Shown: in pieces, positions 1-64,000 of the stretch | How the letters are laid out: each line of letters starts with the position of its first letter | How positions within the stretch are numbered: the stretch's first letter is position 1 | Virus record (IMG/VR): IMGVR_UViG_3300020394_000267 | Coordinates: 27,070 to 91,069 of that record | DNA length: 64,000 bases | DNA from: a virus | Strand: one strand, 5' to 3' | The notes under the pieces: model-generated | Told to the model about the DNA's origin: nothing | The model's input: only the letters and a program-made list of their open reading frames with translations | Database searches by the model: none | Position numbers and translations under genes: made by a program

Positions 1-1935
1 GGTAGAGAGTATGACAAAATATCAAAACAGAAAAAAGAACTAGAAAAACTAGGGTATGAAACTGCCATGATAATGGTTAATACAGACCTAGATACTGCTG
101 TCAGTAGAGACAAACAAAGAACTAGAACATTGGGTGCAGATAAAATCAGTCCAATGTGGCAATCAGTACAAAAAAACATTGGTAGATTTTCAAACCTCTT
201 CAAACAGAATTTTTTCATTGTAGACAATTCAGATGGTGCCGACTATAAAAAAGGTTCGTTGTCTGTATATAGAAGTATTATGTCTTGGTCAAAGAGACCA
301 CCACAACATAGACTTGCCAAGGCGTGGATTAAAGACCAGAAACAACAACGCAATATCAAAGAAGCAGAATTACCACCACATCTCAAGAGACATTTTGACA
401 AGGACGGAAATGTTAAGAAGGGTTCTTGGAAATCTGGTGATTGGAAAGCAGATAAGAAACAACCAAAAGTCAAGTTTACAGTAAAAGATGTGACACCGAA
501 AGGATATGGCCCCAGAGAAGATATAGACAAAATGGACATGGGTGATGTCATTAAAGATTTTTACAAGAGTGATGCACCTCAGTTCAAAGGCAAATCCAAA
601 AAGAAACGCAGAGAGATGGCGATTGCCGCTAAACTTGCTACTGAGTGCAAGGACGAAAAAGATTTCAAACCACATATGATGTATGACCCTAAAACTGGTA
701 AAGGTGTTAAGGCGAATACTTACATGCAACATGTCGCTTTAGATAAGAAGGGGTATGTCCACGAGAAACCAGAAATAAAAGAAGATTTAAGAAAGTGGTT
801 TGGTAAAGGTAAGAAGGGGGATTGGATTCGCGTAGGCACAGATGGTGAAATCAAGGGAGATTGTGCAAGAGAGCCTGGCGAGGGTAAACCAAAGTGTATG
901 CCTAGAGACAAGGCACACAGCATGTCTAAAAAGGACAGGGCGACATCTGCCAGAAGGAAACGCAGAGAAGACCCAGTTGCAGATAGGAAGGGTAAAGGTG
1001 GAAAACCAATTATGGTTAAAACCGATGTGAAGGAAGATGTAAAAATTAGTAGATATGAATGGGGTAGACCAGACGGCACAGAATATATGAAAGCGCTGAC
1101 GCCTGGCGAGCCTGGTAAAACTACTAAAAAGAACAGGTCAAATGGAAATCTCAAACACTACAAGGCAGTATGTGAAGAAGGAGATAAAGAAGAATTAAAA
1201 TCAATAGCATCTGCAACCCACGACCAAATACACAAAGATGTAGATGGGACTCAAGATGACTTTGAGGGAATTATTACCCTTGATACTATTGATAACGATT
1301 GGACTGCGATATTCACAGAACCAGAAATAGAAGCACTTGAACACGAAGTTGATGAATTATCTTTTGAAGATATGATGGGTCTGGGAATGTATGACCAAGA
1401 CGAATTAGAAGATTTTGAGGCATTTGACCAAGATGTAGACTGGCACGATGAAGTACAAATAACTGAAGTTCTATCCATTCAAGGTAGAATGAAAAGACGA
1501 TTTGCTGCTAGAAGAAATAGACAAAAACTTAAAGTTGCTCGAATGAGAGCCGCGAGGAGGGCAGCTGACCCAACTAGGTTGAAGAGGCGTGCTACTCGTG
1601 GTGCGAGGAATATGCTCAAGAACAGGATTGCGAGAGGTAGGGATTTGGGTTCATTGCCACCCGCTGAGAAGGCTCGTATTGAAGGTATGGTTATGAGATT
1701 TTCTGGATTAGTATCTAGGATTGCTCAGAGAATGATACCTATTGTTCGTAAGAACGAAATGAAAAGATTGAAATCTGGTTCAAGACAGAAATCCCAGAAG
1801 GCGAAGAAGTATAATCCAAAGAAAGCATTGGCTTCTGCTTCAAAACAGAAGGGTAAAAAGTTTAAGGCAAGTAAGAAAACATTTGCTAAACCAAAATTAG
1901 CAAGTAAACCAAAGGCGGCGAAGAAAACGAAATGA
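1..1935 (+). CDS. 5'-truncated kinase-like / DUF5872-like Lys-rich phage protein (C-terminal part)
   Basis: The frame is open to the first base of the window, so the start lies upstream; the Met at base 67 is internal. The first ~90 visible residues (GYETAMIMVNTDLDTA, then a segment ending IIVDN-like) resemble the C-terminal half of a P-loop kinase/zeta-toxin-like domain seen in phage proteins. A middle segment carries DFYKSDAPQFKGKSKKKRR. A segment near bases 790-1020 (DWIRVGTDGEIKGDC, then KCMPRDKAHSMSKKDRA) resembles the DUF5872 type found in many phages. The last ~150 residues are extremely Lys/Arg rich, suggesting nucleic-acid contact. The next gene overlaps its stop by 4 bases. The domain names are inferences from motif memory; the biological role is unknown. 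Confidence 0.8.
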   Translation, partial: GREYDKISKQKKELEKLGYETAMIMVNTDLDTAVSRDKQRTRTLGADKISPMWQSVQKNIGRFSNLFKQNFFIVDNSDGADYKKGSLSVYRSIMSWSKRPPQHRLAKAWIKDQKQQRNIKEAELPPHLKRHFDKDGNVKKGSWKSGDWKADKKQPKVKFTVKDVTPKGYGPREDIDKMDMGDVIKDFYKSDAPQFKGKSKKKRREMAIAAKLATECKDEKDFKPHMMYDPKTGKGVKANTYMQHVALDKKGYVHEKPEIKEDLRKWFGKGKKGDWIRVGTDGEIKGDCAREPGEGKPKCMPRDKAHSMSKKDRATSARRKRREDPVADRKGKGGKPIMVKTDVKEDVKISRYEWGRPDGTEYMKALTPGEPGKTTKKNRSNGNLKHYKAVCEEGDKEELKSIASATHDQIHKDVDGTQDDFEGIITLDTIDNDWTAIFTEPEIEALEHEVDELSFEDMMGLGMYDQDELEDFEAFDQDVDWHDEVQITEVLSIQGRMKRRFAARRNRQKLKVARMRAARRAADPTRLKRRATRGARNMLKNRIARGRDLGSLPPAEKARIEGMVMRFSGLVSRIAQRMIPIVRKNEMKRLKSGSRQKSQKAKKYNPKKALASASKQKGKKFKASKKTFAKPKLASKPKAAKKTK

Positions 1936-2408
1936 TTACATTCAAACAATTATTAGAAAAAAATGTACCGACCAATCCAAAGTTATGGTCTAAATTTAAA
2001 TCACAGGCAAAGGCGAAGTTCGATGTCTATCCTTCAGCATACGCGAATGGATGGGCTGCGAAACAGTACAAGAAAGCTGGTGGTGGATGGAAGACTGTAT
2101 CTGAATCTTTATCTGAAGAGACTGGCGAAGAAATCACTATCATTACAGAAGAGGGTGAAAAGAAGAAAGTCAAATTAGGTAAAGTCCAGAGAGGCGGCAG
2201 TAAGAAATTTTATGTACATGTCAAGAACGATAAAGGCAATGTTGTCAAAGTATCGTTTGGAGACCCGAATATGGAAATCAAACGAGATGACCCAGAACGC
2301 AGAAAGTCATTTCGTGCAAGGCACAATTGCGACAATCCAGGCCCTCGCTGGAAAGCAAGATACTGGAGTTGTAAGCAATGGAGGGCCGGTTCCAAAGTAG
2401 AGGATTAG
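1932..2408 (+). CDS. Conserved phage protein with basic N-terminal and Cys-containing C-terminal segments
   Basis: 158 residues, starting at an ATG that overlaps the upstream stop (ATGA), which implies translational coupling. The N-terminal ~45 residues (PTNPKLWSKFKSQAKAKF, then YANGWAAKQYKK) form a short module that recurs in many phage and virus proteins. The C-terminal ~55 residues contain VSFGDPNMEIKRDDPERR and two Cys (HNCDNPG, YWSCKQWR), a segment also common in T4-like marine phages. No catalytic motif is visible. It lies in the Lys-rich late-type block with the proteins on either side and may be virion- or scaffold-associated; this is inference from position only. Confidence 0.85.
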   Translation: MITFKQLLEKNVPTNPKLWSKFKSQAKAKFDVYPSAYANGWAAKQYKKAGGGWKTVSESLSEETGEEITIITEEGEKKKVKLGKVQRGGSKKFYVHVKNDKGNVVKVSFGDPNMEIKRDDPERRKSFRARHNCDNPGPRWKARYWSCKQWRAGSKVED

Positions 2409-2409
2409 T

Positions 2410-2649
2410 ATGATTGAGTGGTTAAAGCGGTTACTTTACGAAGAGTGGGAGATAACAATTTTCTATCCCGCTGAGACAAGAGTATTAGCAGACGGAACCA
2501 GAGTCGAAAGTTTGAAACCAAAAACATATAGGGCAAAAGCTTTGAAGAAGATATCTGAAAAACATTTTAAGTTTGTTGATACAGAGGGTGTACTACATGA
2601 AATAAGAGTAGTAAATCCTGTAGGGTATGACATTAAAAAGGTATACTAA
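2410..2649 (+). CDS. Small conserved phage protein, function unknown
   Basis: 79 residues, starting one base after the previous stop codon. It begins MIEWLKRLLYEEWEITIF and reads as a compact beta-rich protein with no signal peptide, Cys or catalytic motif. Short proteins of this type are common beside structural genes in T4-like cyanophages, but I cannot name a function. The tight spacing and 1-base stop/start overlap with the next gene place it in the same transcript as genes 1-4 of the window. Confidence 0.75.
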   Translation: MIEWLKRLLYEEWEITIFYPAETRVLADGTRVESLKPKTYRAKALKKISEKHFKFVDTEGVLHEIRVVNPVGYDIKKVY

Positions 2650-2858
2650 TGGAAGGTACAGTCTCACACATTACACCAACTATACCCACAGCGAGTTCTA
2701 CTCATTCGTGGAGTGATAAACAAGTTGTTACCAAGGTGTACAACGGTGGTGAGGGACAGGTCATGGTAAAACAAGATATATACAATACTACTATTTACGA
2801 TATGTATGGTAATAAACAGTCTGTGACTACTTCACATACTATAGATTACCTAATTTAA
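2649..2858 (+). CDS. Small hypothetical phage protein
   Basis: 69 residues. The ATG shares a base with the preceding TAA (TAATG), a typical coupled junction. The sequence is Thr/Ser/Tyr rich (HITPTIPTASSTHSW, DIYNTTIYDMYGNK) and looks like an all-beta or extended segment, as seen in short virion or adaptor proteins. No known family is recognised. It is the last gene before an 83-base gap that carries a T4-late-type promoter motif, so it probably ends a transcription unit. Confidence 0.65.
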   Translation: MEGTVSHITPTIPTASSTHSWSDKQVVTKVYNGGEGQVMVKQDIYNTTIYDMYGNKQSVTTSHTIDYLI

Positions 2859-2899
2859 ATTATGTTCATGTGATTGTTGGGCCCCTAGCACTTGAACTT

Positions 2900-2907
2900 T
2901 ATAAATA
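2900..2907 (+). promoter_or_regulatory. T4-late-type promoter motif TATAAATA
   Basis: TATAAATA is the consensus -10 element recognised by gp55-type late sigma factors in T4-like phages. It lies 34 bases upstream of the ATG of the 744-residue protein, in one of the few intergenic gaps of this block, followed by a GGAG ribosome site. An 8-mer like this will occur several times by chance in AT-rich DNA, so only its position supports the call. Confidence 0.5.
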
Positions 2908-2941
2908 ATACCAATAAACAAATTTATATTGGAGATACCAA

Positions 2942-5176
2942 ATGTCCAGCAGATTAGACAGAATAATTAGGGAAGTCCTTACAGAAGGGCAAAGTACCCT
3001 ATTAGAAGCGGACTTGACAAGGAGACTTGACATGCTCGTGAGACAGGGATTAATGCCTGCCTCTCAATTACCTATACTAAAACGCGGTTTAGAGAAATTC
3101 AACCAAGGTAAAGTGCCTGCACCGAATGAAAGAAACGCGGTTAATACACTACTAAACGGTATGATGTTCATCGTATTAGGTGACGATACTGTATTCAATA
3201 GAGCAAGAACTTCTGTACAAAAGAACAGATATCAGACAGAAGAATTTGATGACCTTGAAGAGAAGATGACTGTGGATATTGACCATAGTGGTGAGAAGGA
3301 CGATGCTGCTAAAAAACATGGTATCACATTAAAAAGAACTGGTTCTACTACAGTCAATGCTACAGGGTCACGCAAGAACCTCAAAAAATATCTAACGCAC
3401 CATCATGGCGGAGACAAGAAAGATGCCGCTGATGTACACAAGAGTGTATTCAAAGAAGAACAAGTCGCAATGAGGATGGCGATTGAAGAAGATAAAGATT
3501 GGCCTAGACCTTTTACAAAAGCTGAAAGGTCAGAATTTATGCGTCCCAAAGAAAAGTCTGCTGAAGAAACCAAAGCGATAAAAGACCGCATGAAGGCAAA
3601 GAATAAATCAAGACCTAAAGGTGTACAAGAAAGCGAAGAATTAGATGAAATATCTGATAAGATGAAACTCAATTACATTAAGAAAGCTAACAAAGAAATC
3701 ACAAAGTCGGAAAAAGAGAGAGATGAGATTCAGAAGAGCGATAAGCCAGGTCATGACCAGTCATATAAAAGCATTATGGATTTAAAACATAAATCTGATG
3801 CAGATAAAAGAAGAAAGGGTGTTAGACAAGCTAGAAGTACATTGCAAAAAGAAGAACAACTAGACGAGTATGGTGCAATGTCAAGTGATAAGGCATCACA
3901 CGATACTGGTGGATTCAGAATTTCAAATAAAGACGCCTCTGCTGCTAAAGAAAGAGCAAAGAAAAAGAGTGCAGAGAAACGCGACAAGTTATCAAATATA
4001 ATCAAAAAGAACACCATCCAGAAAGGGCCTATGAAAGGTTACATGACGGATGAAGTTAATCAAGGGGAAGAAAAAATGGATATTGATTGGACAAAAAATC
4101 CTTTCGCTCAAGCAAAAGCCATGGCTGAAGGAAAATTTAAAGACATGGCTACTAGGCAGTCCGAAGAGGAAAGACTCAAGGCAGAGAAAAAAGCTAAGAG
4201 ACTTTCTGATAAAAAGAGTAAAGAAGAAAAAGAGACTGACCCAGGCTTAGACGAGGGTGTTGCTAAAAATACTCTTGATATCTATCAGGCACACGCGGAT
4301 AAGAAAAAGAAAGATAGTCTCAAAGTGGGTCAGAAGGCACCCGATGGGGCGTCAAAAGCCAATGAACGCCAGTTGAGTTCAATCGCAAAACAAATGAACA
4401 AGGCAGTTGATAAAGCAAACGCTAAACTCAAGGAAGAACTAGAAGGACTACCAGAGTTAGATGCGATGGACTATGAGATGTGGGAAGCATATCAGTCCCC
4501 TACAAAGAACAACTACACCGACAAGGAACTTAGACAGGCGAAAGGTATCGCATTTGATAAGAGATACAAAGGTGGTAACATGACAGGTGCTGCTAAGGCA
4601 ATGGAGAAAATCAAGAAAGGTTTATCCGACCATCCTGTTGCTTCTAAAGCATTAAGAAAAGCAAACGAAGAGAACATGAAAGATGAGTGGTTAGACTTGT
4701 TTGATGGTGTAGAAGATTTCAATCAAATTATTGAGATGTCTTATAAAGAAAAGTTTAATTCTATGTTGAAGAAGACAGGTAAAACTCTTGCTGGTATGTC
4801 ACCAGAAGAGAAGAAGAAATTCTTTAACAAAGTAGATGGCGCTCACGATGCAGTAAACGAAAACAAAGCATTTAGAGATGCTGCTAGGGATTACGCGAAA
4901 GATGATAAGAAAGGACTTGCACCTACTAAGAAGGATGCACCTAAAGTATCAGACGCGAAGAACGCCAAAGAAATCGAACATATCGTACCTCAAATGAGGA
5001 AAGCTATTTCAGTAGGTAAGAAAGTGCAATTTAAAGATGGGAAACATCACACAGTTTCCAAGGCACACGCCGCTAAATTCTTGAATAAATACATGAGTGG
5101 CAAACCCGCTGATAAAGAAAAAATGCAATCGCATGCCCACGCAAGTCATAAGAACTTCATGGATCATGCAAAATAG
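2942..5176 (+). CDS. Large Lys-rich phage protein, probable late/virion protein
   Basis: 744 residues with a GGAG ribosome site 5-8 bases upstream. The N-terminal ~100 residues form an ordered helical module (MSSRLDRIIREVLTEG, DMLVRQGLMPASQLPILKR), after which the protein becomes a long, highly charged Lys/Glu-rich sequence with repeated ...EELDEI... and ...EQLDEYG... segments. These resemble the short acidic tails and linkers repeated in marine T4-like phage head proteins. No enzyme motif is visible. A late-type promoter lies directly upstream. It may be an internal head, scaffold or DNA-packaging accessory protein; this is an inference from composition and position. Confidence 0.8.
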   Translation: MSSRLDRIIREVLTEGQSTLLEADLTRRLDMLVRQGLMPASQLPILKRGLEKFNQGKVPAPNERNAVNTLLNGMMFIVLGDDTVFNRARTSVQKNRYQTEEFDDLEEKMTVDIDHSGEKDDAAKKHGITLKRTGSTTVNATGSRKNLKKYLTHHHGGDKKDAADVHKSVFKEEQVAMRMAIEEDKDWPRPFTKAERSEFMRPKEKSAEETKAIKDRMKAKNKSRPKGVQESEELDEISDKMKLNYIKKANKEITKSEKERDEIQKSDKPGHDQSYKSIMDLKHKSDADKRRKGVRQARSTLQKEEQLDEYGAMSSDKASHDTGGFRISNKDASAAKERAKKKSAEKRDKLSNIIKKNTIQKGPMKGYMTDEVNQGEEKMDIDWTKNPFAQAKAMAEGKFKDMATRQSEEERLKAEKKAKRLSDKKSKEEKETDPGLDEGVAKNTLDIYQAHADKKKKDSLKVGQKAPDGASKANERQLSSIAKQMNKAVDKANAKLKEELEGLPELDAMDYEMWEAYQSPTKNNYTDKELRQAKGIAFDKRYKGGNMTGAAKAMEKIKKGLSDHPVASKALRKANEENMKDEWLDLFDGVEDFNQIIEMSYKEKFNSMLKKTGKTLAGMSPEEKKKFFNKVDGAHDAVNENKAFRDAARDYAKDDKKGLAPTKKDAPKVSDAKNAKEIEHIVPQMRKAISVGKKVQFKDGKHHTVSKAHAAKFLNKYMSGKPADKEKMQSHAHASHKNFMDHAK

Positions 5177-5209
5177 TTTTAATAACCAAAAACACATAGG
5201 AGAGAAAAA

Positions 5210-5800
5210 ATGAGTGGATGGGGAGCAACTGATTCAGACGAATCAAAACCAAAGTGGTTAACAGCAGACCAAAAAGAAGATGTCTTTGCTAACTCTAGTG
5301 GTTGGGTTGTAAAAGCTGGGTCAACTATGACAGGAAATGGCAATACAAGTGCCACTCCAGAAGTTTTAGTTGCACTTGGTTCACTTGCGACTTCACTAGG
5401 ACAAGCAACTATTGATGCTGTAGATTGGGAAAGCACAGCTTTTGATGTATCCGATGGTGGAACACTTAAAATTAATGTTCACTATAATGAGGAAATCACA
5501 GTCGCTGGTGCTTCACCTCTAATGTATGTAGCGAACAACCAAGCAGGTGGCGGTTCAGCATCTAGTGTTACATTAACAATGGATGGAAGTTTACCGTTTA
5601 CTGGTGAAAAACTTACATTTAGTGCTACGATAGGTGCTGGTGGCTCAACAATTGTTGCAGACGATGTACTTTCATTCGCAGCTCAATCGATTGACCTCAA
5701 CGGTTCTACAATGGTAGACGCAATCGGTGGTGGAAATGCGGAGAGAGCAATCTCATCTGCACAAGCAACCGCTGGTGGAACACTAACCGCAACTGCATAA
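5210..5800 (+). CDS. Probable virion decoration/structural protein
   Basis: 196 residues starting at an ATG preceded by AGGAGAG. Composition is Ala/Gly/Ser/Thr rich with almost no Cys and a beta-strand pattern (GTLKINVHYNEEITVAGASP, SSVTLTMDGSLPFTGEKLTF), typical of Ig-like or decoration domains on phage capsids or fibres. The next coding unit is the 16-residue Cys peptide, placed with its own strong ribosome site 12 bases after this stop. Assignment as a virion protein is by composition and neighbours; no specific family is recognised. Confidence 0.75.
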   Translation: MSGWGATDSDESKPKWLTADQKEDVFANSSGWVVKAGSTMTGNGNTSATPEVLVALGSLATSLGQATIDAVDWESTAFDVSDGGTLKINVHYNEEITVAGASPLMYVANNQAGGGSASSVTLTMDGSLPFTGEKLTFSATIGAGGSTIVADDVLSFAAQSIDLNGSTMVDAIGGGNAERAISSAQATAGGTLTATA

Positions 5801-5811
5801 GGAGATAAAGC

Positions 5812-5862
5812 ATGTGTAAATGTTGCAAGTGTTGTACATGTACATGCCCAGAGTGTAACTAA
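5812..5862 (+). CDS. 16-residue cysteine-rich micropeptide (8 Cys)
   Basis: The frame reads MCKCCKCCTCTCPECN and stops at TAA; Cys sits at positions 2, 4, 5, 7, 8, 10, 12 and 15. A strong ribosome site (AAGGAG) lies 7 bases upstream of the ATG, and the stop overlaps the ATG of the next gene (TAATG). The peptide is therefore placed exactly like a translated cistron in a coupled operon. Density and spacing of Cys (CxCC, CxC, CxxC) would suit soft-metal or zinc binding as in metallothioneins, or an oxidised disulfide knot. It may alternatively act as a translated leader that couples expression of the downstream virion gene. Coding is inferred from start context only; no homolog is known to me. 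Confidence 0.6.
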   Translation: MCKCCKCCTCTCPECN

Positions 5863-6308
5863 TGGCTGATAGTAAACTTTCAGAATTAACGGCTGCTACA
5901 TCTGTAGCAGCCGCAGATACCTTTTATCTAGTACAAAGTTCTACTAGTAAAGGTGTGACAGCTGCAAATCTATTCGCTGATGTGGCGACACCTGTATCTT
6001 TTTCAGATAAGGTATCAATCGCAGACGCGGATACAGTAACAGGGCCAGGCGTAGTCTCAGTCGCAACGAATGTGACTAGACTTACCAATCCAGGCACAGG
6101 TGGTACACTAACCATTGGTGCTGGTACAGAAGGTCAATTGAAAATTATTGTTATGGATGGCAATTCTAGTGCGGTAACACTGACACTAGACGATTCAGAC
6201 TTAGGTCATGATACCATTACATTCAATAATGCTGGTGATACGGCAACCCTCATATATACTAATAGTAAATGGTGGATGATAGGGGGAACTGCTACAGTCG
6301 CCAATTAG
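5862..6308 (+). CDS. Probable phage structural (fibre/decoration-like) protein
   Basis: 148 residues, start coupled to the Cys micropeptide stop. The N-terminal ~40 residues (KLSELTAATSVAAADTFYLV) match a module that often opens phage tail-fibre or structural proteins. The rest is a Thr/Ala/Gly-rich beta pattern ending with a hydrophobic strand (SKWWMIGGTATVAN), the style of a repeat-like trimeric or decoration domain. No enzymatic motif. Its position among late-type genes supports a virion role; which part of the particle it belongs to cannot be told. Confidence 0.75.
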   Translation: MADSKLSELTAATSVAAADTFYLVQSSTSKGVTAANLFADVATPVSFSDKVSIADADTVTGPGVVSVATNVTRLTNPGTGGTLTIGAGTEGQLKIIVMDGNSSAVTLTLDDSDLGHDTITFNNAGDTATLIYTNSKWWMIGGTATVAN

Positions 6309-6328
6309 ATAATAAAAAGATTTTATGA

Positions 6329-6706
6329 ATGATTGAATTGAATGAAGAGAATTATTTAGTATACGCATTGAAAAATTATAATAGTCCAGAGTGTTCTGGA
6401 ATGGATGATTTTGAAGAGGATGTAAAACGGTTCAAGTACTTGAAGAGACTTTTCCGTAGGTATGAAAGAACAGAAGTCTTGAATGACCGACTCATCTTAA
6501 ATCATCTTATCGTATTATACAATGTTTTTGACAAGGCTGCAACGCCTTTGTTGTTCTATAAGATAGACAAAGAACATTGGTCTATACTAAAAACTTTTTT
6601 GGTATTCTTGAACAGGATGCCAATGGAACAAATAATCACTGGTGGTGTTAGGGGAGATGATATCCAACTAGACATGAAAGTGATTCAGATTTTAAGGAAA
6701 ATTTAA
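6329..6706 (+). CDS. Conserved T4-like marine phage protein (DUF7207-like)
   Basis: 125 residues, all-helical, with charged N-terminus and the segment DVKRFKYLKRLFRRYERT followed by LNHLIVLYNVF. This resembles a small protein conserved in cyanophage and pelagiphage genomes near neck/head genes; I associate it with DUF7207 from memory. No catalytic residues are evident. It is followed immediately by the next ATG (no gap), so both are probably co-translated. Role unknown. Confidence 0.8.
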   Translation: MIELNEENYLVYALKNYNSPECSGMDDFEEDVKRFKYLKRLFRRYERTEVLNDRLILNHLIVLYNVFDKAATPLLFYKIDKEHWSILKTFLVFLNRMPMEQIITGGVRGDDIQLDMKVIQILRKI

Positions 6707-7258
6707 ATGTCCAGAGTTGTTGACAGTTTAATCGCATACAGGATACTGAGGATGTTCGCACAGCCTATTAAGAAACATCCAGCGTATCAGATGGGAATTG
6801 TCGATGCAGACGGTAACAAGATAAAAGAACCATCTGGTTCTCAAGAATTGGATGCCTACACATTACTGGACAAACTCGCTTTTAAAATTAAGCGAGCATT
6901 AATGAAGTCGCCTGACAGAACTGCGAAACGACTTCTCACATTTGCGGCCGCTATTGCACTTCTACGCGAATCGAAAGATAATGTAGAAGAGATGGAAGAT
7001 GGTGAATTTGAGGCATTGCTTGATTTATATTCAGAGGATGAAAATGTAATCAAAGAATCAAAAATGCTCGAAATGGGGAGAACTCCGTTCACCTATTTTG
7101 CTTTGGATGAGGAGATTGCAAATGTAGCAGGCCCGATGGGTGGTGGCGCAATTGCTGGAATAGGAACTGGGGCGCAAGGCGAGCCAGGCAGAAATCCTAG
7201 TCTCATGCCTCTTCAAAGAAGGAAGAAAAAGAGGCAAGTAAATGGCAAATCAAACTAA
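6707..7258 (+). CDS. Conserved T4-like marine phage protein, unknown function
   Basis: 183 residues. The N-terminus (RILRMFAQPIKKHPAYQMGI) and the helical middle (KLAFKIKRALMKSPDRTAKR) resemble a protein widely conserved among T4-like cyanophages and often placed with neck/tail genes. The C-terminal 50 residues are Gly/Pro rich and then end in a Lys/Arg stretch (RRKKKR), suggesting a flexible basic tail. It overlaps the following gene by 17 bases. No function can be assigned from sequence. Confidence 0.8.
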   Translation: MSRVVDSLIAYRILRMFAQPIKKHPAYQMGIVDADGNKIKEPSGSQELDAYTLLDKLAFKIKRALMKSPDRTAKRLLTFAAAIALLRESKDNVEEMEDGEFEALLDLYSEDENVIKESKMLEMGRTPFTYFALDEEIANVAGPMGGGAIAGIGTGAQGEPGRNPSLMPLQRRKKKRQVNGKSN

Positions 7259-7694
7259 TTTAGACACAAAAATAGCTCTTATGGAGAACGATATCAGACA
7301 GATGGGGGGACTGTTTGATAGACTTGATGTATCCATAGAAAAGATTACAGAGTTAAATACCTCGATTAAGGAGGTTCTTGCGGTGCATGAACAAAGAATT
7401 ACTGCCGCTGAGGTAGACTTAGAAAGAACATATGATACTTTTGAAGAGAAGTATGAACAATTACATTCGCGTATATCTACCACTAACAGGGAATTATCAA
7501 AAGAACTGAAAGATAATACCGCCGCTGTACAAGACACTTTAAAGGAACTAACTGCTCAAATAACTGAGCACGCGAATCACCATGACGATAGAATAAGGGC
7601 CCTCGAAAAAAGACAGTGGATGATGATGGGTGCTGCCGCTATTTTAGGATTCTTAATAGGAAATGCAGAAGCTTTATCGCTAATTTTCTCTTGA
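7242..7694 (+). CDS. Coiled-coil protein with C-terminal membrane anchor
   Basis: 150 residues. Residues ~10-115 have a continuous heptad-like pattern (IEKITELNTSIKEVLAVHEQ and onward), followed by a basic spacer (RIRALEKRQ) and one hydrophobic segment (MMMGAAAILGFLIG) near the C-terminus. This is the layout of small tail-anchored phage proteins (haemolysin XhlA-like / DUF7201-like) found in cyanophages. The last codons overlap the -35 box of a promoter that drives the next gene, so this gene closes the first transcription unit. Confidence 0.8.
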   Translation: MANQTNLDTKIALMENDIRQMGGLFDRLDVSIEKITELNTSIKEVLAVHEQRITAAEVDLERTYDTFEEKYEQLHSRISTTNRELSKELKDNTAAVQDTLKELTAQITEHANHHDDRIRALEKRQWMMMGAAAILGFLIGNAEALSLIFS

Positions 7695-7725
7695 CATTTG
7701 CTCTTAAATATGAGATCATGATCTC
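7691..7725 (+). promoter_or_regulatory. Sigma70-type promoter with palindromic -10 (GATCAT class)
   Basis: TTGACA at 7691-7696, 17 bases, then GATCAT at 7714-7719 preceded by TG at -15/-14 (extended -10). GAGATCATGATCTC at 7712-7725 is a perfect 14-base palindrome lying over the -10. The same TTGAC-TTTGC-ATATG-GATCAT layout recurs at 25948, 31876 and, less exactly, 29928. The palindrome may be an operator or a GATC-methylation-sensitive element; that is inference. Confidence 0.75.
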
Positions 7726-7751
7726 GTGAATAAGAGAATAAGGAGAATAAT

Positions 7752-7946
7752 ATGAGTCATTGGGTAAACGATAGAATAGCTGACGATGCGATAGATACTG
7801 TCGCTAATATGTCAGATAATGATGTCAAGAAAAATTTATTTAACAGAGGGAAGAGAGTTCTTCCTAAAGATATGGATGCTAAAAGAGACATCTTAATAGA
7901 CCTAGTTTTTGATGACCTAATGTCAAGACCAGGCCCCCACGGTTAA
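7752..7946 (+). CDS. Small hypothetical phage protein
   Basis: 64 residues, preceded by AAGGAG and by the strong promoter at 7691-7725. It starts MSHWVNDRIADDAIDTVAN and ends in a short Gly/Pro/His tail. The pattern is helical, with no Cys or catalytic motif. As a lone small gene between two promoters it is likely expressed early and strongly, which is common for small host-takeover proteins of T4-like phages, but nothing in the sequence identifies a target. Confidence 0.75.
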   Translation: MSHWVNDRIADDAIDTVANMSDNDVKKNLFNRGKRVLPKDMDAKRDILIDLVFDDLMSRPGPHG

Positions 7947-7965
7947 AAAAATTTAAAGAATTCGC

Positions 7966-7994
7966 TTGACTTTTAATGCACTTATGTGTATAAT
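7966..7994 (+). promoter_or_regulatory. Promoter for primase; predicts a leaderless mRNA
   Basis: TTGACT at 7966-7971, 17 bases, then a perfect TATAAT at 7989-7994. A start point 6-7 bases downstream would fall at about 8001, one base before the ATG of the primase gene at 8002. No ribosome-binding site precedes that ATG within a transcript from this promoter. Confidence 0.8.
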
Positions 7995-8001
7995 GTGACC
8001 T

Positions 8002-9045
8002 ATGCTTTATGTAGATGTGAAATATATCAACTTGATATCTCATCATTTTGAGAAATTCAAGAAGAAGAATGATTATCTTTGGAATGTAAGATGCCCGTTC
8101 TGTGGCGACTCGCGTAAAAATCTCAATAAAATGCGTGGGTACTTTTTCCGTAAAGACAATAACATGATATACAAATGCCACAACTGTGGTTTTGGTGCTA
8201 GCATGAATACAGTTCTCAAGGAACTCGCACCCACTACTCATAAAGAATATTGTCTTGAAAAGTTTGGTGAGAATGAGAACAAAAATTGGGAACCAAAGGG
8301 TGCAAACTGGACTCCAAACGGACATAAATTGTTCGATGATAAACCAGTAGAACCGCCTAAGTTCACACCAAAATTTAGTTTATTTGATAAACTTGTGGAT
8401 AGATTGGATACTCTTCCATACGACCACGAGGCAGTTCAATATGTGCAAAGTAGAAATATCCCAAATGATAAATGGGATCGACTTTACTATATTGACAACA
8501 TAAAAAATATAGTCCAACTCAATGACAAATACACGGAATCAATAGTTACTGAAGAACCCAGATTGGTTATCCCCTTCTTTGACCAAAATGGGCAATTGAT
8601 GTCGGTGTCTTTGAGGGCTATGAGGGGGGAAACACTAAGGTATATTCTTGTAAAAGTTAAAGAGGATGCACCTACAGTGTTCGGTTTAGACAAGGTTGAT
8701 ATGTCTAAACCTATATCTGTTGTTGAAGGCCCGATAGACAGTCTGTTTTTAGAAAACAGTATTGCCTGTTCTGGTACTGCCTTCAACAAGATTGAAGAAT
8801 TGGGTATAGACCGTGATAAGATTACAATCATATTCGACAATCAACCGCGTAACAAAGAAGTTGTAAAGCTGGTTGAGAAGTATGTCGAGATGGATTATAA
8901 TGTTGTCATATGGCCTAGTCCATTGACTCAGAAAGATATAAATGATATGGTGAACGATGGTATTGATGTGAGCGATGTTATTACTTGTAATACACATAGT
9001 GGACTGAGTGCCAAGTTTTTGTTAAATCAATGGAAAAAATGTTAG
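8002..9045 (+). CDS. DNA primase, T4 gp61 type
   Basis: 347 residues. An N-terminal zinc-binding domain has C31-x2-C34 and C59-x2-C62 (CPFCGDSR and CHNCGFG). A TOPRIM-type segment follows at about residue 238 (VVEGPIDSL, with the Glu and Asp expected for metal binding), then IIFDNQPRN. This matches the two-domain phage primase of the T4/cyanophage type that makes RNA primers for lagging-strand synthesis with the replicative helicase. The start cannot be moved downstream because the next Met lies inside the zinc domain. Promoter position makes the mRNA essentially leaderless. The next gene begins 9 bases downstream. Confidence 0.93.
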   Translation: MLYVDVKYINLISHHFEKFKKKNDYLWNVRCPFCGDSRKNLNKMRGYFFRKDNNMIYKCHNCGFGASMNTVLKELAPTTHKEYCLEKFGENENKNWEPKGANWTPNGHKLFDDKPVEPPKFTPKFSLFDKLVDRLDTLPYDHEAVQYVQSRNIPNDKWDRLYYIDNIKNIVQLNDKYTESIVTEEPRLVIPFFDQNGQLMSVSLRAMRGETLRYILVKVKEDAPTVFGLDKVDMSKPISVVEGPIDSLFLENSIACSGTAFNKIEELGIDRDKITIIFDNQPRNKEVVKLVEKYVEMDYNVVIWPSPLTQKDINDMVNDGIDVSDVITCNTHSGLSAKFLLNQWKKC

Positions 9046-9054
9046 GAGCAAACT

Positions 9055-9399
9055 ATGGAAAATCAATTAAGTCAAACTGAAGGACTAATAGTTCTAGGTG
9101 TACTAGTTGTGCTTGCTATTGTTGCTGGTTTTTTCTCTAAGAAAAAAGATGTAGAAGAAAAATTTGATGTGAAGAAAATTGTCGAAGAAGATGCGAAATC
9201 TTTGAAAGGCGATGTTGAAACTTTGAATCAAAAAGGTATTTCTATAAATGTTGAGAATTTGCAAAAATTAACTAAGCAAAAACTCGATGAACTTGGAGAG
9301 TCTAAAGGTATTAAACTTGACCGCAGAAAAACCAAAGCAAACATGATTGCAGACCTCGTGTCAGCAGTCGAAGGCAAAGACCACAAACTAGGAAAATAA
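9055..9399 (+). CDS. N-terminally anchored membrane protein with SAP/Rho-N-like C-terminus
   Basis: 114 residues with AGGAG upstream. Residues 8-27 (TEGLIVLGVLVVLAIVAGFF) form one transmembrane segment, followed by KKK (inside-positive). The C-terminal ~40 residues (KLDELGESKGIKLDRRKTKA, then a short helix) resemble a SAP/Rho-N-like helix-extension-helix fold that often binds nucleic acid. Such small membrane-anchored proteins occur between replication genes in cyanophages. A role in tethering phage nucleic acid or complexes to the membrane is possible but inferred. Confidence 0.8.
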   Translation: MENQLSQTEGLIVLGVLVVLAIVAGFFSKKKDVEEKFDVKKIVEEDAKSLKGDVETLNQKGISINVENLQKLTKQKLDELGESKGIKLDRRKTKANMIADLVSAVEGKDHKLGK

Positions 9400-9402
9400 T
9401 GT

Positions 9403-10080
9403 ATGGAAACACAAGTGAGTTTAGTTGGGTTGACCCAACCTTCAGCAGCAACTGGTTGTCATAGCGCAAATGAATTAATTGCATATGCAGCTAGGGTGAG
9501 TAACCCAGAGAATCAGGCGAATAGTAAAACCGCACCAAAGTTATTAGCTTATCTTATTAAGCATGAACATTGGTCACCATTTGAAATTGTATCTGTGACG
9601 ATGGAAATTAAAACGACACGCGATATTGGTAGACAAATACTAAGACATCGTAGTTTTGCTTTTCAAGAGTTTAGTCAGAGATATGCTGTCTCAGAAGATT
9701 TTGAAAATCGAGAAGCTAGATTACAGGACGAATCTAATCGACAAAACTCTTTGGAGATGGGTGCTAGTATAGAAGCTGCACAAATGCGTGAACGGTGGAA
9801 CATGGAACAGAGAAAGGTAATCAATCAAGCAAAAAAGGCTTACGAGTGGGCCCTAGATAATGGTATTGCAAAAGAGCAAGCAAGAGCGGTGTTACCAGAA
9901 GGTAATACTATGACCACCATATACATGGCTGGTACACTGCGCTCTTGGATTCACTATTGTCAGTTGCGGATGGCAAATGGGACGCAAAAAGAACATAGTT
10001 TGATTGCGAAAATGTGTTGGGATATTATTGAAACACATTTCCCAGATGTAACAAAGGCGGTAAACAATGCAATGGACTGA
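9403..10080 (+). CDS. thyX: FAD-dependent thymidylate synthase ThyX
   Basis: 225 residues, the usual length of ThyX. The family signature RHRxxxxxxxS is present near residues 82-92 (RHRSFAFQEFSQRY), as is a C-terminal R-x5-Q-like segment (LRSWIHYCQLR). The enzyme methylates dUMP to dTMP with methylene-tetrahydrofolate and FAD/NADPH. It sits with nrdA, nrdB and dCMP deaminase, giving a complete phage route from CDP/dCMP to dTMP precursors. The start follows the previous stop by 3 bases, with AGGAAA as ribosome site. The downstream gene overlaps by 14 bases. Confidence 0.95.
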   Translation: METQVSLVGLTQPSAATGCHSANELIAYAARVSNPENQANSKTAPKLLAYLIKHEHWSPFEIVSVTMEIKTTRDIGRQILRHRSFAFQEFSQRYAVSEDFENREARLQDESNRQNSLEMGASIEAAQMRERWNMEQRKVINQAKKAYEWALDNGIAKEQARAVLPEGNTMTTIYMAGTLRSWIHYCQLRMANGTQKEHSLIAKMCWDIIETHFPDVTKAVNNAMD

Positions 10081-10903
10081 TAAGGTAACTTCAGAAGACC
10101 TTGCAATTACACTGGCAAAGGCAGAAGACGAGAGTTCCGAGATAGAAAAGGTAAGGGAGAGAATTCCCTATGCCTTTCCTTGGAATAGGAGACTTGATGA
10201 ACCATGTCGCGTGGAATGGAGTTCCACTGATAGTAAAGAGGCATTTGAATCAAACTCTATCAATCAAAAAGAACAGATTGAAAAGTATGGTTGGGATGAA
10301 CATAAAGTTTACTATGATTTGAACTCACATGGATACAGGTGTGATGAATTCTATGAAGATAGAAATTCTTATGTTGGTATTGGTGAGTGTTTTACATATG
10401 GTACAGGATTACCAGCAGAGATGTCATGGACAAACTTGCTGGAGAAAGACATTGGTGAGAAGGTATGGAATCTAGGATTATGTACTACTGGACTAGATAC
10501 CGCATTTAGAACTCTTTTAACTTGGTTACCAGTAATCAAACCTAAAGCAGTTCTTATGTTAGAGAATAGTACACTTGCTAGGGAAACTTGGTACATTGAT
10601 GAGAACAATGAGGAATGGAATACTTGCATTGGATTCTGGTCTGATTTGGAGTGGCAACAAGAGGTATGTCTTAGTAAGACAGAAAGGTATTTAAACAGAA
10701 GAAAGAATTTAATGGCCATCAAAGAATTGTGTAGGATGGAAGGTGTTGAGTTTAAATTAATAACTGCAAAAGAAAGAAACGAAATAGGTTTTCGTGATTG
10801 GGAAGCAAATAAAGATACAAAATATGCATTAGCAAGGGACTTAATGCACCCAGGCTTGTATTTTCATCAATCGATGGTGCATCGATGGAAAGAGGAACTA
10901 TAA
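10067..10903 (+). CDS. SGNH/GDSL-hydrolase-like protein, variant GEC nucleophile motif
   Basis: 278 residues. Motif blocks suggest an SGNH-type fold: GIGECFTYGTGLP near residue 103 in place of GDSxT, a Gly block (GLCTTGLDTAF), and a C-terminal D-x2-H-P (RDLMHPG). The nucleophile position reads GEC rather than GDS, as in the other GCSF-type paralogs of this window, so catalysis would need Cys or is lost. It sits between thyX and nrdA with overlapping ends and is probably cotranscribed. Substrate unknown; esterase or acyl-transfer on glycans is a guess from the family. Confidence 0.7.
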   Translation: MQWTDKVTSEDLAITLAKAEDESSEIEKVRERIPYAFPWNRRLDEPCRVEWSSTDSKEAFESNSINQKEQIEKYGWDEHKVYYDLNSHGYRCDEFYEDRNSYVGIGECFTYGTGLPAEMSWTNLLEKDIGEKVWNLGLCTTGLDTAFRTLLTWLPVIKPKAVLMLENSTLARETWYIDENNEEWNTCIGFWSDLEWQQEVCLSKTERYLNRRKNLMAIKELCRMEGVEFKLITAKERNEIGFRDWEANKDTKYALARDLMHPGLYFHQSMVHRWKEEL

Positions 10904-12702
10904 TGGCGACAGAGGATTATTTAGGAATTAAGATAGACAGGGACAGAGACCAACTATTTGATAAGTTGGGAATACAACGCCTGCAAGAAAGTTACATGAA
11001 AGAGGACGAAGAAAGTCCACAGGAGAGGTTTGCTTTTGTAAGTAAACAGTTTGCATCTAGCGATGAACATGCTCAACGGTTGTATGATTACGCTAGTAAA
11101 CACTGGTTGTCTTACTCTACACCTATTCTATCATTTGGTAGGTCTAAAAAGGGTCTGCCTATTTCATGTTTTTTAAATTACATAAACGATACAGCGGAGG
11201 GATTAGTTGAAAATTTATCGGAAACAAATTGGCTTAGTATGCTTGGGGGCGGTGTTGGTATTGGGTTTGGTATCCGAGCTAGCGATGATAAGTCTACTGG
11301 CGTCTTGCCACATCTCAAAACCTACGACTCAAGTAGTCTGGCATATAGACAGGGGCGTACCCGCCGAGGGTCATATGCTGCCTACCTCGACATTAGTCAC
11401 CCCGATATTACAATGTTTCTCGAAATGCGTAAACCAACAGGAGACCAAAACCTCAGATGTCTAAACTTACATCACGGTATTAATATCAGTGATAGGTTTA
11501 TGGAGATGATTGAAAGGTGCATGTCAGACCCAGATGCTGATGACAGGTGGAATCTAACAGACCCACATACAGGAGAAGTACGCGAGACTGTATCTGCTAA
11601 ACATCTATGGCAGAAGATACTTGAAATGCGTATGGAGACAGGGGAACCATATTTACATTTTGTTGACACTAGTAACAGAGAAATGCCAGAGTGGTTAAAA
11701 GATAAAGGATTAAAAATTAGTCAGTCTAATCTTTGTTCTGAAATTATCCTACCGACAAATGAAAAGAGGACTGCTGTATGTTGTCTTTCGTCTGTTAACC
11801 TAGAACACTATGATGCATGGTCAAAGAGTACCACATTCTTAAAAGATGTGGCAGAGATGTTAGACAATGTGTTACAGTATTTTATTGATAACGCACCAGA
11901 GACAGTATCGCGGGCAGTTTACTCAGCGAAACAGGAAAGAAGTATTGGTGTTGGTGCATTGGGATTCCATGCATATTTACAAAAGAACAACATACCATTT
12001 GAAGGATTCATGGCAAAATCCACTAATATAAGAATGTTCAAATTGATAAGGGGGAAATTAGATGAAGCAAACTTGGAACTTGGTAGGGAGAGAGGCGAAG
12101 CTATTGATGCGAGAGGCACAGGAAGAAGATTTAGTCATGTTATGGCTGTTGCTCCTAATGCTTCCAGTAGTATTATTATGGGAAACACTTCGCCGAGTAT
12201 TGAACCGTATCGCGCTAACGCTTACAGGCAAGACACATTATCTGGGGCTTATCTCAATAAGAATAAGCATCTGGATGTTGTCATTAAAGATAAATGCGAG
12301 AAGAATAAAAGGTTGGATTATGACAAAATTTGGTCATCGATAATTGCCAACGATGGGTCAGTACAACATGTATCATGTCTGGATGAGAAAGAGAAAGAAA
12401 TTTATAAGACTGCTATGGAGATTGACCAGAGATGGGTAGTCGAACATGCATCCACCAGACAAGAATGGATAGACCAAGGACAATCTGTTAATCTATTTTT
12501 TAGACCAGATGTCAACATAAAGTATTTACATGCAATACACTATCTCGCGTGGAAACAAGGTATGAAAACTTTGTACTATTGTAGGTCAGAGAAGTTAGGA
12601 AAGGCAGACAAGGTATCCAAACGCATTGAAAGAGAAGCGATAAAAGAAATTGATTTTCAGAGTATGATTGATGGTGAAAACTGTGTTGCATGTGAAGGAT
12701 AA
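10903..12702 (+). CDS. nrdA: Ribonucleoside-diphosphate reductase class I, alpha subunit
   Basis: 599 residues from the ATG with GAGGAAC upstream (an earlier in-frame ATG at 10885 is less well placed). Catalytic elements are in order: a first-strand Cys (PISCFLN, ~residue 87), the NLCSEI Asn-Cys-Glu site (~276), the partner Cys (TAVCCLSS, ~291), the NASSSIIMGNTSPSIEP loop, the radical-transfer tyrosine pair in TLYYCRSE (~556), and a C-terminal CVACEG shuttle pair. It is shorter than E. coli NrdA (761) because no N-terminal ATP cone is present, so dATP feedback through that domain should be absent. It pairs with NrdB 0.6 kb downstream; a PP-loop gene sits between them. Confidence 0.95.
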   Translation: MATEDYLGIKIDRDRDQLFDKLGIQRLQESYMKEDEESPQERFAFVSKQFASSDEHAQRLYDYASKHWLSYSTPILSFGRSKKGLPISCFLNYINDTAEGLVENLSETNWLSMLGGGVGIGFGIRASDDKSTGVLPHLKTYDSSSLAYRQGRTRRGSYAAYLDISHPDITMFLEMRKPTGDQNLRCLNLHHGINISDRFMEMIERCMSDPDADDRWNLTDPHTGEVRETVSAKHLWQKILEMRMETGEPYLHFVDTSNREMPEWLKDKGLKISQSNLCSEIILPTNEKRTAVCCLSSVNLEHYDAWSKSTTFLKDVAEMLDNVLQYFIDNAPETVSRAVYSAKQERSIGVGALGFHAYLQKNNIPFEGFMAKSTNIRMFKLIRGKLDEANLELGRERGEAIDARGTGRRFSHVMAVAPNASSSIIMGNTSPSIEPYRANAYRQDTLSGAYLNKNKHLDVVIKDKCEKNKRLDYDKIWSSIIANDGSVQHVSCLDEKEKEIYKTAMEIDQRWVVEHASTRQEWIDQGQSVNLFFRPDVNIKYLHAIHYLAWKQGMKTLYYCRSEKLGKADKVSKRIEREAIKEIDFQSMIDGENCVACEG

Positions 12703-13312
12703 TGTAGAAAAAGAAATACCACTAAATAAAAAGATTGCGGTTTTAGTTAGTGGTGGATGGGATAGTGCCGTTCTATGGTATCTAGTGAAATCCGTATGTA
12801 TTGAACGCAATCAAGAATGTGAACCTTTTACTGTTCCAAAACTAGATGGTGCTGAGTATTACGCTAATCTAGTCTTAGAATGGTCTTCTGAGCGTCTAGG
12901 ACACGCTCTAATGAAAACAACCATCGTAGGTGATATATCATCCGATAATCCCTCTGATTATGTTTTAAGTGGTGGTTATGAGATATGGAATGAGGGATTG
13001 GCGGAACACTTGTTTAGTGCGGTAAACATGTATCCACCGAATCAAAGGTCTCTCATGCCTGAAGGGTATCCTCTACCCAATGATAGATTTGTCAAGACAG
13101 AGGAACATACTCATTTAAGTCAGCCATTCGCTGACTTGACAAAAGACAAGATTATACAATTAGGATTTGATTTAGGTATAGCGAATGAGATTGCGCCCAT
13201 TACGCATAGTTGTACCGAATTGGACAGGGGCAGATGTAATAACTGCTGGTGGTGTAAAGAAAGAGAATGGGCATTTAAAGAAATAGGACAGGTAGATATT
13301 GGAGAGAACTAA
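12671..13312 (+). CDS. QueC-like PP-loop ATPase (7-cyano-7-deazaguanine synthase-like)
   Basis: About 213 residues; the start is uncertain (ATG 12671, or GTG 12692) but lies inside the nrdA end. The PP-loop ATP-binding motif LVSGGWDSA is at about residues 25-33. The C-terminus has a four-Cys zinc pattern HSC-x7-C-x2-C-x2-C (THSC, RCNNCWWCKERE) characteristic of QueC, which converts carboxydeazaguanine to preQ0. The gene lies between nrdA and nrdB. No QueD, QueE, FolE or DpdA-like gene is recognised in this window, so whether it serves DNA deazapurine modification, tRNA queuosine, or another adenylation cannot be decided. Confidence 0.7.
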   Translation: MVKTVLHVKDNVEKEIPLNKKIAVLVSGGWDSAVLWYLVKSVCIERNQECEPFTVPKLDGAEYYANLVLEWSSERLGHALMKTTIVGDISSDNPSDYVLSGGYEIWNEGLAEHLFSAVNMYPPNQRSLMPEGYPLPNDRFVKTEEHTHLSQPFADLTKDKIIQLGFDLGIANEIAPITHSCTELDRGRCNNCWWCKEREWAFKEIGQVDIGEN

Positions 13313-14301
13313 TGACCCCTAAACAAGATTTAACAAGTAAAAGAGAATATTTTAAACCATTTAACTATCCTTGGGCATACGAGGCGTGGTTGAAACACGA
13401 GCAATCTCATTGGTTGCATACTGAAGTACCGATGGCAGAAGATGTAAAAGATTGGAAGGAACGATTATCACAAGAAGAGAAAGCATTTCTTACTAATATA
13501 TTTCGATTCTTCACACAGGGTGACATAGATGTGGCAGATGGATATGTGACTAACTATCTGCCATATTTTCCGCAACCAGAAATACGAATGATGTTATCTG
13601 GTTTCGCTGCTAGAGAGGCACTTCATGTTGCCGCCTACTCACATCTTATTGAAACACTTGGGATGCCCGAGAGTACATACAGTGAGTTCTTGGAGTATCA
13701 GGCGATGGCAGACAAACACGAATACTTTATGGACTTATCAAAAGCAAATGGAACCGCAGAGAGTGTTGCCACTAACATCGCCGCTTTTAGTGCATTTACT
13801 GAGGGTATGCAGTTGTTTAGTTCTTTCATTATGTTGTTGAACTTTCCGCGTCATGGTAAGATGAAGGGGATGGGTCAGATTATTACATGGTCTATTGTAG
13901 ATGAGACTATGCACGCTGAGTCTATGATTAAGTTGTTTAGGACATACATAGAAGAAAACAGAACACTATGGAAAGATTCTCTCAAGAGAGAAATATACAC
14001 TATCGCTGAGAATATGGTAGAATTGGAAGAGAAATTTATTGACCTTGCATTTGCTATGGGCCCAATGGAAAATCTAAAACCAGAGGATGTTAAAACATAC
14101 ATTCGATACATTGCTGACAGGAGATTGATTAGTTTAGGTATGAAGGGTATATTCAAGGTAAAAAGAAATCCACTATTATGGGTAGAGGAAATGATTAACG
14201 CACCTACCCATACTAACTTTTTTGAAAATAGAGCAACAGACTATGCGAGGGGGGCGCTCCAAGGTAAATGGGATGATGTTTGGGGAACAGCTGTAGCATA
14301 A
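13312..14301 (+). CDS. nrdB: Ribonucleoside-diphosphate reductase class I, beta subunit
   Basis: 329 residues. Metal-ligand motifs of the R2 diiron protein are visible: Glu in HTEVP (~residue 40), E-x2-H in REALHVAAY (~102-109, with the Tyr in the position of the radical tyrosine), Glu in FTEGMQ, and E-x2-H in VDETMHAE (~198). It generates the radical used by NrdA in making dNDPs. The ATG overlaps the preceding stop (TAATG), and the stop overlaps the next start. A small aldehyde-deformylase-like or oxidase role is excluded by pairing with nrdA. Confidence 0.95.
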   Translation: MTPKQDLTSKREYFKPFNYPWAYEAWLKHEQSHWLHTEVPMAEDVKDWKERLSQEEKAFLTNIFRFFTQGDIDVADGYVTNYLPYFPQPEIRMMLSGFAAREALHVAAYSHLIETLGMPESTYSEFLEYQAMADKHEYFMDLSKANGTAESVATNIAAFSAFTEGMQLFSSFIMLLNFPRHGKMKGMGQIITWSIVDETMHAESMIKLFRTYIEENRTLWKDSLKREIYTIAENMVELEEKFIDLAFAMGPMENLKPEDVKTYIRYIADRRLISLGMKGIFKVKRNPLLWVEEMINAPTHTNFFENRATDYARGALQGKWDDVWGTAVA

Positions 14302-14483
14302 TGTCAGAACCTTCAAAGATAATAGAATGTGTCAAATGTGATGCAGTTTACAGAATAAAACATGATATGTCAGAGTCCCACTATCGCGTAGCATATTGTA
14401 CATTTTGTGGTGCAAGTTTAGAACTCGAAGAAGAATTAGAACAAGAGGATTGGGATAAAGAAGAAGTAATTGAGGATTGGTAA
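14301..14483 (+). CDS. Small zinc-ribbon protein
   Basis: 60 residues from the ATG that overlaps the nrdB stop. Two Cys pairs (CVKC near the N-terminus and CTFC 20 residues later) form a classic zinc ribbon, followed by a very acidic C-terminal tail (LELEEELEQEDWDKEE). Similar mini zinc ribbons occur next to nucleotide-metabolism genes in T4-like phages. It may bind nucleic acid or a host polymerase subunit; no specific function is recognised. Confidence 0.75.
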   Translation: MSEPSKIIECVKCDAVYRIKHDMSESHYRVAYCTFCGASLELEEELEQEDWDKEEVIEDW

Positions 14484-14917
14484 TGGATAAGTTTGATAAA
14501 GCGCATATGCAAACAGCAAATGTATATGCTAGATTGTCACCAGCAAAACGATTAAAAGTTGGTGCAATTTTGGTGAAGGAAGGTAGAATAATCTCTATAG
14601 GATACAATGGTACGCCTTCTGGGTGGGATAATACTTGTGAATATCCAAGTAAACGAGGTGCATTGACAGGTAATGTCATAGAACTAAAAACTAAACCAGA
14701 GGTATTACACGCAGAGACAAACGCAATTGCTAAAGTGGCAAAGTCTTCAGAAAGTTCTGAGGGTGCTACATTGTATACCACACACGCGCCATGTTTAGAA
14801 TGTTCTAAGTTGATATACCAATCTGGTATCGTATCAGTTTTTTATGAGAACGAGTACAGAACCCAAGATGGGGTAAAATTCTTACAGAAATCTGGAGTTA
14901 GTATTAGGAAGATGTAG
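14483..14917 (+). CDS. dCMP/deoxycytidylate deaminase
   Basis: 144 residues from the ATG overlapping the previous TAA. The zinc-dependent deaminase signature is intact: HAE at about residue 76 (the His ligand and catalytic Glu) and PCLEC at about 104 (two Cys ligands). Substrate-loop motif GYNGTPSGW near residue 35 is typical of the dCMP deaminase family. It converts dCMP to dUMP, the ThyX substrate, so this gene, thyX and nrdAB form one dNTP-supply group. T4's equivalent is gene cd. Confidence 0.93.
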   Translation: MDKFDKAHMQTANVYARLSPAKRLKVGAILVKEGRIISIGYNGTPSGWDNTCEYPSKRGALTGNVIELKTKPEVLHAETNAIAKVAKSSESSEGATLYTTHAPCLECSKLIYQSGIVSVFYENEYRTQDGVKFLQKSGVSIRKM

Positions 14918-16033
14918 ATGTGGAACTATGATGATGTTAACTCTATAACCATAGAACTATCTAGTCTATGTAATGCCGCTTGTCCGTGGTGTCCTAGATA
15001 TGAAGATTTTTCTGAGGTAGTTAACAGACAACTAGAACCACAGTATATAACGATTGACCAGTTCAAAGAATGGTTTCCGCCAGACTTTATGTCGAGAATA
15101 AAATTATGGGCATTTACAGGTGATTACGGTGACGCTGGTACTAATCCAGATTTACCAGACATCATAAGGCACATATACAAACATAACCCAGATGCTCAAC
15201 TATCGATGAACACTAACGGTGGTATGAGAACACCAGATTTTTGGGGGTTACTTGGTCAGTTATTTTCTAGGAAGGAACATAACAACATGATATTCTCAAT
15301 AGATGGACTTGAGGATACTAACCACATATACAGGAGAAATGTTAGGTGGAATAAAGTCATGAAAAATGTTCTTGCTTTTCTGGATGCTGGTGGTAAGGCG
15401 ACATGGGAGTGTTTGGTATTCAGACACAACAAACACCAGATAGACGCGATACAAGATTTGGCAAATTACATGGGATTCTCAGAGGTGCATTTTAAAATGC
15501 CAAAGGGATTTGAAAAAGACAATATGAAAGTCAAGGACAAGAAAGGCAATCACACATATACAATATATCCCACCAGCAAAGACCAGATATCAACAGGATA
15601 TCCAGATTTACATGGTAAGAAGGCAGAAGACCTAGACTATGAAGAAATTAGAGATGACATGGAGTCATATTATTCTAATGAACAGGGAGAGATAAAATGT
15701 TTTTCCCAAAGAGATGACTTGACAGAGTTGAAGATTACATCGTGGGGTACAGTGTATCCATGTTGCCATTTTGGGCATATCGCTAAACATCCGCGAGAGA
15801 ATCAACAGTATTACAAAGCTCAACTCATAGATATATTTAAGGATAAAGATATATCTCTCAAGTCAAGAACATTAAAAGAGATATTGGATGATGACCCATT
15901 CAATTGGATTTATAACAGTTGGAAAGAAAAATCATGTCTGGCATGTTGGTCAAATTGTGGAGTGTCAGACAATAAACAACCAGTGATGCAACAGATATTT
16001 AATAAGGAGGGTAAGTTATATGGCACAACATAA
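14918..16033 (+). CDS. Radical SAM protein with C-terminal SPASM-like cysteines
   Basis: 371 residues starting directly after the deaminase stop. The SAM/4Fe-4S motif C18-x3-C22-x2-C25 (CNAACPWC) is near the N-terminus, followed by FTGDYGD in the GGE-like position and SMNTNGG. The C-terminal third has CFSQ, PCC and CLACWSNC, the Cys pattern of a SPASM/twitch auxiliary cluster. This differs in domain order from the seven radical SAM proteins at 44-56 kb. It precedes three methyltransferase genes in one operon. SPASM enzymes often act on peptides or on carbinols/sugars; the substrate here is unknown. Confidence 0.88.
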   Translation: MWNYDDVNSITIELSSLCNAACPWCPRYEDFSEVVNRQLEPQYITIDQFKEWFPPDFMSRIKLWAFTGDYGDAGTNPDLPDIIRHIYKHNPDAQLSMNTNGGMRTPDFWGLLGQLFSRKEHNNMIFSIDGLEDTNHIYRRNVRWNKVMKNVLAFLDAGGKATWECLVFRHNKHQIDAIQDLANYMGFSEVHFKMPKGFEKDNMKVKDKKGNHTYTIYPTSKDQISTGYPDLHGKKAEDLDYEEIRDDMESYYSNEQGEIKCFSQRDDLTELKITSWGTVYPCCHFGHIAKHPRENQQYYKAQLIDIFKDKDISLKSRTLKEILDDDPFNWIYNSWKEKSCLACWSNCGVSDNKQPVMQQIFNKEGKLYGTT

Positions 16034-16640
16034 TAACATACGCGGATGGATGATGGACGGTGACTATAATGCCATAGAGAAGGTTTGTTCAAAGTTTCTT
16101 GATAAGGATTATGTCGATGTATTTGAAATAGGAACTCTATATGGCAAAAGTGCCATTGCTTTTGATGACGCATTGAAAAGTGTACCCCATCATATCACCA
16201 CAATGGATGTGTGTGAGGGTTGGATAGGGCCTTCAGATGAAATAATAGAGATGTTGGGACTAGATGACAATTTCAAGGCAATGCGTGATGCAAATAGAAG
16301 TACAGCAGAAGAACAGTTCGATGAAATACATAGAAATATTCTGGATAGGGATATAACCTTTATTGATGATAAATGGGAAGCGGGTTATGAATATCCAGTA
16401 GTTTGCCCAGACATTGTGTTCTATGATGGTTCACATAGTTACGAGGAAACTAGAGATGTTCTTCAACATTTCTGTATAACTATGGAGAATGGGGGAACAG
16501 TTGTGATTGATGACTACAACCATACACAATGGGAAGGACTCAAAAAAGCAGTAGATGAGTTCATAGAAAAAACAGGGTTCGATATAACTTCATACCCAGA
16601 CTCAAAAATGATTTCAATAAATTTTAAGGGTAAACAATGA
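16020..16640 (+). CDS. Class I SAM methyltransferase (Methyltransf_24-like)
   Basis: 206 residues with a strong AAGGAGGG site 10 bases upstream. SAM-binding motif VDVFEIGTLYGKSAI is at residues ~32-46, an acidic residue follows in TTMDVCEG, and DIVFYDGSHSYE (~residue 137) is the hallmark motif of small O-methyltransferases of the Methyltransf_24 type, followed by GGTVVIDDYN. Such enzymes methylate sugars or small molecules. It overlaps the radical SAM gene by 14 bases and the next methyltransferase by 4. Confidence 0.85.
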   Translation: MAQHNNIRGWMMDGDYNAIEKVCSKFLDKDYVDVFEIGTLYGKSAIAFDDALKSVPHHITTMDVCEGWIGPSDEIIEMLGLDDNFKAMRDANRSTAEEQFDEIHRNILDRDITFIDDKWEAGYEYPVVCPDIVFYDGSHSYEETRDVLQHFCITMENGGTVVIDDYNHTQWEGLKKAVDEFIEKTGFDITSYPDSKMISINFKGKQ

Positions 16641-17356
16641 TAGTTGATTTTTATGGATACGAATTAGAGTGTGATGAGACAGTATTCAGACCGACTACTG
16701 TTAGTGAACTAACCGCACCGCGAGTACCAGTGGAAGGTAAAAAGGTTTTAGACCTTGGATGTGGTGTCGGCCCACTATCAGTATACTTTGCTAAACATGG
16801 TGCAAAGTCTGTAACTGCCACCGATGTGTACGATAAACACATAGAATACACAAAGAAAAATGCAGAAAGAAATAATGTAGACATAGAGGTATTTGAGAGT
16901 GATATCTTTGAGAATGTCACAGATAAATATGATGTGATTTGTTGTGATGTGTCTGGTGTAGACAGAAGAATTGCAGAGTTGACAGGTTGGTTCCCAGAAG
17001 GAGTGCCCACGGCAGATACTACAGGCGCAGACTTAATATGCAAGGCAATGAAATCAGCACCAGAGTATTTGAATGAGGGTGGGGAGTTGTACATATGCAC
17101 AACATCATGGTCAGATTTACAGAAGATACAATTGATGATGATTTTTACCACACTTATGACTCAAGGTGAAGTCATACATTCACAGGACATTCCTTTTTCG
17201 CGTAGGTTGTTATCTAATCTGGATAACCTAGACTCGAAAAGAGGAGCAGTACCCACAACAGAAAGTTATTTTTATACAAAGCAGGGGGATAGTTACACCA
17301 AGGATGGTGACAATTACACATGGAGATTCAACCTATGGCGTATGGCTATGATGTAA
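16637..17356 (+). CDS. Class I SAM methyltransferase (MTS/HemK-like core)
   Basis: 239 residues; ATGA overlap with the preceding gene. The SAM motif VLDLGCGVGPLSVYFAKHG (~residues 37-55) and ATDVYDKHIEYTKKNAERNN are textbook. The NPPY-like catalytic motif of amino/N-methyltransferases is replaced by CCDVSGV, so the target chemistry is unclear. The C-terminal third (DSYTKDGDNYTWRFN) is not familiar. It is the middle of three consecutive methyltransferase-fold genes behind a radical SAM gene. Confidence 0.85.
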   Translation: MIVDFYGYELECDETVFRPTTVSELTAPRVPVEGKKVLDLGCGVGPLSVYFAKHGAKSVTATDVYDKHIEYTKKNAERNNVDIEVFESDIFENVTDKYDVICCDVSGVDRRIAELTGWFPEGVPTADTTGADLICKAMKSAPEYLNEGGELYICTTSWSDLQKIQLMMIFTTLMTQGEVIHSQDIPFSRRLLSNLDNLDSKRGAVPTTESYFYTKQGDSYTKDGDNYTWRFNLWRMAMM

Positions 17357-17655
17357 TGCAGAAGAGAATAGTTACAGCGTGGTTGATATTTTTGGGGATA
17401 GTCATGTTGCCTATTTTACCACTTATACCATACTCTAATTGCTGGTATTACTCATTCAAGCGATATATACTAGAAGGATTTAAAGGCAAAATTATTCCAG
17501 TTGCCAGTAGGAGGTGGAGAGGATACCATTGTGTTTATCAAGACGCGGAAGGACAGTTGTGGGAATATACAATGAAGAAAATGCCAAGACAAATGCCTTG
17601 GTGGAGAATGTTTATTTACAATGGAGTAGAAAGGAGATATCGTGGGAAGATATGA
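17356..17655 (+). CDS. Small membrane protein with basic C-terminal domain
   Basis: 99 residues from the ATG that overlaps the upstream TAA. An N-terminal hydrophobic segment (IVTAWLIFLGIVMLPILPLI) forms one membrane span. The soluble part is rich in Arg, Trp and Tyr (RRWRGYHCVYQD, MPWWRMFIYNG). Its stop overlaps the next methyltransferase start (ATGA). The role is unknown; its position inside the methyltransferase group suggests membrane placement of that pathway, which is inference. Confidence 0.7.
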   Translation: MQKRIVTAWLIFLGIVMLPILPLIPYSNCWYYSFKRYILEGFKGKIIPVASRRWRGYHCVYQDAEGQLWEYTMKKMPRQMPWWRMFIYNGVERRYRGKI

Positions 17656-18236
17656 ACTATTTAGATTGGTTAGAAAAGAAAGTTTTTGATGGTAGGGTAG
17701 AAAATCAATCTGTATTAGAACTTGGTGCTTTGAATGATAGGATAACTAATGTCATTCGTAGATGTAATCCAAAGTCAATATACACAGTAGACCCAGACCC
17801 TACTGGTAAACCAGATTTTATAGGGACTGCTAATGATTTTTATTCTGGTGCAACAGAACCATATGATGTTGTAGTGTGCATGGGATTATTATATCATTTG
17901 CATAGTCCTTGGCATTTAGTAGAATTAATTATTAATCATTCTCGACCAAAGATATTAATACTGGAAACTGCTAACGCTATCAATCATGTGAAGGGGTGGT
18001 CAATTAACCCAGAAGAGCATAATGCATTAGCTAATGCTTACGCGGATAGAGAAATAAAACACCCTATGCAGATAAACAGTAGTGTTACTAGAGATAATTG
18101 GATTGAGGGTATAGAAACAACACCGATGAAATTACAACAACATTGGATTTATCATCTGATTCCTTTTGAACAAGATGATTTTTTCGTAAAGGCAAAACAA
18201 AACATGTGGATGGGGGTATTTCAATGGGAAGGATAG
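17652..18236 (+). CDS. Class I SAM methyltransferase-like protein
   Basis: 194 residues from the ATG at 17652, which overlaps the previous stop; longer starts would run through the upstream gene. SVLELGALNDRITNVIRR (~residues 20-37) fits the SAM loop, VDPDPTG fits the acidic ribose contact, and PYDVVVCMGLLYHLHSP matches the motif IV region of small-molecule methyltransferases that act on quinones or sugars. Third methyltransferase in a row, cotranscribed with the radical SAM gene at 14.9 kb. Confidence 0.8.
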   Translation: MNYLDWLEKKVFDGRVENQSVLELGALNDRITNVIRRCNPKSIYTVDPDPTGKPDFIGTANDFYSGATEPYDVVVCMGLLYHLHSPWHLVELIINHSRPKILILETANAINHVKGWSINPEEHNALANAYADREIKHPMQINSSVTRDNWIEGIETTPMKLQQHWIYHLIPFEQDDFFVKAKQNMWMGVFQWEG

Positions 18237-18406
18237 GTGCATGGTTATATGAGAAGATGGAACCTTACAGAGAATGGCAAGATACTTTGCCTTTCTGGAA
18301 ACGATTGCTGGTAGAAATTATCGGAATCATAATAATAACATCACCATTCATATTTTTGATATGGTGGATAACAGGAGAGGTATGGATATTCCTACCTAGT
18401 GCATAA
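18224..18406 (+). CDS. Small single-span membrane protein
   Basis: 60 residues from an ATG 13 bases before the end of the previous gene. The C-terminal half is one long hydrophobic segment (LLVEIIGIIIITSPFIFLIW), with aromatic and basic residues in the amphipathic N-terminal half (WLYEKMEPYREWQD). The shape is similar to holin-like or inner-membrane micro-proteins of phages, but no family is recognised. It sits between methyltransferase and GIY-YIG-like genes. Confidence 0.65.
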   Translation: MGRIGAWLYEKMEPYREWQDTLPFWKRLLVEIIGIIIITSPFIFLIWWITGEVWIFLPSA

Positions 18407-18407
18407 A

Positions 18408-18611
18408 ATGGCAAAGAAAACTAAAGTAACAAATTACAACGCGAAGAAACCCAAACTCAAAACTGTGCCCAAGGAAGAGGCATGGGAGAGATTATGGGGT
18501 GGTGAAAAGACCATAAATAGTAATTCCAAAATTGAGGAATTACCAGATGGTTATGAATGGAACGAAAAGAAAACGAAAATCATCCCGAAAGAAAGTACCG
18601 AAGACTCATAG
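18408..18611 (+). CDS. Small Lys-rich hypothetical protein
   Basis: 67 residues beginning MAKKTKVTNYNAKKPK, strongly basic at the N-terminus and with several Trp/Glu residues in the middle (EEAWERLWGGEKT). No ribosome site is obvious and the 3' end overlaps the next gene by about 59 bases, so the exact extents of both genes are uncertain. No family recognised. Confidence 0.55.
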   Translation: MAKKTKVTNYNAKKPKLKTVPKEEAWERLWGGEKTINSNSKIEELPDGYEWNEKKTKIIPKESTEDS

Positions 18612-18912
18612 AGTTTATTGTACATACTTTCCAGATGGGAGATATTACATAGGTTACTCATGCAAGCCTGAGAAGTTGTATGAAAAATATTATGGTAGTT
18701 CTAAGATAGTCAAAGAGTACGAAGGTGAACTGAGGAAAGAGACTATTGCGGAATTTGACCAAAGGGCTCCTGCCAAGATACAGGAATTTCTGTTACAATG
18801 GCAACAACGCAAAGACCCAAATTGTTTAAATGACATGATACATATAAGATTAAGAATGAGTTATTTGTCAGAGTTTGAGCCCGTAGAATGGAGGCCCACA
18901 TGGGACACTTAA
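18553..18912 (+). CDS. GIY-YIG-like endonuclease fragment/variant
   Basis: 119 residues from the ATG at 18553 (an ATG at 18532 is also possible). The core HRVYCTYFPDGRYYIGYS matches the GIY-YIG signature in relaxed form (VYC...YYIGYS), followed by YYGSSK, the region that usually holds the catalytic Arg/His and Asn. The C-terminal half contains FLLQWQQRKDPNCLND. Length is that of a nuclease domain with little DNA-binding extension. It may be a degenerate homing endonuclease of the Seg type. The start overlap with the gene before it is unusual. Confidence 0.6.
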   Translation: MNGTKRKRKSSRKKVPKTHRVYCTYFPDGRYYIGYSCKPEKLYEKYYGSSKIVKEYEGELRKETIAEFDQRAPAKIQEFLLQWQQRKDPNCLNDMIHIRLRMSYLSEFEPVEWRPTWDT

Positions 18913-20243
18913 TAGGATTATTATTTTCAGCACTCGCAGTATCGGCAGTCGCCGCTTACTTCTCGATTGTTGGATTGATGGCAATTTTTAGTGGACTACC
19001 GCAGTCCATACTTGCCATGGGTGTGGTGTTGGAGATTGCTAAACTAGTAACTGCCTCTTGGGTGTATCAGTATTGGAAGAAAACCTCGTTGCTGATGCGA
19101 AGTTACATGGTGTCTGCCGTGATTATATTATCAGTCATTACATCCATAGGTATATTTGGATTCCTATCTAAGGCACACCTAGACCAATCCGCATCTACAG
19201 GTGACGCGGTAGCACAGGTGGAAAGAATACAAGACCTTATACAACGAGAGAACCTAAGAATCACCACAGCAGAAGACCAGATAACCAGAATAGAATCTGG
19301 TGGTAGTCTGGATGTGTCAGAGAGTATCAAACAACAGGAAGAGATACGAGATACAGCATGGGACAGAATACAAGATGATGTACAATATGCAGAAAACCAG
19401 ATTGAAAAGATACGAGAAGGATTAGAGTCAGATTTAAGTAAGAAACAGTCAGAGTTAGATGCCCTTGACGATATAGTAAAGTCATACACAGACCAAGGAA
19501 CCACAGGTGGTGTATTCAGTAGAGAAGATAATGTAGCGAAGGGTATAGAGATAAGAGAGTCACAGAAAACAGAGAGAGACAGGATTGCTCTGGAGATGGG
19601 TGAACTGAGAGGATACGCGGAGACCCAGATTGCTGGGTATCGTAACCAAATAGGTGAGTACAGGGCTTCTGTACAGGATACCATTGATGGTGCTAACAGA
19701 GAGATAAACAGATTACGAGAACAGGGTGCTGATGACCAAGCATCCAGAGATGAACAAATTGACACTATACAAGAAAGAATTGATAGTGCATATGCAAAGA
19801 TTGATGAGTACAATGTAGAATTGTTCGATAAACAATCTATTGTAAGGGACATAGAAAAAGAAGTTGGCCCGATTAAATATGTTGCCCAGTTGCTCTATGG
19901 TAACAGCGGTGCTGGTGCGGTAGATAATGCCGTCACACTTCTTATTTTATTACTGGTGTTTGTATTTGACCCATTGGCGATTGTGTTAGTACTTGCCGCC
20001 AACCTTAGTTGGAAGGAAAGGCAAGGAGAACTCATAACACCAATGACAGTTGATGAAACAGTAGTCGAAGAGCAAATTATACCAGATGAAGAACCAGCTG
20101 GAATGCCTACCGATGAATTACCAGAGATGGATGATTGGGTTAGGGATAAGTATGGTACTAGTTCTGGAATGGACAACCTTTCTGATAACGATAAAAAGAA
20201 GTTGGAATGGTTGATTGATAAGAAACGCAATAACACGGAGTAA
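18900..20243 (+). CDS. Multi-span membrane protein with long coiled-coil domain
   Basis: 447 residues from the ATG with GGAGG 6 bases upstream. Three hydrophobic segments lie in the first ~95 residues (LIGLLFSALAVSAVAAYFSI; SILAMGVVLEIAKLVTASW; VSAVIILSVITSIGIFGFL). A charged coiled coil of ~230 residues follows (VERIQDLIQRENLRITTAED onward, RERDRIALEMGEL), then another pair of hydrophobic segments (VTLLILLLVFVFDPLAIVLV) and an acidic tail. Proteins of this shape are conserved in T4-like cyanophages without known function. It shares an operon with the TonB-dependent receptor that starts 2 bases after its stop. Confidence 0.85.
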   Translation: MGHLIGLLFSALAVSAVAAYFSIVGLMAIFSGLPQSILAMGVVLEIAKLVTASWVYQYWKKTSLLMRSYMVSAVIILSVITSIGIFGFLSKAHLDQSASTGDAVAQVERIQDLIQRENLRITTAEDQITRIESGGSLDVSESIKQQEEIRDTAWDRIQDDVQYAENQIEKIREGLESDLSKKQSELDALDDIVKSYTDQGTTGGVFSREDNVAKGIEIRESQKTERDRIALEMGELRGYAETQIAGYRNQIGEYRASVQDTIDGANREINRLREQGADDQASRDEQIDTIQERIDSAYAKIDEYNVELFDKQSIVRDIEKEVGPIKYVAQLLYGNSGAGAVDNAVTLLILLLVFVFDPLAIVLVLAANLSWKERQGELITPMTVDETVVEEQIIPDEEPAGMPTDELPEMDDWVRDKYGTSSGMDNLSDNDKKKLEWLIDKKRNNTE

Positions 20244-20244
20244 A

Positions 20245-21837
20245 GTGAAAAATATAATGATGGTTGCATTGGCGATGTTAAGTCTCGGCGCCTATGCAGA
20301 AATAGAAGAGATTACAGTGGTAGGTGCCAAAATATATAATGGATACGCTGACCCAGTATACGACAATAACCTTTTAGAAAGTATAGATTACACAAAAAGA
20401 TATGTCGCTGGTGGACTAGGTGGATTTCATGGTTTACAATTAGGTGGCACTGATACAAAGCATACCGCAGTATACAAAAATGGTATGCCTGTCAATGACC
20501 CCAGTTCTGGGTGGTACGATTTTGGTACAGACTTAGTAGCACATCAAAACATAAAAGTTGTAACTGGCCCTAACAGTGTCAAATTTGGTAGTGGTTCTAT
20601 GGCTGGCGTAGTCTTAATTGAGGATAACTTTGAAAGAAATCTTACAGTTGAGGGTGCGAAAGACCAAAGGTCAATAGTTGCTAGTTATGAGTGGTATCCA
20701 TCAACTCAAGAAGTTGGAGTACAAGTTGCTCACTACAAGGGTTCTAATGGTTCAGTCATGACTGATAACACCGAAGAAGATTGGTATGAAAATACGACAG
20801 TCAAATTTGGATATGGAAATGAGGATGTAAGGGTAAACCTTGAACATGTAAACTATTGGTATGATTATGATGCATGTTGGATGATGATGCCACCTAGTGA
20901 GTGGGAAGAGTGGGATTATTGTAATACGCGAGGAGAGAAAAATACCGCTACTTTAAGAACACAATATCTTACACTAGGGTATACAGAGAATGAGGTGTAT
21001 CATAATACTGGATATGAAATACAATCCAATAGAACTTATGGTGATTTCACTGTATATAAAGATTATGGTCATGAGGTAGGAGTCACATGGGATAACGAAC
21101 AGTATGAGAATAAAATTAGGAATTCTTATTCTGCTTATTACCGATGGTCAAATGACTTCATTGGGATTGGATATAAGTTTCTTGAGGGAACTGGCGCATC
21201 TGCTGAACAACATATTGTTAGAATTGGTATGGAGTGGGAAGACGCGAGATTTTCAATCGCAAATAGTTACAGACTGCCCACTTTATATGAGCAGAGAGGT
21301 GATGGATGGGTGATAGCAAATCCATCTCTACAACCAGAAGAGGGTGTCGGCACAGAATTTGGATACAAGGATGTGTCCATTTACTACTATGAATTTGAGG
21401 AAGGTATCGATTTTGACTATAATAGGTATCAATATGTGAATTCTGGTGCATATTCATCACACGGAATTAGATATCAAGACCAATTTCTGCTTGACAATGG
21501 GTCTGTTTTCGTGTATACTGAGTACATAAAAACAGATAAGATTAGAGTACCTAAATACAAAACTAAAGTAAGTTACTGGACATCTGGTTCATTTGCTGGT
21601 ATCCAATGGGATACCGCTTTAGAGTATCTAGGTGAATTTGAGAAGGGGTTCGATTTTGATGGACGAGTTATTGATGATGTTAACACTGTCAATTTTAAGT
21701 TTGGTGTTTATCTTGAACCATCTCTTTATATTATGATATCCATAGATGATTTGATGGATAACCAATTTGAGGTGTTACCAGATTATGCTGCTGCCGGAAG
21801 AACAGTACGAATCAGTTTCGACAAAATACTATTTTGA
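20245..21837 (+). CDS. TonB-dependent outer-membrane receptor-like protein (BtuB-like), phage-encoded
   Basis: 530 residues starting at GTG with GGAG 5 bases upstream and 1 base after the preceding stop. A Sec signal peptide is clear (KNIMMVALAMLSLGAYA, cleavage before EIEEI). The mature N-terminus IEEITVVGA is a plausible TonB box. The plug domain shows YKNGMPVNDPSSGW and VVTGPNSVKFGSGSMAGVV, matching the plug motif of BtuB/siderophore receptors. The rest alternates as a beta barrel with paired aromatic strands, and the last strand (AGRTVRISFDKILF) ends in Phe as BAM substrates do. It would take up cobalamin or iron-type ligands across the host outer membrane, or mask or replace a receptor. 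Flanking genes on both sides are phage-like and closely spaced, so it is not host contamination at the gene edges. Confidence 0.85.
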   Translation: MKNIMMVALAMLSLGAYAEIEEITVVGAKIYNGYADPVYDNNLLESIDYTKRYVAGGLGGFHGLQLGGTDTKHTAVYKNGMPVNDPSSGWYDFGTDLVAHQNIKVVTGPNSVKFGSGSMAGVVLIEDNFERNLTVEGAKDQRSIVASYEWYPSTQEVGVQVAHYKGSNGSVMTDNTEEDWYENTTVKFGYGNEDVRVNLEHVNYWYDYDACWMMMPPSEWEEWDYCNTRGEKNTATLRTQYLTLGYTENEVYHNTGYEIQSNRTYGDFTVYKDYGHEVGVTWDNEQYENKIRNSYSAYYRWSNDFIGIGYKFLEGTGASAEQHIVRIGMEWEDARFSIANSYRLPTLYEQRGDGWVIANPSLQPEEGVGTEFGYKDVSIYYYEFEEGIDFDYNRYQYVNSGAYSSHGIRYQDQFLLDNGSVFVYTEYIKTDKIRVPKYKTKVSYWTSGSFAGIQWDTALEYLGEFEKGFDFDGRVIDDVNTVNFKFGVYLEPSLYIMISIDDLMDNQFEVLPDYAAAGRTVRISFDKILF

Positions 21838-21850
21838 GGAGAGTAAATCC

Positions 21851-22903
21851 ATGCCCAAATTGTTTGCTAATGGGTGTTCAATTACAATAGGTGCCGAGTT
21901 AGGCGAGTACACCCAGACATGGGATGATGGTAGAGAATATCAAGATGTTGATATAGAATACCGCACCGCTAACAGGTGGTCTACTAAACTAGCAGAAAAA
22001 CTAGATATGGAACCAGTGAACATAGCGAGGGGTGGAGGTTCAAATTGGAGAACATGGAGAACCACGCAAGATTTCGTTGTAGACAATCAAATACACTGTG
22101 CTGTTATACAAATGACAGAACCATCAAGATTTCAGATTCCTATCAGTTACGATTTTATATCTAAATGGCAAGAGACAGATAATGTAAACTTTTTCAATTG
22201 GGCATATGGTGGGATATATTCACCAGAAAAAGATTTAGGTGGTGGGTACGAAGAATTTTCGCATTGGAATACAGGCGAGATGAATAATCTGTTTAGTTTC
22301 CAGAATCATGTGGGCAATCAGACTACGGAGAGAACGCAGAAGGGAACTCACTATGAAAATATGAGAGATGAACTTGCTGGGTATTGGTTGTTCAATACGC
22401 AGATACAGAATTATTTTGATTATCTAAGACATGTGTTATACTTACACAATGTATTTCAATGTCATGGTGTACCGCATCTTATCATAGACGCATTAGAAGG
22501 TTGGACTATGTGTCAATTCTTAAAAAAGGAATTAGAGACAATTGCCCATACTCAAGAGGATAAGTTATTCCTAATGTTAGAAAGCAATCCAAAGATGTTT
22601 GGTATGGTAATTTCGGACTTTCACGAATTAGACAGGAAGGTTTTGAGTACATGGTTTGAGTATATTAGAAAGTCCCAGATGAGTAAAAGATTTAACAAAT
22701 TATTCAAGACAGTGGCAACATTAAATAATTTTGATGGTCACTCATATAGAAAGTATTTTAGTAAAATTACTATGGAATGCCCACGCGAAGGCATGAATGA
22801 TATGTACATAGGGTCAATGCCGAATGGTCACCCCGATGAGGCAGCTCATTTGCAATTCGCGGAAAGAATGTTCAGTGAAATCAAAAGGAGAAATATATTA
22901 TGA
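21851..22903 (+). CDS. SGNH-like protein (GCS motif)
   Basis: 350 residues from an ATG preceded by GAGGAGAG. The N-terminus has NGCSITIGAELGEY in place of the SGNH GDSxT block, then ARGGGSNWRTWR as the Gly block, and a C-terminal MPNGHPDEAAHLQFAE that fits the D-x2-H/HP block. The nucleophile position is Cys-Ser (GCS), so Ser could still serve. This is one of six proteins of this general type in the window. It overlaps the next gene by 4 bases. Likely acyl or carbohydrate esterase chemistry; the substrate is unknown. Confidence 0.75.
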   Translation: MPKLFANGCSITIGAELGEYTQTWDDGREYQDVDIEYRTANRWSTKLAEKLDMEPVNIARGGGSNWRTWRTTQDFVVDNQIHCAVIQMTEPSRFQIPISYDFISKWQETDNVNFFNWAYGGIYSPEKDLGGGYEEFSHWNTGEMNNLFSFQNHVGNQTTERTQKGTHYENMRDELAGYWLFNTQIQNYFDYLRHVLYLHNVFQCHGVPHLIIDALEGWTMCQFLKKELETIAHTQEDKLFLMLESNPKMFGMVISDFHELDRKVLSTWFEYIRKSQMSKRFNKLFKTVATLNNFDGHSYRKYFSKITMECPREGMNDMYIGSMPNGHPDEAAHLQFAERMFSEIKRRNIL

Positions 22904-23148
22904 ACGCAGTGAAATATAGTAGGTCACAAATCAGTGACATTTTGGTAGAACACCAAGCAACTATTGGTTATACCAAGAAGGATGGCACTTCAAGAGATGT
23001 ACACGCTACATTGATGCCTAGTATCATTCCAGAGGTAAAAAATCCTGCCCCAGTGAAGGAAACTCACTTGACAGTATTTGATACCGAAAAACAGCAGTGG
23101 AGAACTCTGCTCATGGATGGTATTACAAATATATCTTCAGTTAAGTAA
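22900..23148 (+). CDS. Small SH3-like beta-barrel phage protein
   Basis: 82 residues, ATGA-coupled to the SGNH-like gene. The layout SQISDILVEHQATIGYTKKD, then a block with RDVHATLMPSIIP, then VFDTEKQQWRTLLMDGI fits a small SH3-barrel protein conserved in cyanophages (DUF2693/WYL-like from memory). These may bind nucleic acid or RNA polymerase, but no function is proven. Followed by a promoter for the next unit. Confidence 0.75.
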   Translation: MNAVKYSRSQISDILVEHQATIGYTKKDGTSRDVHATLMPSIIPEVKNPAPVKETHLTVFDTEKQQWRTLLMDGITNISSVK

Positions 23149-23156
23149 AAAAACGC

Positions 23157-23200
23157 TTGACACTTGGACTAGACTTGTGTTATCATATATAGCTATGATA
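23157..23200 (+). promoter_or_regulatory. Promoter with inverted repeat over -10/start
   Basis: CGCTTGACA gives a TTGACA box at 23157-23162, followed after 18 bases by TATCAT at 23181-23186. TATCATA (23181-23187) and TATGATA (23194-23200) form a perfect 7-base inverted repeat with a 6-base spacer covering the -10 and start site, a good operator geometry. AAGGAG and the next ATG follow at once. Confidence 0.7.
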
Positions 23201-23216
23201 CACAAGGAGTCCAATA

Positions 23217-23729
23217 ATGGCAAAAAGAATAACTAAGGACGATTTTCGTCCAGACAAACCGAAGCGTAGGCGTAGAAAACCTATGACTGAGGAACAGAAA
23301 GCTGCCGCTGTCGAAAGATTAGCGAAAGCGCGTGAGGCGAGGTTGAAAAAGAACCCGCCTAAATTGAAGCATGTACATCCAGATGTATTAGCGAAACCCG
23401 ATGACGATTGGTTATCATATAACAAGGTCAAGGGTTGGATTAAATACAACAAAGAGATGATACCGTCCATCAAACAAGAGATAAGGGCGAATCAAAAGGG
23501 TGCGATTGCTAGACTTGAATCAGTTAAAGGTTACATTAGACAAATGGAAACTTATCTGAAACATAATGTATGGTTATCTAATTTCGCAGGCGAAGACCAA
23601 AATAAAAAGGTAGTCTGGGAATGTGTTGTTCCAGCATACGACAAAGAAGGCAATATCAAACGCCAGAAGGGGGTCTATTACAAAGACCTTGGGTTTGTAT
23701 GGGGGGAGCAAGACGATGATATTGATTGA
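23217..23729 (+). CDS. Basic phage protein upstream of RNase H
   Basis: 170 residues behind AAGGAG and its own promoter. The N-terminus is strongly basic (KPKRRRRKPMTEEQK), then helical and charged (VERLAKAREARLKK), then a structured C-terminal part with WLSYNKVKGWIKYNKEM and KGVYYKDLGFVWGEQ. It overlaps the RNase H gene by 14 bases. Small proteins of this type precede RNase H in other T4-like marine phages. A nucleic-acid-binding or structural role is likely from charge; function unknown. Confidence 0.75.
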   Translation: MAKRITKDDFRPDKPKRRRRKPMTEEQKAAAVERLAKAREARLKKNPPKLKHVHPDVLAKPDDDWLSYNKVKGWIKYNKEMIPSIKQEIRANQKGAIARLESVKGYIRQMETYLKHNVWLSNFAGEDQNKKVVWECVVPAYDKEGNIKRQKGVYYKDLGFVWGEQDDDID

Positions 23730-24600
23730 TTATAATCAAATTAGTATCGGCAATCTAATGGCGGAACTCAATGGTTCTAAAGATGGCGATATTAATATAG
23801 ATTTGGTTCGCCATATGATACTCAATACTTTGCGAAGTTATAAAACAAAGTATGGTGAGGAGTATGGTGATTTGGTTATTGCTTGTGACAACAGACGATA
23901 TTGGAGAAGACAAGTATTTCCCCAATACAAGGCAAGTAGAAAGAAAACACGCGAAGATAGTGGATATGATTGGACATCTATCTTTGAGGGTCTTTCACTA
24001 GTCAGACAAGAATTACAACAGCACATGCCGTATCCAGTTATTGATGTGGATGGTGCTGAGGCAGATGATGTAATTGGTACACTGGCAGAGTGGAGTCAGT
24101 CAAATGATTTGGTACAGGATGGTTTATTTGAATCGCCTAGACCATTTCTTATTGTATCTGGTGACCACGATTTCCAACAGTTACAGAAATGGGATAATGT
24201 TGTTCAATTCTCACCAATGAAAAAACGGTTCATCAAGATTAAAGAACCCGCTGAACATATACTGAGGGAACATATTATTAGAGGTGATAAAGGCGATGGA
24301 GTGCCTAACATTCACAGTGATGACGATTCATTCGTTGAGGGTAGGAGACAAAGACCTATCAGAAAAACACTGGTTGCTGAGTGGAAAACACAGAAACCAG
24401 AGGAATGGGTAACAGGTGAAATGGCTGCTGGTTATATACGAAATAAAACTATGGTTGATTTATCGCAGACACCAGCAGAAATCAAGGAACAGATTGTTTT
24501 CCAGTACACTCAACAGCTCAATAAGTCGGCTGAGGACATGTATAAATACTTTACGAACTTTGGTCTTGACAGACTTATTGAAGTAATTGATGAATTTTAA
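23716..24600 (+). CDS. RNase H / 5'-3' exonuclease, T4 Rnh type (FEN-1 family)
   Basis: 294 residues from the ATG with GGGGGAG upstream. Active-site acidic blocks are in order: LIDYNQ (~residue 5), ACDNRRYWRRQVFPQYKASR (~56), DVDGAEADDVIG (~111), VSGDHDFQQL (~150) and RGDKGDGVPN (~190). The T4 enzyme removes RNA primers and adjacent DNA on the lagging strand, working with gp32 and the clamp. The insertion after GDGVPN (SDDDSFVEGRRQRP) is the phage-type loop. Complements the primase at 8.0 kb. Confidence 0.92.
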   Translation: MILIDYNQISIGNLMAELNGSKDGDINIDLVRHMILNTLRSYKTKYGEEYGDLVIACDNRRYWRRQVFPQYKASRKKTREDSGYDWTSIFEGLSLVRQELQQHMPYPVIDVDGAEADDVIGTLAEWSQSNDLVQDGLFESPRPFLIVSGDHDFQQLQKWDNVVQFSPMKKRFIKIKEPAEHILREHIIRGDKGDGVPNIHSDDDSFVEGRRQRPIRKTLVAEWKTQKPEEWVTGEMAAGYIRNKTMVDLSQTPAEIKEQIVFQYTQQLNKSAEDMYKYFTNFGLDRLIEVIDEF

Positions 24601-24611
24601 TGAGGTAAAAT

Positions 24612-25103
24612 ATGAGAAAATTTAGACAAATGAATGAAGGTTTCGACTATGTATTTGAAGGCGAAACCGTAGACGAGCAAGTCACTCGTTTAAAAGAATG
24701 GGGACAAACCAACCAATGCCTAGTTCCGATAGTGCGAATTGGTGTAGGTGCGGAGAAACCAGAATGGGGATTACCAGAAGGCATGCCCGAAACCACTAAA
24801 ATTGAAGAGGATACGCCAGATGGATTAGGTGCAACATCTATCCAAATGGAATGGCGTAGAATCAAGCAATTTACAGACCCAAATTCTAATATGAAGAATC
24901 TACCAACTTGGAAACAAGAAATGAATTGGTTACAGATTCTTGAGGGCGTACATCCAGAAGAGGCAAAGATATTAACATCTGTAAAAGATGGTGCTCTACT
25001 TGGACTATACCCGAAGTTAGAAAAACTCATGGCACCCTTGGGAATTACCGAGTATAACAAACCCAAGAAAACTAGGAAAACCAGAAAGAAAAAGGAAGTA
25101 TAA
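24612..25103 (+). CDS. Conserved phage protein (DUF6433-like)
   Basis: 163 residues with a GAGGTAAAAT leader. Helical/charged core (WKQEMNWLQILEGVHPEEAK, then LYPKLEKLMAPLGITEY) and a Lys/Arg tail (KPKKTRKTRKKK). Resembles a protein conserved near RNase H and gp59/gp33-like genes in cyanophages (DUF6433 by memory). No catalytic motif. TAATG junction to the next gene. The basic tail hints at nucleic-acid contact. Confidence 0.8.
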   Translation: MRKFRQMNEGFDYVFEGETVDEQVTRLKEWGQTNQCLVPIVRIGVGAEKPEWGLPEGMPETTKIEEDTPDGLGATSIQMEWRRIKQFTDPNSNMKNLPTWKQEMNWLQILEGVHPEEAKILTSVKDGALLGLYPKLEKLMAPLGITEYNKPKKTRKTRKKKEV

Positions 25104-25360
25104 TGGCAGATTTGACCAAACAATTAACCCATACTTTGAAAATCTATTTCGATAGTCAGATAAACAAGCACAAAATAAATGTACAAGTTTTGATGCAAAA
25201 AGGCGTGGGAGTTGCAGAACATCCAGATATAATGCAAACGATTGAGGACGAACTTGGCAAGATTGCTGAATTCAAGGATAAACTAGAGGCACTAGATACA
25301 CTTGATATCGCAGATGAAAATCAGTTGAGTTTTTTAAGGGAAGATGGAACGAGCCAGTAG
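25103..25360 (+). CDS. Small helical phage protein
   Basis: 85 residues, ATG overlapping the upstream stop. It reads as an alpha-helical hairpin (LTKQLTHTLKIYFDSQINKH, then an acidic helix EDELGKIAEFKDKLEAL). It overlaps the next gene by 17 bases. Small proteins like this follow the DUF6433-like gene in related phages. Function unknown. Confidence 0.7.
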   Translation: MADLTKQLTHTLKIYFDSQINKHKINVQVLMQKGVGVAEHPDIMQTIEDELGKIAEFKDKLEALDTLDIADENQLSFLREDGTSQ

Positions 25361-25874
25361 ATTCTTTTTGTTCAAATGTGGTGGTTGGAAGAATGAATTT
25401 TGGATTGTAGATGAACATAGTCTACAAGAGGTTCCAAAACCACGCGAGATGATAATCAAATTCTCTACCGTTGAAAAGGTCAGAGAATATGTTATTACAC
25501 AAAACCCCCAAGACCTACCAATAGTCGATAGGTGCAGAGACCGTACCGCTTGGCACACGCCAGAAGGTCGAGAACGCATAAAACAGGCTAAACTAGGTCA
25601 AAGTAACCCCAATTCTACAGGATTGTCAGAGGCGCATAAGGCGAAGATATCGCAGACTATGACAGGTACTAGACAGGGTGAATTCAATCCTATGTATGGG
25701 CGAACACACAAAGCGCATACCATAGAACTAATCAGACAGAAGGCATTTGCACGCCCTAAAATGAGGTGGTGTGTAGAACCGTCTGGCAAGTCCCATTTGA
25801 TACGCGCTGACGGTGAAATACCCGATGAGTGGCAATGGGGACGATATTACGACAAATATAGACCAAATGAGTGA
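25344..25874 (+). CDS. NUMOD3-containing DNA-binding protein without a nuclease domain
   Basis: 176 residues. NUMOD3-type repeats typical of homing-endonuclease DNA-binding tails are visible: GLSEAHKAKISQTMTG and then FNPMYGRTHKAHTIELIRQ. Neither HNH, GIY-YIG nor LAGLIDADG residues are found in the first ~85 residues, which instead read as a small mixed domain (FFLFKCGGWKNEFWIVDEHS). The C-terminus (WCVEPSGKSHLIRADGEIP) looks like a further DNA-reading segment. It could be a remnant of a homing endonuclease, or a domesticated DNA-binding protein. Confidence 0.65.
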   Translation: MERASRFFLFKCGGWKNEFWIVDEHSLQEVPKPREMIIKFSTVEKVREYVITQNPQDLPIVDRCRDRTAWHTPEGRERIKQAKLGQSNPNSTGLSEAHKAKISQTMTGTRQGEFNPMYGRTHKAHTIELIRQKAFARPKMRWCVEPSGKSHLIRADGEIPDEWQWGRYYDKYRPNE

Positions 25875-25886
25875 ATTTTTTTATCA

Positions 25887-25980
25887 ATTTTTTTGCTTTT
25901 CCCAGTTAAATCAATGACTTACAGAGGCGGATTTATCGCTATTTTCCTTGACTTTTGCCCTAAAATATGGGATCATATAC
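25887..25980 (+). promoter_or_regulatory. Promoter (GATCAT class) with repeated 43-base upstream element
   Basis: TTGACT at 25948-25953, 17 bases, GATCAT at 25971-25976 with TG in the extended position. Bases 25888-25930 match 31826-31868, upstream of another GATCAT promoter, at 33 of 43 positions by my hand alignment; the best core is AAATCAATGRCTTACRGAGG. TTTATCGCTATTTTC just before the -35 also resembles the sequence before the 7691 promoter. Confidence 0.7.
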
Positions 25981-26006
25981 ATGTAATTAGGAAAGTGAGA
26001 GAAAAT

Positions 26007-26255
26007 ATGACAAATAAGATAAATTTCGTTGGTGCAAATAATGGTGGTCTTGAGTTTGTTCTTGAGAATGACAGTTATGAGAATAAACTTGTGGGCAAAA
26101 ACCTTGAAGAGTGTGCTTTGATTATCGCAAAACACGGTCTTGCTGACAGAGTGATGGGAAGTTCTTCAATGGACTTTGCTAGTGAGGATGGATTTGAAAC
26201 CGATGATGGTGCGATGACTATGTACCAATATGCAATTAAATTAAGTGGAGTGTAA
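26007..26255 (+). CDS. Small hypothetical phage protein
   Basis: 82 residues from the ATG after GAGAG; longer starts would run back through the promoter. It begins MTNKINFVGANNGGLEFVLE and is acidic, with an alpha/beta look and no Cys pairs. Directly behind a strong promoter, so probably made early in infection. No family recognised. Confidence 0.7.
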   Translation: MTNKINFVGANNGGLEFVLENDSYENKLVGKNLEECALIIAKHGLADRVMGSSSMDFASEDGFETDDGAMTMYQYAIKLSGV

Positions 26256-26256
26256 T

Positions 26257-26487
26257 ATGACAGGATTAGTTGAAACAGAATTAACTTTGACGCTCAATCA
26301 GATTATTGAGAAAATGGGTGCCCCCAAAGGCACTACCTATGACCAGTTAGATGAAGGTCAACAGGCACATGTGGATGCCTACTGTGAACAGTTTGACCCA
26401 GACCAACCCGATTTTGAAAACGGACAGTGCTACTGTGGTGAGTACAATTGCCCAGAAGCGTATGAACATGCAACGAGTGGGTGGTAA
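26257..26487 (+). CDS. Small acidic Cys-containing hypothetical protein
   Basis: 76 residues with GGAG 8 bases before the ATG. The N-terminal half is helical (LTLTLNQIIEKMGAPKG). The C-terminal part has four Cys (AYCEQF, CYCGEYNC), which could hold one zinc or iron. Stop and the next GTG start are adjacent. No family recognised. Confidence 0.65.
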   Translation: MTGLVETELTLTLNQIIEKMGAPKGTTYDQLDEGQQAHVDAYCEQFDPDQPDFENGQCYCGEYNCPEAYEHATSGW

Positions 26488-27093
26488 GTGAAGAATTTTA
26501 CAGAGAAAATAATTCTAACCGATTGTGATGGAGTCTGCCTAGATTGGGAGACTGCATTTTTCACATGGATGGCGCATAATGGGATGAACCCAGTAGGCGA
26601 AGATTGGAAACTCAAGTATAAAGTTTCCCAGAGATTTGGAGTAACGCAGGCAGAAGGTCAGAGATTGACTAATCAGTTCAACAGTTCTGCTGCTATTGGA
26701 TTCTTGCCCCCATTGAGGGACGCCCAGTATTACATGAAGAAACTTTCTGAAAAACATGGGTACAAGTTTGTCGCTGTCACTAGTTTACATAGTGACCCAT
26801 ACGCACAAGAGTTGAGAACTCAAAACCTTAAAAAGTTATTTGGAGAGGACACATTCATCGAGTATTATTACTTGGATTGTGGTGCTGACAAGGATGAGAT
26901 ATTAGAAGAGTTGAGTCATAAATACTATGGCGCGCCTTGGGTCGAGGACAAGTATGTCAATGTTGAAGTTGGCATGAAAGTCGGATTTCAAGGATTTCTA
27001 ATCGAACACGGGCATAACCTAAATTACAAAGGAAATGCCACCATTGTCAAGAATTGGGAGCAAATCTATGACACGCTTACTAAAGGAAGTTGA
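26488..27093 (+). CDS. HAD-superfamily phosphatase
   Basis: 201 residues starting at GTG. Motif I is ILTDCDGVCLDWETAF (Asp nucleophile and Asp+2), followed by VAVTSLHSD as motif II and a later acidic region (YLDCGADKDEI). This is the layout of small HAD nucleotidases/phosphatases common in phages. A 5'(3')-deoxyribonucleotidase or phosphosugar phosphatase role is possible; the substrate cannot be read from the sequence. The start of the next gene lies 26 bases inside its end. Confidence 0.75.
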   Translation: MKNFTEKIILTDCDGVCLDWETAFFTWMAHNGMNPVGEDWKLKYKVSQRFGVTQAEGQRLTNQFNSSAAIGFLPPLRDAQYYMKKLSEKHGYKFVAVTSLHSDPYAQELRTQNLKKLFGEDTFIEYYYLDCGADKDEILEELSHKYYGAPWVEDKYVNVEVGMKVGFQGFLIEHGHNLNYKGNATIVKNWEQIYDTLTKGS

Positions 27094-27250
27094 CCACGAT
27101 TCGGGCAGAGAATTTGATTCTTTTTGCCACGAGTTATTTCACCAGAATTGTTCAGAGAGGGAAGCGTATAACGAACCGCTGCTCACCTATGATGAATATG
27201 TAGCAAAAAACATGGATTTTCTGGTGGAGACATTTAAAAAGAGGAGTTAA
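27068..27250 (+). CDS. Small hypothetical phage protein
   Basis: 60 residues from an ATG with GGGAG 7 bases upstream, overlapping the HAD gene. Acidic and helical (EVDHDSGREFDSFCHELFHQ), no membrane segment. The next gene begins 1 base after its stop. No family recognised. Confidence 0.6.
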   Translation: MTRLLKEVDHDSGREFDSFCHELFHQNCSEREAYNEPLLTYDEYVAKNMDFLVETFKKRS

Positions 27251-27251
27251 C

Positions 27252-27479
27252 ATGGGTATGGAAGTACTCGCCGGCTTGTTCGGCATTTCAGTGTATGTGG
27301 CATATTCGCTAGGATTCAAAAAAGGAACATCTACATCAGCACAGGTAACTATGCTGATGATGAGAGAGTTTCTAAATGAAAGTCAAGGCAGTGATTGGAC
27401 AGACATCACATTAGGAAAAAACTTTAACAGGGTACATCGATGGATGCAACAGGTCGAAGATGCCACGGAAGAATCCTAG
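27252..27479 (+). CDS. Small N-terminally membrane-anchored protein
   Basis: 75 residues with GAGGAG upstream. The first ~25 residues (MEVLAGLFGISVYVAYSLGF) form one membrane span and the remainder is soluble and helical. It overlaps the next gene by 20 bases. No family recognised. Confidence 0.65.
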   Translation: MGMEVLAGLFGISVYVAYSLGFKKGTSTSAQVTMLMMREFLNESQGSDWTDITLGKNFNRVHRWMQQVEDATEES

Positions 27480-27795
27480 TCTAGTACAATACCAGAAAAT
27501 GCTTTCCGAGTTCAATTGGAATTGGGAGGCGGAAACTGAGATAGCGATGTTGGATATATCTGCTGCTCAGAGAAGGAAACAGGAGAAGAGGGAAAACGAA
27601 TTAATTGATTACAGTCTGGTGTCGCCGATGCACACTGAGTTATACAATGCCCATTTCGTTTTTGCTACTGAGGATGGCCCGAAACCAAAACTGGAGAAAG
27701 CGGGAAAAGAAAACGGAAAAACTGTCTACAAAATCATACACGATGAGGATGACGGTTTAATTTTTGATTGGAGAAAACAACATGTACGAGTATAA
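27460..27795 (+). CDS. Hypothetical phage protein
   Basis: 111 residues, starting within the previous gene. The N-terminus is basic (MPRKNPSLVQYQKMLSEF), the middle is charged-helical (AAQRRKQEKRENELI), and the last half alternates as beta strands (FVFATEDGPKPKLEKAGKEN). Overlaps the nuclease gene by 14 bases. No function can be assigned. Confidence 0.65.
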   Translation: MPRKNPSLVQYQKMLSEFNWNWEAETEIAMLDISAAQRRKQEKRENELIDYSLVSPMHTELYNAHFVFATEDGPKPKLEKAGKENGKTVYKIIHDEDDGLIFDWRKQHVRV

Positions 27796-28147
27796 CATAG
27801 TAATACAACGCTGGGTGGATGGCGATACAGTCGATGTCGATATAGACTTAGGCTTTGGAGTATGGTTAAATGACCAGCGAGTAAGACTGGCGGGTATCAA
27901 TGCCCCAGAGAGCAGAACGCGAGACTTAGAAGAGAAGAAACTAGGACTGGCGGCAAAAGACTTCTGTAAGAATTTCTGTAAGGAAGGCGAGTATGCTAAA
28001 TTGGTATGTAAGAAATACGATTCCAAGGGCAAATTCGGAAGGATTCTAGGAGAGATTTGGAGCATAACGAATTACGCAGATAAATCATTGAACGAATATT
28101 TACTTGATAAAGGACACGCTACAGAATATCATGGCGGCAAAAGGTAG
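27782..28147 (+). CDS. Staphylococcal-nuclease-like (SNase) endonuclease
   Basis: 121 residues from the ATG with GGAG upstream. The OB-fold nuclease motif is clear: WVDGDTVDVDIDLGFG, then RVRLAGINAPESR (first catalytic Arg and the Asp/Glu pair), then FGRILGEIW (second Arg), and LNEYLLDKGHA at the C-terminus. There is no signal peptide, unlike secreted SNase, so it should act inside the infected cell, for example in host DNA or RNA turnover. Metal-dependent cleavage is the known family activity. Confidence 0.88.
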   Translation: MYEYNIVIQRWVDGDTVDVDIDLGFGVWLNDQRVRLAGINAPESRTRDLEEKKLGLAAKDFCKNFCKEGEYAKLVCKKYDSKGKFGRILGEIWSITNYADKSLNEYLLDKGHATEYHGGKR

Positions 28148-29105
28148 TCTATCCAGAAATCTAATTACAGGTGGTTGCTCATTCACGGCACATAAGACGC
28201 GAGAAACCCTAGCATGGGCTGAACAACTATCTGAGAAATACGATAATGTAATTAACACCGCTGAGATGGCGAGTGGGAATCAGATTATCTGTGACAGGAT
28301 ATGCTACGAATTAAGCAAACCAGAAGTAACGAGTGAGAACACAATGGTCGCTGTCATGTGGAGTTCGCCCTTTAGAAAAGAATTCCTATTCACATATGAT
28401 GACCCAGACTATACAGACATATGGCAAAGATTCAAAGACAAAATAGGATTCAGCAACTATATTCTAACAGATAAACAACACGAGAAACATTCCACATCCA
28501 ACTGGCTTATAGTAGGGGGCGGATATGGCATCTGGAATTACGAAGTAACGCCGCTGGACGCTAGATTGAAAAACTATTTTAGTGATATATACAATCCCGA
28601 AGAGGCATATGTGAGCACTCTGAGGGCCATGATTACTGTACAAAGTTTATGTCAGGCGAAAAGAATCCCGCTGTTAAACATGACATGGCAGAGTATCTTT
28701 CATGATTTAAGTGCAAAAGATTTCGAGAGTGATGAAAGTTTTTGGAAAAAGGATATAGTCAGCACGACAGGATGGTTATATACGCGACTGAGAACAGCAT
28801 TTAGCAACAGATTACGCGATAAAGGATTACTGAATGAGCAGGAAATGAAATCCGATATGCATAACAAAAGAATTGATAGATTATATCCCAACACAAAACA
28901 CTGGTTTGAGCTAATCGATTGGGGTACATGGCACTTCTATGAAAACGATTTAATTCAGAAAGGTGGATTACAAGAGTTTTCGCATTATGAGTGTGGCACA
29001 AAAAGTGAAGAATTAAAGAATCATCCTAGCACAAAAGTACAAACAAAATGGATGAATAGAATAATGAAAGTGATAGAGGAAAAATATGGCATGGAAACGA
29101 GTTAA
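28131..29105 (+). CDS. SGNH-like protein (GCSF motif)
   Basis: 324 residues from the ATG at 28131. GGCSFTAHKTRE near residue 13 is the GDSx-type block with Cys, followed by VINTAEMASGNQIICD as the Gly/Asn block. A C-terminal DWGTWHFYEND segment may supply the last His. The central part is aromatic and helical. It overlaps the SNase gene by 17 bases and the next membrane gene by 20. One of six such proteins here; function unknown. Confidence 0.7.
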   Translation: MAAKGSLSRNLITGGCSFTAHKTRETLAWAEQLSEKYDNVINTAEMASGNQIICDRICYELSKPEVTSENTMVAVMWSSPFRKEFLFTYDDPDYTDIWQRFKDKIGFSNYILTDKQHEKHSTSNWLIVGGGYGIWNYEVTPLDARLKNYFSDIYNPEEAYVSTLRAMITVQSLCQAKRIPLLNMTWQSIFHDLSAKDFESDESFWKKDIVSTTGWLYTRLRTAFSNRLRDKGLLNEQEMKSDMHNKRIDRLYPNTKHWFELIDWGTWHFYENDLIQKGGLQEFSHYECGTKSEELKNHPSTKVQTKWMNRIMKVIEEKYGMETS

Positions 29106-29286
29106 AGAAACGCTATGGGGAAATCCTAATAAAGGCATTAGTGGAGAACCAGACCCAAACGATTTAACATTAGAGAACGCTTATAAGACGCGCTGGATAT
29201 GGTATCACACTATATTGGGAATCGAATTATTAATCGTTATTATAGTACAGGTTGCTATATTGACGCTTCTGGCAGTGAAACTATAG
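29086..29286 (+). CDS. Small membrane protein
   Basis: 66 residues with GAGG before the ATG. The N-terminal half is soluble (VKETLWGNPNKGISGEPDPN) and the C-terminal ~25 residues (ILGIELLIVIIVQVAILTLL) are one membrane span ending at the stop, a C-tail-anchored design. It is the first of several very small membrane genes in a row. Confidence 0.7.
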   Translation: MAWKRVKETLWGNPNKGISGEPDPNDLTLENAYKTRWIWYHTILGIELLIVIIVQVAILTLLAVKL

Positions 29287-29296
29287 AGGAAAAGTT

Positions 29297-29416
29297 ATGT
29301 GGCAAACAGGTGGATTTCTTAATACATTAATGTGGTTTTTATTGGGGTATTGGGTAGGTATAGGAATGCCTCTACCCGCTATGCCATGGTGTTTATTTGG
29401 GTATTGTATATCATGA
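29297..29416 (+). CDS. 39-residue membrane micropeptide
   Basis: ATG at 29297 with GAGGAAAA upstream; reads MWQTGGFLNTLMWFLLGYW and ends CLFGYCIS. Almost entirely hydrophobic and aromatic, with two Cys and four Trp. The next ORF overlaps by ATGA. The strong ribosome site and coupled junctions suggest a real micro-protein. Could be holin-like or an inner-membrane protein inhibitor; no homolog known to me. Confidence 0.55.
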   Translation: MWQTGGFLNTLMWFLLGYWVGIGMPLPAMPWCLFGYCIS

Positions 29417-29496
29417 TTACCAGTTGCTTTATACAGATAATGTTCGCTTTTATTATAGGGTATATGATAGGAAAGTATAGTGCGCCCTATAGGTAA
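29413..29496 (+). CDS. 27-residue membrane micropeptide
   Basis: ATGA overlap with the 39-residue peptide. Reads MITSCFIQIMFAFIIGYMIG followed by KYSAPYR: one membrane span and a short basic tail. No independent ribosome site; expected to be made by translational coupling. Coding status rests on the junction and hydrophobic pattern only. Confidence 0.45.
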   Translation: MITSCFIQIMFAFIIGYMIGKYSAPYR

Positions 29497-29635
29497 GAAA
29501 GGAACGGTGAGCAGTCTAAGTCGCAATGAAACGAAAAAGAACAAAAGACTTGCTAATAAAGGGATTCGCAGACAGGGTAAACGCCAGTCAGAGAGTTCTG
29601 TACTTGAACTGTGGAGGGAAAAAAGTGGGAAATAG
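29480..29635 (+). CDS. 51-residue basic protein, GTG start
   Basis: GTG at 29480, inside the end of the previous peptide, with AGGAAAG upstream. Reads (M)RPIGKKGTVSSLSRNETKKN then RLANKGIRRQGKRQSESSV and stops after LELWREKSGK. Very Lys/Arg/Ser rich, like small phage nucleic-acid-binding or ribosome-associated proteins. It is a better coding candidate than the alternative frame from the ATG at 29526, whose first 33 codons look like a frameshift of this one. Confidence 0.5.
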   Translation: MRPIGKKGTVSSLSRNETKKNKRLANKGIRRQGKRQSESSVLELWREKSGK

Positions 29636-29792
29636 TGGTAATCTAAATCCGCGTGAGGGCAGGAGTGAGCGCCGCCGCCCGACTAAAAAATCAGACGCCG
29701 CTGCCGCTCCCAGACGCGGTAAACAGAGATCATACCACAGAGCGGCACTAATGTCAAGCACTTTCCGCCATGCGTGGTGGCAGTGGCTGTGA
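29625..29792 (+). CDS. 55-residue basic protein, GTG start
   Basis: GTG at 29625 with GGAGGG 6-7 bases before it, overlapping the previous stop. Reads (M)GNSGNLNPREGRSERRRPTK, then an Ala/Arg linker, and ends RSYHRAALMSSTFRHAWWQW plus Leu. The C-terminal amphipathic helix with His and Trp looks ordered. GC content of the Ala/Arg linker is higher than that of its neighbours. No family recognised. Last gene before 670 bases with no protein gene. Confidence 0.5.
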   Translation: MGNSGNLNPREGRSERRRPTKKSDAAAAPRRGKQRSYHRAALMSSTFRHAWWQWL

Positions 29793-29821
29793 AAATAATT
29801 CGTCTTTTTTGAAGAAAACGC

Positions 29822-29850
29822 TTGACAACTGCTGATCTAATGTGTATAAT
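29822..29850 (+). promoter_or_regulatory. Perfect sigma70 promoter
   Basis: CGCTTGACA with TTGACA at 29822-29827, exactly 17 bases, TATAAT at 29845-29850. It is the first of two tandem promoters ahead of the structured non-coding region. The 100 bases between the promoters hold no convincing gene (only a five-codon ATG frame at 29875). Confidence 0.85.
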
Positions 29851-29927
29851 AGGGTGTCGCCTTTAAGAAGAGATATGGCTGCTGCTAAGTGATTGATATA
29901 TAAGGGAAATAAAAGATAAAATAATAC

Positions 29928-29956
29928 TTGACAACTGGTCTCATATGTGAGATCAT
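29928..29956 (+). promoter_or_regulatory. Second tandem promoter, GATCAT class
   Basis: TTGACA at 29928-29933, 17 bases, GATCAT at 29951-29956 with TG at the extended -10. Expected start at about 29963, at the upstream edge of the structured non-coding stretch. The palindrome seen at 7712 and 31898 is only partial here. Confidence 0.75.
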
Positions 29957-29962
29957 TATACC

Positions 29963-30420
29963 ATACTGAGAGATGAGGAGATTATATAGTGTTGTGACAA
30001 TAATTTAAACCCCAGTTAAACCGCACCATCTCACCGTGGTTGAGGTTCAAGGAAGAGTGCTATGGGGTCGGAAATGAATCACGGTGCCGAGTCGCAAAGG
30101 TGGCATGACCACGCTCCGATGAGGTAATGACAGGCAGGGCTGGCTGCCATGAACAAGGTGGAGAGACAACTACTAAAGGAGAGTCCCCAGTAGTGGCAAT
30201 GCACAAAGCAGTACCATGAAAAGGACAGGGCGGATGTCAAAGGGTGAGACCCGGCCGCTAACAGGGTTGTGCCTCAATACACACGCGCTCCCCCACGGTT
30301 AGGGGAGCATCACCCAGCAGCAGAGGGGTCAGGCGGGCCTATGCTTTGGGATCGAGGTGGTCGCCCTTACAAGTGCATCTGGCATCCCCCCATATGCATT
30401 ACTAAAAAAAGTTTTTGCCC
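29963..30420 (+). ncRNA. Putative large structured non-coding RNA 1
   Basis: About 460 bases with no credible reading frame, GC-richer than the neighbouring genes and preceded by two good promoters. Perfect helices seen by eye: CACCGTG 30032-30038 with CACGGTG 30080-30086; GGCAG 30133-30137 with CTGCC 30144-30148; ACTACT 30169-30174 with AGTAGT 30189-30194; and a 7-base stem GCTCCCC 30287-30293 with GGGGAGC 30302-30308 closing an 8-base loop. A terminal hairpin-like AGTGCAT/ATGCATTACT pair (30371-30404) precedes an A/T run. It shares a core with the RNA at 33.9-34.2 kb. No tRNA, tmRNA, RNase P or group I intron signature is visible. Large phage RNAs such as GOLLD are a possible class to test. 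The 3' end is approximate. Confidence 0.6.
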
Positions 30421-30462
30421 ACCCACAGAAACCGCCACAGAATTTTTTTCGGGATATAAATT

Positions 30463-30900
30463 ATGGCAGATATAATTTTTGATGTAGACGGCACTCTTAT
30501 GGATATTACTCATAGGAGGCATTTCGTTGCACAGCGTCCCAAGGACTTTGATTCGTTTCGGAGTCATACTGAATTCGATACCAGAAAGGAAGATATCTTT
30601 GCCATTGCGGATGCGTTACAGTCACAGGGGCATCGTATTCTTATATCTACTGGTAGGAATAAGTCTCAAAGGGATATTACCATTCAACAGATAAGGGATG
30701 GCGGTATAGACTTTGAGCAGATATACATGCGTTCTGATAGTGACTATACACCAGATGATGAGTTAAAGTCACGATTCTTAGACCGTATGATAGATGATGG
30801 TTACAATCCTACTATGGCATTTGATGACCGTCAAAGGGTTGTGGACATGTTTCGTTCACGAGGTTTAACCGTCTTCCAAGTAGCGGAAGGCAATTTTTAA
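30463..30900 (+). CDS. HAD phosphatase, PseT 3'-phosphatase-domain-like
   Basis: 145 residues. Motif I IIFDVDGTLMDITHRR, motif II ILISTGRNKSQRD and the ending AFDDRQRVVDMFRSRGLTVF match the phosphatase domain of T4 polynucleotide kinase and its stand-alone relatives. No kinase P-loop domain is attached, so only 3'-phosphate or 2',3'-cyclic-phosphate removal would be expected, in RNA/DNA end repair. First protein gene after the structured RNA, with no strong ribosome site (GGGATATAAATT precedes the ATG). Confidence 0.85.
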   Translation: MADIIFDVDGTLMDITHRRHFVAQRPKDFDSFRSHTEFDTRKEDIFAIADALQSQGHRILISTGRNKSQRDITIQQIRDGGIDFEQIYMRSDSDYTPDDELKSRFLDRMIDDGYNPTMAFDDRQRVVDMFRSRGLTVFQVAEGNF

Positions 30901-30910
30901 AAAGGAAGTT

Positions 30911-31165
30911 ATGGGAGTCTACGGAATAAGAGATGAAAAATACCTTGAAAGAGAAGATACCGAGCTTAAATCAGAAGCAAGTAAACATATTGGTGCAAAG
31001 TTTGTTTTGGGGTCTCGTCCTAATAATGTTCGTATCAATGATGTATCCAACGCCAGCGCAATAGGTCTCTATATGTTACTAGGTTTTGGACTAGGTTATT
31101 TTTACAACGATATTAATATGGCATTACTGGAATTATGGTGTATGGCGTATGGACTTATCTACTGA
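30911..31165 (+). CDS. Small membrane protein
   Basis: 84 residues with AAAGGAAG upstream. The N-terminal ~50 residues are soluble and charged (YLEREDTELKSEASKHIG), then one hydrophobic segment (ASAIGLYMLLGFGLGYFY) and a further apolar C-terminus. Overlaps the next gene by 17 bases. No family recognised. Confidence 0.65.
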   Translation: MGVYGIRDEKYLEREDTELKSEASKHIGAKFVLGSRPNNVRINDVSNASAIGLYMLLGFGLGYFYNDINMALLELWCMAYGLIY

Positions 31166-31811
31166 GTGGGAATTTAAAACTCTATGGGTATATGGTGATT
31201 CATTCGCCTGTGAACCTTCACAATGGGCAAAGATTCTTTCAGATAAACTAGGTTATTACAAGATAACTAATCATGGATGGCCTGGCAGTTCATTAGAAAG
31301 AACCAGTGTCCGACTGAGTGATACCTATTCACTATGGGAACCAGAAGATGTAGTGGTTGTTTGTTTGACTGAGATACACCGCGAATGGGCAACTACACTG
31401 ACTGTTAATGAGTCAAACAGACCAGTTCGTAAATTGAACACCGCGTTACGCAATCATATGATTTATTCCTTATCTTATTTAAAGGAGATATCCAATTTGC
31501 GTGCCTTGGTGGTACTGGACGGATTCAAGGATAGTTCCAAGGCGAATAGAACTGTGACCATGCCCGCGAATCTGATATACAGTAACAAGGGTTCGCTCAT
31601 GGAAGTAGCACAGGGAGAGATAAAAGACTCTGGCAATCAACCCGCCTTTCAAGCACAATCACCAGTGGGTGTAGACCCACGAGAGAACCATATGTCCCCA
31701 GTGAACCACGAAATTCTCGCTGATAAGGTGCTTTCTGCGATAGAATCGGGGTCTCGGTGGCAAACTATTGACTTAACAGAGGGATTTCAGCGTAAAATCT
31801 TCGATATTTGA
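31149..31811 (+). CDS. SGNH hydrolase with intact GDSF motif
   Basis: 220 residues. WVYGDSFACEPSQW near residue 13 is the canonical SGNH nucleophile block (Ser). NHGWPGSSLERTSVRL is the Gly block, and DPRENHMSPVNHEILADKV near residue 175 gives the C-terminal D-x-H pair. It is the only one of the six SGNH-like proteins in the window with a true GDS. The family removes acyl groups from lipids or sugars; the target here is unknown. Its end abuts a promoter region. Confidence 0.8.
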   Translation: MDLSTEWEFKTLWVYGDSFACEPSQWAKILSDKLGYYKITNHGWPGSSLERTSVRLSDTYSLWEPEDVVVVCLTEIHREWATTLTVNESNRPVRKLNTALRNHMIYSLSYLKEISNLRALVVLDGFKDSSKANRTVTMPANLIYSNKGSLMEVAQGEIKDSGNQPAFQAQSPVGVDPRENHMSPVNHEILADKVLSAIESGSRWQTIDLTEGFQRKIFDI

Positions 31812-31825
31812 GAAAAAAAATTCAA

Positions 31826-31909
31826 CTTTTTTGCTTTCCTTTGGAAAATCAATGGCTTACGGAGGCAGCTTTTTCTTGACATTTGCCCCGATATATGGGA
31901 TCATGATCC
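31826..31909 (+). promoter_or_regulatory. Promoter (GATCAT class) with repeated upstream element and palindrome
   Basis: TTGACA at 31876-31881, 17 bases, GATCAT at 31899-31904 (extended TG). GGATCATGATCC at 31898-31909 is a perfect 12-base palindrome. Bases 31826-31868 are the second copy of the element described at 25888-25930. Confidence 0.75.
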
Positions 31910-31937
31910 TGTAATCAATTGAGAGAGGTAAAAAATT

Positions 31938-32300
31938 ATGGCGTATGTATCCCAAGAAAAGAAAAAGGAACTTGCGGTTGGTATCAAAGCGGTACTTAAA
32001 AAGTACAAGATGAAAGGTACTATCGCGGTTAACAATCATTCTACTTTGGTTGTCAATCTAAAGTCTGGGCCTATCAACTTCAAGGCGCAAAACGAACATT
32101 ACCAAGTTAATCCTTACCATGTCGAGTCACAATGGACTGGCGTTGCTAAGGAGTTTCTGCTTGAGTTGTTGGAAGCGATGAAGGGTGAAGGTACTGGATG
32201 GTTTGACAAGTCCGATATCATGACCGACTACTTCCATACTGCTTGGTACAATGATATCAACATTGGAAAGTGGAACAAATCTTACGAACTAACTGCTTAA
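31938..32300 (+). CDS. Conserved phage protein (LPD29-like)
   Basis: 120 residues with GAGAGAGG upstream and a strong promoter. It begins MAYVSQEKKKELAVGIKAVL, followed by KKYKMKGTIAVNNHSTLVV, a motif that I recall from LPD29-type small domains of phages and plasmids, and ends with WYNDINIGKWNKSYEL. Probably a small alpha/beta domain. Function unknown. Confidence 0.75.
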   Translation: MAYVSQEKKKELAVGIKAVLKKYKMKGTIAVNNHSTLVVNLKSGPINFKAQNEHYQVNPYHVESQWTGVAKEFLLELLEAMKGEGTGWFDKSDIMTDYFHTAWYNDINIGKWNKSYELTA

Positions 32301-32310
32301 GGAGAGAGTT

Positions 32311-32574
32311 ATGACAGTTGAAACTATCAAAAAAGAAATGCTGACGATGAGTCAAGAAGAGTTGAGTATGATTATTCATTATGCTCAACGCATCAAATCG
32401 GTATCGGCGACTGCCACCTTTTCGGTGGGTCAAAAGGTTGTCGTTGTTCAGAAAACCAAACGCCGTGAAGGTACGATTCTCAAGATGAATACCAAGAAGG
32501 CTGTTGTCGAGATGCCTTGGCAAGGTCGAATCGCTTCGGTTTCTGTTCCATACTCTATGCTGGAGGCAGCGTAG
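32311..32574 (+). CDS. Small protein with SH3/KOW-like barrel
   Basis: 87 residues with AAGGAGAG before the ATG. N-terminal helix (ETIKKEMLTMSQEELSMII), then a five-strand barrel pattern (FSVGQKVVVVQKTKRREGTI, KAVVEMPWQGRIASVSVPY). This resembles KOW/SH3-type nucleic-acid or transcription-factor domains. Cotranscribed with the LPD29-like gene. Function unknown. Confidence 0.65.
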   Translation: MTVETIKKEMLTMSQEELSMIIHYAQRIKSVSATATFSVGQKVVVVQKTKRREGTILKMNTKKAVVEMPWQGRIASVSVPYSMLEAA

Positions 32575-32577
32575 GGT

Positions 32578-33072
32578 ATGACATTATGCCTTCGCGTGAC
32601 AGGTGGTAATAAATTCCAAAAACAGTTGGCGATGGGGACGGTTCAGTTTGCTATGAATCGTCTTTTACCCAGCGTAAGGAAGTTAGATATCAATCTTCAT
32701 ATTCGGAGTTTCCAAAAAGAGGGTAGCACTATTGGGTACTGTACAGATGATTCTTCAGACCCGATAGATTTTGTGGGTAAGTCGCCCAGACGATTTCAGA
32801 TTGAAATATCAAAAGACTTGAACTTGACAGATTTTATCAAGTGTGTATTACATGAATTTGTCCACCTCAAGCAATTTGTAAAACTTGAGATGGTAGAACA
32901 AGACTCTGGCAAAACACGATGGAAAGGTAAATCCGTTTCCAAAAAGACAAAGTATTCAGACCAGCCTTGGGAGAAAGAGGCGTATAGACTAGAACAGAAA
33001 TTACTTTGGGAGTGCCTAGAGCAACAAGAGTTTTTGACAGGAAACATAGACAGTAATGGAGTGAAAATATGA
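32578..33072 (+). CDS. Putative zinc metalloprotease (SprT-like HExxH)
   Basis: 164 residues. KCVLHEFVHLKQF near residue 95 contains HEFVH, the HExxH zincin motif, and PWEKEAYRLEQKLLWE about 35 residues later could supply the third ligand or Glu. No signal peptide, so cytoplasmic. Short phage zincins of SprT type have this layout. Targets unknown; a host-protein or DNA-protein-crosslink role is speculation. Confidence 0.75.
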   Translation: MTLCLRVTGGNKFQKQLAMGTVQFAMNRLLPSVRKLDINLHIRSFQKEGSTIGYCTDDSSDPIDFVGKSPRRFQIEISKDLNLTDFIKCVLHEFVHLKQFVKLEMVEQDSGKTRWKGKSVSKKTKYSDQPWEKEAYRLEQKLLWECLEQQEFLTGNIDSNGVKI

Positions 33073-33233
33073 TAAGATGGTTTATAGGATTTTTCTTAGT
33101 CATAGGTGCCGCTGGTGGTTTAGAGCAGGACACTATGACTATTAATCAAACACTTGCATTTGCCTTTTTGGGATTTGCATTGATGGCTTGGGCAACCCCC
33201 AAGATTGTAGAACAATATGGAGATGATGTATGA
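33069..33233 (+). CDS. 54-residue two-span membrane protein
   Basis: ATG overlaps the upstream end (ATATGATAA). Reads MIRWFIGFFLVIGAAGGLEQ, a short turn, then LAFAFLGFALMAWATPKIV. This small two-helix protein resembles a family conserved in T4-like cyanophages. The stop overlaps the next ATG (ATGA). Function unknown; two-helix hairpins of this kind include holin-like and host-membrane-remodelling proteins. Confidence 0.75.
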   Translation: MIRWFIGFFLVIGAAGGLEQDTMTINQTLAFAFLGFALMAWATPKIVEQYGDDV

Positions 33234-33490
33234 TTCGATATAAACAAACTCGCACTCAAAACATTATTGATTTGGATGGCCCAGATGGTAATGCTTTTAA
33301 CCTGTTGGCAATTGCAAGTAAACTGCTACGCCAACATGAGAACTTCAACCTTGACGATAGGTCACAGTCGTTGATTCTCGCGGAGATGAAGTCGGATGAC
33401 TACACTCATTTGGTAAAGACATTCAATCAGTACTTTGGTAGCATCTTTATTCTGGAAACTACCAACGAGGAATTGTTGGAGTCGTTATAA
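33230..33490 (+). CDS. Small hypothetical phage protein
   Basis: 86 residues, coupled to the membrane gene by ATGA. Mixed helical protein (NLLAIASKLLRQHENFNLDD; MKSDDYTHLVKTFNQYFG) of a type seen in cyanophage early regions. No catalytic motif. TAATG junction to the following gene. Confidence 0.7.
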   Translation: MIRYKQTRTQNIIDLDGPDGNAFNLLAIASKLLRQHENFNLDDRSQSLILAEMKSDDYTHLVKTFNQYFGSIFILETTNEELLESL

Positions 33491-33816
33491 TGGGTATGCT
33501 GAATATGGGCGGTAGTCTGAGATATGACTACTCTGGTCGTAAGCGTAAGGCGTATAAGAAGAACAATCCGCCCAAGCGTAAGACTACATTTGAGTCTAAA
33601 CCCTTGCGAGTGCCTCATGACCGTCTTGAAGAGATGAATGAGCACAGGCGTAAGTATCCATCACTTAATTCTTTTGCCCCGACAAGTGGCACTAAGGATG
33701 ATAACTGGATACGCGAGAAGCAAGAAATTTCATCTGGTTACACGGTTGCACCCGCCTACAATAAAGGTGCATATCAAGTAATCGGTAAATCCAATATAAA
33801 AGATATTGGAAAATAA
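33490..33816 (+). CDS. Basic hypothetical phage protein
   Basis: 108 residues, ATG overlapping the previous TAA. N-terminal half is Lys/Arg/Tyr rich (YDYSGRKRKAYKKNNPPKRK), then a Pro-rich segment and VAPAYNKGAYQVIG. Probably flexible and nucleic-acid binding. Last gene before the promoter of the second structured RNA. Confidence 0.65.
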   Translation: MGMLNMGGSLRYDYSGRKRKAYKKNNPPKRKTTFESKPLRVPHDRLEEMNEHRRKYPSLNSFAPTSGTKDDNWIREKQEISSGYTVAPAYNKGAYQVIGKSNIKDIGK

Positions 33817-33829
33817 TTGAAAAAAACGC

Positions 33830-33858
33830 TTGACATTTGCAAAAAAGATCAGTATAAT
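33830..33858 (+). promoter_or_regulatory. Perfect sigma70 promoter for non-coding RNA 2
   Basis: CGCTTGACA with TTGACA at 33830-33835, 17 bases, TATAAT at 33853-33858; predicted start at about 33865. A T4-late-type TATAAATA lies at 33871-33878, so the same RNA could also be transcribed late. Confidence 0.85.
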
Positions 33859-33864
33859 GGTTGA

Positions 33865-34215
33865 AAGTTGTATAAATAAACATGCGGTGGACGGTATTCG
33901 TACAATCCGTTTCCAACGGACAAGGTTAGGTGAAACTCCTAGACGCCGCTCCAATTTTACAGTTGTAGTCCTAGGCAAAGACTCCATCCTGTCACAAGTT
34001 AAACTGCCTCGACTGAACATTGATAGCCATGTAATGATGCATCAAAACAGTAGGTCGTTAAACCATAAGGAGCCCTGAGCAGTGGCGCAAGGTAACACAC
34101 AGACCGAAAAAGGCTCAGTCCATCGACTACATGAGGGCAGTGATGGCCTCGCATAACACAGATGGACAAAGAGAGCTGGGCATCTCTCTTCATCCTAAAC
34201 TGCCCACTACTAGAA
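33865..34215 (+). ncRNA. Putative structured non-coding RNA 2
   Basis: About 350 bases without a credible gene, between a perfect promoter and the lipoprotein gene. Helices by eye: TCCGTT 33906-33911 with AACGGA 33915-33920; CTGAGC 34075-34080 with GCTCAG 34113-34118, enclosed by GTA/GTCG (34050-34057, one bulge) with CGACTAC 34124-34130; GGGCAGT 34135-34141 with ACTGCCC 34199-34205, enclosing AAGAGAG 34169-34175 with CTCTCTT 34184-34190 (8-base loop). Bases 34067-34115 resemble 30176-30226 of non-coding RNA 1 (AAGGAG, AGTGGC, ACA-CAG-ACC, GAAAA-GG in the same order). Not recognisable as a known RNA class. It could alternatively be a long structured leader of the lipoprotein gene. Confidence 0.6.
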
Positions 34216-34226
34216 GGACAACAACA

Positions 34227-34388
34227 ATGAAGTACTTGAGTATATTAGTTGTTTGTATTATGATTACTGCATGTAGCGGAAGAATAAATTTAATCGCTGA
34301 ATTACCAAAAGACCAAGACCTAGATGTAACAATTAAAACATCCAAGTCTGGTGGTGTGCATAAATCTAATACACCAACAGCAGAATGA
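34227..34388 (+). CDS. Small phage lipoprotein
   Basis: 53 residues with AAGGA upstream. MKYLSILVVCIMITACSG is a lipoprotein signal peptide with a lipobox (MITAC), giving a mature lipidated Cys and ~38 residues of soluble, charged peptide. Longer upstream frames would run through the structured RNA and are not needed. Phage lipoproteins often act in superinfection exclusion or receptor blocking, or in lysis (Rz1-like, but this one is not Pro-rich). Specific function unknown. Confidence 0.75.
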   Translation: MKYLSILVVCIMITACSGRINLIAELPKDQDLDVTIKTSKSGGVHKSNTPTAE

Positions 34389-34501
34389 AAAGACGATAAG
34401 ATTTGTCTTTCATACGCACCGAACTTTTGTTACGATGCGAATAAATGAATTGTGGGTGATTAACTTTTTGTTAATCTTAATTTGAAAAAACGGAGTATAG
34501 T
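34389..34501 (+). other. Intergenic region with two hairpins
   Basis: No gene is seen. AAAGAC/GTCTTT can pair across ~10 bases just after the lipoprotein stop, and GATTAAC-TTTTT-GTTAATC forms a perfect 7-base hairpin near 34459-34477, followed by TTAATTTG rather than a clean T-run. It may be a weak terminator or an mRNA-stabilising structure before the HTH-like gene; CGGAG precedes its ATG. Confidence 0.4.
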
Positions 34502-34792
34502 ATGAAAAAGAAAACTTCACAAGCAACAAAGGTTATTTCAGCCTTGGAGAAGACAGACCAAGGTCTGACTGCTAACGAAATGAAAAATAGGTTTGGCGTA
34601 ACTAATGCGAGAGCATTGGTGACACACCTTCGTCAGAATGGTTTCGCCATTTATTTAAACAAAACACCTAAGTACACTGACAGAAATGGCAATGTACGAA
34701 AAGGTGTTTCACGATACCGTTTAGGTACACCATCTAGGGCAATTATTGCCGCTGGATACAAAGCCTTAGCAGCCTCAAGGGGTCTTGCTTAA
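34502..34792 (+). CDS. Small DNA-binding-type (winged-HTH-like) protein
   Basis: 96 residues with CGGAG upstream. Helix-turn-helix pattern: TKVISALEKTDQGLTANEM, KNRFGVTNARALVTHLRQNG (recognition helix region), then a wing with YLNKTPKYTDRNGN and RYRLGTPS. Similar small proteins are conserved in T4-like cyanophages. Likely binds DNA; a transcription regulator is possible. It is followed by a strong terminator and ends the plus-strand block. Confidence 0.75.
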   Translation: MKKKTSQATKVISALEKTDQGLTANEMKNRFGVTNARALVTHLRQNGFAIYLNKTPKYTDRNGNVRKGVSRYRLGTPSRAIIAAGYKALAASRGLA

Positions 34793-34832
34793 GCTTTAAC
34801 ATTCGTTAGTTAATTATTCACAATGGAATAAA

Positions 34833-34859
34833 GGGCAACTCAAGGTTGCCCTTTTTTTT
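34833..34859 (+). terminator. Rho-independent terminator
   Basis: GGGCAAC 34833-34839 pairs with GTTGCCC 34845-34851 across a TCAAG loop, followed by eight T. It stops plus-strand transcription exactly where the convergent minus-strand block ends (stop codon at 34863). Confidence 0.92.
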
Positions 34860-34862
34860 AGC

Positions 34863-35033
34863 TTACACGCTCCACTTAGAACCGCGATAGATTCCAGATG
34901 TAGCAGGAACCCATTGCTCTCTTAGAGTGGGATTATGTTTGACGCCACGATATAACATCTCTTGAGACTCGATTGTCTTATGAGTTATAGTTCCGTTATA
35001 TTTAACGCCTCTGTAGTTTAGCTGTGTAGTCAT
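34863..35033 (-). CDS. Small DUF4278-like protein
   Basis: 56 residues from the ATG with AGGAGGT 6 bases upstream on the minus strand; a longer frame exists but lacks a start signal. The repeated motif YRGVKYNGT and YRGVKHNPT, then IYRGSKW, is the YRG-x-Y pattern of DUF4278-type small proteins of cyanobacteria and their phages. Function unknown. Its leader (35034-35174) is unusually structured. Confidence 0.75.
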   Translation of the reverse strand: MTTQLNYRGVKYNGTITHKTIESQEMLYRGVKHNPTLREQWVPATSGIYRGSKWSV

Positions 35034-35174
35034 TTTGACACCTCCTGTATTAAGAGATGCGTTCCTTCGGCGGAATTGCCTACTTCCGTCCACCGCTACA
35101 TTTAGGGTGGATGAACGAATGTAGTCTTTTCACCCATGACTTATGGAGTACCGATTGGTACAGTATTATTTATC
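35034..35174 (-). promoter_or_regulatory. Structured 140-base leader upstream of the DUF4278-like gene
   Basis: Plus-strand hairpin-capable pairs: CTACATT 35095-35101 with AATGTAG at ~35117-35123; CCAT/ATGG at 35133-35145; GTACC-GATT-GGTAC at ~35148-35161; CGGAA/TTCCG near 35070-35088. The minus strand reads GCGGTGGACGG at 35096-35086, the same 11 bases as non-coding RNA 2 at 33884-33894. A near-consensus late motif (GATAAATA) lies at the upstream end. Could be a cis-regulatory RNA or a third small structured RNA. Confidence 0.45.
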
Positions 35175-36575
35175 TTAACTTATCTTTACAAAGTATGAAG
35201 ATTGGTCAACATCTGAACTCGCGTATCTAAACATCTTTGTTATAAGGTCGTGTTGTTTCTTCTTACTTGCACCAGTTGAAGCAAATGCTTCTAGGAACAT
35301 TAGACAGATAGACTTAGACATTCTAAAGTTGTCACCTTGTTCGTGGTTTGCCCACTCTTGTAGAAATACCTTTTCTGATACTATGTCAATTGATGGTTTA
35401 CTTTTAGAATTATGTTTCTTATAAAGTTGGTATGCCTTTGATGGCCATTTTGCATCGGTCTTGATTGACGCGAGAAATGCCTTTTCAGAACCTTTTCCAT
35501 TGTAAATATCATTACCGAATACTTGTTTGCAATAGAAGTCTACATTACCCCCACCTATTTTACCACCAGCGGCTGAACCACCTTTAATCTCACCCTGCCA
35601 TGAAGTGTCACCACCGAATGTTCTGAATTGTACCTCACCACCACTGGTGTCTATGTAGATGTCTTGAGAACTAAAGAAGTCCCCAGTTTTACCATATTTG
35701 AAACTGTTATAGGTAAATGTATCTTTGTTCGCCATTTGTTTCGGAGTATTGAACTCTTTCGCGGTTGCTGGAGTACTCTTACCTATTTTCTTGAGTGATA
35801 TACCAAGAAGTTTACCCGCCTTTGCAAGTTTCATAACTTCTGCATTTAATTCACCCCAACTAGATGTGCTTTCTGCTAAAGGTTTTTCTAAAACACCAAA
35901 TGTAGTTGCCCATATATCGCCGGGATTCCATTTGTCATGTGAGAATGAGCCTGGTGCTTGTGGGTCATCTGAATCCTTATCTATTTTGTGACATTCTGCT
36001 TTGGCATCATACAGACCTTTCATAAAAGGTGACCCTCGATGAAAATGTACAGCACCATTCCTAGTCATTTTCCTGCCATATTTTTCCCACAGTTTATTTG
36101 CGGTCTTTATATAAACATCCGTTTCAATCCAATCAGCAGGCCCTTTATTTAAACAGTCTGTAAGTGATTTGTCGGTATGGGCAAACTTAGATGCGGATTT
36201 GAGTTGTGTTGGGGATACAGATTTACATGCACCCTTCTTTACATTGAATACATATGCATTGTAGAAACATTGTAGTGATTCTGTCAGTGCGGTATCAGCT
36301 GCACCGCCACCAGAACCACCACCGCCACCGAAATCTTTATCCTTGAATATCTGTGACCGTCTTGCTTCTTTGGTTTGTCTGTTAGATTTGTAGGTTAGTA
36401 TTTCAGTTTTTCTATCATAAGATATACCGTCTACTTTTGTACCAGACGCAGATGAACCTATAACAAATTTCTTTTTGTCTTTTATTTTTAGGTCGAATAT
36501 GTCTAGCCTCGACTCACCAGCGTAATCGCCAGCGGAAGAACTCTTTCGCATATCATCTGCTGATAGTGTGGGCAT
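35175..36575 (-). CDS. Large phage protein of unknown function, probable late protein
   Basis: 466 residues. After a ~90-residue N-terminal beta domain comes a Gly linker (FGGGGGSGGG), then a Cys-containing helical region (SLQCFYNAYVF), NPGDIWATTFGVLEKPL, and GKLLGISLKKIGKS, followed by QDIYIDTSGGEVQFRTFGG and a C-terminal helical domain. The GISLKK segment preceded by an acidic GDIW recalls PD-(D/E)xK-type nuclease arrangements, but this is weak. It lies in the minus-strand late-type block with membrane and secreted proteins. A virion or injected protein is the most likely reading. Confidence 0.75.
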   Translation of the reverse strand: MPTLSADDMRKSSSAGDYAGESRLDIFDLKIKDKKKFVIGSSASGTKVDGISYDRKTEILTYKSNRQTKEARRSQIFKDKDFGGGGGSGGGAADTALTESLQCFYNAYVFNVKKGACKSVSPTQLKSASKFAHTDKSLTDCLNKGPADWIETDVYIKTANKLWEKYGRKMTRNGAVHFHRGSPFMKGLYDAKAECHKIDKDSDDPQAPGSFSHDKWNPGDIWATTFGVLEKPLAESTSSWGELNAEVMKLAKAGKLLGISLKKIGKSTPATAKEFNTPKQMANKDTFTYNSFKYGKTGDFFSSQDIYIDTSGGEVQFRTFGGDTSWQGEIKGGSAAGGKIGGGNVDFYCKQVFGNDIYNGKGSEKAFLASIKTDAKWPSKAYQLYKKHNSKSKPSIDIVSEKVFLQEWANHEQGDNFRMSKSICLMFLEAFASTGASKKKQHDLITKMFRYASSDVDQSSYFVKIS

Positions 36576-36576
36576 C

Positions 36577-36735
36577 TTATCTCCCCTGTCCCCTATATTT
36601 CTTGTAAGACCTTTTTTTGTTTTTGTTCATCGTGGAAGTACTAATCTTCACACTGCGACTTCGCCCACCTATACCTTGTGAGGTACTTTTTTTTGTCGGT
36701 TCATGTACATGTACCGCGTTCCATTTTCTAGCCAT
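36577..36735 (-). CDS. 52-residue basic conserved phage protein
   Basis: On the minus strand, ATG at 36735 with GGAGG upstream and the stop 1 base before the next gene's ATG. It reads MARKWNAVHVHEPTKKSTS and ends in a Lys/Arg/Asn-rich tail (NKNKKRSYKKYRGQGR). Short proteins starting MARKWNAV are common in T4-like marine phages. Probably nucleic-acid binding; function unknown. Confidence 0.7.
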   Translation of the reverse strand: MARKWNAVHVHEPTKKSTSQGIGGRSRSVKISTSTMNKNKKRSYKKYRGQGR

Positions 36736-36749
36736 TCACTCCTCCATTA

Positions 36750-37169
36750 TTATTGTGTATTTGACAGTGGATTTTCAAGCGCTTCTTCAATCTGTGTTCG
36801 TATAGATTTTCTGATTTCAATAAGTTCCTTACTGGTATCTCTTTCAAGTTCATATAGTCTCTTATCAGACGCTCTTACATCCGAAAACAGAGATTGCATG
36901 TCTCCGTCTATTCTATTTATAGACTCTTTAGACATGTCTGTTACAAGGACTGTTGAACCCATTCTTTCCTCAAGAACTGATAATCTTTCTTCTATACCCG
37001 ACAAATCTGGTGCCTCGTAGGTAGAAATTGCCTCTTGCATGTCTTGATATGTCTTGTATACTTCAAATGCACCATATAGCGCACCAATTAGTGTACCAAG
37101 AGCACCCAAGACCATAAAAAGTCTTCCACCTTTGATTTTTATTCCACCAACATCTATTTCTGTACTCAT
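36750..37169 (-). CDS. Membrane-anchored coiled-coil protein
   Basis: 139 residues. One hydrophobic segment near residues 18-36 (FMVLGALGTLIGALYGAFEV) is followed by a long coiled coil (IEERLSVLEERMGSTV; ASDKRLYELERDTSKELIEI). It overlaps the NIDO-like gene by 4 bases (ATGA), so the two are likely co-translated. A type II inner-membrane or virion-anchored trimer is possible. Role unknown. Confidence 0.8.
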   Translation of the reverse strand: MSTEIDVGGIKIKGGRLFMVLGALGTLIGALYGAFEVYKTYQDMQEAISTYEAPDLSGIEERLSVLEERMGSTVLVTDMSKESINRIDGDMQSLFSDVRASDKRLYELERDTSKELIEIRKSIRTQIEEALENPLSNTQ

Positions 37170-39346
37170 TCGTATTGACTCCTAATCATTTTTCGGATTG
37201 TTCCGTGATTACTTTTAGACAAATTGTATATTAATCTCGCGTTATCGTCAAGTTTATTTTCATAAACAATGTAATTGACATTATAAAAGTCTCCATCTGT
37301 TAAATTTGACTCGTAATATGAACCTAAATCTACCGAACTCTGAAGTGAAGCGATTGCTGCCGTTTGTCCAGAAGCAACTTTGTTGGAATTTTCCCTTTTT
37401 TGTTGTGCCACTTGTTCTGAAATAACCTCGGCAAGAGATTTTCGTGGCGCCTCTTGCTCTGGTTGTACCGTCATTGTCTCTACTGGAATGATTGTTACAC
37501 CCACAACTGGGTTCCCTGTAGAGAGTAAGTTGTTTTCTATCTCCATTTGCATTTGTTCTGACTGTGTTTCTACTGACATTTCATTCATTTCTGCATTTTG
37601 TTCTAGTGTTTCTACCGTGATTCCACTCATATTAGAGAAAAGTTGGGTGTCTGCACTAAAAAATTGTTGGTTCATCATGCTTACATTGTTTTGTGATGAT
37701 GAAGAAGCACTCTGTTGGTCATTTTGAGCAGTTTCGATAGTTTCTGAAATCGTGCCTGGCCCAGAATCGGCCGATTTTTCTGACCCACTTGATTGGTTTT
37801 GTCCATTTTCTTGTGATTGACTACCACTATCACCGCCTTTTGATGATTCTTGACTCATTGAAACAGCGCTTTGACTTACTTTTAGTGCATTTCGCGTCTG
37901 AGCCATTGCAATTCTAGTGGCTTTTGGTGAAGTACTTGGTTCAGTGATAGTTTCACTGGTCTCTTCAACTGGATCTTCTTCTAAAATGATTTCATCTAAC
38001 TCTTCTTCTATAATTTCTTCCTCCATAACCTCTTCAAACAGTTCTTCAAGCAATTCTTCCTCTAACACTTCGTCTATTGATGATTCAGTATCAAATAATT
38101 CGTCAAGATACTCATCAACCTCTTCTATATTTTCTTCAATTGCCTCCAACGCATCGGCACGAAACTCTTCCTCGATAACTTCTGGGAGTTCATTAAGGGG
38201 CATGGTGAAAATTCCTTCTTCTTCAAGTAGGACGAATTCAGTATCGGGTGGGGTTTCCAAGAAGACCGCGACTTGTTCATCAAAGAACTCCTCTGGAAGT
38301 CCTGTGAAGAACTCATCGTCTTCTGACATTCCATCAATTCCGCCATCGTCTTCACTGAATCCGTACATTGTTTCTTCGTCTTCATCTGTCATCCACTCCT
38401 CTTCTTCTTCTAAGTTAGCGAGTTGTTCTTCTACAAATGCTTCATAGTAACCGTCACAACCCTCATCATATAATGGGTCTATGTCACATTGTAAATCCGT
38501 GTACGCTTCGTCATATTCGTCACAATTTGTAGAATAAAAAGCATCATTATCACATTGTTGGTCGAAAAATGCATCCGCGTATCCTGTACACGATTCATCA
38601 TGTAGTGGATTTTGTGAACATTGTTGTGCTAAGTAAGCAGCCGCGTAACCATCGCATTGTTGACTTGATAATGGGTCATATGCACATGCTAATCCTTCAC
38701 TTTGATAAGATTTAGTCCCAGCATTTCCTGCCGCTGTACCATAGATGTAATTAGCTTGTTGATTTGCAAAGTATTCGTGTTGTACATACTCATCTTCTGA
38801 TAGGTCACCCATAACACCTATGAATAAACTGTGATTATTAATTTTTAAATCACCGTACTCCATCGCGTAATCTCCAGTTGGAAATATTTCCAGACTAAAT
38901 GTGTTCTCATGGTTCTTATTGTATTCTTCTATTCTCACCCACCAGTATTTTGTTCCATCGGAACTAGTCTTGGAATAGAATCCCCCATCACTATCTTTTT
39001 GTATTAGGTCTGTCCAGAGAGGTGCTATTGCAAAACTAAACTTGTCTTGTTTGTTTGCTGCTATGTTTGCAACTTCTAATCCGTTACAACACCATCCTTT
39101 GTCAGGCCAATTCTGGAAACCAAAGTTTGTTGGGTTTCTAAACATGACAACACCGTTTGCCATCATCCATGAATTAGTAAAGGTTTCTCCATAGAAAGGA
39201 AATGAATGCCCTAATGGTACATTCGCGTAACAATCATCACATATACTATGGACAGTCGCATCTGAAGGAGGCGCAGTATATTGTCCAGCAGCTGGAGCTG
39301 CCAGAAACAATAGTAATCCAAATAATAATGTTTTTATCTTACCCAT
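37166..39346 (-). CDS. Secreted acidic NIDO-like protein with Cys repeats
   Basis: 726 residues. Sec signal peptide (MGKIKTLLFGLLLFLAAPAA, cleavage near GQYT). Residues ~25-215 resemble a NIDO/nidogen-type beta domain (LGHSFPFYGETFTNSWMMAN, then SFAIAPLWTDL and ENTFSLEIFPTGD). Residues ~220-310 carry four ~22-residue Cys repeats of the form DPLxxxxCDGYxxAYxxQQC. Residues ~310-480 are extraordinarily acidic (runs of Glu), then a Ser/Gln/Asn-rich region. The last ~70 residues (NVNYIVYENKLDDNARLIYN) look ordered. Such a protein would be exported to the periplasm or surface, or be a Sec-exported adhesin. Related large secreted proteins occur in marine T4-like phages; function unknown. Confidence 0.82.
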   Translation of the reverse strand: MGKIKTLLFGLLLFLAAPAAGQYTAPPSDATVHSICDDCYANVPLGHSFPFYGETFTNSWMMANGVVMFRNPTNFGFQNWPDKGWCCNGLEVANIAANKQDKFSFAIAPLWTDLIQKDSDGGFYSKTSSDGTKYWWVRIEEYNKNHENTFSLEIFPTGDYAMEYGDLKINNHSLFIGVMGDLSEDEYVQHEYFANQQANYIYGTAAGNAGTKSYQSEGLACAYDPLSSQQCDGYAAAYLAQQCSQNPLHDESCTGYADAFFDQQCDNDAFYSTNCDEYDEAYTDLQCDIDPLYDEGCDGYYEAFVEEQLANLEEEEEWMTDEDEETMYGFSEDDGGIDGMSEDDEFFTGLPEEFFDEQVAVFLETPPDTEFVLLEEEGIFTMPLNELPEVIEEEFRADALEAIEENIEEVDEYLDELFDTESSIDEVLEEELLEELFEEVMEEEIIEEELDEIILEEDPVEETSETITEPSTSPKATRIAMAQTRNALKVSQSAVSMSQESSKGGDSGSQSQENGQNQSSGSEKSADSGPGTISETIETAQNDQQSASSSSQNNVSMMNQQFFSADTQLFSNMSGITVETLEQNAEMNEMSVETQSEQMQMEIENNLLSTGNPVVGVTIIPVETMTVQPEQEAPRKSLAEVISEQVAQQKRENSNKVASGQTAAIASLQSSVDLGSYYESNLTDGDFYNVNYIVYENKLDDNARLIYNLSKSNHGTIRKMIRSQYE

Positions 39347-39807
39347 ATTGTTAACAATGTAAAACAGATTAAGAAAACTGCAAGTACGCCTCCTCCAGCG
39401 ATACCTATAATTTGCATTGTTTCTACTAAATCTGCCTTTCTTTTCCTTTTCTCTCTTTGCAGTCGTTTATCTTCTTCTGCTTCTTCTCTTATCCTATCCG
39501 CTCTTAGTTTTAGTATTTCTTGCCAAGTTCCAAATCCAAATCTCATATCAATGAGGTTTTTCATCTCTTCAATTTGTTCGTTAGCCAACTTCGCATCAAT
39601 AACAGCGTGGGCGGCACTTTTATGAGAACCAATTAAGGTCTTGTTCCCCCATCTTTCTTTATTGATTTGTTGTTGACCATTTAACGCATTGTCAACCATA
39701 TCAAAAATTTGACTTATGTCTTGAGCGGTATTAATGTTCTTTTTAATAAACTCAACACTTTGTTGCACCAAAGCAATTCCCGCTAATGCGGTTGATACTG
39801 GTTCCAT
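39334..39807 (-). CDS. Tail-anchored helical protein conserved in T4-like marine phages
   Basis: 157 residues. Helical soluble part (ALAGIALVQQSVEFIKKNIN; FGFGTWQEILKLRADRIREE), a dense Lys/Arg/Glu helix (EKRKRKADLV), then one C-terminal membrane span (IIGIAGGGVLAVFLICFTLL). This layout is familiar from a small protein conserved in cyanophages near structural genes. It overlaps the NIDO-like gene by 13 bases. Function unknown. Confidence 0.8.
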   Translation of the reverse strand: MEPVSTALAGIALVQQSVEFIKKNINTAQDISQIFDMVDNALNGQQQINKERWGNKTLIGSHKSAAHAVIDAKLANEQIEEMKNLIDMRFGFGTWQEILKLRADRIREEAEEDKRLQREKRKRKADLVETMQIIGIAGGGVLAVFLICFTLLTIWVR

Positions 39808-39818
39808 AGTGGATTTCC

Positions 39819-40940
39819 TTATTCGTCAATTGAACACACCTCTTCATCGGGATTTAACTGACAGAAGTCATCCTTCTTGTAGACATTATATTCTACCTTT
39901 CTTCCTTGTTTATCTCTATACCATCCAGCGACTTCTTCTTCCTCAATGAGAGAATCTTTAGGTGCTACAGCAGGATGCATCTTCCATGCATTTAATGCCT
40001 CATCACCTATCTTACCTCTATATGGGCAGGGCGTGCCGGCCATTAGCATCGCATTGAACACGCGAGCATCTTGGCACATCAAAGATACAGCAGCTACCTT
40101 CATCCCCATGTCGTATAAACCGCGGCTTAATTTAATCCTTTCGCAGTTTTCATCTCGTACTGTTTTACCAGCACTAATACCGAACACTTGAGTTTGTACC
40201 GCTCCACCGACACCTGTGGTACACAAGTCTTGTGAATAAGACCCACCTATTGCCGGCGCAATAGCGCTCGGGGGCGGTGACTTAATTTCTTGTTTTATCT
40301 TCTGGTCTGAGTGGTTCACATTAATGTTTTCATTCTTGTTGTTTGATGTAACATTTGAATCACTCGTACTTGTACTAGTATTGACATTATTGTTATTATT
40401 GGTGTTATTGTTGGTGTTACTAGTCGTAGTATTATTAGTAATATTACTCGTGTTATTGCTTGTGCTATTGGAAGTAACATTACTAGTATTATTATTCGTA
40501 TTCGTTTGATTCACCGTCTGGTTAACAGTACTATTATTTGTATTGGTATTGTTACTAGTGCTATTAATAGTATTGTTATTAGTATTGATATTGGTGTTGG
40601 TGCTAGTTCCAGTATAAGTCGTATTATTGTTATTGTTATTAGTATTAGTACTCGTACCAGTATAATTGGTTGTGTTCACATTAGTATTGCTATTGGTGTT
40701 CACATTGGTATTGCTACCAGTATATGTGGTAGTGTTAGTATTATTATTGGTGTTGCTATTGGTATTTGTACCAGTATAATTTGTCGTATTATTATTGGTG
40801 TTATTGTTGGTATTGGTGTTGTTCGTTGTGCTATTCACAGTGCTATTACTAGTGGTATTCACTGTGCTAGTATCCGCCATAGCTGGGCCCGCTATCAACA
40901 GCCCGCCAATCAATAGACAGACATGTTTCCTAAATTTCAT
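39819..40940 (-). CDS. Secreted Asn/Thr-repeat protein with Cys-rich C-terminal domain
   Basis: 373 residues with GAGGAGA upstream on the minus strand. Sec signal peptide (KHVCLLIGGLLIAGPAMA, cleavage before DTST). Residues ~25-215 are almost only Asn, Thr, Ser with occasional YTG (plus-strand bases ~40298-40868), built of short NTNNNT/YTGTSTN repeats. Residues ~235-373 form a distinct domain with six or more Cys (DLCTTGVGG, NCERIKLSRGLYDMGMKVAA, MCQDARVFNAMLMAG). The N/T tract should be extended, and in some bacteria such tracts are O- or N-glycosylated. The codon repeats create long antisense open frames that are shadows. Role unknown. Confidence 0.82.
   Translation of the reverse strand: MKFRKHVCLLIGGLLIAGPAMADTSTVNTTSNSTVNSTTNNTNTNNNTNNNTTNYTGTNTNSNTNNNTNTTTYTGSNTNVNTNSNTNVNTTNYTGTSTNTNNNNNNTTYTGTSTNTNINTNNNTINSTSNNTNTNNSTVNQTVNQTNTNNNTSNVTSNSTSNNTSNITNNTTTSNTNNNTNNNNNVNTSTSTSDSNVTSNNKNENINVNHSDQKIKQEIKSPPPSAIAPAIGGSYSQDLCTTGVGGAVQTQVFGISAGKTVRDENCERIKLSRGLYDMGMKVAAVSLMCQDARVFNAMLMAGTPCPYRGKIGDEALNAWKMHPAVAPKDSLIEEEEVAGWYRDKQGRKVEYNVYKKDDFCQLNPDEEVCSIDE
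40298..40868 (-). repeat. Imperfect AAT/ACT codon-repeat tract (Asn/Thr coding)
   Basis: About 570 bases of short degenerate repeats (plus strand: ATTATTG, GTATTG, CCAGTATAA) coding the Asn/Thr/Ser region of the secreted protein. Repeats are imperfect, so they are likely old or kept variable; length variation by slippage or recombination would be expected between strains. Confidence 0.75.
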
Positions 40941-40992
40941 TTTTCTCCTCGTTGGAATGTTAAATCAACCATCCCGAATTGAAGAAATCTGC

Positions 40993-41021
40993 TTGACTTC
41001 CTCTCTCACTTATGTTATAGT
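40993..41021 (+). promoter_or_regulatory. Sigma70-type promoter for the accessory operon
   Basis: TTGACT at 40993-40998, 17 bases, TATAGT at 41016-41021. It faces the desaturase gene and lies in a 139-base divergent gap. Confidence 0.7.
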
Positions 41022-41036
41022 ATACACTATTGTGAC

Positions 41037-41044
41037 TATTTATA
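41037..41044 (-). promoter_or_regulatory. T4-late-type promoter motif for the minus-strand block
   Basis: The plus strand reads TATTTATA, so the minus strand carries TATAAATA, 97 bases upstream of the Asn/Thr-repeat gene and inside the divergent gap. Suits late expression of the secreted/membrane block. A chance match cannot be excluded. Confidence 0.5.
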
Positions 41045-41065
41045 AAGTAGCGCTTCGTTCAGCGA

Positions 41066-41073
41066 TATAAATA
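41066..41073 (+). promoter_or_regulatory. T4-late-type promoter motif near the desaturase start
   Basis: TATAAATA ends 6 bases before the ATG at 41080. If used as a late -10, the transcript would be almost leaderless. Back-to-back late motifs on both strands in this gap suggest coordinated divergent late transcription, but each alone is weak evidence. Confidence 0.4.
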
Positions 41074-41079
41074 TGGCGT

Positions 41080-41811
41080 ATGAAGAAAATAATTGACAGA
41101 TTGTTAAGACCTACCCCTATCAGTCTACTGGTAGGGCAGACTATAGCCCAAATTTCAGTCATACCCATGTTCTTCATTGGTACACCTGTAACTTGGGCGA
41201 TTTGTGCATTTATGTACTTTGGAATCATGACTTTTGGTATCACAATGGGATATCATCGATACTGGAGTCACTATAGTTTCAAATGTTCTAAATGGTTAGA
41301 ATATGTTATGATGTTTTTTGCCCACATTATGATGGTTGGCCCAGCACTAGCATGGGTTGCTCAACACAGGGAACACCATGACCACGCGGATACAGATAAA
41401 GACCCACACTCACCAGAGTATCAAGGATTCATTCGTTGTTACTACTCACAAGTGATGTCTTTACCTAAAATGCAATATGTAAAGAAAGATTTATTGAGGG
41501 ATGAATTATGCAAAACACAGCATCGTTATTACTGGCATTTCTTGCTACTATGGCTATCTGTTCTTATTCTATTTGGTGGTATTGAAGCAATCATATATGC
41601 ATGGTTAGCTCCAGCAGGATTTGCCAAATTAATAGGGTCAATAGTTTTTGTTCACTCACATAGAGGGGGAAAACCTCGTAGTGATTACTGGTTGGGAATG
41701 GTTACATTCGGTGAAGGGTTTCACGCGAAACATCATGAAGAACCTTGGAGTTGGGACTTTCACCGTTGGGATATAGGTGGAAAAATTATTCGGTTATTAA
41801 AACATGCTTAG
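41080..41811 (+). CDS. Membrane fatty-acid (acyl-lipid/acyl-CoA) desaturase
   Basis: 243 residues. Three His boxes of the membrane desaturase family are complete: HRYWSH (~residues 59-64), HREHH (~97-101, in AQHREHHDHADTDKDPHS) and HAKHH (~214-218, in GEGFHAKHHEEPWSW). Four hydrophobic segments flank them (e.g., VTWAICAFMYFGIMTFGITM). The diiron enzyme inserts a double bond into acyl chains at the membrane. Shorter than bacterial delta-9 desaturases (~300), lacking part of the N-terminus. First gene of the accessory operon; overlaps the next by 8 bases. It could adapt host membrane lipids during infection or modify an acyl group on a glycolipid made by this operon. Confidence 0.9.
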   Translation: MKKIIDRLLRPTPISLLVGQTIAQISVIPMFFIGTPVTWAICAFMYFGIMTFGITMGYHRYWSHYSFKCSKWLEYVMMFFAHIMMVGPALAWVAQHREHHDHADTDKDPHSPEYQGFIRCYYSQVMSLPKMQYVKKDLLRDELCKTQHRYYWHFLLLWLSVLILFGGIEAIIYAWLAPAGFAKLIGSIVFVHSHRGGKPRSDYWLGMVTFGEGFHAKHHEEPWSWDFHRWDIGGKIIRLLKHA

Positions 41812-42514
41812 AAAAAGAGATTTACCTACAGTTGCAAAACTAGACATAGAATTTGATATTGATAAAATAAAACATTACATAGACTCATTAGACCAAGGTG
41901 GATGGGGTGATGTATATGAATCAAATGAGGGAATTACTAATTTTGCTAATGCAGACTTTATAAGAGGTCTGGAATATAATGATTTTAAAGAATACCCATG
42001 TCAATACCTTAGACCAGAATACTGGGAAGAAATGAAGAATCCTAGTTTAGACTTGGGCAAGAGTAAAACAGAAGTTTATAGAAACAAACATGAGAGAACC
42101 AATAAACTCTCTCCAGTTGGTAATGAACACATGTGGGATTATGACATGCCTCATTATAGAGGAAGTTATATTCAAAGACACATCACAGAAAACTTCAAGG
42201 CGGAGTCTTGTAGGACAAGAATTCACTGGTTACCAAAAGGTAAACAGATACAACCACATATTGATTATGATGCTTCTTATGCGGTTAGAATTGTCGTACC
42301 TATATCGGGTACAGACAATGTTATAAATGCCTTCTGGCCGAAAAACCAGAGGGAAGAATATAACTTGAAAGCAGATGGTTCAGCTTATTTTATAAACATC
42401 GGTTACAAACATGCCGTTGAACATAATGGAAGTGAAGATAGAATTGCTTTGTTATTTACATTGAAGAGCCAAGAAGATGTGGAAGATTACGCCATACAAA
42501 AAGAAGTACAGTAA
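41804..42514 (+). CDS. 2OG-Fe(II) dioxygenase, aspartyl/asparaginyl hydroxylase-like
   Basis: 236 residues. HxD iron site in QPHIDYDASYAVRIVVPI (~residues 151-168), distal His and Arg in YKHAVEHNGSEDRIALLF (~200-218): the double-stranded beta-helix pattern of the Asp/Asn beta-hydroxylase (cupin) family. It would hydroxylate a protein, peptide or small-molecule substrate using 2-oxoglutarate and oxygen. Located between the desaturase and a GNAT-like gene, overlapping the latter by 38 bases. Confidence 0.8.
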   Translation: MLRKRDLPTVAKLDIEFDIDKIKHYIDSLDQGGWGDVYESNEGITNFANADFIRGLEYNDFKEYPCQYLRPEYWEEMKNPSLDLGKSKTEVYRNKHERTNKLSPVGNEHMWDYDMPHYRGSYIQRHITENFKAESCRTRIHWLPKGKQIQPHIDYDASYAVRIVVPISGTDNVINAFWPKNQREEYNLKADGSAYFINIGYKHAVEHNGSEDRIALLFTLKSQEDVEDYAIQKEVQ

Positions 42515-43055
42515 ACAATGGGAACAATTTAGAGAACAAGCTCTTAATGAAGGCAATGATTCTCTAATAAAAGAAAAGTTAGACCCAGAAAACCTAGATG
42601 GTATCCTTCATCTTCTATGGGAAGATGGGGAACTCGCCTCTTGTCAAGCTGCTGAGGTTGACCATTATACAGATAACCCCACTGCAATCAGAATGTGTAG
42701 ATTGCATACACTGAAACAATTCAGAAGAACAACATATGGGATGCCTCTCACCAAAGTTCAAATTGATTGGGCGAGAGACATGGGATATGAACATATTTGG
42801 GCGTCAGTCGATGTTAACCGTGTTGGTTATAACGCGATATGGCAGAACAAAAGAAAATCACCAAACTATCAAGATTGGAAAGAAGATTTTGATACTTGGT
42901 GGAAAGATATAATATGGAACAAGAAATATTTGTTTAAGGTTGACCCTGTAGCAGAGTATTATCAGTACATCTATGTTATTAATTTAGTGAACAAGGAATT
43001 CATTCCTAAAAAGAATGTTGTTCCTTTTAATTCGGAGATACGAAATGCACATTGA
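42477..43055 (+). CDS. GNAT-like acyltransferase (probable)
   Basis: 192 residues, start overlapping the hydroxylase end. The central region (LLWEDGELASCQAAEVDH, then MCRLHTLKQFRRTTYGMPLT, then WARDMGYEHIWASVDVNRVG) follows the strand-helix order of GNAT N-acyltransferases, with RTTYG near the CoA loop and a final beta-bulge strand. The expected Q/RxxGxG/A is not clean, so activity is uncertain. Could acylate an amino-sugar or peptide amine in the same pathway. Confidence 0.6.
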   Translation: MWKITPYKKKYSKQWEQFREQALNEGNDSLIKEKLDPENLDGILHLLWEDGELASCQAAEVDHYTDNPTAIRMCRLHTLKQFRRTTYGMPLTKVQIDWARDMGYEHIWASVDVNRVGYNAIWQNKRKSPNYQDWKEDFDTWWKDIIWNKKYLFKVDPVAEYYQYIYVINLVNKEFIPKKNVVPFNSEIRNAH

Positions 43056-43638
43056 ACATGAAACAGTCGCAAGATGGTTTAATTATGTTAGAGAAAAATC
43101 GAACCCTCGATTTACAGAATGTTTCTGGGATACACAATTAAAATCCAAAGCAGAAATTATAGACAACATACCACAACACTTTCACGGTAACTATTACCTT
43201 TTTGGTGGATGGTTTGGGGTTCTTGCTCATTTACTTAATGACAATATAGTTGCAGATGAAATATACACGGTTGATATTGACCCAATGTGTAAAGAGGTCG
43301 GAGATGTATATTTTCTCAATGCAAACATAACATATGTCACAGATGATATGTGTAACTTTGAGTACCCAAAAAAACCAGATGTTGTTATAAACACCAGCAC
43401 CGAACATTTACACCAGTATGACTATCAAAAATGGTGGGACAACATTCCAGAAGGAACCTTTTATGCAGTACAGGGGAATGACCTTGATATACCAGAACAT
43501 GTTCGTTCATTTAAATCACTCGCGTACTTCTTGGAATGGAATAGATGCACAAACACATGTTACGAGTCAGCAATAGAATTGCCTGGCCCTAACAACTCAA
43601 CTTATACTAGATTTACAGCAATGGGGTACAAAGCATGA
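43045..43638 (+). CDS. Methyltransferase-fold protein (class I SAM-like)
   Basis: 197 residues from the ATG with CGGAG upstream (an earlier ATG at 43015 lacks a ribosome site). GNYYLFGGWFGVLAHLL (~residues 48-64), YTVDIDPMCKEVGDVYFL and PKKPDVVINTSTEHLHQYD match a class I SAM-binding fold, although the canonical GxGxG is relaxed to GGWFG. Function unclear; a degenerate or non-methylating fold is possible. It overlaps the dehydrogenase gene by 4 bases. Confidence 0.65.
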   Translation: MHIEHETVARWFNYVREKSNPRFTECFWDTQLKSKAEIIDNIPQHFHGNYYLFGGWFGVLAHLLNDNIVADEIYTVDIDPMCKEVGDVYFLNANITYVTDDMCNFEYPKKPDVVINTSTEHLHQYDYQKWWDNIPEGTFYAVQGNDLDIPEHVRSFKSLAYFLEWNRCTNTCYESAIELPGPNNSTYTRFTAMGYKA

Positions 43639-44408
43639 ATGTAGCAATACTTGGTTATGGATTTTGTGGGAAGGCTACTGAGCGTATGCTTAGAACATGT
43701 AAAGAAATAAAACGAATTCAAATTCAAGACCCAAAATATGATAAAAAAATATCACCAGACGAATGGGACTTGATTGACTATGCTTTTGTTTGTGTTCCAA
43801 CACCACTAATACAAAACTACAGTGTAATGGATCATTTTTACAATGGAAATGAGTTTGATATGTCTATTGTCCATAAAGCAATAGAAGATGTACCAGACAG
43901 AACAAGAATAGTTATCCGTAGCACAGTTGGCCCAGATAATTTAGAAAAAGGTTGGATTCACTGGCCTGAATTCTTGCGAGAAAATAATTGGGAAGAGGAT
44001 GCAGATGATAAATCAATTCCTTTTATATTAGGTGTAGACCACGATGATAAAGATGCAATTAATGATTTAGTTTGGTTAATGAAAGACCGAGATGGGGTAC
44101 TTGTTAATCCAAAAGTGGCTGCAACTTATAAGTTGTCTAGGAACGCGATGTTAGCTGCCAAAGTAACCATGGCAAACTACATTCACAAAGTATGCGAAGA
44201 ACAAAATATATCATATGGGTCTGTAGCAGGGTTATTAAAAGACCATGCAAATTTAGGAACATCTCACTGGGATGTGCCAGGCCCCGATGGTCAATATGGT
44301 TTTGGTGGTTCTTGTTTTCCAAAAGACACCACACACTTTGCTTCAATGTTAGGTAATCAAAGTAACATCTTTACTCATGTCTTGAGGTGCAATGAACGAA
44401 GTCGCTAA
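43635..44408 (+). CDS. Short UDP-glucose/GDP-mannose dehydrogenase family protein
   Basis: 257 residues. NAD-binding VAILGYGFCGKATE at the N-terminus, VCVPTP (~53), VIRSTVGP and the catalytic-Cys block GQYGFGGSCFPKD (~residues 222-234). The protein ends ~25 residues after the catalytic Cys, so the C-terminal UDP-binding Rossmann domain of the ~400-residue family is missing. A complete paralog lies at 58.4 kb. It may act with another subunit, or oxidise a smaller sugar substrate. Overlaps the first radical SAM gene by 17 bases. Confidence 0.82.
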   Translation: MNVAILGYGFCGKATERMLRTCKEIKRIQIQDPKYDKKISPDEWDLIDYAFVCVPTPLIQNYSVMDHFYNGNEFDMSIVHKAIEDVPDRTRIVIRSTVGPDNLEKGWIHWPEFLRENNWEEDADDKSIPFILGVDHDDKDAINDLVWLMKDRDGVLVNPKVAATYKLSRNAMLAAKVTMANYIHKVCEEQNISYGSVAGLLKDHANLGTSHWDVPGPDGQYGFGGSCFPKDTTHFASMLGNQSNIFTHVLRCNERSR

Positions 44409-45669
44409 ATACCTAGATGATATTACAAGAAGAAACAACGCAATCGGTAAGGGATTCTGTGTTCTAAAGTGGTGGCATTTAGAAATGCATTTGGGTACAG
44501 GTAATTATCATTCCTGTTTTCATTGTCCACAACAAAATCTTAAACTTGATGAAGATATGCATAATACTCTTCACAAGATGCAACAAAGAAAAACTATGTT
44601 GGAAGGTGGGAGACCAGATGAATGTTCTTATTGTTGGAAGGCAGAAGATGTTGGTGCGGTAAGTCCTAGAACAACCCTTACTCCAATATACACGCAGATG
44701 GAAGAGGATATCATTGAAACCACTGCTAACTTAAAGTGGGATGAATATGTGTATCCAAAGTATTTGGAGATGAGTTTTTCAAATACATGTCAAATGAAAT
44801 GTTCCTATTGCGCTCCGTCTTTGAGTTCTACCTTGTTACAAGAAATTAAAAAGGAAGGTGCGTATCCTCTCGCAGACCCAGAGAATCGTGGACAATATGA
44901 ATTAAATGGAACTGAGGAACTTTATAAGGATGATGATAACCCCTTGTTGGATAAGTTTTGGGATTGGTTTAGTGAGGCAAGAAAACATCTTGATACATTG
45001 AGAATAACAGGCGGAGAACCCTTGTTACATAAAAGTACATTTGATATGATGGATAGATTGCGTGGAGAGTCTATCAACTTTCATATAAACAGTAATTTAT
45101 CAGTATCGAATAGAAGAGTAACAGAAGCATGTAACTTGTTACCAGCGAAGTCTAAAGTGTATGCTAGTGTAGATACATTTGGAAAACAGGCAGAGTGGAT
45201 TAGACACGGACTTAACTGGGATTTATTTGACCAGAATGTTCTTACTGTTATCAATCACAAAATACCATTGAGTTTTATGACAACATTCTGTTTATTAAGT
45301 ATACCTAGATTCAAAGACTTTTTATATTATATCGTACAACTAAAAGATATAGGGGATGTATTGATTGATACACCGTTTATGACAAACCCGCCACATTTGT
45401 CATGTCTTATAATGGATGATGATATGAGAGAAACATTAGAAGATAGTTATCAGTTTATGTCATATAACAGTGAGTTTAACCACGCGGAAGTCGTAAAATT
45501 TGAAAGACTATTGAAATGGGTGGATGCAAATAGGTTCACTGGAGAACGCCTAAATAGTCACAGAAAGGATTTTAAAACATTTGTCGATGAACATGATAGA
45601 CGCAGAGGCACAAATTGGCATGATGCGTTCCCAGAGTTGACATATTTTTATGAGTTATGTGATGCCTGA
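44392..45669 (+). CDS. Radical SAM protein 1 of the array (N-terminal accessory Cys domain)
   Basis: 425 residues. The SAM/4Fe-4S motif C-x3-C-x2-C is CQMKCSYC (~residues 133-140), followed by RITGGEPLLHKSTFD and HINSNLSV in the usual order. Upstream of it, residues ~15-90 contain SCFHCPQQN and CSYCWKAED, an accessory Cys domain (twitch-like) at the N-terminus instead of the C-terminus. C-terminal residues include FVDEHDRRRGTNWHDAFPEL, a motif shared by the paralogs. First of seven tandem copies. Such enzymes generate a 5'-deoxyadenosyl radical to abstract hydrogen from a peptide or sugar; target unknown. Confidence 0.88.
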   Translation: MNEVAKYLDDITRRNNAIGKGFCVLKWWHLEMHLGTGNYHSCFHCPQQNLKLDEDMHNTLHKMQQRKTMLEGGRPDECSYCWKAEDVGAVSPRTTLTPIYTQMEEDIIETTANLKWDEYVYPKYLEMSFSNTCQMKCSYCAPSLSSTLLQEIKKEGAYPLADPENRGQYELNGTEELYKDDDNPLLDKFWDWFSEARKHLDTLRITGGEPLLHKSTFDMMDRLRGESINFHINSNLSVSNRRVTEACNLLPAKSKVYASVDTFGKQAEWIRHGLNWDLFDQNVLTVINHKIPLSFMTTFCLLSIPRFKDFLYYIVQLKDIGDVLIDTPFMTNPPHLSCLIMDDDMRETLEDSYQFMSYNSEFNHAEVVKFERLLKWVDANRFTGERLNSHRKDFKTFVDEHDRRRGTNWHDAFPELTYFYELCDA

Positions 45670-47050
45670 AAACAAACCCAATGAATACTGGATAGAACAG
45701 TTAAAAGAAAAACGAGAAAAGATTAATCAAATTAGTCCTTCTTTTTGTTCTGCTAAATGGTTACAGACTACTCTCTATTTGCAGAATGGGTATAATCACT
45801 CTTGTCACCATCCCTCGCCTCATAAAATACCAGTAAAAGAAGTATTAGAGAATCCAGCAGCTCTTCATAATAGTAATTATAAGAAGCAACAAAGAATCAA
45901 AATGATTAATGGTGAAAGACCCAAAGAGTGTGATTATTGCTGGAGAATAGAAGACCAAGGTAAGGGACACTTTTCTGACCGTCATTATAAAACTGCTGAT
46001 TGGTGGTCATGGGATAAGGTTGATGTTATTGCAACTGATAACCCCACAAAAGATGTCTACCCAACATACCTAGAGGTGTCGTTTTCAAACGCATGTAATT
46101 TCGCGTGTGCATATTGTTCACCAGAAATAAGTTCTGAGTGGATGAAAGATATAGAAAAAAATGGTGACTACCCTGTAGAGTTTGGTTCTGGTAATCTTGA
46201 CTATTTGAGACAAGTAGAAAAGTTTCCATATAAACACTCTGACCCCAATCCATATGTAGATGCATTTTGGAAATGGTTCCCAGAGGCGCTTCCTCATTTG
46301 AGAGTGTTTCGTATTACTGGTGGTGAACCCACTATGAGTAAAGATGTATGGAAGGTATTGGATTACATATATGAAAATGCTCAACCAGAATTGTCTATTG
46401 CAATCAATAGTAATCTTGGTACAACACCAAAATTGATACAGAGACTTGTTGACTCATGTAACAAATTAAGAGACAAAGTTAAACAAATTGAGATATATAC
46501 AAGTGCGGAGGCAATTGGAGAACAGGCAGAATATATAAGAGATGGAATGGATTATGATTATTGGCGTTCTAATGTAGAAAAGGTTTTAACAGAAACAGAC
46601 GCGAATGTAGCAATCATGACTACATTGAACATATTGAGTATGACTACATTTGAAAACTTCATTGAAGACATAATGCAGTTAAGAATCAAGTATAATAAAG
46701 ATTTAGCGAATAATAGAATACCGTTAAGTATAAACTATTTGAGATTCCCCCCTCATTTACAATGTACTCTATTGGATAGAAATACCAGAATATCCTATGC
46801 ATCTGATTATGAACTAATAGCAAAGGTTTGGTTGAAGTACAATTCACCAGACAAGTTCGCAAGAATTTATTTGGAAGAGTATGACCAGATACAAAGGTTC
46901 TGTGAATATCTTAGGCAAGAACACAAAGGTGCTGAAAAATATAGAGCAGACTTTGTAAATTATATAAAAGCCTACGATATCAGAAGGTCGAAAAACTTTA
47001 GCAAAACTTTTCCAGAATATAAACATTTATTGGAGTGGTGGGATGCCTAA
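45662..47050 (+). CDS. Radical SAM protein 2 of the array
   Basis: 462 residues from the ATG at 45662 (an in-frame ATG at 45650 also exists); overlaps the previous gene. N-terminal domain: FCSAKW, CHHPSPHKIP, and CDYCWRIEDQ; radical SAM core CNFACAYC (~145-152), RITGGEPTMSKDVW and AINSNLGT. The N-terminal SCHHP-HKIP block is closely matched in protein 3, so these two are sister copies. C-terminal AYDIRRSKNFSKTFPEY matches the family end motif. No SPASM domain downstream. Substrate unknown. Confidence 0.88.
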   Translation: MPENKPNEYWIEQLKEKREKINQISPSFCSAKWLQTTLYLQNGYNHSCHHPSPHKIPVKEVLENPAALHNSNYKKQQRIKMINGERPKECDYCWRIEDQGKGHFSDRHYKTADWWSWDKVDVIATDNPTKDVYPTYLEVSFSNACNFACAYCSPEISSEWMKDIEKNGDYPVEFGSGNLDYLRQVEKFPYKHSDPNPYVDAFWKWFPEALPHLRVFRITGGEPTMSKDVWKVLDYIYENAQPELSIAINSNLGTTPKLIQRLVDSCNKLRDKVKQIEIYTSAEAIGEQAEYIRDGMDYDYWRSNVEKVLTETDANVAIMTTLNILSMTTFENFIEDIMQLRIKYNKDLANNRIPLSINYLRFPPHLQCTLLDRNTRISYASDYELIAKVWLKYNSPDKFARIYLEEYDQIQRFCEYLRQEHKGAEKYRADFVNYIKAYDIRRSKNFSKTFPEYKHLLEWWDA

Positions 47051-47270
47051 AAAATACATTCATGTAAACATGCACAAAATTCGTGCTAATAAAAAACATG
47101 GGACAAACGAACCTGTTCTTACAGTAAAAGAGGGAAGAAAAAATACTTATGGACATAGTGTAAAGATACATGGCCCGAGTGAAGTAATATATGGTGGCAA
47201 TGATAAACCATTGTTACCCTGTGGGGCAAGAGTTGTTATAATGACAGAAGCGGAGATTGAAATTGAATAA
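47043..47270 (+). CDS. Small conserved phage protein inside the radical SAM array
   Basis: 75 residues, overlapping radical SAM gene 2 by 8 bases and gene 3 by up to 14. Basic N-terminus (KKYIHVNMHKIRANKKHGTN), then beta-rich (PVLTVKEGRKNTYGHSVKIH; LPCGARVVIMTEAEIEI). This resembles small proteins found alone in T4-like cyanophages, so it may be a normal phage gene that the array was built around, rather than a precursor peptide. It is a candidate substrate or partner because of position only. Confidence 0.75.
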   Translation: MPKKYIHVNMHKIRANKKHGTNEPVLTVKEGRKNTYGHSVKIHGPSEVIYGGNDKPLLPCGARVVIMTEAEIEIE

Positions 47271-48765
47271 AGAATATGATTTGATAAAGTATCGGAAAGA
47301 CATTCTTGATACTAAGTCGAAGAGTTTTTGTGGTGCGAAATGGTACAACGCTACCACATGGTTAGGTAGTGGTACTACTGCTAGTTGTCATCACCCCCCA
47401 GCACATAAGATTCCGTTACACGAGATTGCAGCTGACCCATCTGCTATTCACAATACGCAACATAAGAAAGCAATGCGTAAGATGATGCAACGCGGAGAAA
47501 GACCGCGTGAGTGTGAGTATTGTTGGAAAGTTGAAGACATGGGCAATGATGCAGTTAGTGACAGAGTTTTTAAATCAATCATATACACCAATGAAGATTT
47601 AAAGAAGGCACACGAAGCAGACTTCAATGATAACACACTATTAAAAACATTTGAGATTGCATTTGACCGAACATGTAACCTTGCTTGTTCTTATTGTAAC
47701 TCAAGTTTCTCTACTACATGGGCAAAGGATATAAAGAAACATGGCCCTTATCAAAACATGGTATCAGATGGTGCGGCCGCCTTCCAACATGACGGTGCGT
47801 GGGCAGACCCATATGGTAAGAAAGAAGAGAATCCATATGTAACTGCTTTCTGGGATTGGTGGGAAGATGGACTATCAGAAAGTCTTGAAGAGTTGAGAGT
47901 TACAGGTGGAGAACCTTTAATGTCTGACCAAGTATGGAAGTTGTTTGATTGGTTTGAGAATAATCCATCTGACATGCGATTTGCAGTAAACTCTAATCTC
48001 ATTGCGAAGGAAAGTATTGTTGATAGATTGATTGAAAAATCAAAAGGGGTTAAGAAGTTTCATCTTTATACTAGTTGCGAGGCAACAGGAAAACAAGCAG
48101 AGTATATAAGAGATGGACTTGATTACGAACTATGGACTAATAATATAACGCGATTTATCAAAGAAGGCAACTATGAGGGCATCAATATAATGATGACTAT
48201 TAATAGTTTGTGTCTGTTTAGTATCACAGACTTCTTAGATGATGTATTCAAACTAAAAGAATTGACAAAAAGTAAGACACCTGTATTTAGTGTTAACTTA
48301 TTGCGATTCCCTAGTTTCCAAAGTCCTCTTGCACTACCAGACCATATTAAAGATTATCTTAGAGAGAATCTATCTAATTGGTATGAAGAAAATAAAGACA
48401 GACAATACTGGCACGATTTTGAAAAAGCAAGTATTGAAAGATTGATAGACTATCTAGTAATTGTTGATGCACCACATAGACGAACCAGTGACAAGATGAC
48501 TTTGTGGAGAGATTTTAAAACCTTCTATGGTCAATATGATGAAAGAAGGGATAAAAGTATTTCTGTGTTTCCAGAAATTCTTACTGATTGGGTAGACACC
48601 CTTCCAGATACAGAAACAAAACCTATTACAGTTATGCCAAGTGGTGACAGTACAGAACAGTACGCGGATGACCCCGACTTGAAAAAGATTGCTGAAGAAG
48701 AAGGTTGGGTATTGAAACCAGACAATAAAAACATCGACAAACCATTAGGAGATTACGACAAATGA
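47263..48765 (+). CDS. Radical SAM protein 3 of the array, non-ATG start
   Basis: About 500 residues. No ATG lies in frame before the conserved N-terminal domain; a TTG at 47263 is 7 bases after GGAG, and a TTG at 47257 is the other candidate. N-terminal FCGAKW, CHHPPAHKIP and CEYCWKVED, radical SAM CNLACSYC (~139-146), RVTGGEPLM, FAVNSNLI. C-terminal QYDERRDKSISVFPEI, then an extra ~55-residue acidic tail not present in the others. Closest to protein 2. Confidence 0.86.
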   Translation: MNKEYDLIKYRKDILDTKSKSFCGAKWYNATTWLGSGTTASCHHPPAHKIPLHEIAADPSAIHNTQHKKAMRKMMQRGERPRECEYCWKVEDMGNDAVSDRVFKSIIYTNEDLKKAHEADFNDNTLLKTFEIAFDRTCNLACSYCNSSFSTTWAKDIKKHGPYQNMVSDGAAAFQHDGAWADPYGKKEENPYVTAFWDWWEDGLSESLEELRVTGGEPLMSDQVWKLFDWFENNPSDMRFAVNSNLIAKESIVDRLIEKSKGVKKFHLYTSCEATGKQAEYIRDGLDYELWTNNITRFIKEGNYEGINIMMTINSLCLFSITDFLDDVFKLKELTKSKTPVFSVNLLRFPSFQSPLALPDHIKDYLRENLSNWYEENKDRQYWHDFEKASIERLIDYLVIVDAPHRRTSDKMTLWRDFKTFYGQYDERRDKSISVFPEILTDWVDTLPDTETKPITVMPSGDSTEQYADDPDLKKIAEEEGWVLKPDNKNIDKPLGDYDK

Positions 48766-49640
48766 AGATATTAATGACAGGTTCCTCTGGGTTCATAGGG
48801 TCTCACCTTACACCCTACCTAAGAGAACATGAAATTCATCACTTACAAAGTGATTTAAGACATCACGGATTGGTTAGAACAGAGGTTAGAGATTTTCAAC
48901 CAGACATGATTGTACACCTTGGAGCGAGAACAGAAGTTGAACAAAGTTTCTATGAACAAATAACATTCAGTGAAATTAACTATGTTGGTAGTGTAAACCT
49001 TATTGAAGTCTCAAGAGAGATTCCTAATTTTAAGAACTTTGTTTTTGCGAGTACAATGGAAGTATATGGCCCGCAACCAAAACATACAGTATGTGACCAT
49101 CTTACTACTCCATATCCAAATGCACCATATGCCGTTGCTAAATATGGTGTTGAAAAATATCTGGAGTATGCTGGTAGGTCTTATAGTCTTCCTTATACTA
49201 TTATTAGACAGACCAATTGTTATGGTAGAAAAGACAACGACTTCTTTGTTACTGAACAGATTATAACTCAGATGTTAGACAATCCAGATGAAATACATTT
49301 GGGATATGCTGACCCCTATCGTAACTTTATATACATTGATGATATGTTAGATGCGTGGACTGCCATTATTAATAATCCAGAAAAATGTAAGGAGAAGATA
49401 TTTACCCTAGGCCCAGACAACCCGATTCAAATAAGAGACTATGTTGATATCATTGCTCAAAAAATAGGTTGGGATGGAAAGGTATATTGGAATACAAAAC
49501 CAGAAAGGCCAGGCGAAATATATTGGTTGAATAGTAGTGGAAAGTTATTAGAAGATACACTTGGTTGGATACCAAAAGTGACTCTATCAGAAGGATTAGA
49601 TAGAACAATTTCTTGGTGGAGAAATGTCAGTAAAAGATAG
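48762..49640 (+). CDS. NAD-dependent sugar epimerase/dehydratase (extended SDR)
   Basis: 292 residues, ATGA-coupled to radical SAM gene 3. Rossmann motif MTGSSGFIGSHL at the N-terminus, STMEVYG (catalytic Ser/Thr) near residue 92 and YAVAKYG (catalytic Tyr-x3-Lys) near residue 122, then RQTNCYGR, VYWNTKPERPGEIYWL. This is the order of UDP-hexose 4-epimerase/dTDP-glucose 4,6-dehydratase relatives. It would make or interconvert an NDP-sugar for glycan assembly. Sitting inside the radical SAM array argues that the array acts on sugars or glycoconjugates. Confidence 0.9.
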   Translation: MKILMTGSSGFIGSHLTPYLREHEIHHLQSDLRHHGLVRTEVRDFQPDMIVHLGARTEVEQSFYEQITFSEINYVGSVNLIEVSREIPNFKNFVFASTMEVYGPQPKHTVCDHLTTPYPNAPYAVAKYGVEKYLEYAGRSYSLPYTIIRQTNCYGRKDNDFFVTEQIITQMLDNPDEIHLGYADPYRNFIYIDDMLDAWTAIINNPEKCKEKIFTLGPDNPIQIRDYVDIIAQKIGWDGKVYWNTKPERPGEIYWLNSSGKLLEDTLGWIPKVTLSEGLDRTISWWRNVSKR

Positions 49641-50931
49641 ACCCTACCTTTGCACCGCACCTTGGACACATACCTATGTTTCCCCACAAGGAGAACGAAG
49701 GTTGTGTTGTGCTAGCAGAGAAGAGGCATCTTTTCAAAAACAATACTTAGATAGTGGTACTGCGGAAGGTAAATTTAAACCACTATCATTAGAAGAACAC
49801 TGGAATAGTGATTATATGAAAGACATCCGCAAAAGGATGTTAGCAGGAGAAAAATTAAAACAATGTCAAGTATGCAATGACCAAGTTTTGAATCTACATA
49901 CTTATCGTCAATACTTTACAGAGACATTGTTCCCCCACAAAGTAGAAGACATTATAGCGACTACGCGAGAAGACGGACACTATGATAAATTGCCAGTCTC
50001 GTATGATTATCGTATTTCTAATCTATGTAACTTTAAATGTCGGATGTGTGGGGAACAATTGTCTTCTAGTTGGGAAGCAGAGAAGAAGAAACACAATCTT
50101 ATTGATGTGAAACAAGACCCTTGGATGGAACCCACCACCAGAAAGAAAATATCAAACTTTCAAGAAGAGGTCTTAGAAGAAGAATTACAAAAAGCAGTTG
50201 ATAATAAAACCATTGAAGAAATATACTGGGTTGGTGGCGAACCATTGATGTGGGAAAGACACTGGACTATTATGCAACAACTGGTAGACAATGGACACGC
50301 GAAAAATGTTACCATTCGTTATAACACAAATCTAAGTAGAGTAAAATATAAAGATTATAATTTATGGGAGATGTTACCACACTTTAAGAATGTTAATATA
50401 TGTGCTAGTATTGATGGTGCGTATGAGGTGGGCGAATATATCAGAGATGGACTAGTGTGGAGTGAGTGGATAGAAAACTTTAAGTCTGGTATGTTTCTTA
50501 TAGACCAGTTTGGTGATGATGCACTAGTATTCGATGTAACTCTAACAACGCCAGGCTTATTCCATCTTGATAAGTTGATTGATGTTGCCAGTTCTCTTGA
50601 TATAAAGTCATATTTTAAATTTACATACGCATTTGACCCAAGTGTTGTTATGTCACCATTTTGTCTTCCTAAAGATGTGCTTTTACCCCAAGTTGATTCA
50701 TTAATGCAACACATAGATGAACGACTAACATGGAAAACAAAAGTTTATAAAGATTCACTGGTTAATCTAATAAATAGAGAGTCATTTGATGAACAATGGC
50801 CTGACACATATAAAGATGGTTTGAAACGCGGAAAGCAGTTTCAAGAATATCTTGATAATTTAAGAAACTCCAAACTAAAGTTTGTTGATACACTTCACGG
50901 TAACGCCGTGGATTGGTGGAATAGAATATGA
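49624..50931 (+). CDS. Radical SAM protein 4 of the array (SPASM/twitch-like N-terminus)
   Basis: 435 residues. N-terminal accessory motif CTAPWTHTYVSPQGERRLCC, then LEEHWNSDYMKDIRKRMLAG and CQVCND; radical SAM CNFKCRMC (~135-142), YWVGGEPLMWERHW and YNTNLS. This N-terminal layout (C-x2-PW...CC...WNSD...IRxxML...CxxC) is the classic SPASM/twitch Cys pattern, but it precedes the radical SAM core. Its C-terminus (FVDTLHGNAVDWWNRI) departs from the FPE motif of the others. Different subgroup from proteins 1-3. Confidence 0.88.
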   Translation: MSVKDRPYLCTAPWTHTYVSPQGERRLCCASREEASFQKQYLDSGTAEGKFKPLSLEEHWNSDYMKDIRKRMLAGEKLKQCQVCNDQVLNLHTYRQYFTETLFPHKVEDIIATTREDGHYDKLPVSYDYRISNLCNFKCRMCGEQLSSSWEAEKKKHNLIDVKQDPWMEPTTRKKISNFQEEVLEEELQKAVDNKTIEEIYWVGGEPLMWERHWTIMQQLVDNGHAKNVTIRYNTNLSRVKYKDYNLWEMLPHFKNVNICASIDGAYEVGEYIRDGLVWSEWIENFKSGMFLIDQFGDDALVFDVTLTTPGLFHLDKLIDVASSLDIKSYFKFTYAFDPSVVMSPFCLPKDVLLPQVDSLMQHIDERLTWKTKVYKDSLVNLINRESFDEQWPDTYKDGLKRGKQFQEYLDNLRNSKLKFVDTLHGNAVDWWNRI

Positions 50932-52154
50932 GTGAAACATTTTGTCCTTTACCTTGGAATCATTTAGCAACTCATCCGCATGGGATATGTACTTTATGTT
51001 GTGAATCAAATCAAGAAGAAGGACAGTCACAAGCTTTTAATGAAACAAATAATAAAGCATTTAGAGAGTTTCTAACACTACAAAAAGTAGATGACTTTTC
51101 TGATATTACCAATTCAGACAGTTTTAGTAAAGTCAGACTGCAAATGTTGAACGGTGAAAAACCTATTGAATGTAGCAAGTGTTGGGAAGCAGAAAGTGTA
51201 GGAAATAAAAGTAAGCGATATTACGAAAGTCGCCGTCTTCCTATGACTTTGGAACAAGCGAAAGAAATAACAAATGACGATGGAACTCTAAAGGAGGTCA
51301 ACTATGAATTTGTGGAATTGCGTCTTGGCAACCATTGTAATGTTCAGTGCCGGACTTGCAATCCTTACTCATCTTCTAGGTGGTTAAAGGATTGGGATAA
51401 CATATATCCAGAAAGAAGAGCGCTTCCAGAGTTCACGCGAAAAAGTAGTTTCAACTGGCCATTGGAAGAAGAGTTCTGGGAAAAACTTATTGATAGATGC
51501 AACGAATTACGATTGTTGTATATCAATGGTGGTGAACCTTTTCTTATAGACAAACATTTTAATTTTCTACAGACTTTAGTTGATAGAGGAATATCAAAGA
51601 ATGTAGAAATAGTATACTCTACTAACTGTACCATTATTAATCACACATATGAGGATATATGGAAGGAATTTAAAAAGGTACAGTTTATGTTGTCTATTGA
51701 TTGTGTAGGTGAGAGAAATGAATATATCAGAACCTATACCGCGTGGTCTAAGGTATTAGAGTTTGTTGATTGGATGAAGGATATCACAAGCAAGAATGAT
51801 AACCTAGATTATAACATACTTCAAACTGTATCCACATATAACATTTTTTATATACCAGAATTCTATGAGTATTTTGATGGCGAACATATAAGTCATAACT
51901 TTGTAAAAGACCCCGCCCAGTATGACCCACTAATTTTACCACAACAAGTACAACAAAAGATTTTGGATAAGTTGTCTGGATGTGGGGGATATGATGTTGT
52001 TAAAAACTACTTTAATATAGAAGGTATATCATATACTGACTTAGAAGTAATGAAGTCGTTCTTTCAAAAAACTGGTGCCATGGATGTTACGAAAAAAACA
52101 TCTTTCAAAAAAACCTTCCCAGAATTTTATGAGTTAATTAAAGATTATGAGTGA
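50928..52154 (+). CDS. Radical SAM protein 5 of the array
   Basis: 408 residues, ATGA-coupled. N-terminal FCPLPWNHLATHPHGICTLC, LQMLNGEKPIECSKCWEAES; radical SAM CNVQCRTC (~137-144), LYINGGEPFLIDKHF, and MLSIDC. C-terminal SFKKTFPEFYEL. Near-identical architecture to proteins 6 and 7, showing repeated duplication with divergence. Substrate-binding residues cannot be read. Confidence 0.88.
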   Translation: MSETFCPLPWNHLATHPHGICTLCCESNQEEGQSQAFNETNNKAFREFLTLQKVDDFSDITNSDSFSKVRLQMLNGEKPIECSKCWEAESVGNKSKRYYESRRLPMTLEQAKEITNDDGTLKEVNYEFVELRLGNHCNVQCRTCNPYSSSRWLKDWDNIYPERRALPEFTRKSSFNWPLEEEFWEKLIDRCNELRLLYINGGEPFLIDKHFNFLQTLVDRGISKNVEIVYSTNCTIINHTYEDIWKEFKKVQFMLSIDCVGERNEYIRTYTAWSKVLEFVDWMKDITSKNDNLDYNILQTVSTYNIFYIPEFYEYFDGEHISHNFVKDPAQYDPLILPQQVQQKILDKLSGCGGYDVVKNYFNIEGISYTDLEVMKSFFQKTGAMDVTKKTSFKKTFPEFYELIKDYE

Positions 52155-53367
52155 TAAGAAAAATTTATGTATGTTACCGTGGGTGCATTTGCACACATGG
52201 CCTAATGGTAATGTATATCCTTGTTGCATCACTCCAATGCAATATATTGCTGGGAATTTGAACGATGATAGTTTAGAAGACATTTATAATAGTGACTTAA
52301 TGAAAGATATCCGCGTGAAAATGTTAAATGATGAAAGACATGAAGCGTGTGCTAGGTGTTATCACCAAGAAGATTCTGGTGGACATTCCATGAGACACAG
52401 AGCAAATAAGTCTTGGAAAAAACATGAGAACCTAATTGAAACTACACAGGATGATGGTACAGTAAAAGAAATGAAACTCCCATATTGGGACTTTAGGTTT
52501 TCTAATATATGCAACTTCAAATGTCGTAGTTGTGGCCCACAGTTAAGCACTGGTTGGTATCCAGATACAAAGAAGATTGCTGTCTTAGAAACAGGTAGGT
52601 CATTCTTACCAGATGATGTTCCAAAGGGAAATACATTTGATTTGTGGGAACAGATAGAACCCCACTTTGAATATGTAGAAGAAATTTATTTCGCTGGTGG
52701 TGAACCTCTTATAATGGAAGAACACTATCGCATATTAAAGAAACTAGATGAGATGGGTAAACACGATGTACTCATTCGATATAATACAAACTTTAGTGAA
52801 ATGCGATACAAGGATTTACATGTCTTGGAGTTCTGGCCAAAGTTTAAGAATATAGAAGTTGGTGCGAGTATAGATGGAATGAAGGAACAAGGTGAATTTA
52901 TTCGTAGTGGATTTAACTGGGAACAGTTCAAAGAAAATAGAAACCGAATGAAAGAAACATGTCCTCATGTAAACTTCTATGTTAGTTGTACAACCAGTAT
53001 ACAGAACTCTTATCATATAGTTCCATTTCATATGTCACTAGTAGAACATGGTTATATAGATGATTATGAAAGTTTCTTTGTTAACATTGTTACTGAACCC
53101 CCATGGCTTGATATGAGAATCTTACCAGAACAACACAAGAACATATTATCTGATTGTTACCAACAACACATAGATTTCTTAGATAAAAAACAAGCATGGA
53201 GCACCAAACAAGGATTTGTTAGTCTACGGAATCACCTTTTGCAGTCAGTAGAAAATGAGGATTTGTTAAAAACATTTGCCTATAGAATGAAGATGATTGA
53301 CGATATAAGGAACGAGAACTTCCAAGAAACATTCCCCGAACTAAAGGACTTATACGATGCCGTTTAA
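52147..53367 (+). CDS. Radical SAM protein 6 of the array
   Basis: 406 residues, overlapping its neighbours by 8 and 11 bases. N-terminal LCMLPWVHLHTWPNGNVYPC, then LEDIYNSDLMKDIRVKML and CARCYHQEDSGG; radical SAM CNFKCRSC (~122-129), YFAGGEPLIMEEHY and GASIDG. C-terminal DIRNENFQETFPEL. The PW/CC/IRxxML order is the textbook SPASM/twitch block. Confidence 0.88.
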   Translation: MSDKKNLCMLPWVHLHTWPNGNVYPCCITPMQYIAGNLNDDSLEDIYNSDLMKDIRVKMLNDERHEACARCYHQEDSGGHSMRHRANKSWKKHENLIETTQDDGTVKEMKLPYWDFRFSNICNFKCRSCGPQLSTGWYPDTKKIAVLETGRSFLPDDVPKGNTFDLWEQIEPHFEYVEEIYFAGGEPLIMEEHYRILKKLDEMGKHDVLIRYNTNFSEMRYKDLHVLEFWPKFKNIEVGASIDGMKEQGEFIRSGFNWEQFKENRNRMKETCPHVNFYVSCTTSIQNSYHIVPFHMSLVEHGYIDDYESFFVNIVTEPPWLDMRILPEQHKNILSDCYQQHIDFLDKKQAWSTKQGFVSLRNHLLQSVENEDLLKTFAYRMKMIDDIRNENFQETFPELKDLYDAV

Positions 53368-54481
53368 AGAAAAAGATAGACCCAGAGATGATGATTACTT
53401 CTTTTCAGAGGACTACGCTGGTGTCAACGAATGTAAGGATGCAATAATAACTTTAAGACTTAGGAATAGTAGAGACAAGAGTATCAAACCACTAGAAATT
53501 AAAATTGCATTGGATGACCATCACGCGGTAGATATTTGGTTCCAGAGATTTAAACACGAACTATATTCTGGAGCATTTCTAAGAAAAGAACATGTATTCA
53601 TGGGAGAGAGTACCCTTACTACGGAAGACATGATAGAAAAAGTAAATGGTACACTAGACCATATATCAAAGTTCGACTTTGTTGCTGAACAATGGACGCG
53701 ATGGCCAGACTTTGTAAAAGCAGACCAGAGAAATGTATTAGACCAACCCTTAACAGAGAATCCAGACATATCAGAGAGATTGACAATAGAAGATTTTAAG
53801 GATGGTAATGATAATAAAAAGATGAATGTAATTCACAATTATTTTCCATTGTTATCTGGGCCAGCGGAAAGAACTACGGCACATTTGTATGTTGCCTCTC
53901 CAGATGTACAGGCTAGTATTTGTAGGTTGAACTTAGAGGTTCACGAACTTCACACCACATTGCAGAATGATGAACAGGCAGAATTCAACATGCATGTAAA
54001 TGTATCTTGGCAAAGAGCGCCCAAGAAATTACCAGTATTGCCAGACTCATTTAATGAGTTGTTTACTAAGTACACGAAATTTGGAGATGTGTTATTAGGA
54101 TTTCCTCAAATTGGAAAGACCCACATAGAAGCATACGCGGAAGAAGATGAAGAGTTAGAAGATGAACATATAGAACCAATTAAGTTTTTGTCTGGTGATA
54201 TGTTGATTAAATTTTCAACAGACCAACATGAAAACTGGGTAAAGGGATTTGATGAATGGTTGATTGAACAGGGATTAGACCCAGAAGATAAAAAAGGCAG
54301 ATATGGTTTTGCAAAACTAGGTAGAGTTATTGATTGTGACTTAGATTTTGTAAAGGAAAATATCTCTGGTGTATATGATGACATATCCATGATATCCGTC
54401 AATGATGAACCATATCATTATCCTTATAGCAGATTTGATGATGATTATAAAGAAAGATTTTTGAGGTATTTACATGACTGA
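53357..54481 (+). CDS. Unknown protein embedded in the radical SAM array
   Basis: 374 residues, tightly overlapping radical SAM genes 6 and 7 (11 and 8 bases). No Cys cluster, P-loop or signal peptide. N-terminal half has a beta/alpha pattern (AIITLRLRNSRDKSIKPLEI; LTTEDMIEKVNGTLDHISKF), a mid segment MNVIHNYFPLLSGPAERTTA, and the C-terminal FAKLGRVIDCDLDFVKENI. I do not recognise a family. The only non-enzyme-like gene inside the second half of the array, so it is a candidate scaffold, substrate carrier or partner of the radical SAM proteins. Confidence 0.75.
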   Translation: MPFKEKDRPRDDDYFFSEDYAGVNECKDAIITLRLRNSRDKSIKPLEIKIALDDHHAVDIWFQRFKHELYSGAFLRKEHVFMGESTLTTEDMIEKVNGTLDHISKFDFVAEQWTRWPDFVKADQRNVLDQPLTENPDISERLTIEDFKDGNDNKKMNVIHNYFPLLSGPAERTTAHLYVASPDVQASICRLNLEVHELHTTLQNDEQAEFNMHVNVSWQRAPKKLPVLPDSFNELFTKYTKFGDVLLGFPQIGKTHIEAYAEEDEELEDEHIEPIKFLSGDMLIKFSTDQHENWVKGFDEWLIEQGLDPEDKKGRYGFAKLGRVIDCDLDFVKENISGVYDDISMISVNDEPYHYPYSRFDDDYKERFLRYLHD

Positions 54482-55655
54482 TAAGATTTGTGTATTGCCT
54501 TGGGTTCACACGGAGTTCACTACAGATGGAACCGCGAACCCATGTTGTTTATATAAAGGCAATCCTATGGGGAACCTAAAACAAGAAAACTTTCTTGATG
54601 TCTGGAATGGAGAACCATATAAGAACTTACGAAGAGAGTTTCTTGAAGGCAAACAACCATCTGGATGTGCCATGTGTTGGGAAGGAGAAGAGGCAGGATA
54701 TCAATCAAAGAGATTACAAGATAATAAAAGATTTGCTAAAGAACTTGAAGAGATAAAAGAAAGACAAAGTTTTATTGCTACTGATACTCCAAAATATCTT
54801 GACTTAAAGTTTGGTACATTATGTAATTTAAAGTGTAGAACTTGTGGTAGCATAAACAGTTCAAAGTGGCAAACAGACGAGAAAAAACTATACGGTAGAA
54901 TTCTAAACAAAAAAGACCCCTTGTGGATTGCAAAAAATCCAAGTGTGTGGGATGAACTTTTTGAGATTATGCACACAGTAGAACAAATGGACTTCACAGG
55001 CGGTGAACCATTTATGATAGAAGAACACTTTGAGTTATTGCGTAGAACAGTCGAGGCTGGACACGCGGAACACATATCTTTACATTATAACACAAATGGG
55101 ACTATTCGTCCACCACAAAAGATATTTGATTTGTGGAAAGAGTTCAAGTCTTGTGAAGTAATGTTCAGTATTGATGGGATATTCAAGAAATTTGAATATA
55201 TTAGACACCCAGCAAAATGGGATGAAACTTGGGACAACTATAACTACTTTAAATCACTTGATTGGATGTATGTTCAAGTATGTCATACAGTTAGTCTTTA
55301 TAACATATACTATTTGGATGAGTTTGTAGACATGTTTGGAAGAGAAAATATATATCTCAATCTTTTACACTTTCCTAGACAGTATTGTGTTAGGAATATG
55401 CCAGATGTATGTAAAAAACAGGTTGAGGATAAACTTATAAATATGACAGATATGAATGATATCATATCTTTCATGAACCAAGAACCAAATTTTGATAAAT
55501 TAGACCTTGGGTTTTTACCTGTTACAGAAAGATTAGATGGATTGAGAAATGAATGTTATAGTGAAGTATTTCCAGAATTTTATAGGATATTGATTGATGG
55601 CGGAATTGGAAAAGAACCTTGGAACCCTAAACAGTACTTTGGACAGATTAGTTGA
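54474..55655 (+). CDS. Radical SAM protein 7 of the array
   Basis: 393 residues. N-terminal ICVLPWVHTEFTTDGTANPC, then LDVWNGEPYKNLRREFLEGK and CAMCWEGEEAG; radical SAM CNLKCRTC (~116-123), DFTGGEPFMIEEHF and MFSIDG. C-terminal LRNECYSEVFPEFYRILID. Overlaps the glycosyltransferase-like gene by 59 bases. Same subgroup as proteins 4-6. Confidence 0.88.
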   Translation: MTDKICVLPWVHTEFTTDGTANPCCLYKGNPMGNLKQENFLDVWNGEPYKNLRREFLEGKQPSGCAMCWEGEEAGYQSKRLQDNKRFAKELEEIKERQSFIATDTPKYLDLKFGTLCNLKCRTCGSINSSKWQTDEKKLYGRILNKKDPLWIAKNPSVWDELFEIMHTVEQMDFTGGEPFMIEEHFELLRRTVEAGHAEHISLHYNTNGTIRPPQKIFDLWKEFKSCEVMFSIDGIFKKFEYIRHPAKWDETWDNYNYFKSLDWMYVQVCHTVSLYNIYYLDEFVDMFGRENIYLNLLHFPRQYCVRNMPDVCKKQVEDKLINMTDMNDIISFMNQEPNFDKLDLGFLPVTERLDGLRNECYSEVFPEFYRILIDGGIGKEPWNPKQYFGQIS

Positions 55656-57339
55656 AGAAGTATCTGGTCTTAGAAGCGAACTCCAAGAATTAAAAAAAAT
55701 AAATGCGAATGTTTTACAAAAACATCTAGTTAGAAAAAGCACCCCAAAAGAAACCCACTATCTTTTTTGGGATAGAAAGAAAAACAAAGTAGACCACGAA
55801 GATGTATTTTCTTGGCCTGCTTCCAATTGTTCTTCCACGCCCAATGAAGTTTATCAAGGGCAAACTTCTGTGTTGGGTCATTACCAAAAAGTTGACTGGC
55901 CATATGAGTTAGTAGATATTGAAAACTTTGATGGTAATGGAGTTCACAAAAATACAAACAATCTTTATTTCTTAGAACCGCAATATGTGTTTTGTGATTC
56001 ATGGGCTAACTCTATAGAATGGATTCCACAAGAAGTACAGTGTTGGTTACGAGAACGAAAAATGGCACTGGTGTTATGGTTTCCACACGAGGGATTTAAT
56101 TTTAATCAAGGGTTTGAAAATAAAGGTTGGTTATTACAGTTTCATTTGCAGATGAGAAAACACCAACTAGAAAATGCTATAACATATTTTGTTTTTGGTG
56201 ATTTACAAGCAGAACCCAATTATCAAAACTGGTTAAGAACTAGAATGGGTAATGAAAAAACCGCATTTGAGTTTACTAAAACAATTTCATATGACTTTTT
56301 CCACGGTGGTTATTGGCACGAATATGCTGATAGAACTGGTGTTTATGTACACAGACACCAGAACCCAAAACACATGCATCAAGAACACTATGGTGCTTCA
56401 GAACTTACTGGTGGATTTACTGACCATGTTATTATACCATATGAAAAGTTTGACGCGGAAATACTAAACTCCACTCCTAATCAAGTTGTACAGGACTCGT
56501 ATGATAGATGTAAACCAGAGGAGATTCTTGTTGGAATACCTACTGCTGGAGACAAACAAAAAGATTTGATATGTTTGAACGCAAGACCACGGTCACATAG
56601 ACCAGTACTTGTTTCTGAATTAGATAGGTTGGGATATAACAATAGTAACTCTTATATAAGTTTTCTTGGTAGAGAAGATATGCCAGACCAGTATGGAAGT
56701 TTAGTTTCTGACAACGGTGGTCAACCCATATGGAAAGAACAAATGTTTAGGGGATTGGATATTACTGCCTTTACCGCGAGAAAGGATAACAATTACATAT
56801 CATTTTTAAATCACGATGTACAGATAGAATATGCATATAGATTCTGGAAAGACAGACTTCAAGTTGTTGCAGATAAACCTTTACACGATGTTAACATTGA
56901 TGATAGGTTGATAACCTCTAACATGTATAAAGATGCTTTCTTTAGTCTGGTATCAGAAACCTTGTTTGGTGATGATAAAGATTCTTTATTCTTAACAGAG
57001 AAGATTTTCAAACCTATTGCTTATAGAAACCCATTTATGGTTGTTGGTACGATGGGGACACTAAGACATCTTCATTATTTGGGATATGAGACATTCCCAG
57101 AAATGTTTGATGAAAGTTATGACCAAGAATATCACCCACAACGAAGATGGGAAATGATTCTTAGGAATCTTGAATCTTGGCGCCAGTTGAGTCACGATGA
57201 AAAAATGCAAAAATACGATAGTGTTAGAGATAAACTAAAACACAACTTTGAAGTGTTTAAAAACGCGAGAGGTAGACATGAGAAAGATATCGTTGGCGTA
57301 CTAAGTCAACTATCATCCCATAGTGTTGAGATTCACTAA
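55597..57339 (+). CDS. Glycosyltransferase-like protein A
   Basis: 580 residues from the ATG at 55597. A short N-terminal coiled coil (LEKNLGTLNSTLDRLVEEVS) precedes a domain with WFPHEGFNFN and a C-terminal block DSLFLTEKIFKPIAYRNPFM and VVGTMGTLRHLHYLGYETFP. That block matches a motif I know from putative glycosyltransferases of phages and LPS islands. It shares the block with protein B next door. Probably transfers sugar in the operon's glycan pathway; nucleotide-sugar specificity cannot be told. Confidence 0.72.
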   Translation: MAELEKNLGTLNSTLDRLVEEVSGLRSELQELKKINANVLQKHLVRKSTPKETHYLFWDRKKNKVDHEDVFSWPASNCSSTPNEVYQGQTSVLGHYQKVDWPYELVDIENFDGNGVHKNTNNLYFLEPQYVFCDSWANSIEWIPQEVQCWLRERKMALVLWFPHEGFNFNQGFENKGWLLQFHLQMRKHQLENAITYFVFGDLQAEPNYQNWLRTRMGNEKTAFEFTKTISYDFFHGGYWHEYADRTGVYVHRHQNPKHMHQEHYGASELTGGFTDHVIIPYEKFDAEILNSTPNQVVQDSYDRCKPEEILVGIPTAGDKQKDLICLNARPRSHRPVLVSELDRLGYNNSNSYISFLGREDMPDQYGSLVSDNGGQPIWKEQMFRGLDITAFTARKDNNYISFLNHDVQIEYAYRFWKDRLQVVADKPLHDVNIDDRLITSNMYKDAFFSLVSETLFGDDKDSLFLTEKIFKPIAYRNPFMVVGTMGTLRHLHYLGYETFPEMFDESYDQEYHPQRRWEMILRNLESWRQLSHDEKMQKYDSVRDKLKHNFEVFKNARGRHEKDIVGVLSQLSSHSVEIH

Positions 57340-58394
57340 TGTACTGGTCACAGGGAGCAGATAAGAAAAGTGGCAGTGTCCATATAACAGAATTTGAAAG
57401 GATATTTGTTAGAGAGTTAAAACTACAAAAACCAGATGATTGTATTCTCGTCAATTCTACATGGTTTTCAAAACCAGAGAATGTTGAAGACTTGAAACAA
57501 TGGTTTGGTGCTAGTCAATTCATCACCACCCCTAGAGTCTTGTTGTATTCTGGTATGGATTGGGAAAACTCCACATGTACAGAGTCTACGCGAGAAGCAC
57601 ATAAGTTCCTTAATGATAATTATGAAGTCATTAATATAGGTAATACAGGCACTGGGCATTATTTTAATTTTTGGTTATCTTTTATTCATAAACATATTGA
57701 CACTTTCTTTGATTCGTGTTATACTGAAAAACCAAATATAAAGAAACATTTTATGTGTTTGAATCATCAACCACATGAACATAGGATAGAACTTTTAAAC
57801 ATTCTTTATAATGTTGGTTTGTTTAAGCATGGTATAGTTTCCGCTGTTATTCCGCATGAAAAATATGAGTTTGAAACTCCCATAGTTTTAAATGAAAATA
57901 GACCACCTAAAATAATGGAAAAGGCGAATGAATGGGAGAAATTAAACGAAACGCATTTATCAAATGATATTATTTCTTTGGGAGACCCAGTATACTGGAA
58001 TAAACATTTCTGTACCGTAGTCACCGAAAGTGTTATGCATAGTGATGTTTTTTTAAGTGAAAAAACTTTTAAACCAATGATAGGATTAAGACCCTTTATT
58101 ATTTTGGGTGACATTGGTTTATATGACAAACTAAGAGAATGGAAGTTTGATACATTTGAGGACTTGTTTCCACTTTCAAATAAAGTGGGTACAAACGCCC
58201 TTGGGGAACCAGATAAATACATGAGAATAGATGCTGTAAATCAAGATTTAACAAACCTTCAAAGGAACTATAAACTTGATGAATTAAATATTCTTTACAA
58301 TGACCTAGAAGACAGATTGATGTATAACAGGAAAAGAGTCTTAGAGGTAATTAATGAAAACTACAACGATATTATGGAGATTAATAAGTTATGA
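57339..58394 (+). CDS. Glycosyltransferase-like protein B
   Basis: 351 residues, TAATG junction. Contains SDVFLSEKTFKPMIGLRPFI and ILGDIGLYDKLREWKFDTFE, the same C-terminal block as protein A, but has no coiled coil. Mid segment KHFMCLNHQPHEHRIELLNI resembles the acceptor or nucleotide region of these putative transferases. Likely paralog with a different acceptor. ATGA overlap with the dehydrogenase gene. Confidence 0.7.
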   Translation: MYWSQGADKKSGSVHITEFERIFVRELKLQKPDDCILVNSTWFSKPENVEDLKQWFGASQFITTPRVLLYSGMDWENSTCTESTREAHKFLNDNYEVINIGNTGTGHYFNFWLSFIHKHIDTFFDSCYTEKPNIKKHFMCLNHQPHEHRIELLNILYNVGLFKHGIVSAVIPHEKYEFETPIVLNENRPPKIMEKANEWEKLNETHLSNDIISLGDPVYWNKHFCTVVTESVMHSDVFLSEKTFKPMIGLRPFIILGDIGLYDKLREWKFDTFEDLFPLSNKVGTNALGEPDKYMRIDAVNQDLTNLQRNYKLDELNILYNDLEDRLMYNRKRVLEVINENYNDIMEINKL

Positions 58395-59629
58395 CCAACA
58401 TTGCATTTATTGGATTTGGTAAATTAGGTAAACCTTGTGCTGAGGTGATTGCACAAAAAGGACACGATGTAAGTGTCTATGATACACGCGAAGTAGAAAG
58501 TGAATATTGTAACATTAAAGATACAATAGAAGAGGTTGTTAAAGATAGGTTATTTGTATTTGTCGCAGTACCAACACCACATGACCCATTGTACGATGGT
58601 TCAGAACCCACTTACCACTTACCACCGAAAGATTTCAATTACGATACTGTTAAAGAGGTAATCACAGAAGCAAATAAACATATGAATGAGAATCAGATAT
58701 TGGTTCTTATTAGTACTGTATTGCCTGGCACTGTAAGGAAAGAGTTTGTTCCTTTGATTACAAACACGAAGTTTGTTTACAATCCTTACTTGATTGCTAT
58801 GGGTACAGTCGCGTGGGATATGGTAAACCCAGAGATGGTAATGATAGGTACGGAGAACGGAGAAGAATCAGTAGAGGCACATAGTCTCATTCACTTTTAT
58901 AATGAGATAATGGAAAACTACCCTCGTTATGAAATTGGAACTTGGGATGAGTGCGAATGTATTAAAGTATTCTATAATACATTTATCAGCGCTAAGATTG
59001 GTCTTGTAAACATGATACAGGATGTCGCAGAGAGACAAGGTAATATCGATGTTGATGTAGTTGCTAATGCCTTGCGAGATAGTACGCAAAGAATCATGGG
59101 CCCAACCTATATGAAGCCTGGAATGGGAGATGGTGGTGCATGTCATCCAAGAGACAATATCGCACTTAGATATATGGCGCAAGAATTAAATTTAGGATAT
59201 GACTTGTTTGCTGAAATAATGAAGGCACGAGACATACAAGCAGAAAATATGGCAGTTGCCATTTTAAAACACGGAAACAAAATTGGATTTACATCCGACT
59301 CATATAAACCAGATGTTCCATATACAAACGGCAGTTACAGTCTACTAGTTCAACATTATGTAAAAGAACACGGTGGATTCATTACACCCCTTTCTTCACA
59401 CCCACATGTGATTGTAAAGGTACATGAGTCTGATTTAATAGCAACCGACTTTGAGGGGGTCGTATTTGACCCTTGGAGAAGTCATGTGGGAATAAATGTT
59501 GTACACTACGGAGATACGAGGAATGAAACAACGAACAAAAAAGAAACTGCACAAATTCATGAAAGCTGGGAGACTAACAAAAGTGATCAGGAAGGTGTTG
59601 TTGGAGGTCTCGGAGAAGACCGACTCTAA
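58391..59629 (+). CDS. UDP-glucose/GDP-mannose dehydrogenase family protein, full length
   Basis: 412 residues. NAD motif IAFIGFGKLGKPCAEVIAQK, VAVPTPHDP, STVLPGTVRKEF, EVVANAL-like central helix region (DVDVVANALRDS) and the catalytic block GMGDGGACHPRDN (Cys ~residue 248; the usual GGSCFPKD is changed to GGACHPRD). A C-terminal UDP-binding domain with GFTSDSYKPDVPYTNGS is present, so it oxidises C6 of an NDP-sugar, giving a uronate. Complements the shorter version at 43.6 kb. Confidence 0.87.
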   Translation: MTNIAFIGFGKLGKPCAEVIAQKGHDVSVYDTREVESEYCNIKDTIEEVVKDRLFVFVAVPTPHDPLYDGSEPTYHLPPKDFNYDTVKEVITEANKHMNENQILVLISTVLPGTVRKEFVPLITNTKFVYNPYLIAMGTVAWDMVNPEMVMIGTENGEESVEAHSLIHFYNEIMENYPRYEIGTWDECECIKVFYNTFISAKIGLVNMIQDVAERQGNIDVDVVANALRDSTQRIMGPTYMKPGMGDGGACHPRDNIALRYMAQELNLGYDLFAEIMKARDIQAENMAVAILKHGNKIGFTSDSYKPDVPYTNGSYSLLVQHYVKEHGGFITPLSSHPHVIVKVHESDLIATDFEGVVFDPWRSHVGINVVHYGDTRNETTNKKETAQIHESWETNKSDQEGVVGGLGEDRL

Positions 59630-59726
59630 ACTTGATGAGATAGAGCAAAAAGAAAAAGAAAAACAAGAAGCTCTTGAAAAGAAACTCAAAAAGATGAGAG
59701 AACGAGACCCATTTATATATGACTAG
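59523..59726 (+). CDS. Small basic coiled-coil protein overlapping the dehydrogenase end
   Basis: 67 residues from the ATG with CGAGGA just upstream, overlapping the dehydrogenase by 107 bases in another frame and the next gene by 8. MKQRTKKKLHKFMKAGRLTK then a coiled coil (SEKTDSKLDEIEQKEKEKQE). The long overlap makes it less certain, but start context and junction with the next gene favour a real cistron. No family recognised. Confidence 0.6.
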   Translation: MKQRTKKKLHKFMKAGRLTKVIRKVLLEVSEKTDSKLDEIEQKEKEKQEALEKKLKKMRERDPFIYD

Positions 59727-60588
59727 ATTAGTTGGATACGGTTGTTCTTTTACTGCTGGTGCGGAATTAGCAGACCATGATATGTTGGGATGTGACATAG
59801 AGACAGTCGATAACTTAAAAAGACAAGGATTGGTTTGGGATGAAATATGGAAAAAGTTGGGTCACGATGTTGACCCCTTTGCCGATTTTCACGATTTATT
59901 TAGAACCGTCAAACTTGAAGAGATTCCCAATTTAAAAGAAGGGGAAGATATTTGTAGGTCAAGAAGTTGGGTTAGATACCTCGCGGAACTTAGGGGACAT
60001 GATAGATACAAAAATCATGCACAGGGAGGCACCAGTTTAACAACAGTAATATATTTCTTAGAAACTGATATTATTAATGGATGGGTTAATCCAGAGGAAG
60101 ATGAAATTATTGTACAGGTTCCACACATATACAGATGGATGACATTTGATATAGATGGTAATTTTAGTCCAATCAGACCAGAAAATATATTTGAATCTAT
60201 GATAAAATTTAAACAGGAACATGACAATAACTTCATGGCAAGTGAAAGTGCTTATCTTGTTAATGAAATGAATTATTGGAATTTAACTTGGAGATACTAC
60301 CAACAATTAAAACATTTACATAACATAGGTGTTAAATTCTTTTTTATAGAGTCACCGCCACTAAGAATGAGAGACCAAGTAGTAAGTGATGTTGATATAT
60401 CACAGAAGGCACATGAATATGTAAGAGAAGATTTTGAAAAGTATTGGAATTGGATTGATAGTAATGCAATAGATACGAAACCAGTTTGGCAAAATTGGAC
60501 TCGTTCTAAAAGACATGGAAACAATCATTACTTTGAAAGAACACAAATTGATATTGCGAGATATTTAAATGATAAGTTGGGGAATTAG
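59719..60588 (+). CDS. SGNH-like protein (GCSF motif)
   Basis: 289 residues, ATGA overlap with the small coiled-coil gene. VGYGCSFTAGAELADHD at the N-terminus (Cys-Ser in the GDS place), HAQGGTSLTTVIYFLET as the Gly block and a C-terminal RHGNNHYFERTQIDIA that could give the catalytic His. Directly before the carbamoyltransferase, overlapping by 20 bases. Possibly a sugar O-acyltransferase/esterase tailoring the same glycan. Confidence 0.75.
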   Translation: MTRLVGYGCSFTAGAELADHDMLGCDIETVDNLKRQGLVWDEIWKKLGHDVDPFADFHDLFRTVKLEEIPNLKEGEDICRSRSWVRYLAELRGHDRYKNHAQGGTSLTTVIYFLETDIINGWVNPEEDEIIVQVPHIYRWMTFDIDGNFSPIRPENIFESMIKFKQEHDNNFMASESAYLVNEMNYWNLTWRYYQQLKHLHNIGVKFFFIESPPLRMRDQVVSDVDISQKAHEYVREDFEKYWNWIDSNAIDTKPVWQNWTRSKRHGNNHYFERTQIDIARYLNDKLGN

Positions 60589-61984
60589 TGCTTGTACACA
60601 TGACGCTTCTTTAGCGGTTGTTAGAGATGATGAGATATTGTTTGCCTCTCATAGTGAGAGATTTAGCGGTATAAAAAATGACGCATTTCTCAATCCAGAA
60701 ATTATCATGGAAGCGAAAAAATATGGTGAACCAGATTTTGTTTATTGGTACGAAAATCCTTGGTTAAAATGGACAAGGAAAAAATACGCGAAACAACAAA
60801 GACCTTGGTTAAGTCCTAAGAAATACTTAAAACACTTTGGAGTCAAGGCGCCTTATTATACCACGCACCACAAATCACATGCGGCTGCTGGGTACTACAC
60901 TTCACCATTTAAAAGTTCTGCTATATTAGTTATTGATGCTATTGGAGAGTGGACTACTACATCTATATGGAAGGACATGAAGTGTATTTGGACTTCTAGG
61001 TATCCTAATTCATTGGGATTGTTCTATTCCGCGATGACAGATAGAATTGGACTGAAGGCAAATGAAGATGAGTATATTCTTATGGGTATGGCTGCATATG
61101 GTGACCCAAATAGATTTCATCGTGATATTAAACGATTACTAAAAGAAAACTTGCATAGAGGGTGTAGATGGTGGAACCCAGATTTAAAAGAAGAGGATTA
61201 TTTTGATGTCGCAGCTGCTACACAAAAAATTTATGAATGGGAGTTTAGAAAATTATTGTTTACAACTGCAAGATTAACAGATGAAACTAATTTAGTTTTC
61301 ATGGGTGGATGTGCCTTAAATTGTTTGGCGAATAGATTTATTCCAGAATATTTTTCTAATCATTGGATTATGCCCAATCCAGGCGATGCTGGTTCTTCTA
61401 TTGGTGCGATTGCAGCTAGGGAACACAAAAAGTTGAAATGGAAAACACCTTACCTTGGATATAACATAGAGGGTACATATCCAACCAATGACCTATTATC
61501 AAATCTAAATGCACTTAAAATAGTTGGTGTTGCAAATGGTAGGGCAGAGTTTGGGCCAAGAGCATTGGGGAATAGAAGTTTACTCGCAGACCCAAAAGGT
61601 TCAGAGATGAAAGATGTTGTTAATAAGATTAAAAAGAGACAGGAGTTTAGACCCTTTGCACCAGTTATACTAGAGTCAGAAGTACACAAGTATTTTGATG
61701 TACCAGAAGGATTCCAATCACCGTACATGCAACATGTCGTTAAATGTAAAGAACCAGAACTGTTTCCCGCCATAGTACACAAAGATGGAACCAGTAGAGT
61801 CCAGACTGTTAATGACGAACAACACAGCGGATTATCTCAGTTATTAAGGAGATGGAAAACACATAGTGGACATCCTATCCTTCTAAATACTAGTTTGAAC
61901 ATCAAGGGCGAACCAATCGTCAATGATGAAAAAGATGCAGCTAGGTTTGAAAAGAAGTATGGAGTTAAAGTGTGCGTGAGATAA
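60569..61984 (+). CDS. Carbamoyltransferase, NodU/CmcH/TobZ family
   Basis: 471 residues. SWGISACTHDASLAVVRDDE at the N-terminus and THHKSHAAAGYY (~residues 98-109; His metal ligands), then VIDAIGEWTTTSIW, FMGGCALNCLANRF, GRAEFGPRALGNRSLLADP and NTSLNIKGEPIV: the full Kae1-like/TobZ domain order. It transfers a carbamoyl group from carbamoyl phosphate via an adenylate to a sugar hydroxyl or amine. Found in cyanophages and antibiotic or LPS loci. Fits the glycan-decoration reading of this operon. Confidence 0.92.
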   Translation: MISWGISACTHDASLAVVRDDEILFASHSERFSGIKNDAFLNPEIIMEAKKYGEPDFVYWYENPWLKWTRKKYAKQQRPWLSPKKYLKHFGVKAPYYTTHHKSHAAAGYYTSPFKSSAILVIDAIGEWTTTSIWKDMKCIWTSRYPNSLGLFYSAMTDRIGLKANEDEYILMGMAAYGDPNRFHRDIKRLLKENLHRGCRWWNPDLKEEDYFDVAAATQKIYEWEFRKLLFTTARLTDETNLVFMGGCALNCLANRFIPEYFSNHWIMPNPGDAGSSIGAIAAREHKKLKWKTPYLGYNIEGTYPTNDLLSNLNALKIVGVANGRAEFGPRALGNRSLLADPKGSEMKDVVNKIKKRQEFRPFAPVILESEVHKYFDVPEGFQSPYMQHVVKCKEPELFPAIVHKDGTSRVQTVNDEQHSGLSQLLRRWKTHSGHPILLNTSLNIKGEPIVNDEKDAARFEKKYGVKVCVR

Positions 61985-62838
61985 AGTATCATAATGATGA
62001 AACCATAAAAGTTGATGGACTACATTTCTATGGATGTTCTTTTGTTGCTGGACAAGAATTATTAGATGAAGAAATGGGTAGTCCTATGTCTATACCAGTA
62101 GAACAGATGGCTAGACAGAAAAATGAACCTATTGAACAGTATTATAAAAGAAAATTATCCAGAGAACTTTTATTTAAAAAGAAGATAAAACTCGAAAGTC
62201 AATTAGCATGGCCTCAATACATGTGTAATACATTAAAGGTTAGATGTTTTAACCACGCGACACATGGTGCATCTATGACCGAAATAAAAGGCAGACTTTT
62301 TAATGATGTCATAGAAGGAAATATATCATCTTCTGAAGCGGTGGTTGTAGGACTTACTGGATTTGCTAGAGAAATGGTATTTAGTGAAAATACAAGTGGA
62401 CAGGAAATGTGGAAGACGAGAGAAGGTGGAGTTAGGAGTATGGTTGTTGCTACTGACTATGAACGAAGGGGTGATAATGACTTTGCTAGGAAGTATATGG
62501 ACTTGAAAGGAACTTTCACTTTATTTTATTATTTTCTTCATGAAATATACAGTATTATCAATTTATGCAAAATAAATGACATAAAATTTTACTTAATACC
62601 CATGTTAGACCGTTTTGAGTCAGAATTTTACGAAAAACAGTTTGACTTTGATATAAAATCTCAAGAATTTAGTTCTCACATAGATTTCCTAGAATCAGAA
62701 ATAGATAAGTATATAATAATAGGAACAAAGGTTGACCCTTTAGGGGGCAACATCATTAAGAGACTACCAAGGGGCCATCCTTGTATTGAGAGTCACGAAA
62801 AATATGGTATCAAGGTTGGTAAGAAGTTATTAACATGA
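61972..62838 (+). CDS. SGNH-like protein (GCSF motif), GTG start
   Basis: 288 residues starting at GTG with GGAG 7 bases before it, inside the carbamoyltransferase end. LHFYGCSFVAGQELLDEE in the GDS position, NHATHGASMTEIKGRLF as the Gly/His block, and a C-terminal RGHPCIESHEKYG. Overlaps the next gene by 4 bases. Same family style as the gene before the carbamoyltransferase. Confidence 0.72.
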   Translation: MREIKYHNDETIKVDGLHFYGCSFVAGQELLDEEMGSPMSIPVEQMARQKNEPIEQYYKRKLSRELLFKKKIKLESQLAWPQYMCNTLKVRCFNHATHGASMTEIKGRLFNDVIEGNISSSEAVVVGLTGFAREMVFSENTSGQEMWKTREGGVRSMVVATDYERRGDNDFARKYMDLKGTFTLFYYFLHEIYSIINLCKINDIKFYLIPMLDRFESEFYEKQFDFDIKSQEFSSHIDFLESEIDKYIIIGTKVDPLGGNIIKRLPRGHPCIESHEKYGIKVGKKLLT

Positions 62839-63140
62839 GTAATATACTGAAGTTCCCTAAAAAACACAGATGGGAACCTACTGGATACAGAATAAATTTA
62901 TATACAGAAGAGGACATTTATATCGTTCTTTTATGTCTTAACATATCCGATGATCTTGATGACCCAAAAAAATGGGTCAGGCAAGACCTACGCACCCTAG
63001 AACCAGAATTTGTCATCGATAAAATGTCTGACTGCCTAGACAATCAAATAATATCAGATCCATGTAAAAAACAAATACGCAGAATTATTCAGTCTGCTGA
63101 AGTTCTGCCATTATCAGCACTAAGAGGAGAGACTATGTAA
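62835..63140 (+). CDS. Small hypothetical phage protein
   Basis: 101 residues, ATGA-coupled. Basic N-terminus (ILKFPKKHRWEPTGYR) and a helical remainder with Cys (LLCLNISDDLDDPKKWVRQD; SDCLDNQIISDPCKKQ). No family recognised. Last gene of the accessory operon before phoH. Confidence 0.7.
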   Translation: MSNILKFPKKHRWEPTGYRINLYTEEDIYIVLLCLNISDDLDDPKKWVRQDLRTLEPEFVIDKMSDCLDNQIISDPCKKQIRRIIQSAEVLPLSALRGETM

Positions 63141-63197
63141 TAGAAATCTTTATGATGGAACTCAAATTTATCAATCAACCATCTGGAGAGATACCAA

Positions 63198-63959
63198 ATG
63201 CCAAGACGCAAAACCAACCTTCAAGTAATCGAAAATTTAAATTCCGATGTGAGAAAAGTGAAGGAAAAATCAACTTTAAAAATGCGTATAGAGGATTTAA
63301 TTACAGTCGATGCAATCACAGAAACCCAAGGACACTTTTTCTCAGAATATAACAAAGATGCTAAAGCAATGTTACTGCATGGGTGTGCTGGTACAGGAAA
63401 AACATACATCGCTCTGTACAAAGCATTAGAGGAGGTTTTACAAAGAGGAAACCCATATAAAAAAGTTGTTATCATTAGGTCTGCTGTGCCATCAAGAGAG
63501 ATAGGACATTTGCCGGGCGATGAAACCGAAAAGACCGCTGTTTACATGCAACCATATATTGACATGTGTTCAGATTTATTCCCCAAAAAACAACAATCAT
63601 TTCAAAGATTAATGGAACAAAAATATGTAGAGTGGATGATTACATCTTTTGTTAGGGGTATTACACTAGACAATTCAATTATTATAGTAGATGAATGCCA
63701 AAATATGAATGATATGGAGATAAATTCAATCATAACTCGCGTGGGACATAGTAGTAAAATACTGTTTTGCGGAGACTTTAGACAAACAGACCTATATAAG
63801 AGAGGTGATTTAAGTGGATTGCAGAAATTCATGGTAATTGCTGAAAATATGCCTTCATTTAGGACTTTAGAGTTCGATACAGACGATATTGTTAGGTCAG
63901 ACCTAGTAAAAGAGTACTTAATGGCGAGAATGTCATATGAAGAGGAATATGGTACTTGA
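63198..63959 (+). CDS. phoH: PhoH-like P-loop ATPase
   Basis: 253 residues from the ATG after GGAGAG. Walker A LHGCAGTGKTYIALYKALEE (~residues 61-80), Walker B IIIVDECQNM (~162), then RVGHSSKILFCGDFRQTDLY (sensor/Q-motif). Standard phage-size PhoH, an ATPase widespread in marine phages and sometimes linked to phosphate stress or RNA metabolism; its biochemical target is not settled. A perfect promoter overlaps its stop codon. Confidence 0.95.
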   Translation: MPRRKTNLQVIENLNSDVRKVKEKSTLKMRIEDLITVDAITETQGHFFSEYNKDAKAMLLHGCAGTGKTYIALYKALEEVLQRGNPYKKVVIIRSAVPSREIGHLPGDETEKTAVYMQPYIDMCSDLFPKKQQSFQRLMEQKYVEWMITSFVRGITLDNSIIIVDECQNMNDMEINSIITRVGHSSKILFCGDFRQTDLYKRGDLSGLQKFMVIAENMPSFRTLEFDTDDIVRSDLVKEYLMARMSYEEEYGT

Positions 63960-63984
63960 CATTTGCTTCAAAGGCTAGTATAAT
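63956..63984 (+). promoter_or_regulatory. Perfect sigma70 promoter leading out of the window
   Basis: TTGACA at 63956-63961 (overlapping the phoH stop), 17 bases, TATAAT at 63979-63984. Same TTGACATTTGC opening as the promoter at 33830. The gene it drives is outside the window. Confidence 0.85.
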
Positions 63985-64000
63985 GGTCACATAATTATAG

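Follow-up and report, generated by a model that had tools for sequence, protein, structure and literature searches.

An eight-cysteine micro-gene of marine phages with a putative metallothionein-like product

Can an open reading frame of 16 codons, squeezed between two ordinary phage genes, be a genuine gene, and what would such a peptide do in the infected cell? The question is raised by the window analyzed here (the whole stretch of 64 kb, a portion of a 91-kb virus record), whose gene content indicates a marine T4-like phage close to the pelagimyophage/Melnitz group. At positions 5812-5862 of its plus strand an ORF is present that translates to MCKCCKCCTCTCPECN*, i.e., 16 residues including eight cysteines. 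An AAGGAG ribosome-binding site (5799-5804, +) stands 7 nt before the ATG at 5812. It overlaps the stop codon, at 5798-5800, of the gene upstream, which encodes a 196-aa protein of unknown function (5210-5800, +; phrog_11617). The last base of the TAA of the micro-ORF (5860-5862) is also the first of the ATG (5862-5864) of a downstream gene encoding a 148-aa protein (5862-6308, +) that matches neither Pfam nor PHROG and is not preceded by a strong Shine-Dalgarno site of its own. It is followed by a gene for a 125-aa protein (6329-6706, +; phrog_407), a context marker widespread in cyanophages. The ribosome site with its spacing, the cysteine content and the TAATG junction, all reported by the sequence-only reading of this DNA, are thus present as it described them.

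That reading also held this combination to be hard to explain by chance, and the data bear it out. When the window was shuffled 40 times with its dinucleotide composition preserved, ORFs of 10-40 aa that start with ATG and have at least 30% Cys contained six cysteines at most and never eight, and the cysteine pattern of the peptide occurs once in the whole 91-kb record. The window lineage comprises 15 related contigs, one of them truncated at the N-terminus of the peptide, which were all retrieved with the 148-aa downstream gene as bait and, therefore, independently of the peptide. The peptide core is identical throughout, and the DNA differences are all synonymous (4/4 variable core codons; P ~0.0016 under neutrality), so that the conservation of the reading frame, for which a synonymous pattern in related phages had been proposed as the check, is confirmed. 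The sole exception among the 15 contigs is a GTG start with a six-codon N-terminal extension in L012. The peptide was found in every relative of the 148-aa gene of approximately 93% identity or more for which the upstream sequence was available, and it is retained in L042, where the upstream gene has been swapped for another one. Where the identity of the 148-aa gene drops to 86% or below, its homologues are without the peptide and mostly have their own ribosome site.

A second lineage, collected with a nucleotidyltransferase gene as bait, showed five distinct upstream peptides, each keeping all eight cysteines; the changes in the cysteine codons, at least five in number, are all synonymous (P ~1e-4). 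As both lineages were found by the neighbor gene, they constitute a check free of the bias of a cysteine-pattern search. A conserved DNA or RNA element in place of a peptide was rejected, since TGT/TGC and AAA/AAG interchange freely at conserved positions, and a chance ORF is ruled out by the shuffles, the synonymous-only change and the existence of the family described below. At the level of sequence comparison, it is therefore well supported that the micro-ORF is a real gene whose amino acid sequence is kept by purifying selection.

The observation had been made for a single peptide. The peptide is real, but its scope turned out to be larger, as it belongs to a whole family. A scan of IMG/VR for the cysteine pattern yielded, after merging, at least 67 non-redundant phage loci (the number of independent lineages is lower, since related contigs inflate this count) and at least 54 distinct micro-ORF peptides of 13-26 residues. 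Eight cysteines are invariant in 35 aligned peptides, in the order C-x-C-C-x-C-C-x-C-x-C-(0-2)-C. Apart from the two lineages found by bait, this invariance is in part a product of the search, because most members were found by cysteine patterns. With the core C-x-C-C-x-C-C-x-C-x-C in common, the members fall into three sub-types according to their end: type A ends with CxCC (e.g., MSKCKCCECCSCTCCG), type B, to which the window peptide and a tmRNA-adjacent group belong, with CxCxxC(C), and type C with CGCxC (e.g., MCKCCDCCDCGCDC). Cysteine accounts for 550 of 1021 residues (initiator excluded); the others are K, E, N, T, S, D and G plus a few P, R, Q and A, with no single occurrence of I, L, V, F, W, Y or H in the family peptides. 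A Shine-Dalgarno-like site, of the AGGA type as kept in the window lineage, precedes nearly all members.

The specificity of the pattern was controlled with a scrambled spacing of equal cysteine number, which gave at least seven Shine-Dalgarno-equipped, in-frame micro-ORFs, compared with at least 48 for the family spacing. In 5.8 Mb of DNA examined, only five more Cys-rich, hydrophobic-poor micro-ORFs appeared, mostly family-like. An upstream TAAATA resembling a late promoter was considered as a family signal and discarded, as it accompanies 12 of the 67 members, not far above background. Another Cys-rich micro-ORF with a Shine-Dalgarno site (MADCCNCTCGCCTREECQN; L522:364-423 and L608) has a different spacing and lies directly before a terminator-like hairpin; it was at first taken as tmRNA-adjacent and then dropped from that group, as the sequence following it reads as a terminator. 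No earlier description of the peptides was found in the open-licence literature, and the family, widespread in marine phages, is apparently undescribed.

Exactly one copy of the motif is carried by each member genome (19/19), while it is absent from all nine comparison genomes, namely HTVC008M, Melnitz and seven relatives. Among named phages, a search by DNA pattern detected it in 0/12 genomes (HTVC008M, Melnitz and ten others). A tblastn search of named phages with a 22-aa member gave no match, although low-complexity filtering may hide matches. All carriers are uncultivated phage contigs, several of them incomplete. A host origin was also considered and set aside: the scan of genome contigs gave two genuine type B matches, L216 and L222, both flanked by genes like those of large phages. 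Both contigs, which are catalogued under Methylococcaceae and gammaproteobacterial MAGs, themselves resemble large phage contigs, with a tail-fibre-like protein, a tmRNA and many small phage-like genes.

The surroundings of the micro-ORF vary strongly. Its neighbors include genes for a nucleotidyltransferase or DUF6267, PhoH, a PD-(D/E)XK nuclease, IscU and NfuA-like proteins, genes of the virion region, and tmRNA; the downstream partners are unrelated, and their distance ranges from -4 to more than 200 nt. At the nucleotidyltransferase locus, the cassette present in L313 is cleanly absent from L624-L627, in which the flanking genes adjoin. In L628 (2949-2999; identical in L629 and L630) the slot of the eight-cysteine peptide upstream of the nucleotidyltransferase gene is occupied by a six-cysteine micropeptide, MCKCESCKCDPCTCSN. 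Since the neighbors change, gain and loss are clean, and conservation is seen at the protein level, the product is expected to act in trans.

We consider it reasonably probable, judging from the sequences, that this trans-acting product is an ultra-short metallothionein-like peptide. Of the roles put forward by the sequence-only reading, the mini-metallothionein or zinc-binding one is the best supported, resting on the eight-cysteine, hydrophobic-free family motif, even though no metallothionein model matches. Eight close-packed thiols separated by charged or small polar spacers, with no hydrophobic core, would fit a metal-thiolate cluster peptide, by analogy with the established chemistry of metallothioneins, which bind several d10 metal ions in clusters of thiolates. 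Similarly to metallothioneins, the phage peptides are small and very Cys-rich (at least 50% Cys), contain CC, CxC and CCxCC clusters with polar spacers, and lack aromatic residues and histidine. They differ in their length of 13-26 aa, in the fixed order CxCCxCCxCxC(0-2)C, in the missing sequence match and in that their metal binding is putative. The metallothioneins nearest to them in size are the fungal copper thioneins of approximately 25 aa. Bacterial metallothioneins of the SmtA/BmtA type, which are likewise Cys-rich, have a folded domain and a length of about 50-60 aa, and the phage peptides have no Pfam match to them; the substitute MCKCESCKCDPCTCSN of L628 contains a CxCxxCxC element known from bacterial metallothioneins. 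Neither a family model nor a solved structure matching the peptides was found in Pfam, NCBIfam, PHROGs and PDB. The metallothionein models of Pfam and NCBIfam gave nothing at E values up to 10 for four members of at least 20 aa (the 16-aa form being too short), the sole match in the PDB search was a ferredoxin-like stretch (E 8.3), and a profile search gave none.

The peptide would fold around a cluster of soft ions, with Zn(II) and Cu(I) as the candidates and Fe as a possibility given the Fe-S neighbors of some members, and would buffer or sequester metal and thiol reactivity inside the infected cell. The phage may gain protection, a supply of metal to its own enzymes, or a metal buffer at the time when host proteins are broken down.

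The same sequence appearance would be expected of a thiol/redox or Fe-S helper, which would carry persulfide, iron or electrons for Fe-S assembly of the phage or host, or would serve as a reservoir of reducing thiols. Such a role, unlikely in our judgment, is nonetheless the strongest competitor of the metallothionein-like reading, as an NfuA-like gene lies immediately upstream of the micro-ORF in L230, L243, L294 and L466, IscU lies immediately downstream in L239, and an IscU-like protein is encoded by the window's own record. Most members, however, have no Fe-S neighbor, and the CxCCxCCxCxC spacing differs from the CxxCxxCxxxC(P) motif of 4Fe-4S ferredoxins. IscU was found in 10/19 member and 3/9 comparison genomes, without a clear enrichment, and Fe-S co-occurrence was thus rejected as a general rule. 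The IscU/NifU_N-like scaffold protein of the window's record is located outside the window, at the other end of the record (G000:C1:19-369).

It had also been proposed that the peptide is a translated leader coupling the expression of the downstream gene, then considered structural. As a cis-acting device, its eight cysteine codons would sense the supply of Cys-tRNA or metal, and stalling or termination would control the overlapping gene. Cys-containing regulatory uORFs are known, e.g., the copper-sensing CruR (DUF2946), which has CXXC at residues 90-93 and a C-terminal RAPP stall motif, is the first in its copper operon and is separated by a long gap from the next gene (PMC9426467). Like CruR, the window peptide is encoded upstream of another gene, but it is shorter, does not have the CXXC-plus-RAPP combination, as RAPP is absent, occupies a mid-operon position and overlaps the next gene by 1 nt. 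The TAATG overlap, together with the missing strong Shine-Dalgarno site, suggests that the 148-aa gene is probably translationally coupled to the micro-ORF in the window lineage, where termination at TAATG would also feed ribosomes to it. This coupling is local to that lineage and not a property of the family, so that at most a local part of the leader proposal stands. A general role in cis is improbable because the downstream partner changes and may even be a tmRNA, which is not translated as ordinary genes are, and because the 148-aa gene has relatives that lack the peptide and mostly possess a ribosome site themselves. A counter of cysteine codons would, moreover, need neither the conserved non-Cys residues nor the cysteine spacing, and a cysteine attenuator is not seen, as no terminator-like hairpin or other terminator-like site occurs at 5100-6400 of the window and the downstream genes vary among members. 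A ten-pair hairpin (GGCTGCTACATCTGTAGCAGCC; 5890-5913, +) lies within the 148-aa gene, at its start, with paired changes preserving the pairing in several homologues of this gene with or without the peptide. A link of the hairpin to the micro-ORF was rejected, since it also occurs where the peptide is absent.

Even less probable is a role in the virion, where the peptide would accompany head or tail proteins, either packaged together with them or attached to them, and give them a metal site or cross-links. Several members are indeed located among genes whose products start with FKDYL or FKDFL, which, from T4 biology, we take to be T4-like capsid-targeting-like sequences, but others have a tmRNA, PhoH, nuclease or NfuA gene as their neighbor, which is a poor fit to a dedicated virion part.

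One branch of the family adjoins tmRNA, a striking association recognized post hoc. The tmRNA starts 0-7 nt after the stop of the micro-ORF in L222, L234, L248 and L303 (model matches above threshold); in L256, it lies directly downstream, as seen from its genome, and in L216 (approximately 70 nt away) and L317 its 5' end is visible in the sequence. These micro-ORFs are of type B, and the genes further upstream differ among them. Although these seven arrangements would suit a functional unit of micro-ORF and phage tmRNA in viral trans-translation, we regard this as very improbable, since most members, the window included, are not beside a tmRNA, and in relatives of the window the two are far apart (e.g., ~100 kb in G001). 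A match to the permuted tmRNA model RF04321 of Rfam in L256 (154-356, -), spanning the Cys-rich ORF and an ordinary tmRNA start, is probably a cross-match to standard tmRNA.

Returning to the metallothionein-like reading, its sequence features suggest that some of the smallest gene-encoded metal-binding proteins are probably to be found in these viruses. A broader proposal, for and against which we see about equal chances, is that of a virus-specific family, maybe the smallest gene-encoded metallothioneins, in which a cassette of ~55-70 bases (ribosome site and ORF) has spread among diverse marine phages and holds metal or thiols during host takeover, with one branch tied to viral tmRNA. Genes this short fall below the usual annotation limit, yet tens of phage contigs carry this one in differing surroundings, and codon-level evidence can reveal such conserved micro-genes in virome data. 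If the peptides bind metal, phages would handle the chemistry of Zn, Cu or Fe by means of only 13-20 residues, which would put a lower bound on the size of gene-encoded metal-cluster proteins and provide a simple, synthesizable peptide for metal-thiolate chemistry.

The phages related to that of the window, i.e., the Melnitz/pelagimyophage group (Kyanoviridae), are described as having a glutamine riboswitch and a two-piece tmRNA (PMC9004378). Melnitz has a distant homologue of the 148-aa gene, and both Melnitz and HTVC008M differ from the window phage in being without the micropeptide. On the minus strand of the window, a glutamine riboswitch (35056-35119; RF01739, 60 bits) is followed by a short ORF from ~35033 (MTTQLNYRGVKYNGTI...). 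Its product may resemble the small proteins under glutamine riboswitch control in cyanobacteria.

Follow-up and report, generated by a model that had tools for sequence, protein, structure and literature searches.

What product, if any, is encoded by a gene-free stretch of phage DNA that follows two promoters? This question is raised by a locus in the window analysed here, a stretch of 64,000 nucleotides (27070-91069 in a virus record that is 91,069 bases long) belonging to a phage that is described as lytic and aquatic. A first-pass annotation, made from the letters alone, had pointed to a gene-free stretch, GC-richer than its surroundings and preceded by a perfect TTGACA-17-TATAAT and a second promoter of the GATCAT class, and had read it as a candidate for an undescribed structured phage RNA, perhaps one that serves host takeover or is packaged.

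Promoters and gene content of the locus

The locus is as that annotation described it. The GC content is 0.52-0.59 across 30000-30400 versus 0.35-0.42 in the flanks, no credible gene is present in 29793-30462, where the listed ORFs are short and overlapping, and both promoter sequences are in place. The stretch is bordered by the following features.

29822..29850, plus strand: putative promoter 1, TTGACA-17-TATAAT (12/12 consensus match)
29928..29956, plus strand: putative promoter 2, TTGACA-17-GATCAT (10/12, with TG before the -10 element)
30463..30900, plus strand: downstream gene with a polynucleotide-kinase-type 3'-phosphatase (HAD) domain (phrog_415/505, E about 1e-34)

Judging by their consensus match, both promoters would be of the sigma70 type, arranged in tandem upstream of the RNA stretch, and transcription is expected to start near 29963, behind promoter 2. 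TTGACA-17-GATCAT recurs on the plus strand of the window, at 7691, 29928 and 31876, and may represent a phage-specific early promoter class; the copies at 7691 and 31876 also have TTGACATTTGC in common, with GATC after it. The phosphatase domain at 30463-30900 stands alone, is of an enzyme type that heals RNA ends, and adjoins the RNA as its neighbour.

The entire RNA and its close relatives

The folding energy of the RNA is not unusual (-152.6 versus -155.3 +/- 6.3 for shuffled sequences, z 0.43), and because the RNA folds no better than shuffled sequences, its structure must be judged by comparison. Three close contigs (L002, L003 and L004) were obtained through the downstream gene and a fourth (L019) through a conserved 17-mer, and the promoter region aligns in all four. 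L003, L004 and L019 retain the entire RNA, while L002 keeps the promoters and the 3' half and has an ORF of 147 amino acids in place of the 5' domain. The RNA can be divided as follows.

29963..30415, plus strand: structured non-coding RNA (covariation over four relatives; ends inferred)
29963..30261, plus strand: lineage-specific 5' domain (in L003, L004 and L019 only; replaced by the 147-aa ORF in L002)
30032-30038/30080-30086, plus strand: long-range helix CACCGTG/CACGGTG of the 5' domain (compensatory double changes)
30335..30395, plus strand: conserved 3' domain (GGGCCTATGC...CCCCCCATAT), kept in 5/5 relatives including L002

A consensus fold of four sequences contained 12 compensatory double-change pairs, compared with 4.1 +/- 1.5 after shuffling (0/500) and at most one when slid, the fold having been predicted on the same alignment, in which L003 and L004 are near-identical and about three sequences are independent. 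The clearest case is the long-range CACCGTG/CACGGTG pair, which the first-pass annotation had noticed, which is exact, and in which three adjacent pairs switch together in L003, L004 and L019. Two double changes were also found in the closing helix, 29988-29996/30391-30398, suggesting that a single RNA spans the stretch. The 3' domain barely varies. Insertions and deletions whose lengths are not divisible by three disrupt the reading frames in the relatives, so no conserved frame runs through the stretch, and a U-rich end is present at the 3' side of the RNA in the relatives.

When copies of the 5' domain were sought elsewhere using a conserved 16-mer, the remaining matches were unrelated. The ORF in L002 (4300-4743, plus strand) is flanked by the promoters and the 3' half that L002 shares with the window, and it has no PHROG match; as far as can be read from the sequence, its presence in place of the 5' domain is a cargo swap, RNA for protein.

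A pseudoknot-hairpin motif within the RNA

The first-pass annotation had also noticed the stem GCTCCCC/GGGGAGC with its 8-nt loop, and the stem is exact. What it had overlooked is that this hairpin makes up the 3' half of a motif of about 50 nt that occurs once per genome in many other phages, while the remainder of the RNA is restricted to a few closely related ones. The motif has the following parts.

30258..30311, plus strand: the widespread pseudoknot-hairpin motif (matched by covariance model R1, E 7.3e-17)
30263..30283, plus strand: H-type pseudoknot with P1 (30263-30265/30272-30274) and P2 (30268-30271/30280-30283), supported by covariation
30287-30293/30302-30308, plus strand: hairpin P3 with loop CACGGTTA at 30294-30301 (double changes at 7/7 pairs in A1)

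Across its copies, the motif consists of the H-type pseudoknot, an invariant CGC, and the 7-bp hairpin with loop CAnGGUnA. Its covariation score in 41 dissimilar copies was 0.710, compared with 0.217 +/- 0.017 after shuffling (0/500) and 0.211 or less when slid, and double changes were seen at 11/14 pairs. Among the 101 unique copies listed, pseudoknot pair 6-17 is AU in 47, CG in 26, GC in 23, GU in 3 and UA in 1, and pair 14-23 is UA in 46, GC in 34, CG in 11, UG in 8 and AU in 2. P1 has two firm pairs and a third (8-15) that is often non-canonical, mostly G.A. G-U exceeds A-C by 47:18 overall and by 11:0 within P1 and P2, indicating that the reported (sense) strand is the strand of the folded RNA. 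Many unpaired bases are invariant, an invariance that is overstated at AATA, CACGC and CACGGTTA, as the pattern scans held the first two fixed and the first scan also the last. An RNAalifold helix across the motif (helix 13) was dropped because it contains broken pairs and is incompatible with the pseudoknot.

Distribution of the motif

At least about 170 distinct IMG/VR contigs hold the motif, representing at least 101 distinct sequences; these contigs are fragments and were not dereplicated by lineage. A looser pattern, AATANNCACGCN{5,9}CACGGTTA, matched at least 119 stretches, in most of which a 7-nt spacer is complementary to the bases 3' of the loop; the few matches with a spacer of 5 or 9 nt have no such stem and were discarded as chance. 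When the hairpin was left free in a second pattern, nearly all of the matches listed proved to have it too, with the loop consensus CAnGGUnA. CCCCCACGGTTAGGGG also matched unrelated phages. Several of the aquatic phages carrying the motif have T4-like genes.

Model R1 found exactly one copy in each of 61/61 records (sets of 20 and 42 with one in common; 8.7-204 kb), all picked for holding a copy, so that the figure shows copy number and not prevalence. The window's own whole record likewise has one copy. In the pattern search, L190 (positions 812 and 1275) was the only locus with two copies among the matches listed. The distant homologues of the downstream gene (L005-L018) are without the motif; a match in L011 was rejected as a chance GGGTTGTTATAACCC hairpin. 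Across 84,980 species genomes of bacteria and archaea, the strict pattern, with its fixed 7-base spacer, had no match. One copy in every carrier record searched and none by that pattern in the species genomes points to a need shared in lytic infection, which annotation at present misses.

A cultured carrier was found in methylophage Melnitz (EXVC044M), which has one divergent copy (46556-46608, E 1.4e-7) between a permuted tmRNA and the gene for the late-transcription coactivator. P2 of this copy is altered on both sides, to GAUG/CAUC, and the pairing is thus compensated. Melnitz also has a glutamine riboswitch (L225 19675-19723) on the 3' side of the tmRNA, about 110 nt before the motif; in the window, a glutamine riboswitch (RF01739, 60 bits, E 9.9e-11) is located at 35056-35119 on the minus strand.

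R1 gave no significant match in HTVC008M, T4, Cr30, P-SSM2, S-PM2, syn9, phiM12, S-SSM6a, BUCT-ZZ01 or Mosig; these negatives come from smaller batches, the stricter filters of one large batch having lost the known Melnitz copy. Searching 50,697 phage records by blastn with the window RNA and two motif variants returned nothing or weak, unrelated matches, and the Melnitz isolates were found in blastn by a Melnitz-derived query only. A Melnitz-type pattern had a single match, which was unrelated.

Comparison with known RNA families

The first-pass annotation had stated that the RNA is not recognizable as tRNA, tmRNA, RNase P or a group I intron. This holds: ARAGORN found no tRNA or tmRNA in it, and no Rfam 15 family, including GOLLD, ROOL, HEARO, the introns, RNase P, tmRNA, the ribozymes and the riboswitches, matches it at the gathering score. 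When the window and 17 motif loci were scanned at that score, tRNA, tmRNA and the glutamine riboswitch were the only families returned, none of them over the motif; at E<=10, the matches were at chance level and, for the window RNA, eukaryotic. No tmRNA was found in the window (ARAGORN and Rfam) or in the whole record (RF01849), and the window has no tRNA-like domain, resume codon and tag of the kind that mark a permuted tmRNA. We found no open literature describing the loop sequence or the motif, although it may already stand in some candidate-RNA list under a serial name. With compensatory helices across many genomes and a place outside the catalogued families, the motif is a new structured-RNA family. 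The earlier interpretation, an undescribed structured phage RNA, therefore stands for the window RNA on its covariation, its lack of a conserved frame and its lack of an Rfam 15 match, while the results speak neither for nor against host takeover or packaging.

The RNA shares features with several known systems. In GOLLD, the 3' region is conserved and the 5' region varies, and a marine representative is located downstream of a Met-tRNA (PMC12286853). The window RNA follows a similar plan, conserved 3' and variable 5', and GOLLD and ROOL, which self-assemble into homo-oligomeric cages, are likewise structured phage RNAs often located near tRNA islands. However, both are far larger (GOLLD is often over 800 nt), neither Rfam model matches here, and the widespread part of our RNA measures only about 50 nt and can occur by itself between two tRNAs. 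The rnaC and rnaD RNAs of T4 are also small and stable and come from a T4-like tRNA cluster, but they are 119-139 nt long, and they were dropped as homologues for lack of a significant R1 match in T4. The manA and wcaG RNAs, orphan structured RNAs known from marine metagenomes and from T4-like cyanophages (PMC2864571), were considered and dropped, with no cmscan match even at E<=10.

Position of the motif copies and possible functions

In all 13 unique copies adjacent to a tRNA, P1 begins 2-8 nt past the tRNA (2-3 nt in eleven). The next tRNA starts 7-14 nt after P3 in several copies, so both ends of the motif would be set by tRNA processing, and some copies lie between two tRNAs with no ORF nearby. 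Most unique copies lie elsewhere. In the 59 that are adjacent to an ORF, the distance from stop codon to P1 is -3 to 49 nt, mostly under 24, with ORFs called by a simple rule and single distances possibly off. P3 is followed by a U-run in 24/59 of these and in 0/13 of the tRNA cases; for the 101 copies listed, one count gave 27, and an 8-base rule gave 26/101 versus 1/101 in the background. Many copies are 17-65 nt before the next ORF. Copies also occur near permuted tmRNAs, one of which, in L108, has its predicted end overlapped by the motif. The neighbouring genes vary (gp32-like, IscU-like and clamp-loader-like by sequence resemblance only, and gp33 by tblastn), which speaks against control of one particular gene.

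One copy per record, the lack of a fixed neighbour, the position at 3' ends and the embedding between tRNAs point to a small RNA gene. Overall, the explanation that we favour, tentatively and at somewhat less than an even chance, is that the motif is a single-copy small structured phage RNA, freed from a carrier transcript and acting in trans. According to this explanation: the motif would be the product of a small RNA gene riding on the transcript of another gene; in tRNA arrays, it would be freed by the tRNA-processing enzymes; behind ORFs, the RNA would end at its own P3 hairpin and U-run; and, as the gene context suggests, it would act in trans through its compact pseudoknot and the CAnGGUnA loop, with a protein or a component of translation as the most likely binding partner. 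In the window, the motif would be embedded between the lineage-specific 5' domain and the 3' domain to make one larger RNA. Against trans action weigh the copies 17-65 nt before an ORF, for which a leader role for the next gene is possible, and the fact that the motif belongs to a longer RNA in the window lineage.

Part of this explanation is that the stretch specifies a genuine structured phage RNA, some 430-450 nt in length, which would be transcribed from the tandem sigma70-type promoters and has the motif as its most widely conserved portion; the structure is shown by covariation. With caution, and again at slightly worse than even chances, the motif may represent a categorically new class of functional small phage RNA, acting in trans as a regulator or decoy or cleaving itself as a new ribozyme, and carried in single copy by many lytic aquatic phages; the window RNA would then be an enlarged version of it.

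The tight placement behind tRNAs, together with a compact pseudoknot that has many invariant unpaired bases, would also suit cleavage at the 5' edge of the motif, either by the motif itself as a new small ribozyme or by a nuclease for which it is a processing site, releasing the 3' end of the tRNA, tmRNA or mRNA that lies upstream. Theta (HDV-like) ribozymes, almost confined to phages, take this very place behind the tRNAs of gut phages (PMC10879173), being, like the 13 tRNA-adjacent copies, small pseudoknotted RNAs directly 3' of phage tRNAs; and the window copy precedes a 3'-phosphatase gene of the end-healing type. However, that gene is not beside the motif in other phages, and there is a single copy per genome even though the same phages have many tRNAs. 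In addition, the motif is a simple H-type pseudoknot with a separate hairpin and is also found behind ORFs; by inspection, it lacks the HDV-like nested double pseudoknot and the catalytic-C junction, and neither HDV nor any other ribozyme in Rfam matches it. We consider a ribozyme or processing site of this kind unlikely, although it is, together with a role in cis, the main rival.

Equally doubtful is this role in cis, in which the motif would set the expression of the following gene as attenuator, terminator or leader element, or would stabilize the 3' end of the preceding one. The excess of U-runs after P3 and the frequent location 17-32 nt upstream of a start codon that has a Shine-Dalgarno-like sequence would be expected of such an element. 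The varying neighbours and the copies set between two tRNAs would not, and a general terminator should be present more than once per genome.

Considerably less probable is that the pseudoknot imitates another RNA, either the pseudoknot of tmRNA or, as a pseudo-ToxI, a type III antitoxin, thereby neutralizing a host nuclease or binding the ribosome. The antitoxins ToxI and CptI are compact H-type pseudoknots with an A-rich loop, the same layout as here, and phage escape through pseudo-ToxI RNA is documented (PMC5086642). However, they form tandem repeats next to a toxin gene, whereas our motif is one unit per record with a conserved-loop hairpin and has no significant match to any antitoxin family in Rfam. 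A pseudoknot within the Melnitz tmRNA (L225 19538-19570, plus strand; GGGUUGACUGCCUAAUAGGUC) looks like that of the motif, but the similarity falls short of significance (E 9.2). A motif that marks an origin of replication or a site of packaging, acting through a primer transcript or at the DNA level, would fit one copy per genome at varying positions, but this is about as improbable, as both the strand-specific G-U excess and the tight same-strand placement behind genes point to an RNA within a transcript.

In Melnitz, a carrier available in culture, the expression of the motif, its processing and its partners are accessible to direct tests, and the copies that lie between tRNA genes are naturally suited to studying how phages cut stable RNAs apart.

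Two further observations were made in the window. A run of big adjoining ORFs at 44392-55655 (plus strand) has, by eye, radical-SAM-like cysteine motifs of the CxxxCxxC type. An ORF at 39819-40940 (minus strand) is rich in long Asn/Thr repeats, and a similar repeat ORF is present downstream of the motif copy in L051.

Follow-up and report, generated by a model that had tools for sequence, protein, structure and literature searches.

A noncanonical tRNA-Gly(UCC)-like RNA joined to a pseudoknotted segment in a probable T4-like phage

Recognition of tRNA-Gly by bacterial GlyRS depends on the identity elements U73, G1-C72, C2-G71, C35 and C36 (PMC9976931). The same tRNA is a target of toxins, some of them from antiphage systems, which recognise it by its acceptor stem (PMC11559606; PMC9976931). 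The toxSAS FaRel2 reads G1-C72, C2-G71 and G4-C69 of the acceptor, and also a purine 5-pyrimidine 68 pair (PMC11559606), and TacT reads U73 and G71 (PMC9976931). Phages use tRNAs (tRNA-Tyr, tRNA-Lys) to counter tRNA-targeting defence; these counter-defence tRNAs are canonical and decoding, and a function in translation was presumed necessary by the authors (PMC11555353, PMC10264068). A glycine tRNA can also serve outside translation, as the non-proteinogenic tRNA-Gly of Staphylococcus does in peptidoglycan synthesis (PMC4052509, PMC9976931). Fem ligases take their glycine from this tRNA.

The RNA described here combines features of these systems. Like the staphylococcal tRNA-Gly, in which glycine acceptance is kept, it has no GG18-19 and shows altered T-arm features (PMC4052509, PMC9976931). 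However, it is phage-borne, its D arm is far smaller and its T loop is of the type UGNNACU, and the likeness is one of features that does not imply homology. With the counter-defence phage tRNAs it shares a strong promoter and an occurrence either singly in the genome or within tRNA arrays, whereas those tRNAs are canonical and decoding and the fold found here is reduced. The stable RNAs C and D of T4 (rnaC and rnaD) are likewise small RNAs in a T4-like tRNA cluster, and rnaC ends in a tRNA-like T arm, but this is a canonical GGUUCGAAUCC T arm. In rnaC (L318 609-747) the canonical T arm (CCGGGTTCGAATCCCGG) lies at the end. As relatives, rnaC and rnaD were rejected for having no sequence relation to the RNA, and the blastn matches to a T2 'tRNA-Tyr' and to SonariX for their normal tRNA-Tyr T arms. 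Similar to tmRNA, a tRNA-like part is joined to pseudoknots; in contrast to tmRNA, the RNA has a contiguous 5' tRNA-Gly-like cloverleaf, G3-C70 instead of G3-U70, and no tag frame. No tmRNA was called by ARAGORN or Rfam in the window, by which we mean the whole stretch of 64,000 nucleotides that was analysed.

The viral contig is 91 kb long, and the window covers its bases 27070-91069. Its source is most likely a T4-like phage, because the T4 major capsid protein Gp23 is encoded on the contigs of the close relatives L003 and L005. The RNA is carried by four close relatives (L003-L006, 85-93% over the region) and by one distant phage, L130, which matches with 189 bits. Among GenBank phages, neither blastn with the region or a wider 24 kb nor tblastn with two neighbouring genes gave any relatives, and the protein located before the RNA in L130 led to no further ones. 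Indels of 1-2 nt occur in the RNA stretch, and no reading frame is conserved across the relatives. The folding energy of the single sequence was not significant (z -1.3; 9 of 100 shuffles were equally good), so the argument for structure rests on comparison. At both gathering and permissive thresholds Rfam gave no family for the region; among the kinds of RNA weighed, tmRNA, riboswitch, group I intron, RNase P RNA and 6S RNA all lacked an Rfam match.

Upstream of the RNA lies a sigma-70-type promoter TTGACA-17-TATAAT (33830-33858, plus strand), which agrees with the consensus at 12 of 12 positions, as the preliminary description had it, and is kept in L003-L006. In L130 the RNA is likewise preceded by a perfect promoter of its own. 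The 64-kb window holds three perfect promoters of this kind, and eight matches with at most one mismatch, compared with 1.1 expected. The late-type motif reported at 33871 is also present: the T4-type late promoter-like TATAAATA occupies 33871-33878 on the plus strand and is found at the same spot in all RNA-carrying relatives, distant L130 included, while the window as a whole is not enriched in it (7 seen, 5.7 expected). Late transcription from this motif is possible, as a T4-type start about 6 nt downstream would fall near 33884, at G1 of the tRNA-like domain in the window.

The earlier proposal of a structured RNA after a strong promoter held, but not the fold drawn for it, which missed the best-supported domain, the tRNA-like one at 33884-33953 (plus strand). 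In this domain the acceptor stem (33884-33890/33943-33949; GCGGTGG and ACGCCGC) has six pairs and a G7.A66 mismatch. It is followed by a mini D arm of 3 bp (33891-33893/33899-33901; ACG and CGT around GTATT), the linker ACA, and an anticodon arm (33905-33909/33917-33921; ATCCG and CGGAC) whose loop UUUCCAA at 33910-33916 (TTTCCAA in the DNA) carries UCC at 33912-33914. A variable region of 4 nt, AAGG (33922-33925), leads to the T arm (33926-33930/33938-33942; TTAGG and CCTAG), and the 3' end is formed by U73 (33950) and CCA (33951-33953). The acceptor and the 5-bp T arm with its 7-nt loop thus end exactly at NCCA, and the bacterial glycine identity set is complete by sequence, with G1-C72, C2-G71, U73, C35 and C36 all present. 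The features of a canonical elongator are missing, since there is no D arm with G18-G19 and the T loop at 33931-33937 is UGAAACU, not the UUCRANY of normal tRNA.

When both strands of the 64 kb were scanned with a fixed template built solely from general tRNA rules, this site was the single match; 20,000 dinucleotide shuffles of the region gave none. When the window group was compared together with L130, 96.9% of the cells of the cloverleaf pairs were paired, versus 34-50% when slid by 1-3. The covariation score was 0.365; shuffles gave 0.152 ± 0.052, and of 500 not one scored as high. In these sequences the T stem appears as TAGG/CCTA, AAGG/CCTT, TTGG/CCAA and GAGG/CCTC, and the anticodon stem as TCCG/CGGA and TTCA/TGAA. 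Therefore, the template scan, the covariation and a covariance model make a noncanonical tRNA-Gly(UCC) fold a well-supported assignment for the first 70 bases, 33884-33953.

Standard tools do not call the domain. ARAGORN found neither tRNA nor tmRNA there, and the Rfam tRNA model RF00005 did not reach its cut-off in the window genome or the relatives, save for the tRNA-Arg of L003, nor did it give a match at E up to 10 within 33780-34260. We searched 1.16 Mb of related loci with the covariance model of the window group's tRNA-like domain (R1). Outside its own group, most of the best matches were genuine tRNA genes aligned in full register, the top one a tRNA-Glu at 34.3 bits, followed by tRNA-Glu and tRNA-Arg below 20 bits. 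In a second locus set, nine of the ten real tRNAs matched were tRNA-Gly. Out of 34 new loci, 31 were recovered by R1 at E of 0.001 or better, and each of the 11 phage records searched contained exactly one copy.

The domain is also found far from the window group. A scan of IMG/VR with the pattern GGTGNNACTCCNNNNNNCCGCTCCA returned 39 stretches, most with the same RNA fold, and from this one scan about 30 further viral contigs carry the tRNA-Gly-like RNA. Because the pattern itself prescribes U73-CCA, T pairs 52-53 on both sides and acceptor pairs 1-4 on their 3' side, the constancy of these positions is not independent evidence. Across 20 distinct members pairing is complete (100%) at acceptor pairs 1-6 and at T-stem pairs 49-53, and the acceptor and T-stem positions left free by the pattern show 4-6 pair types each. 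The anticodon loop contains CC in 21 of 22 members (UCC, GCC, CCC or ACC); because the pattern left the anticodon free, the glycine character was obtained independently of it. The D arm of the family is mostly a 3-4 bp hairpin immediately 3' of nucleotide 7, the T loop is UGNNACU, and a G.A at 7-66 occurs in half of the members, the window among them. Most members are missed by ARAGORN, and only L290 passes RF00005 among those checked (39.5 bits); L290, L315 and L316 resemble transitional forms on the way to normal tRNA-Gly. In the 596 bacterial genomes sampled from two phyla (398 + 198) the same pattern had no match, and a genome_contigs scan with the window-type pattern gave about 100 chance matches, none tRNA-like. 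The same T arm and CCGCTCCA end were seen with a long variable arm or an enlarged anticodon-side arm in L288 (2243-2267), L296 (540-564) and L306 (6935-6959), which are possibly further relatives. No neighbouring protein recurs across unrelated members.

The RNA might be an ordinary phage tRNA-Gly, degenerate yet competent in translation, that adds to the decoding capacity of the host by reading GGA/GGG. Phage tRNAs are common, the window loop UUUCCAA has U33 and UCC, and the window genome contains no other tRNA and uses GGA for 30% of its Gly codons; in some members, the window among them, the 7-nt anticodon loop with U33 could decode. However, other members have a 6-nt anticodon loop or no U33, and almost all have lost the D-loop GG and the TPsiC elbow contacts. 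In addition, relatives have canonical tRNA-Gly genes that decode the same or overlapping codons: tRNA-Gly(GCC) adjoins the tRNA-like gene on its 3' side in L283, L292 and L311, and the tRNA arrays of L299, L302, L305 and L312 also hold canonical tRNA-Gly TCC and GCC. As canonical tRNA-Gly sits beside the tRNA-like gene in these phages, codon supply is unlikely, and so, in our view, is the ordinary tRNA as a whole. The missing normal D arm and the altered T loop would also fit a decaying tRNA pseudogene or an attachment-site remnant. We consider this highly improbable, as compensatory stem changes and glycine identity are retained across divergent phages, the relatives are T4-like with the Gp23 capsid protein, and the RNA has its own promoter.

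The segment 3' of the tRNA-like domain, 33954-34206, appears to fold into two pseudoknots and intervening helices, all on the plus strand. The part 33954-34057 holds pseudoknot A, which consists of stems 33967-33970/33980-33983 and 33973-33977/34005-34009 with an outer helix 33959-33962/33989-33992; its helices are invariant or compatible across the close relatives, and stem 2 reads AGGCA/TGCCT in the window and AGACA/TGTCT in L130. It is followed by a hairpin CGAC/GTCG (34010-34013/34054-34057), which is CGCC/GGCG in L130. The helix CTGAGC/GCTCAG (34075-34080/34113-34118), for which no equivalent was found in L130, becomes CTGAAC/GTTCAG in L004. The helix TCCATC/GATGGA (34119-34166) has CATCC/GGGTG at the same place in L130, and its inner helix GAGG/CCTC (34133-34136/34147-34150) is changed to GAGA/TCTC in L004. 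Pseudoknot B (34169-34206) is of the H-type, with AAGAGAG/CTCTCTT (34169-34175/34184-34190) and TGGGCA/TGCCCA (34177-34182/34201-34206), which correspond to AGAGTG/CACTCT and TGGGGC/GCCCCA in L130. Of the four helices named in the preliminary description, two are thus borne out: AAGAGAG/CTCTCTT is maintained by the close relatives and shows covariation against L130, and CTGAGC/GCTCAG covaries in L004. The other two are contradicted by the relatives, as GGGCAGT/ACTGCCC has an A.C mismatch in L004 and L006 and is absent in L130, and GTA-GTCG/CGACTAC is confined to the window, with CAGACTA in L003, L004 and L005. We regard the structure of this segment as supported, but less firmly than that of the tRNA-like domain, because the comparisons with L130 were read by eye and chosen post hoc and involve only a handful of distinct sequences.

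Among the viral contigs searched, the pseudoknotted segment is carried by the close relatives and L130 only. Against 4227 Rfam families it gave just two opposite-strand chance matches, to human-type families (E 3.5 and 7.1). A pattern for pseudoknot A hit 43 stretches in IMG/VR and was real only at the known loci, a weak match in L143 being dismissed as chance; the segment pattern CCTGA..ACCGAAAA likewise had real matches at known loci only. The whole 350 nt might nevertheless be one noncoding RNA, whose tRNA-like 5' module recruits RNase P or GlyRS or protects the end while the pseudoknotted body acts. In the window group and in distant L130 both modules do occur together, in the same order and behind strong promoters. 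Elsewhere, though, the tRNA-like module is free-standing, followed immediately 3' by a terminator-like hairpin and T run (L284, L295) or by tRNA genes (L283, L287, L292), in L287 lying between tRNA-Arg and tRNA-Leu, and the body is in no other viral contig searched. A single functional RNA is therefore somewhat unlikely.

The genes 3' of the RNA lie on the plus strand. A small lipoprotein gene (34227-34388, 53 aa), with no PHROG or Pfam match, is present in the close relatives only, and a winged helix-turn-helix protein (PF14090; 34502-34792) is encoded by the next gene in every RNA-carrying relative. An intrinsic terminator at 34830-34854 would end the presumed transcription unit. The order in the window is promoter, tRNA-like domain, pseudoknotted segment, lipoprotein, winged-helix gene and terminator; in L130 the promoter and both RNA modules are followed by the winged-helix gene, and the lipoprotein gene is missing. 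Because the first good terminator is only that at 34830-34854, the RNA is probably co-transcribed with the downstream genes in the window. The preliminary description had also considered that the lipoprotein mRNA might have the RNA as its long regulatory 5' leader, and in the close relatives pseudoknot B is followed after 20 nt by the lipoprotein ATG, with AGAAGGA upstream of this codon. As the basic function this is unsupported: L130 has both modules without the lipoprotein gene, which makes the RNA independent of that gene, and many phages have the tRNA-like part with no such gene adjoining. A leader role is accordingly improbable.

Several other elements were noted. In L003, alone among the relatives, a canonical tRNA-Arg(TCT) (4228-4304) lies just 5' of the RNA's promoter, at a site that resembles a tRNA locus. 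Another perfect TTGACA-17-TATAAT promoter in the window, followed by about 600 bases to the next long gene (29822-30460), probably belongs to the first structured RNA candidate; parts of this stretch are conserved in L003, L132, L134, L135 and distant L130 (1565-1647, 82%). The third perfect promoter, TTGACATTTGC..., is at the very end of the contig (63956-63984). On the minus strand, an Rfam glutamine riboswitch (RF01739, 60 bits; 35056-35119) precedes a DUF4278 gene.

Taken together, we favour, with modest confidence, the reading that the RNA belongs to a phage-enriched class of noncanonical tRNA-Gly(UCC) that would be charged with glycine by host GlyRS, would be poor at ordinary elongation and would be used outside normal decoding. 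Charging without good elongation is suggested because the glycine identity elements are kept, the elbow contacts are lost and some relatives are without a normal anticodon loop. In this scheme the strong early promoter would drive the tRNA-like RNA, possibly with a second, late transcription. RNase P, trimming at G1, and 3' processing might then free it from the pseudoknotted segment. Host GlyRS would probably charge it with glycine, as the retained identity elements indicate, and the weak elbow and decoding features would keep it from ordinary elongation.

Its most likely use may be to compete for, or substitute at, host factors or defence toxins acting on tRNA-Gly, or to hold glycine for another reaction. 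A decoy or replacement role against tRNA-targeting defence is plausible, because toxins read the tRNA-Gly acceptor stem and phages use tRNAs against defence. The acceptor features read by FaRel2 and TacT (G1-C72, C2-G71, G4-C69, U73 and G71) are all in the RNA; the purine 5-pyrimidine 68 pair that FaRel2 also wants is not, the window having T5-G68. The main alternative to a decoy or replacement would be a glycine donor.

What purpose phage tRNAs serve has been asked for a long time. A tRNA-Gly class that is enriched in phages, retains the features recognised by the synthetase and has shed part of the decoding and elbow machinery would set charging apart from translation, and phage tRNAs are undercounted by standard tRNA finders. 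The pseudoknotted segment joined to the tRNA-like domain adds a second RNA, one that has no Rfam family. We tentatively propose, with less confidence than for the class itself, that many uncultured T4-like and other phages may use a GlyRS-charged, non-elongating glycine RNA either to counter immunity aimed at tRNA-Gly or as a glycine donor, and that the lineage of the window joined it to a new pseudoknotted RNA. The class offers a direct test of non-decoding roles of phage tRNAs, such as counter-defence.
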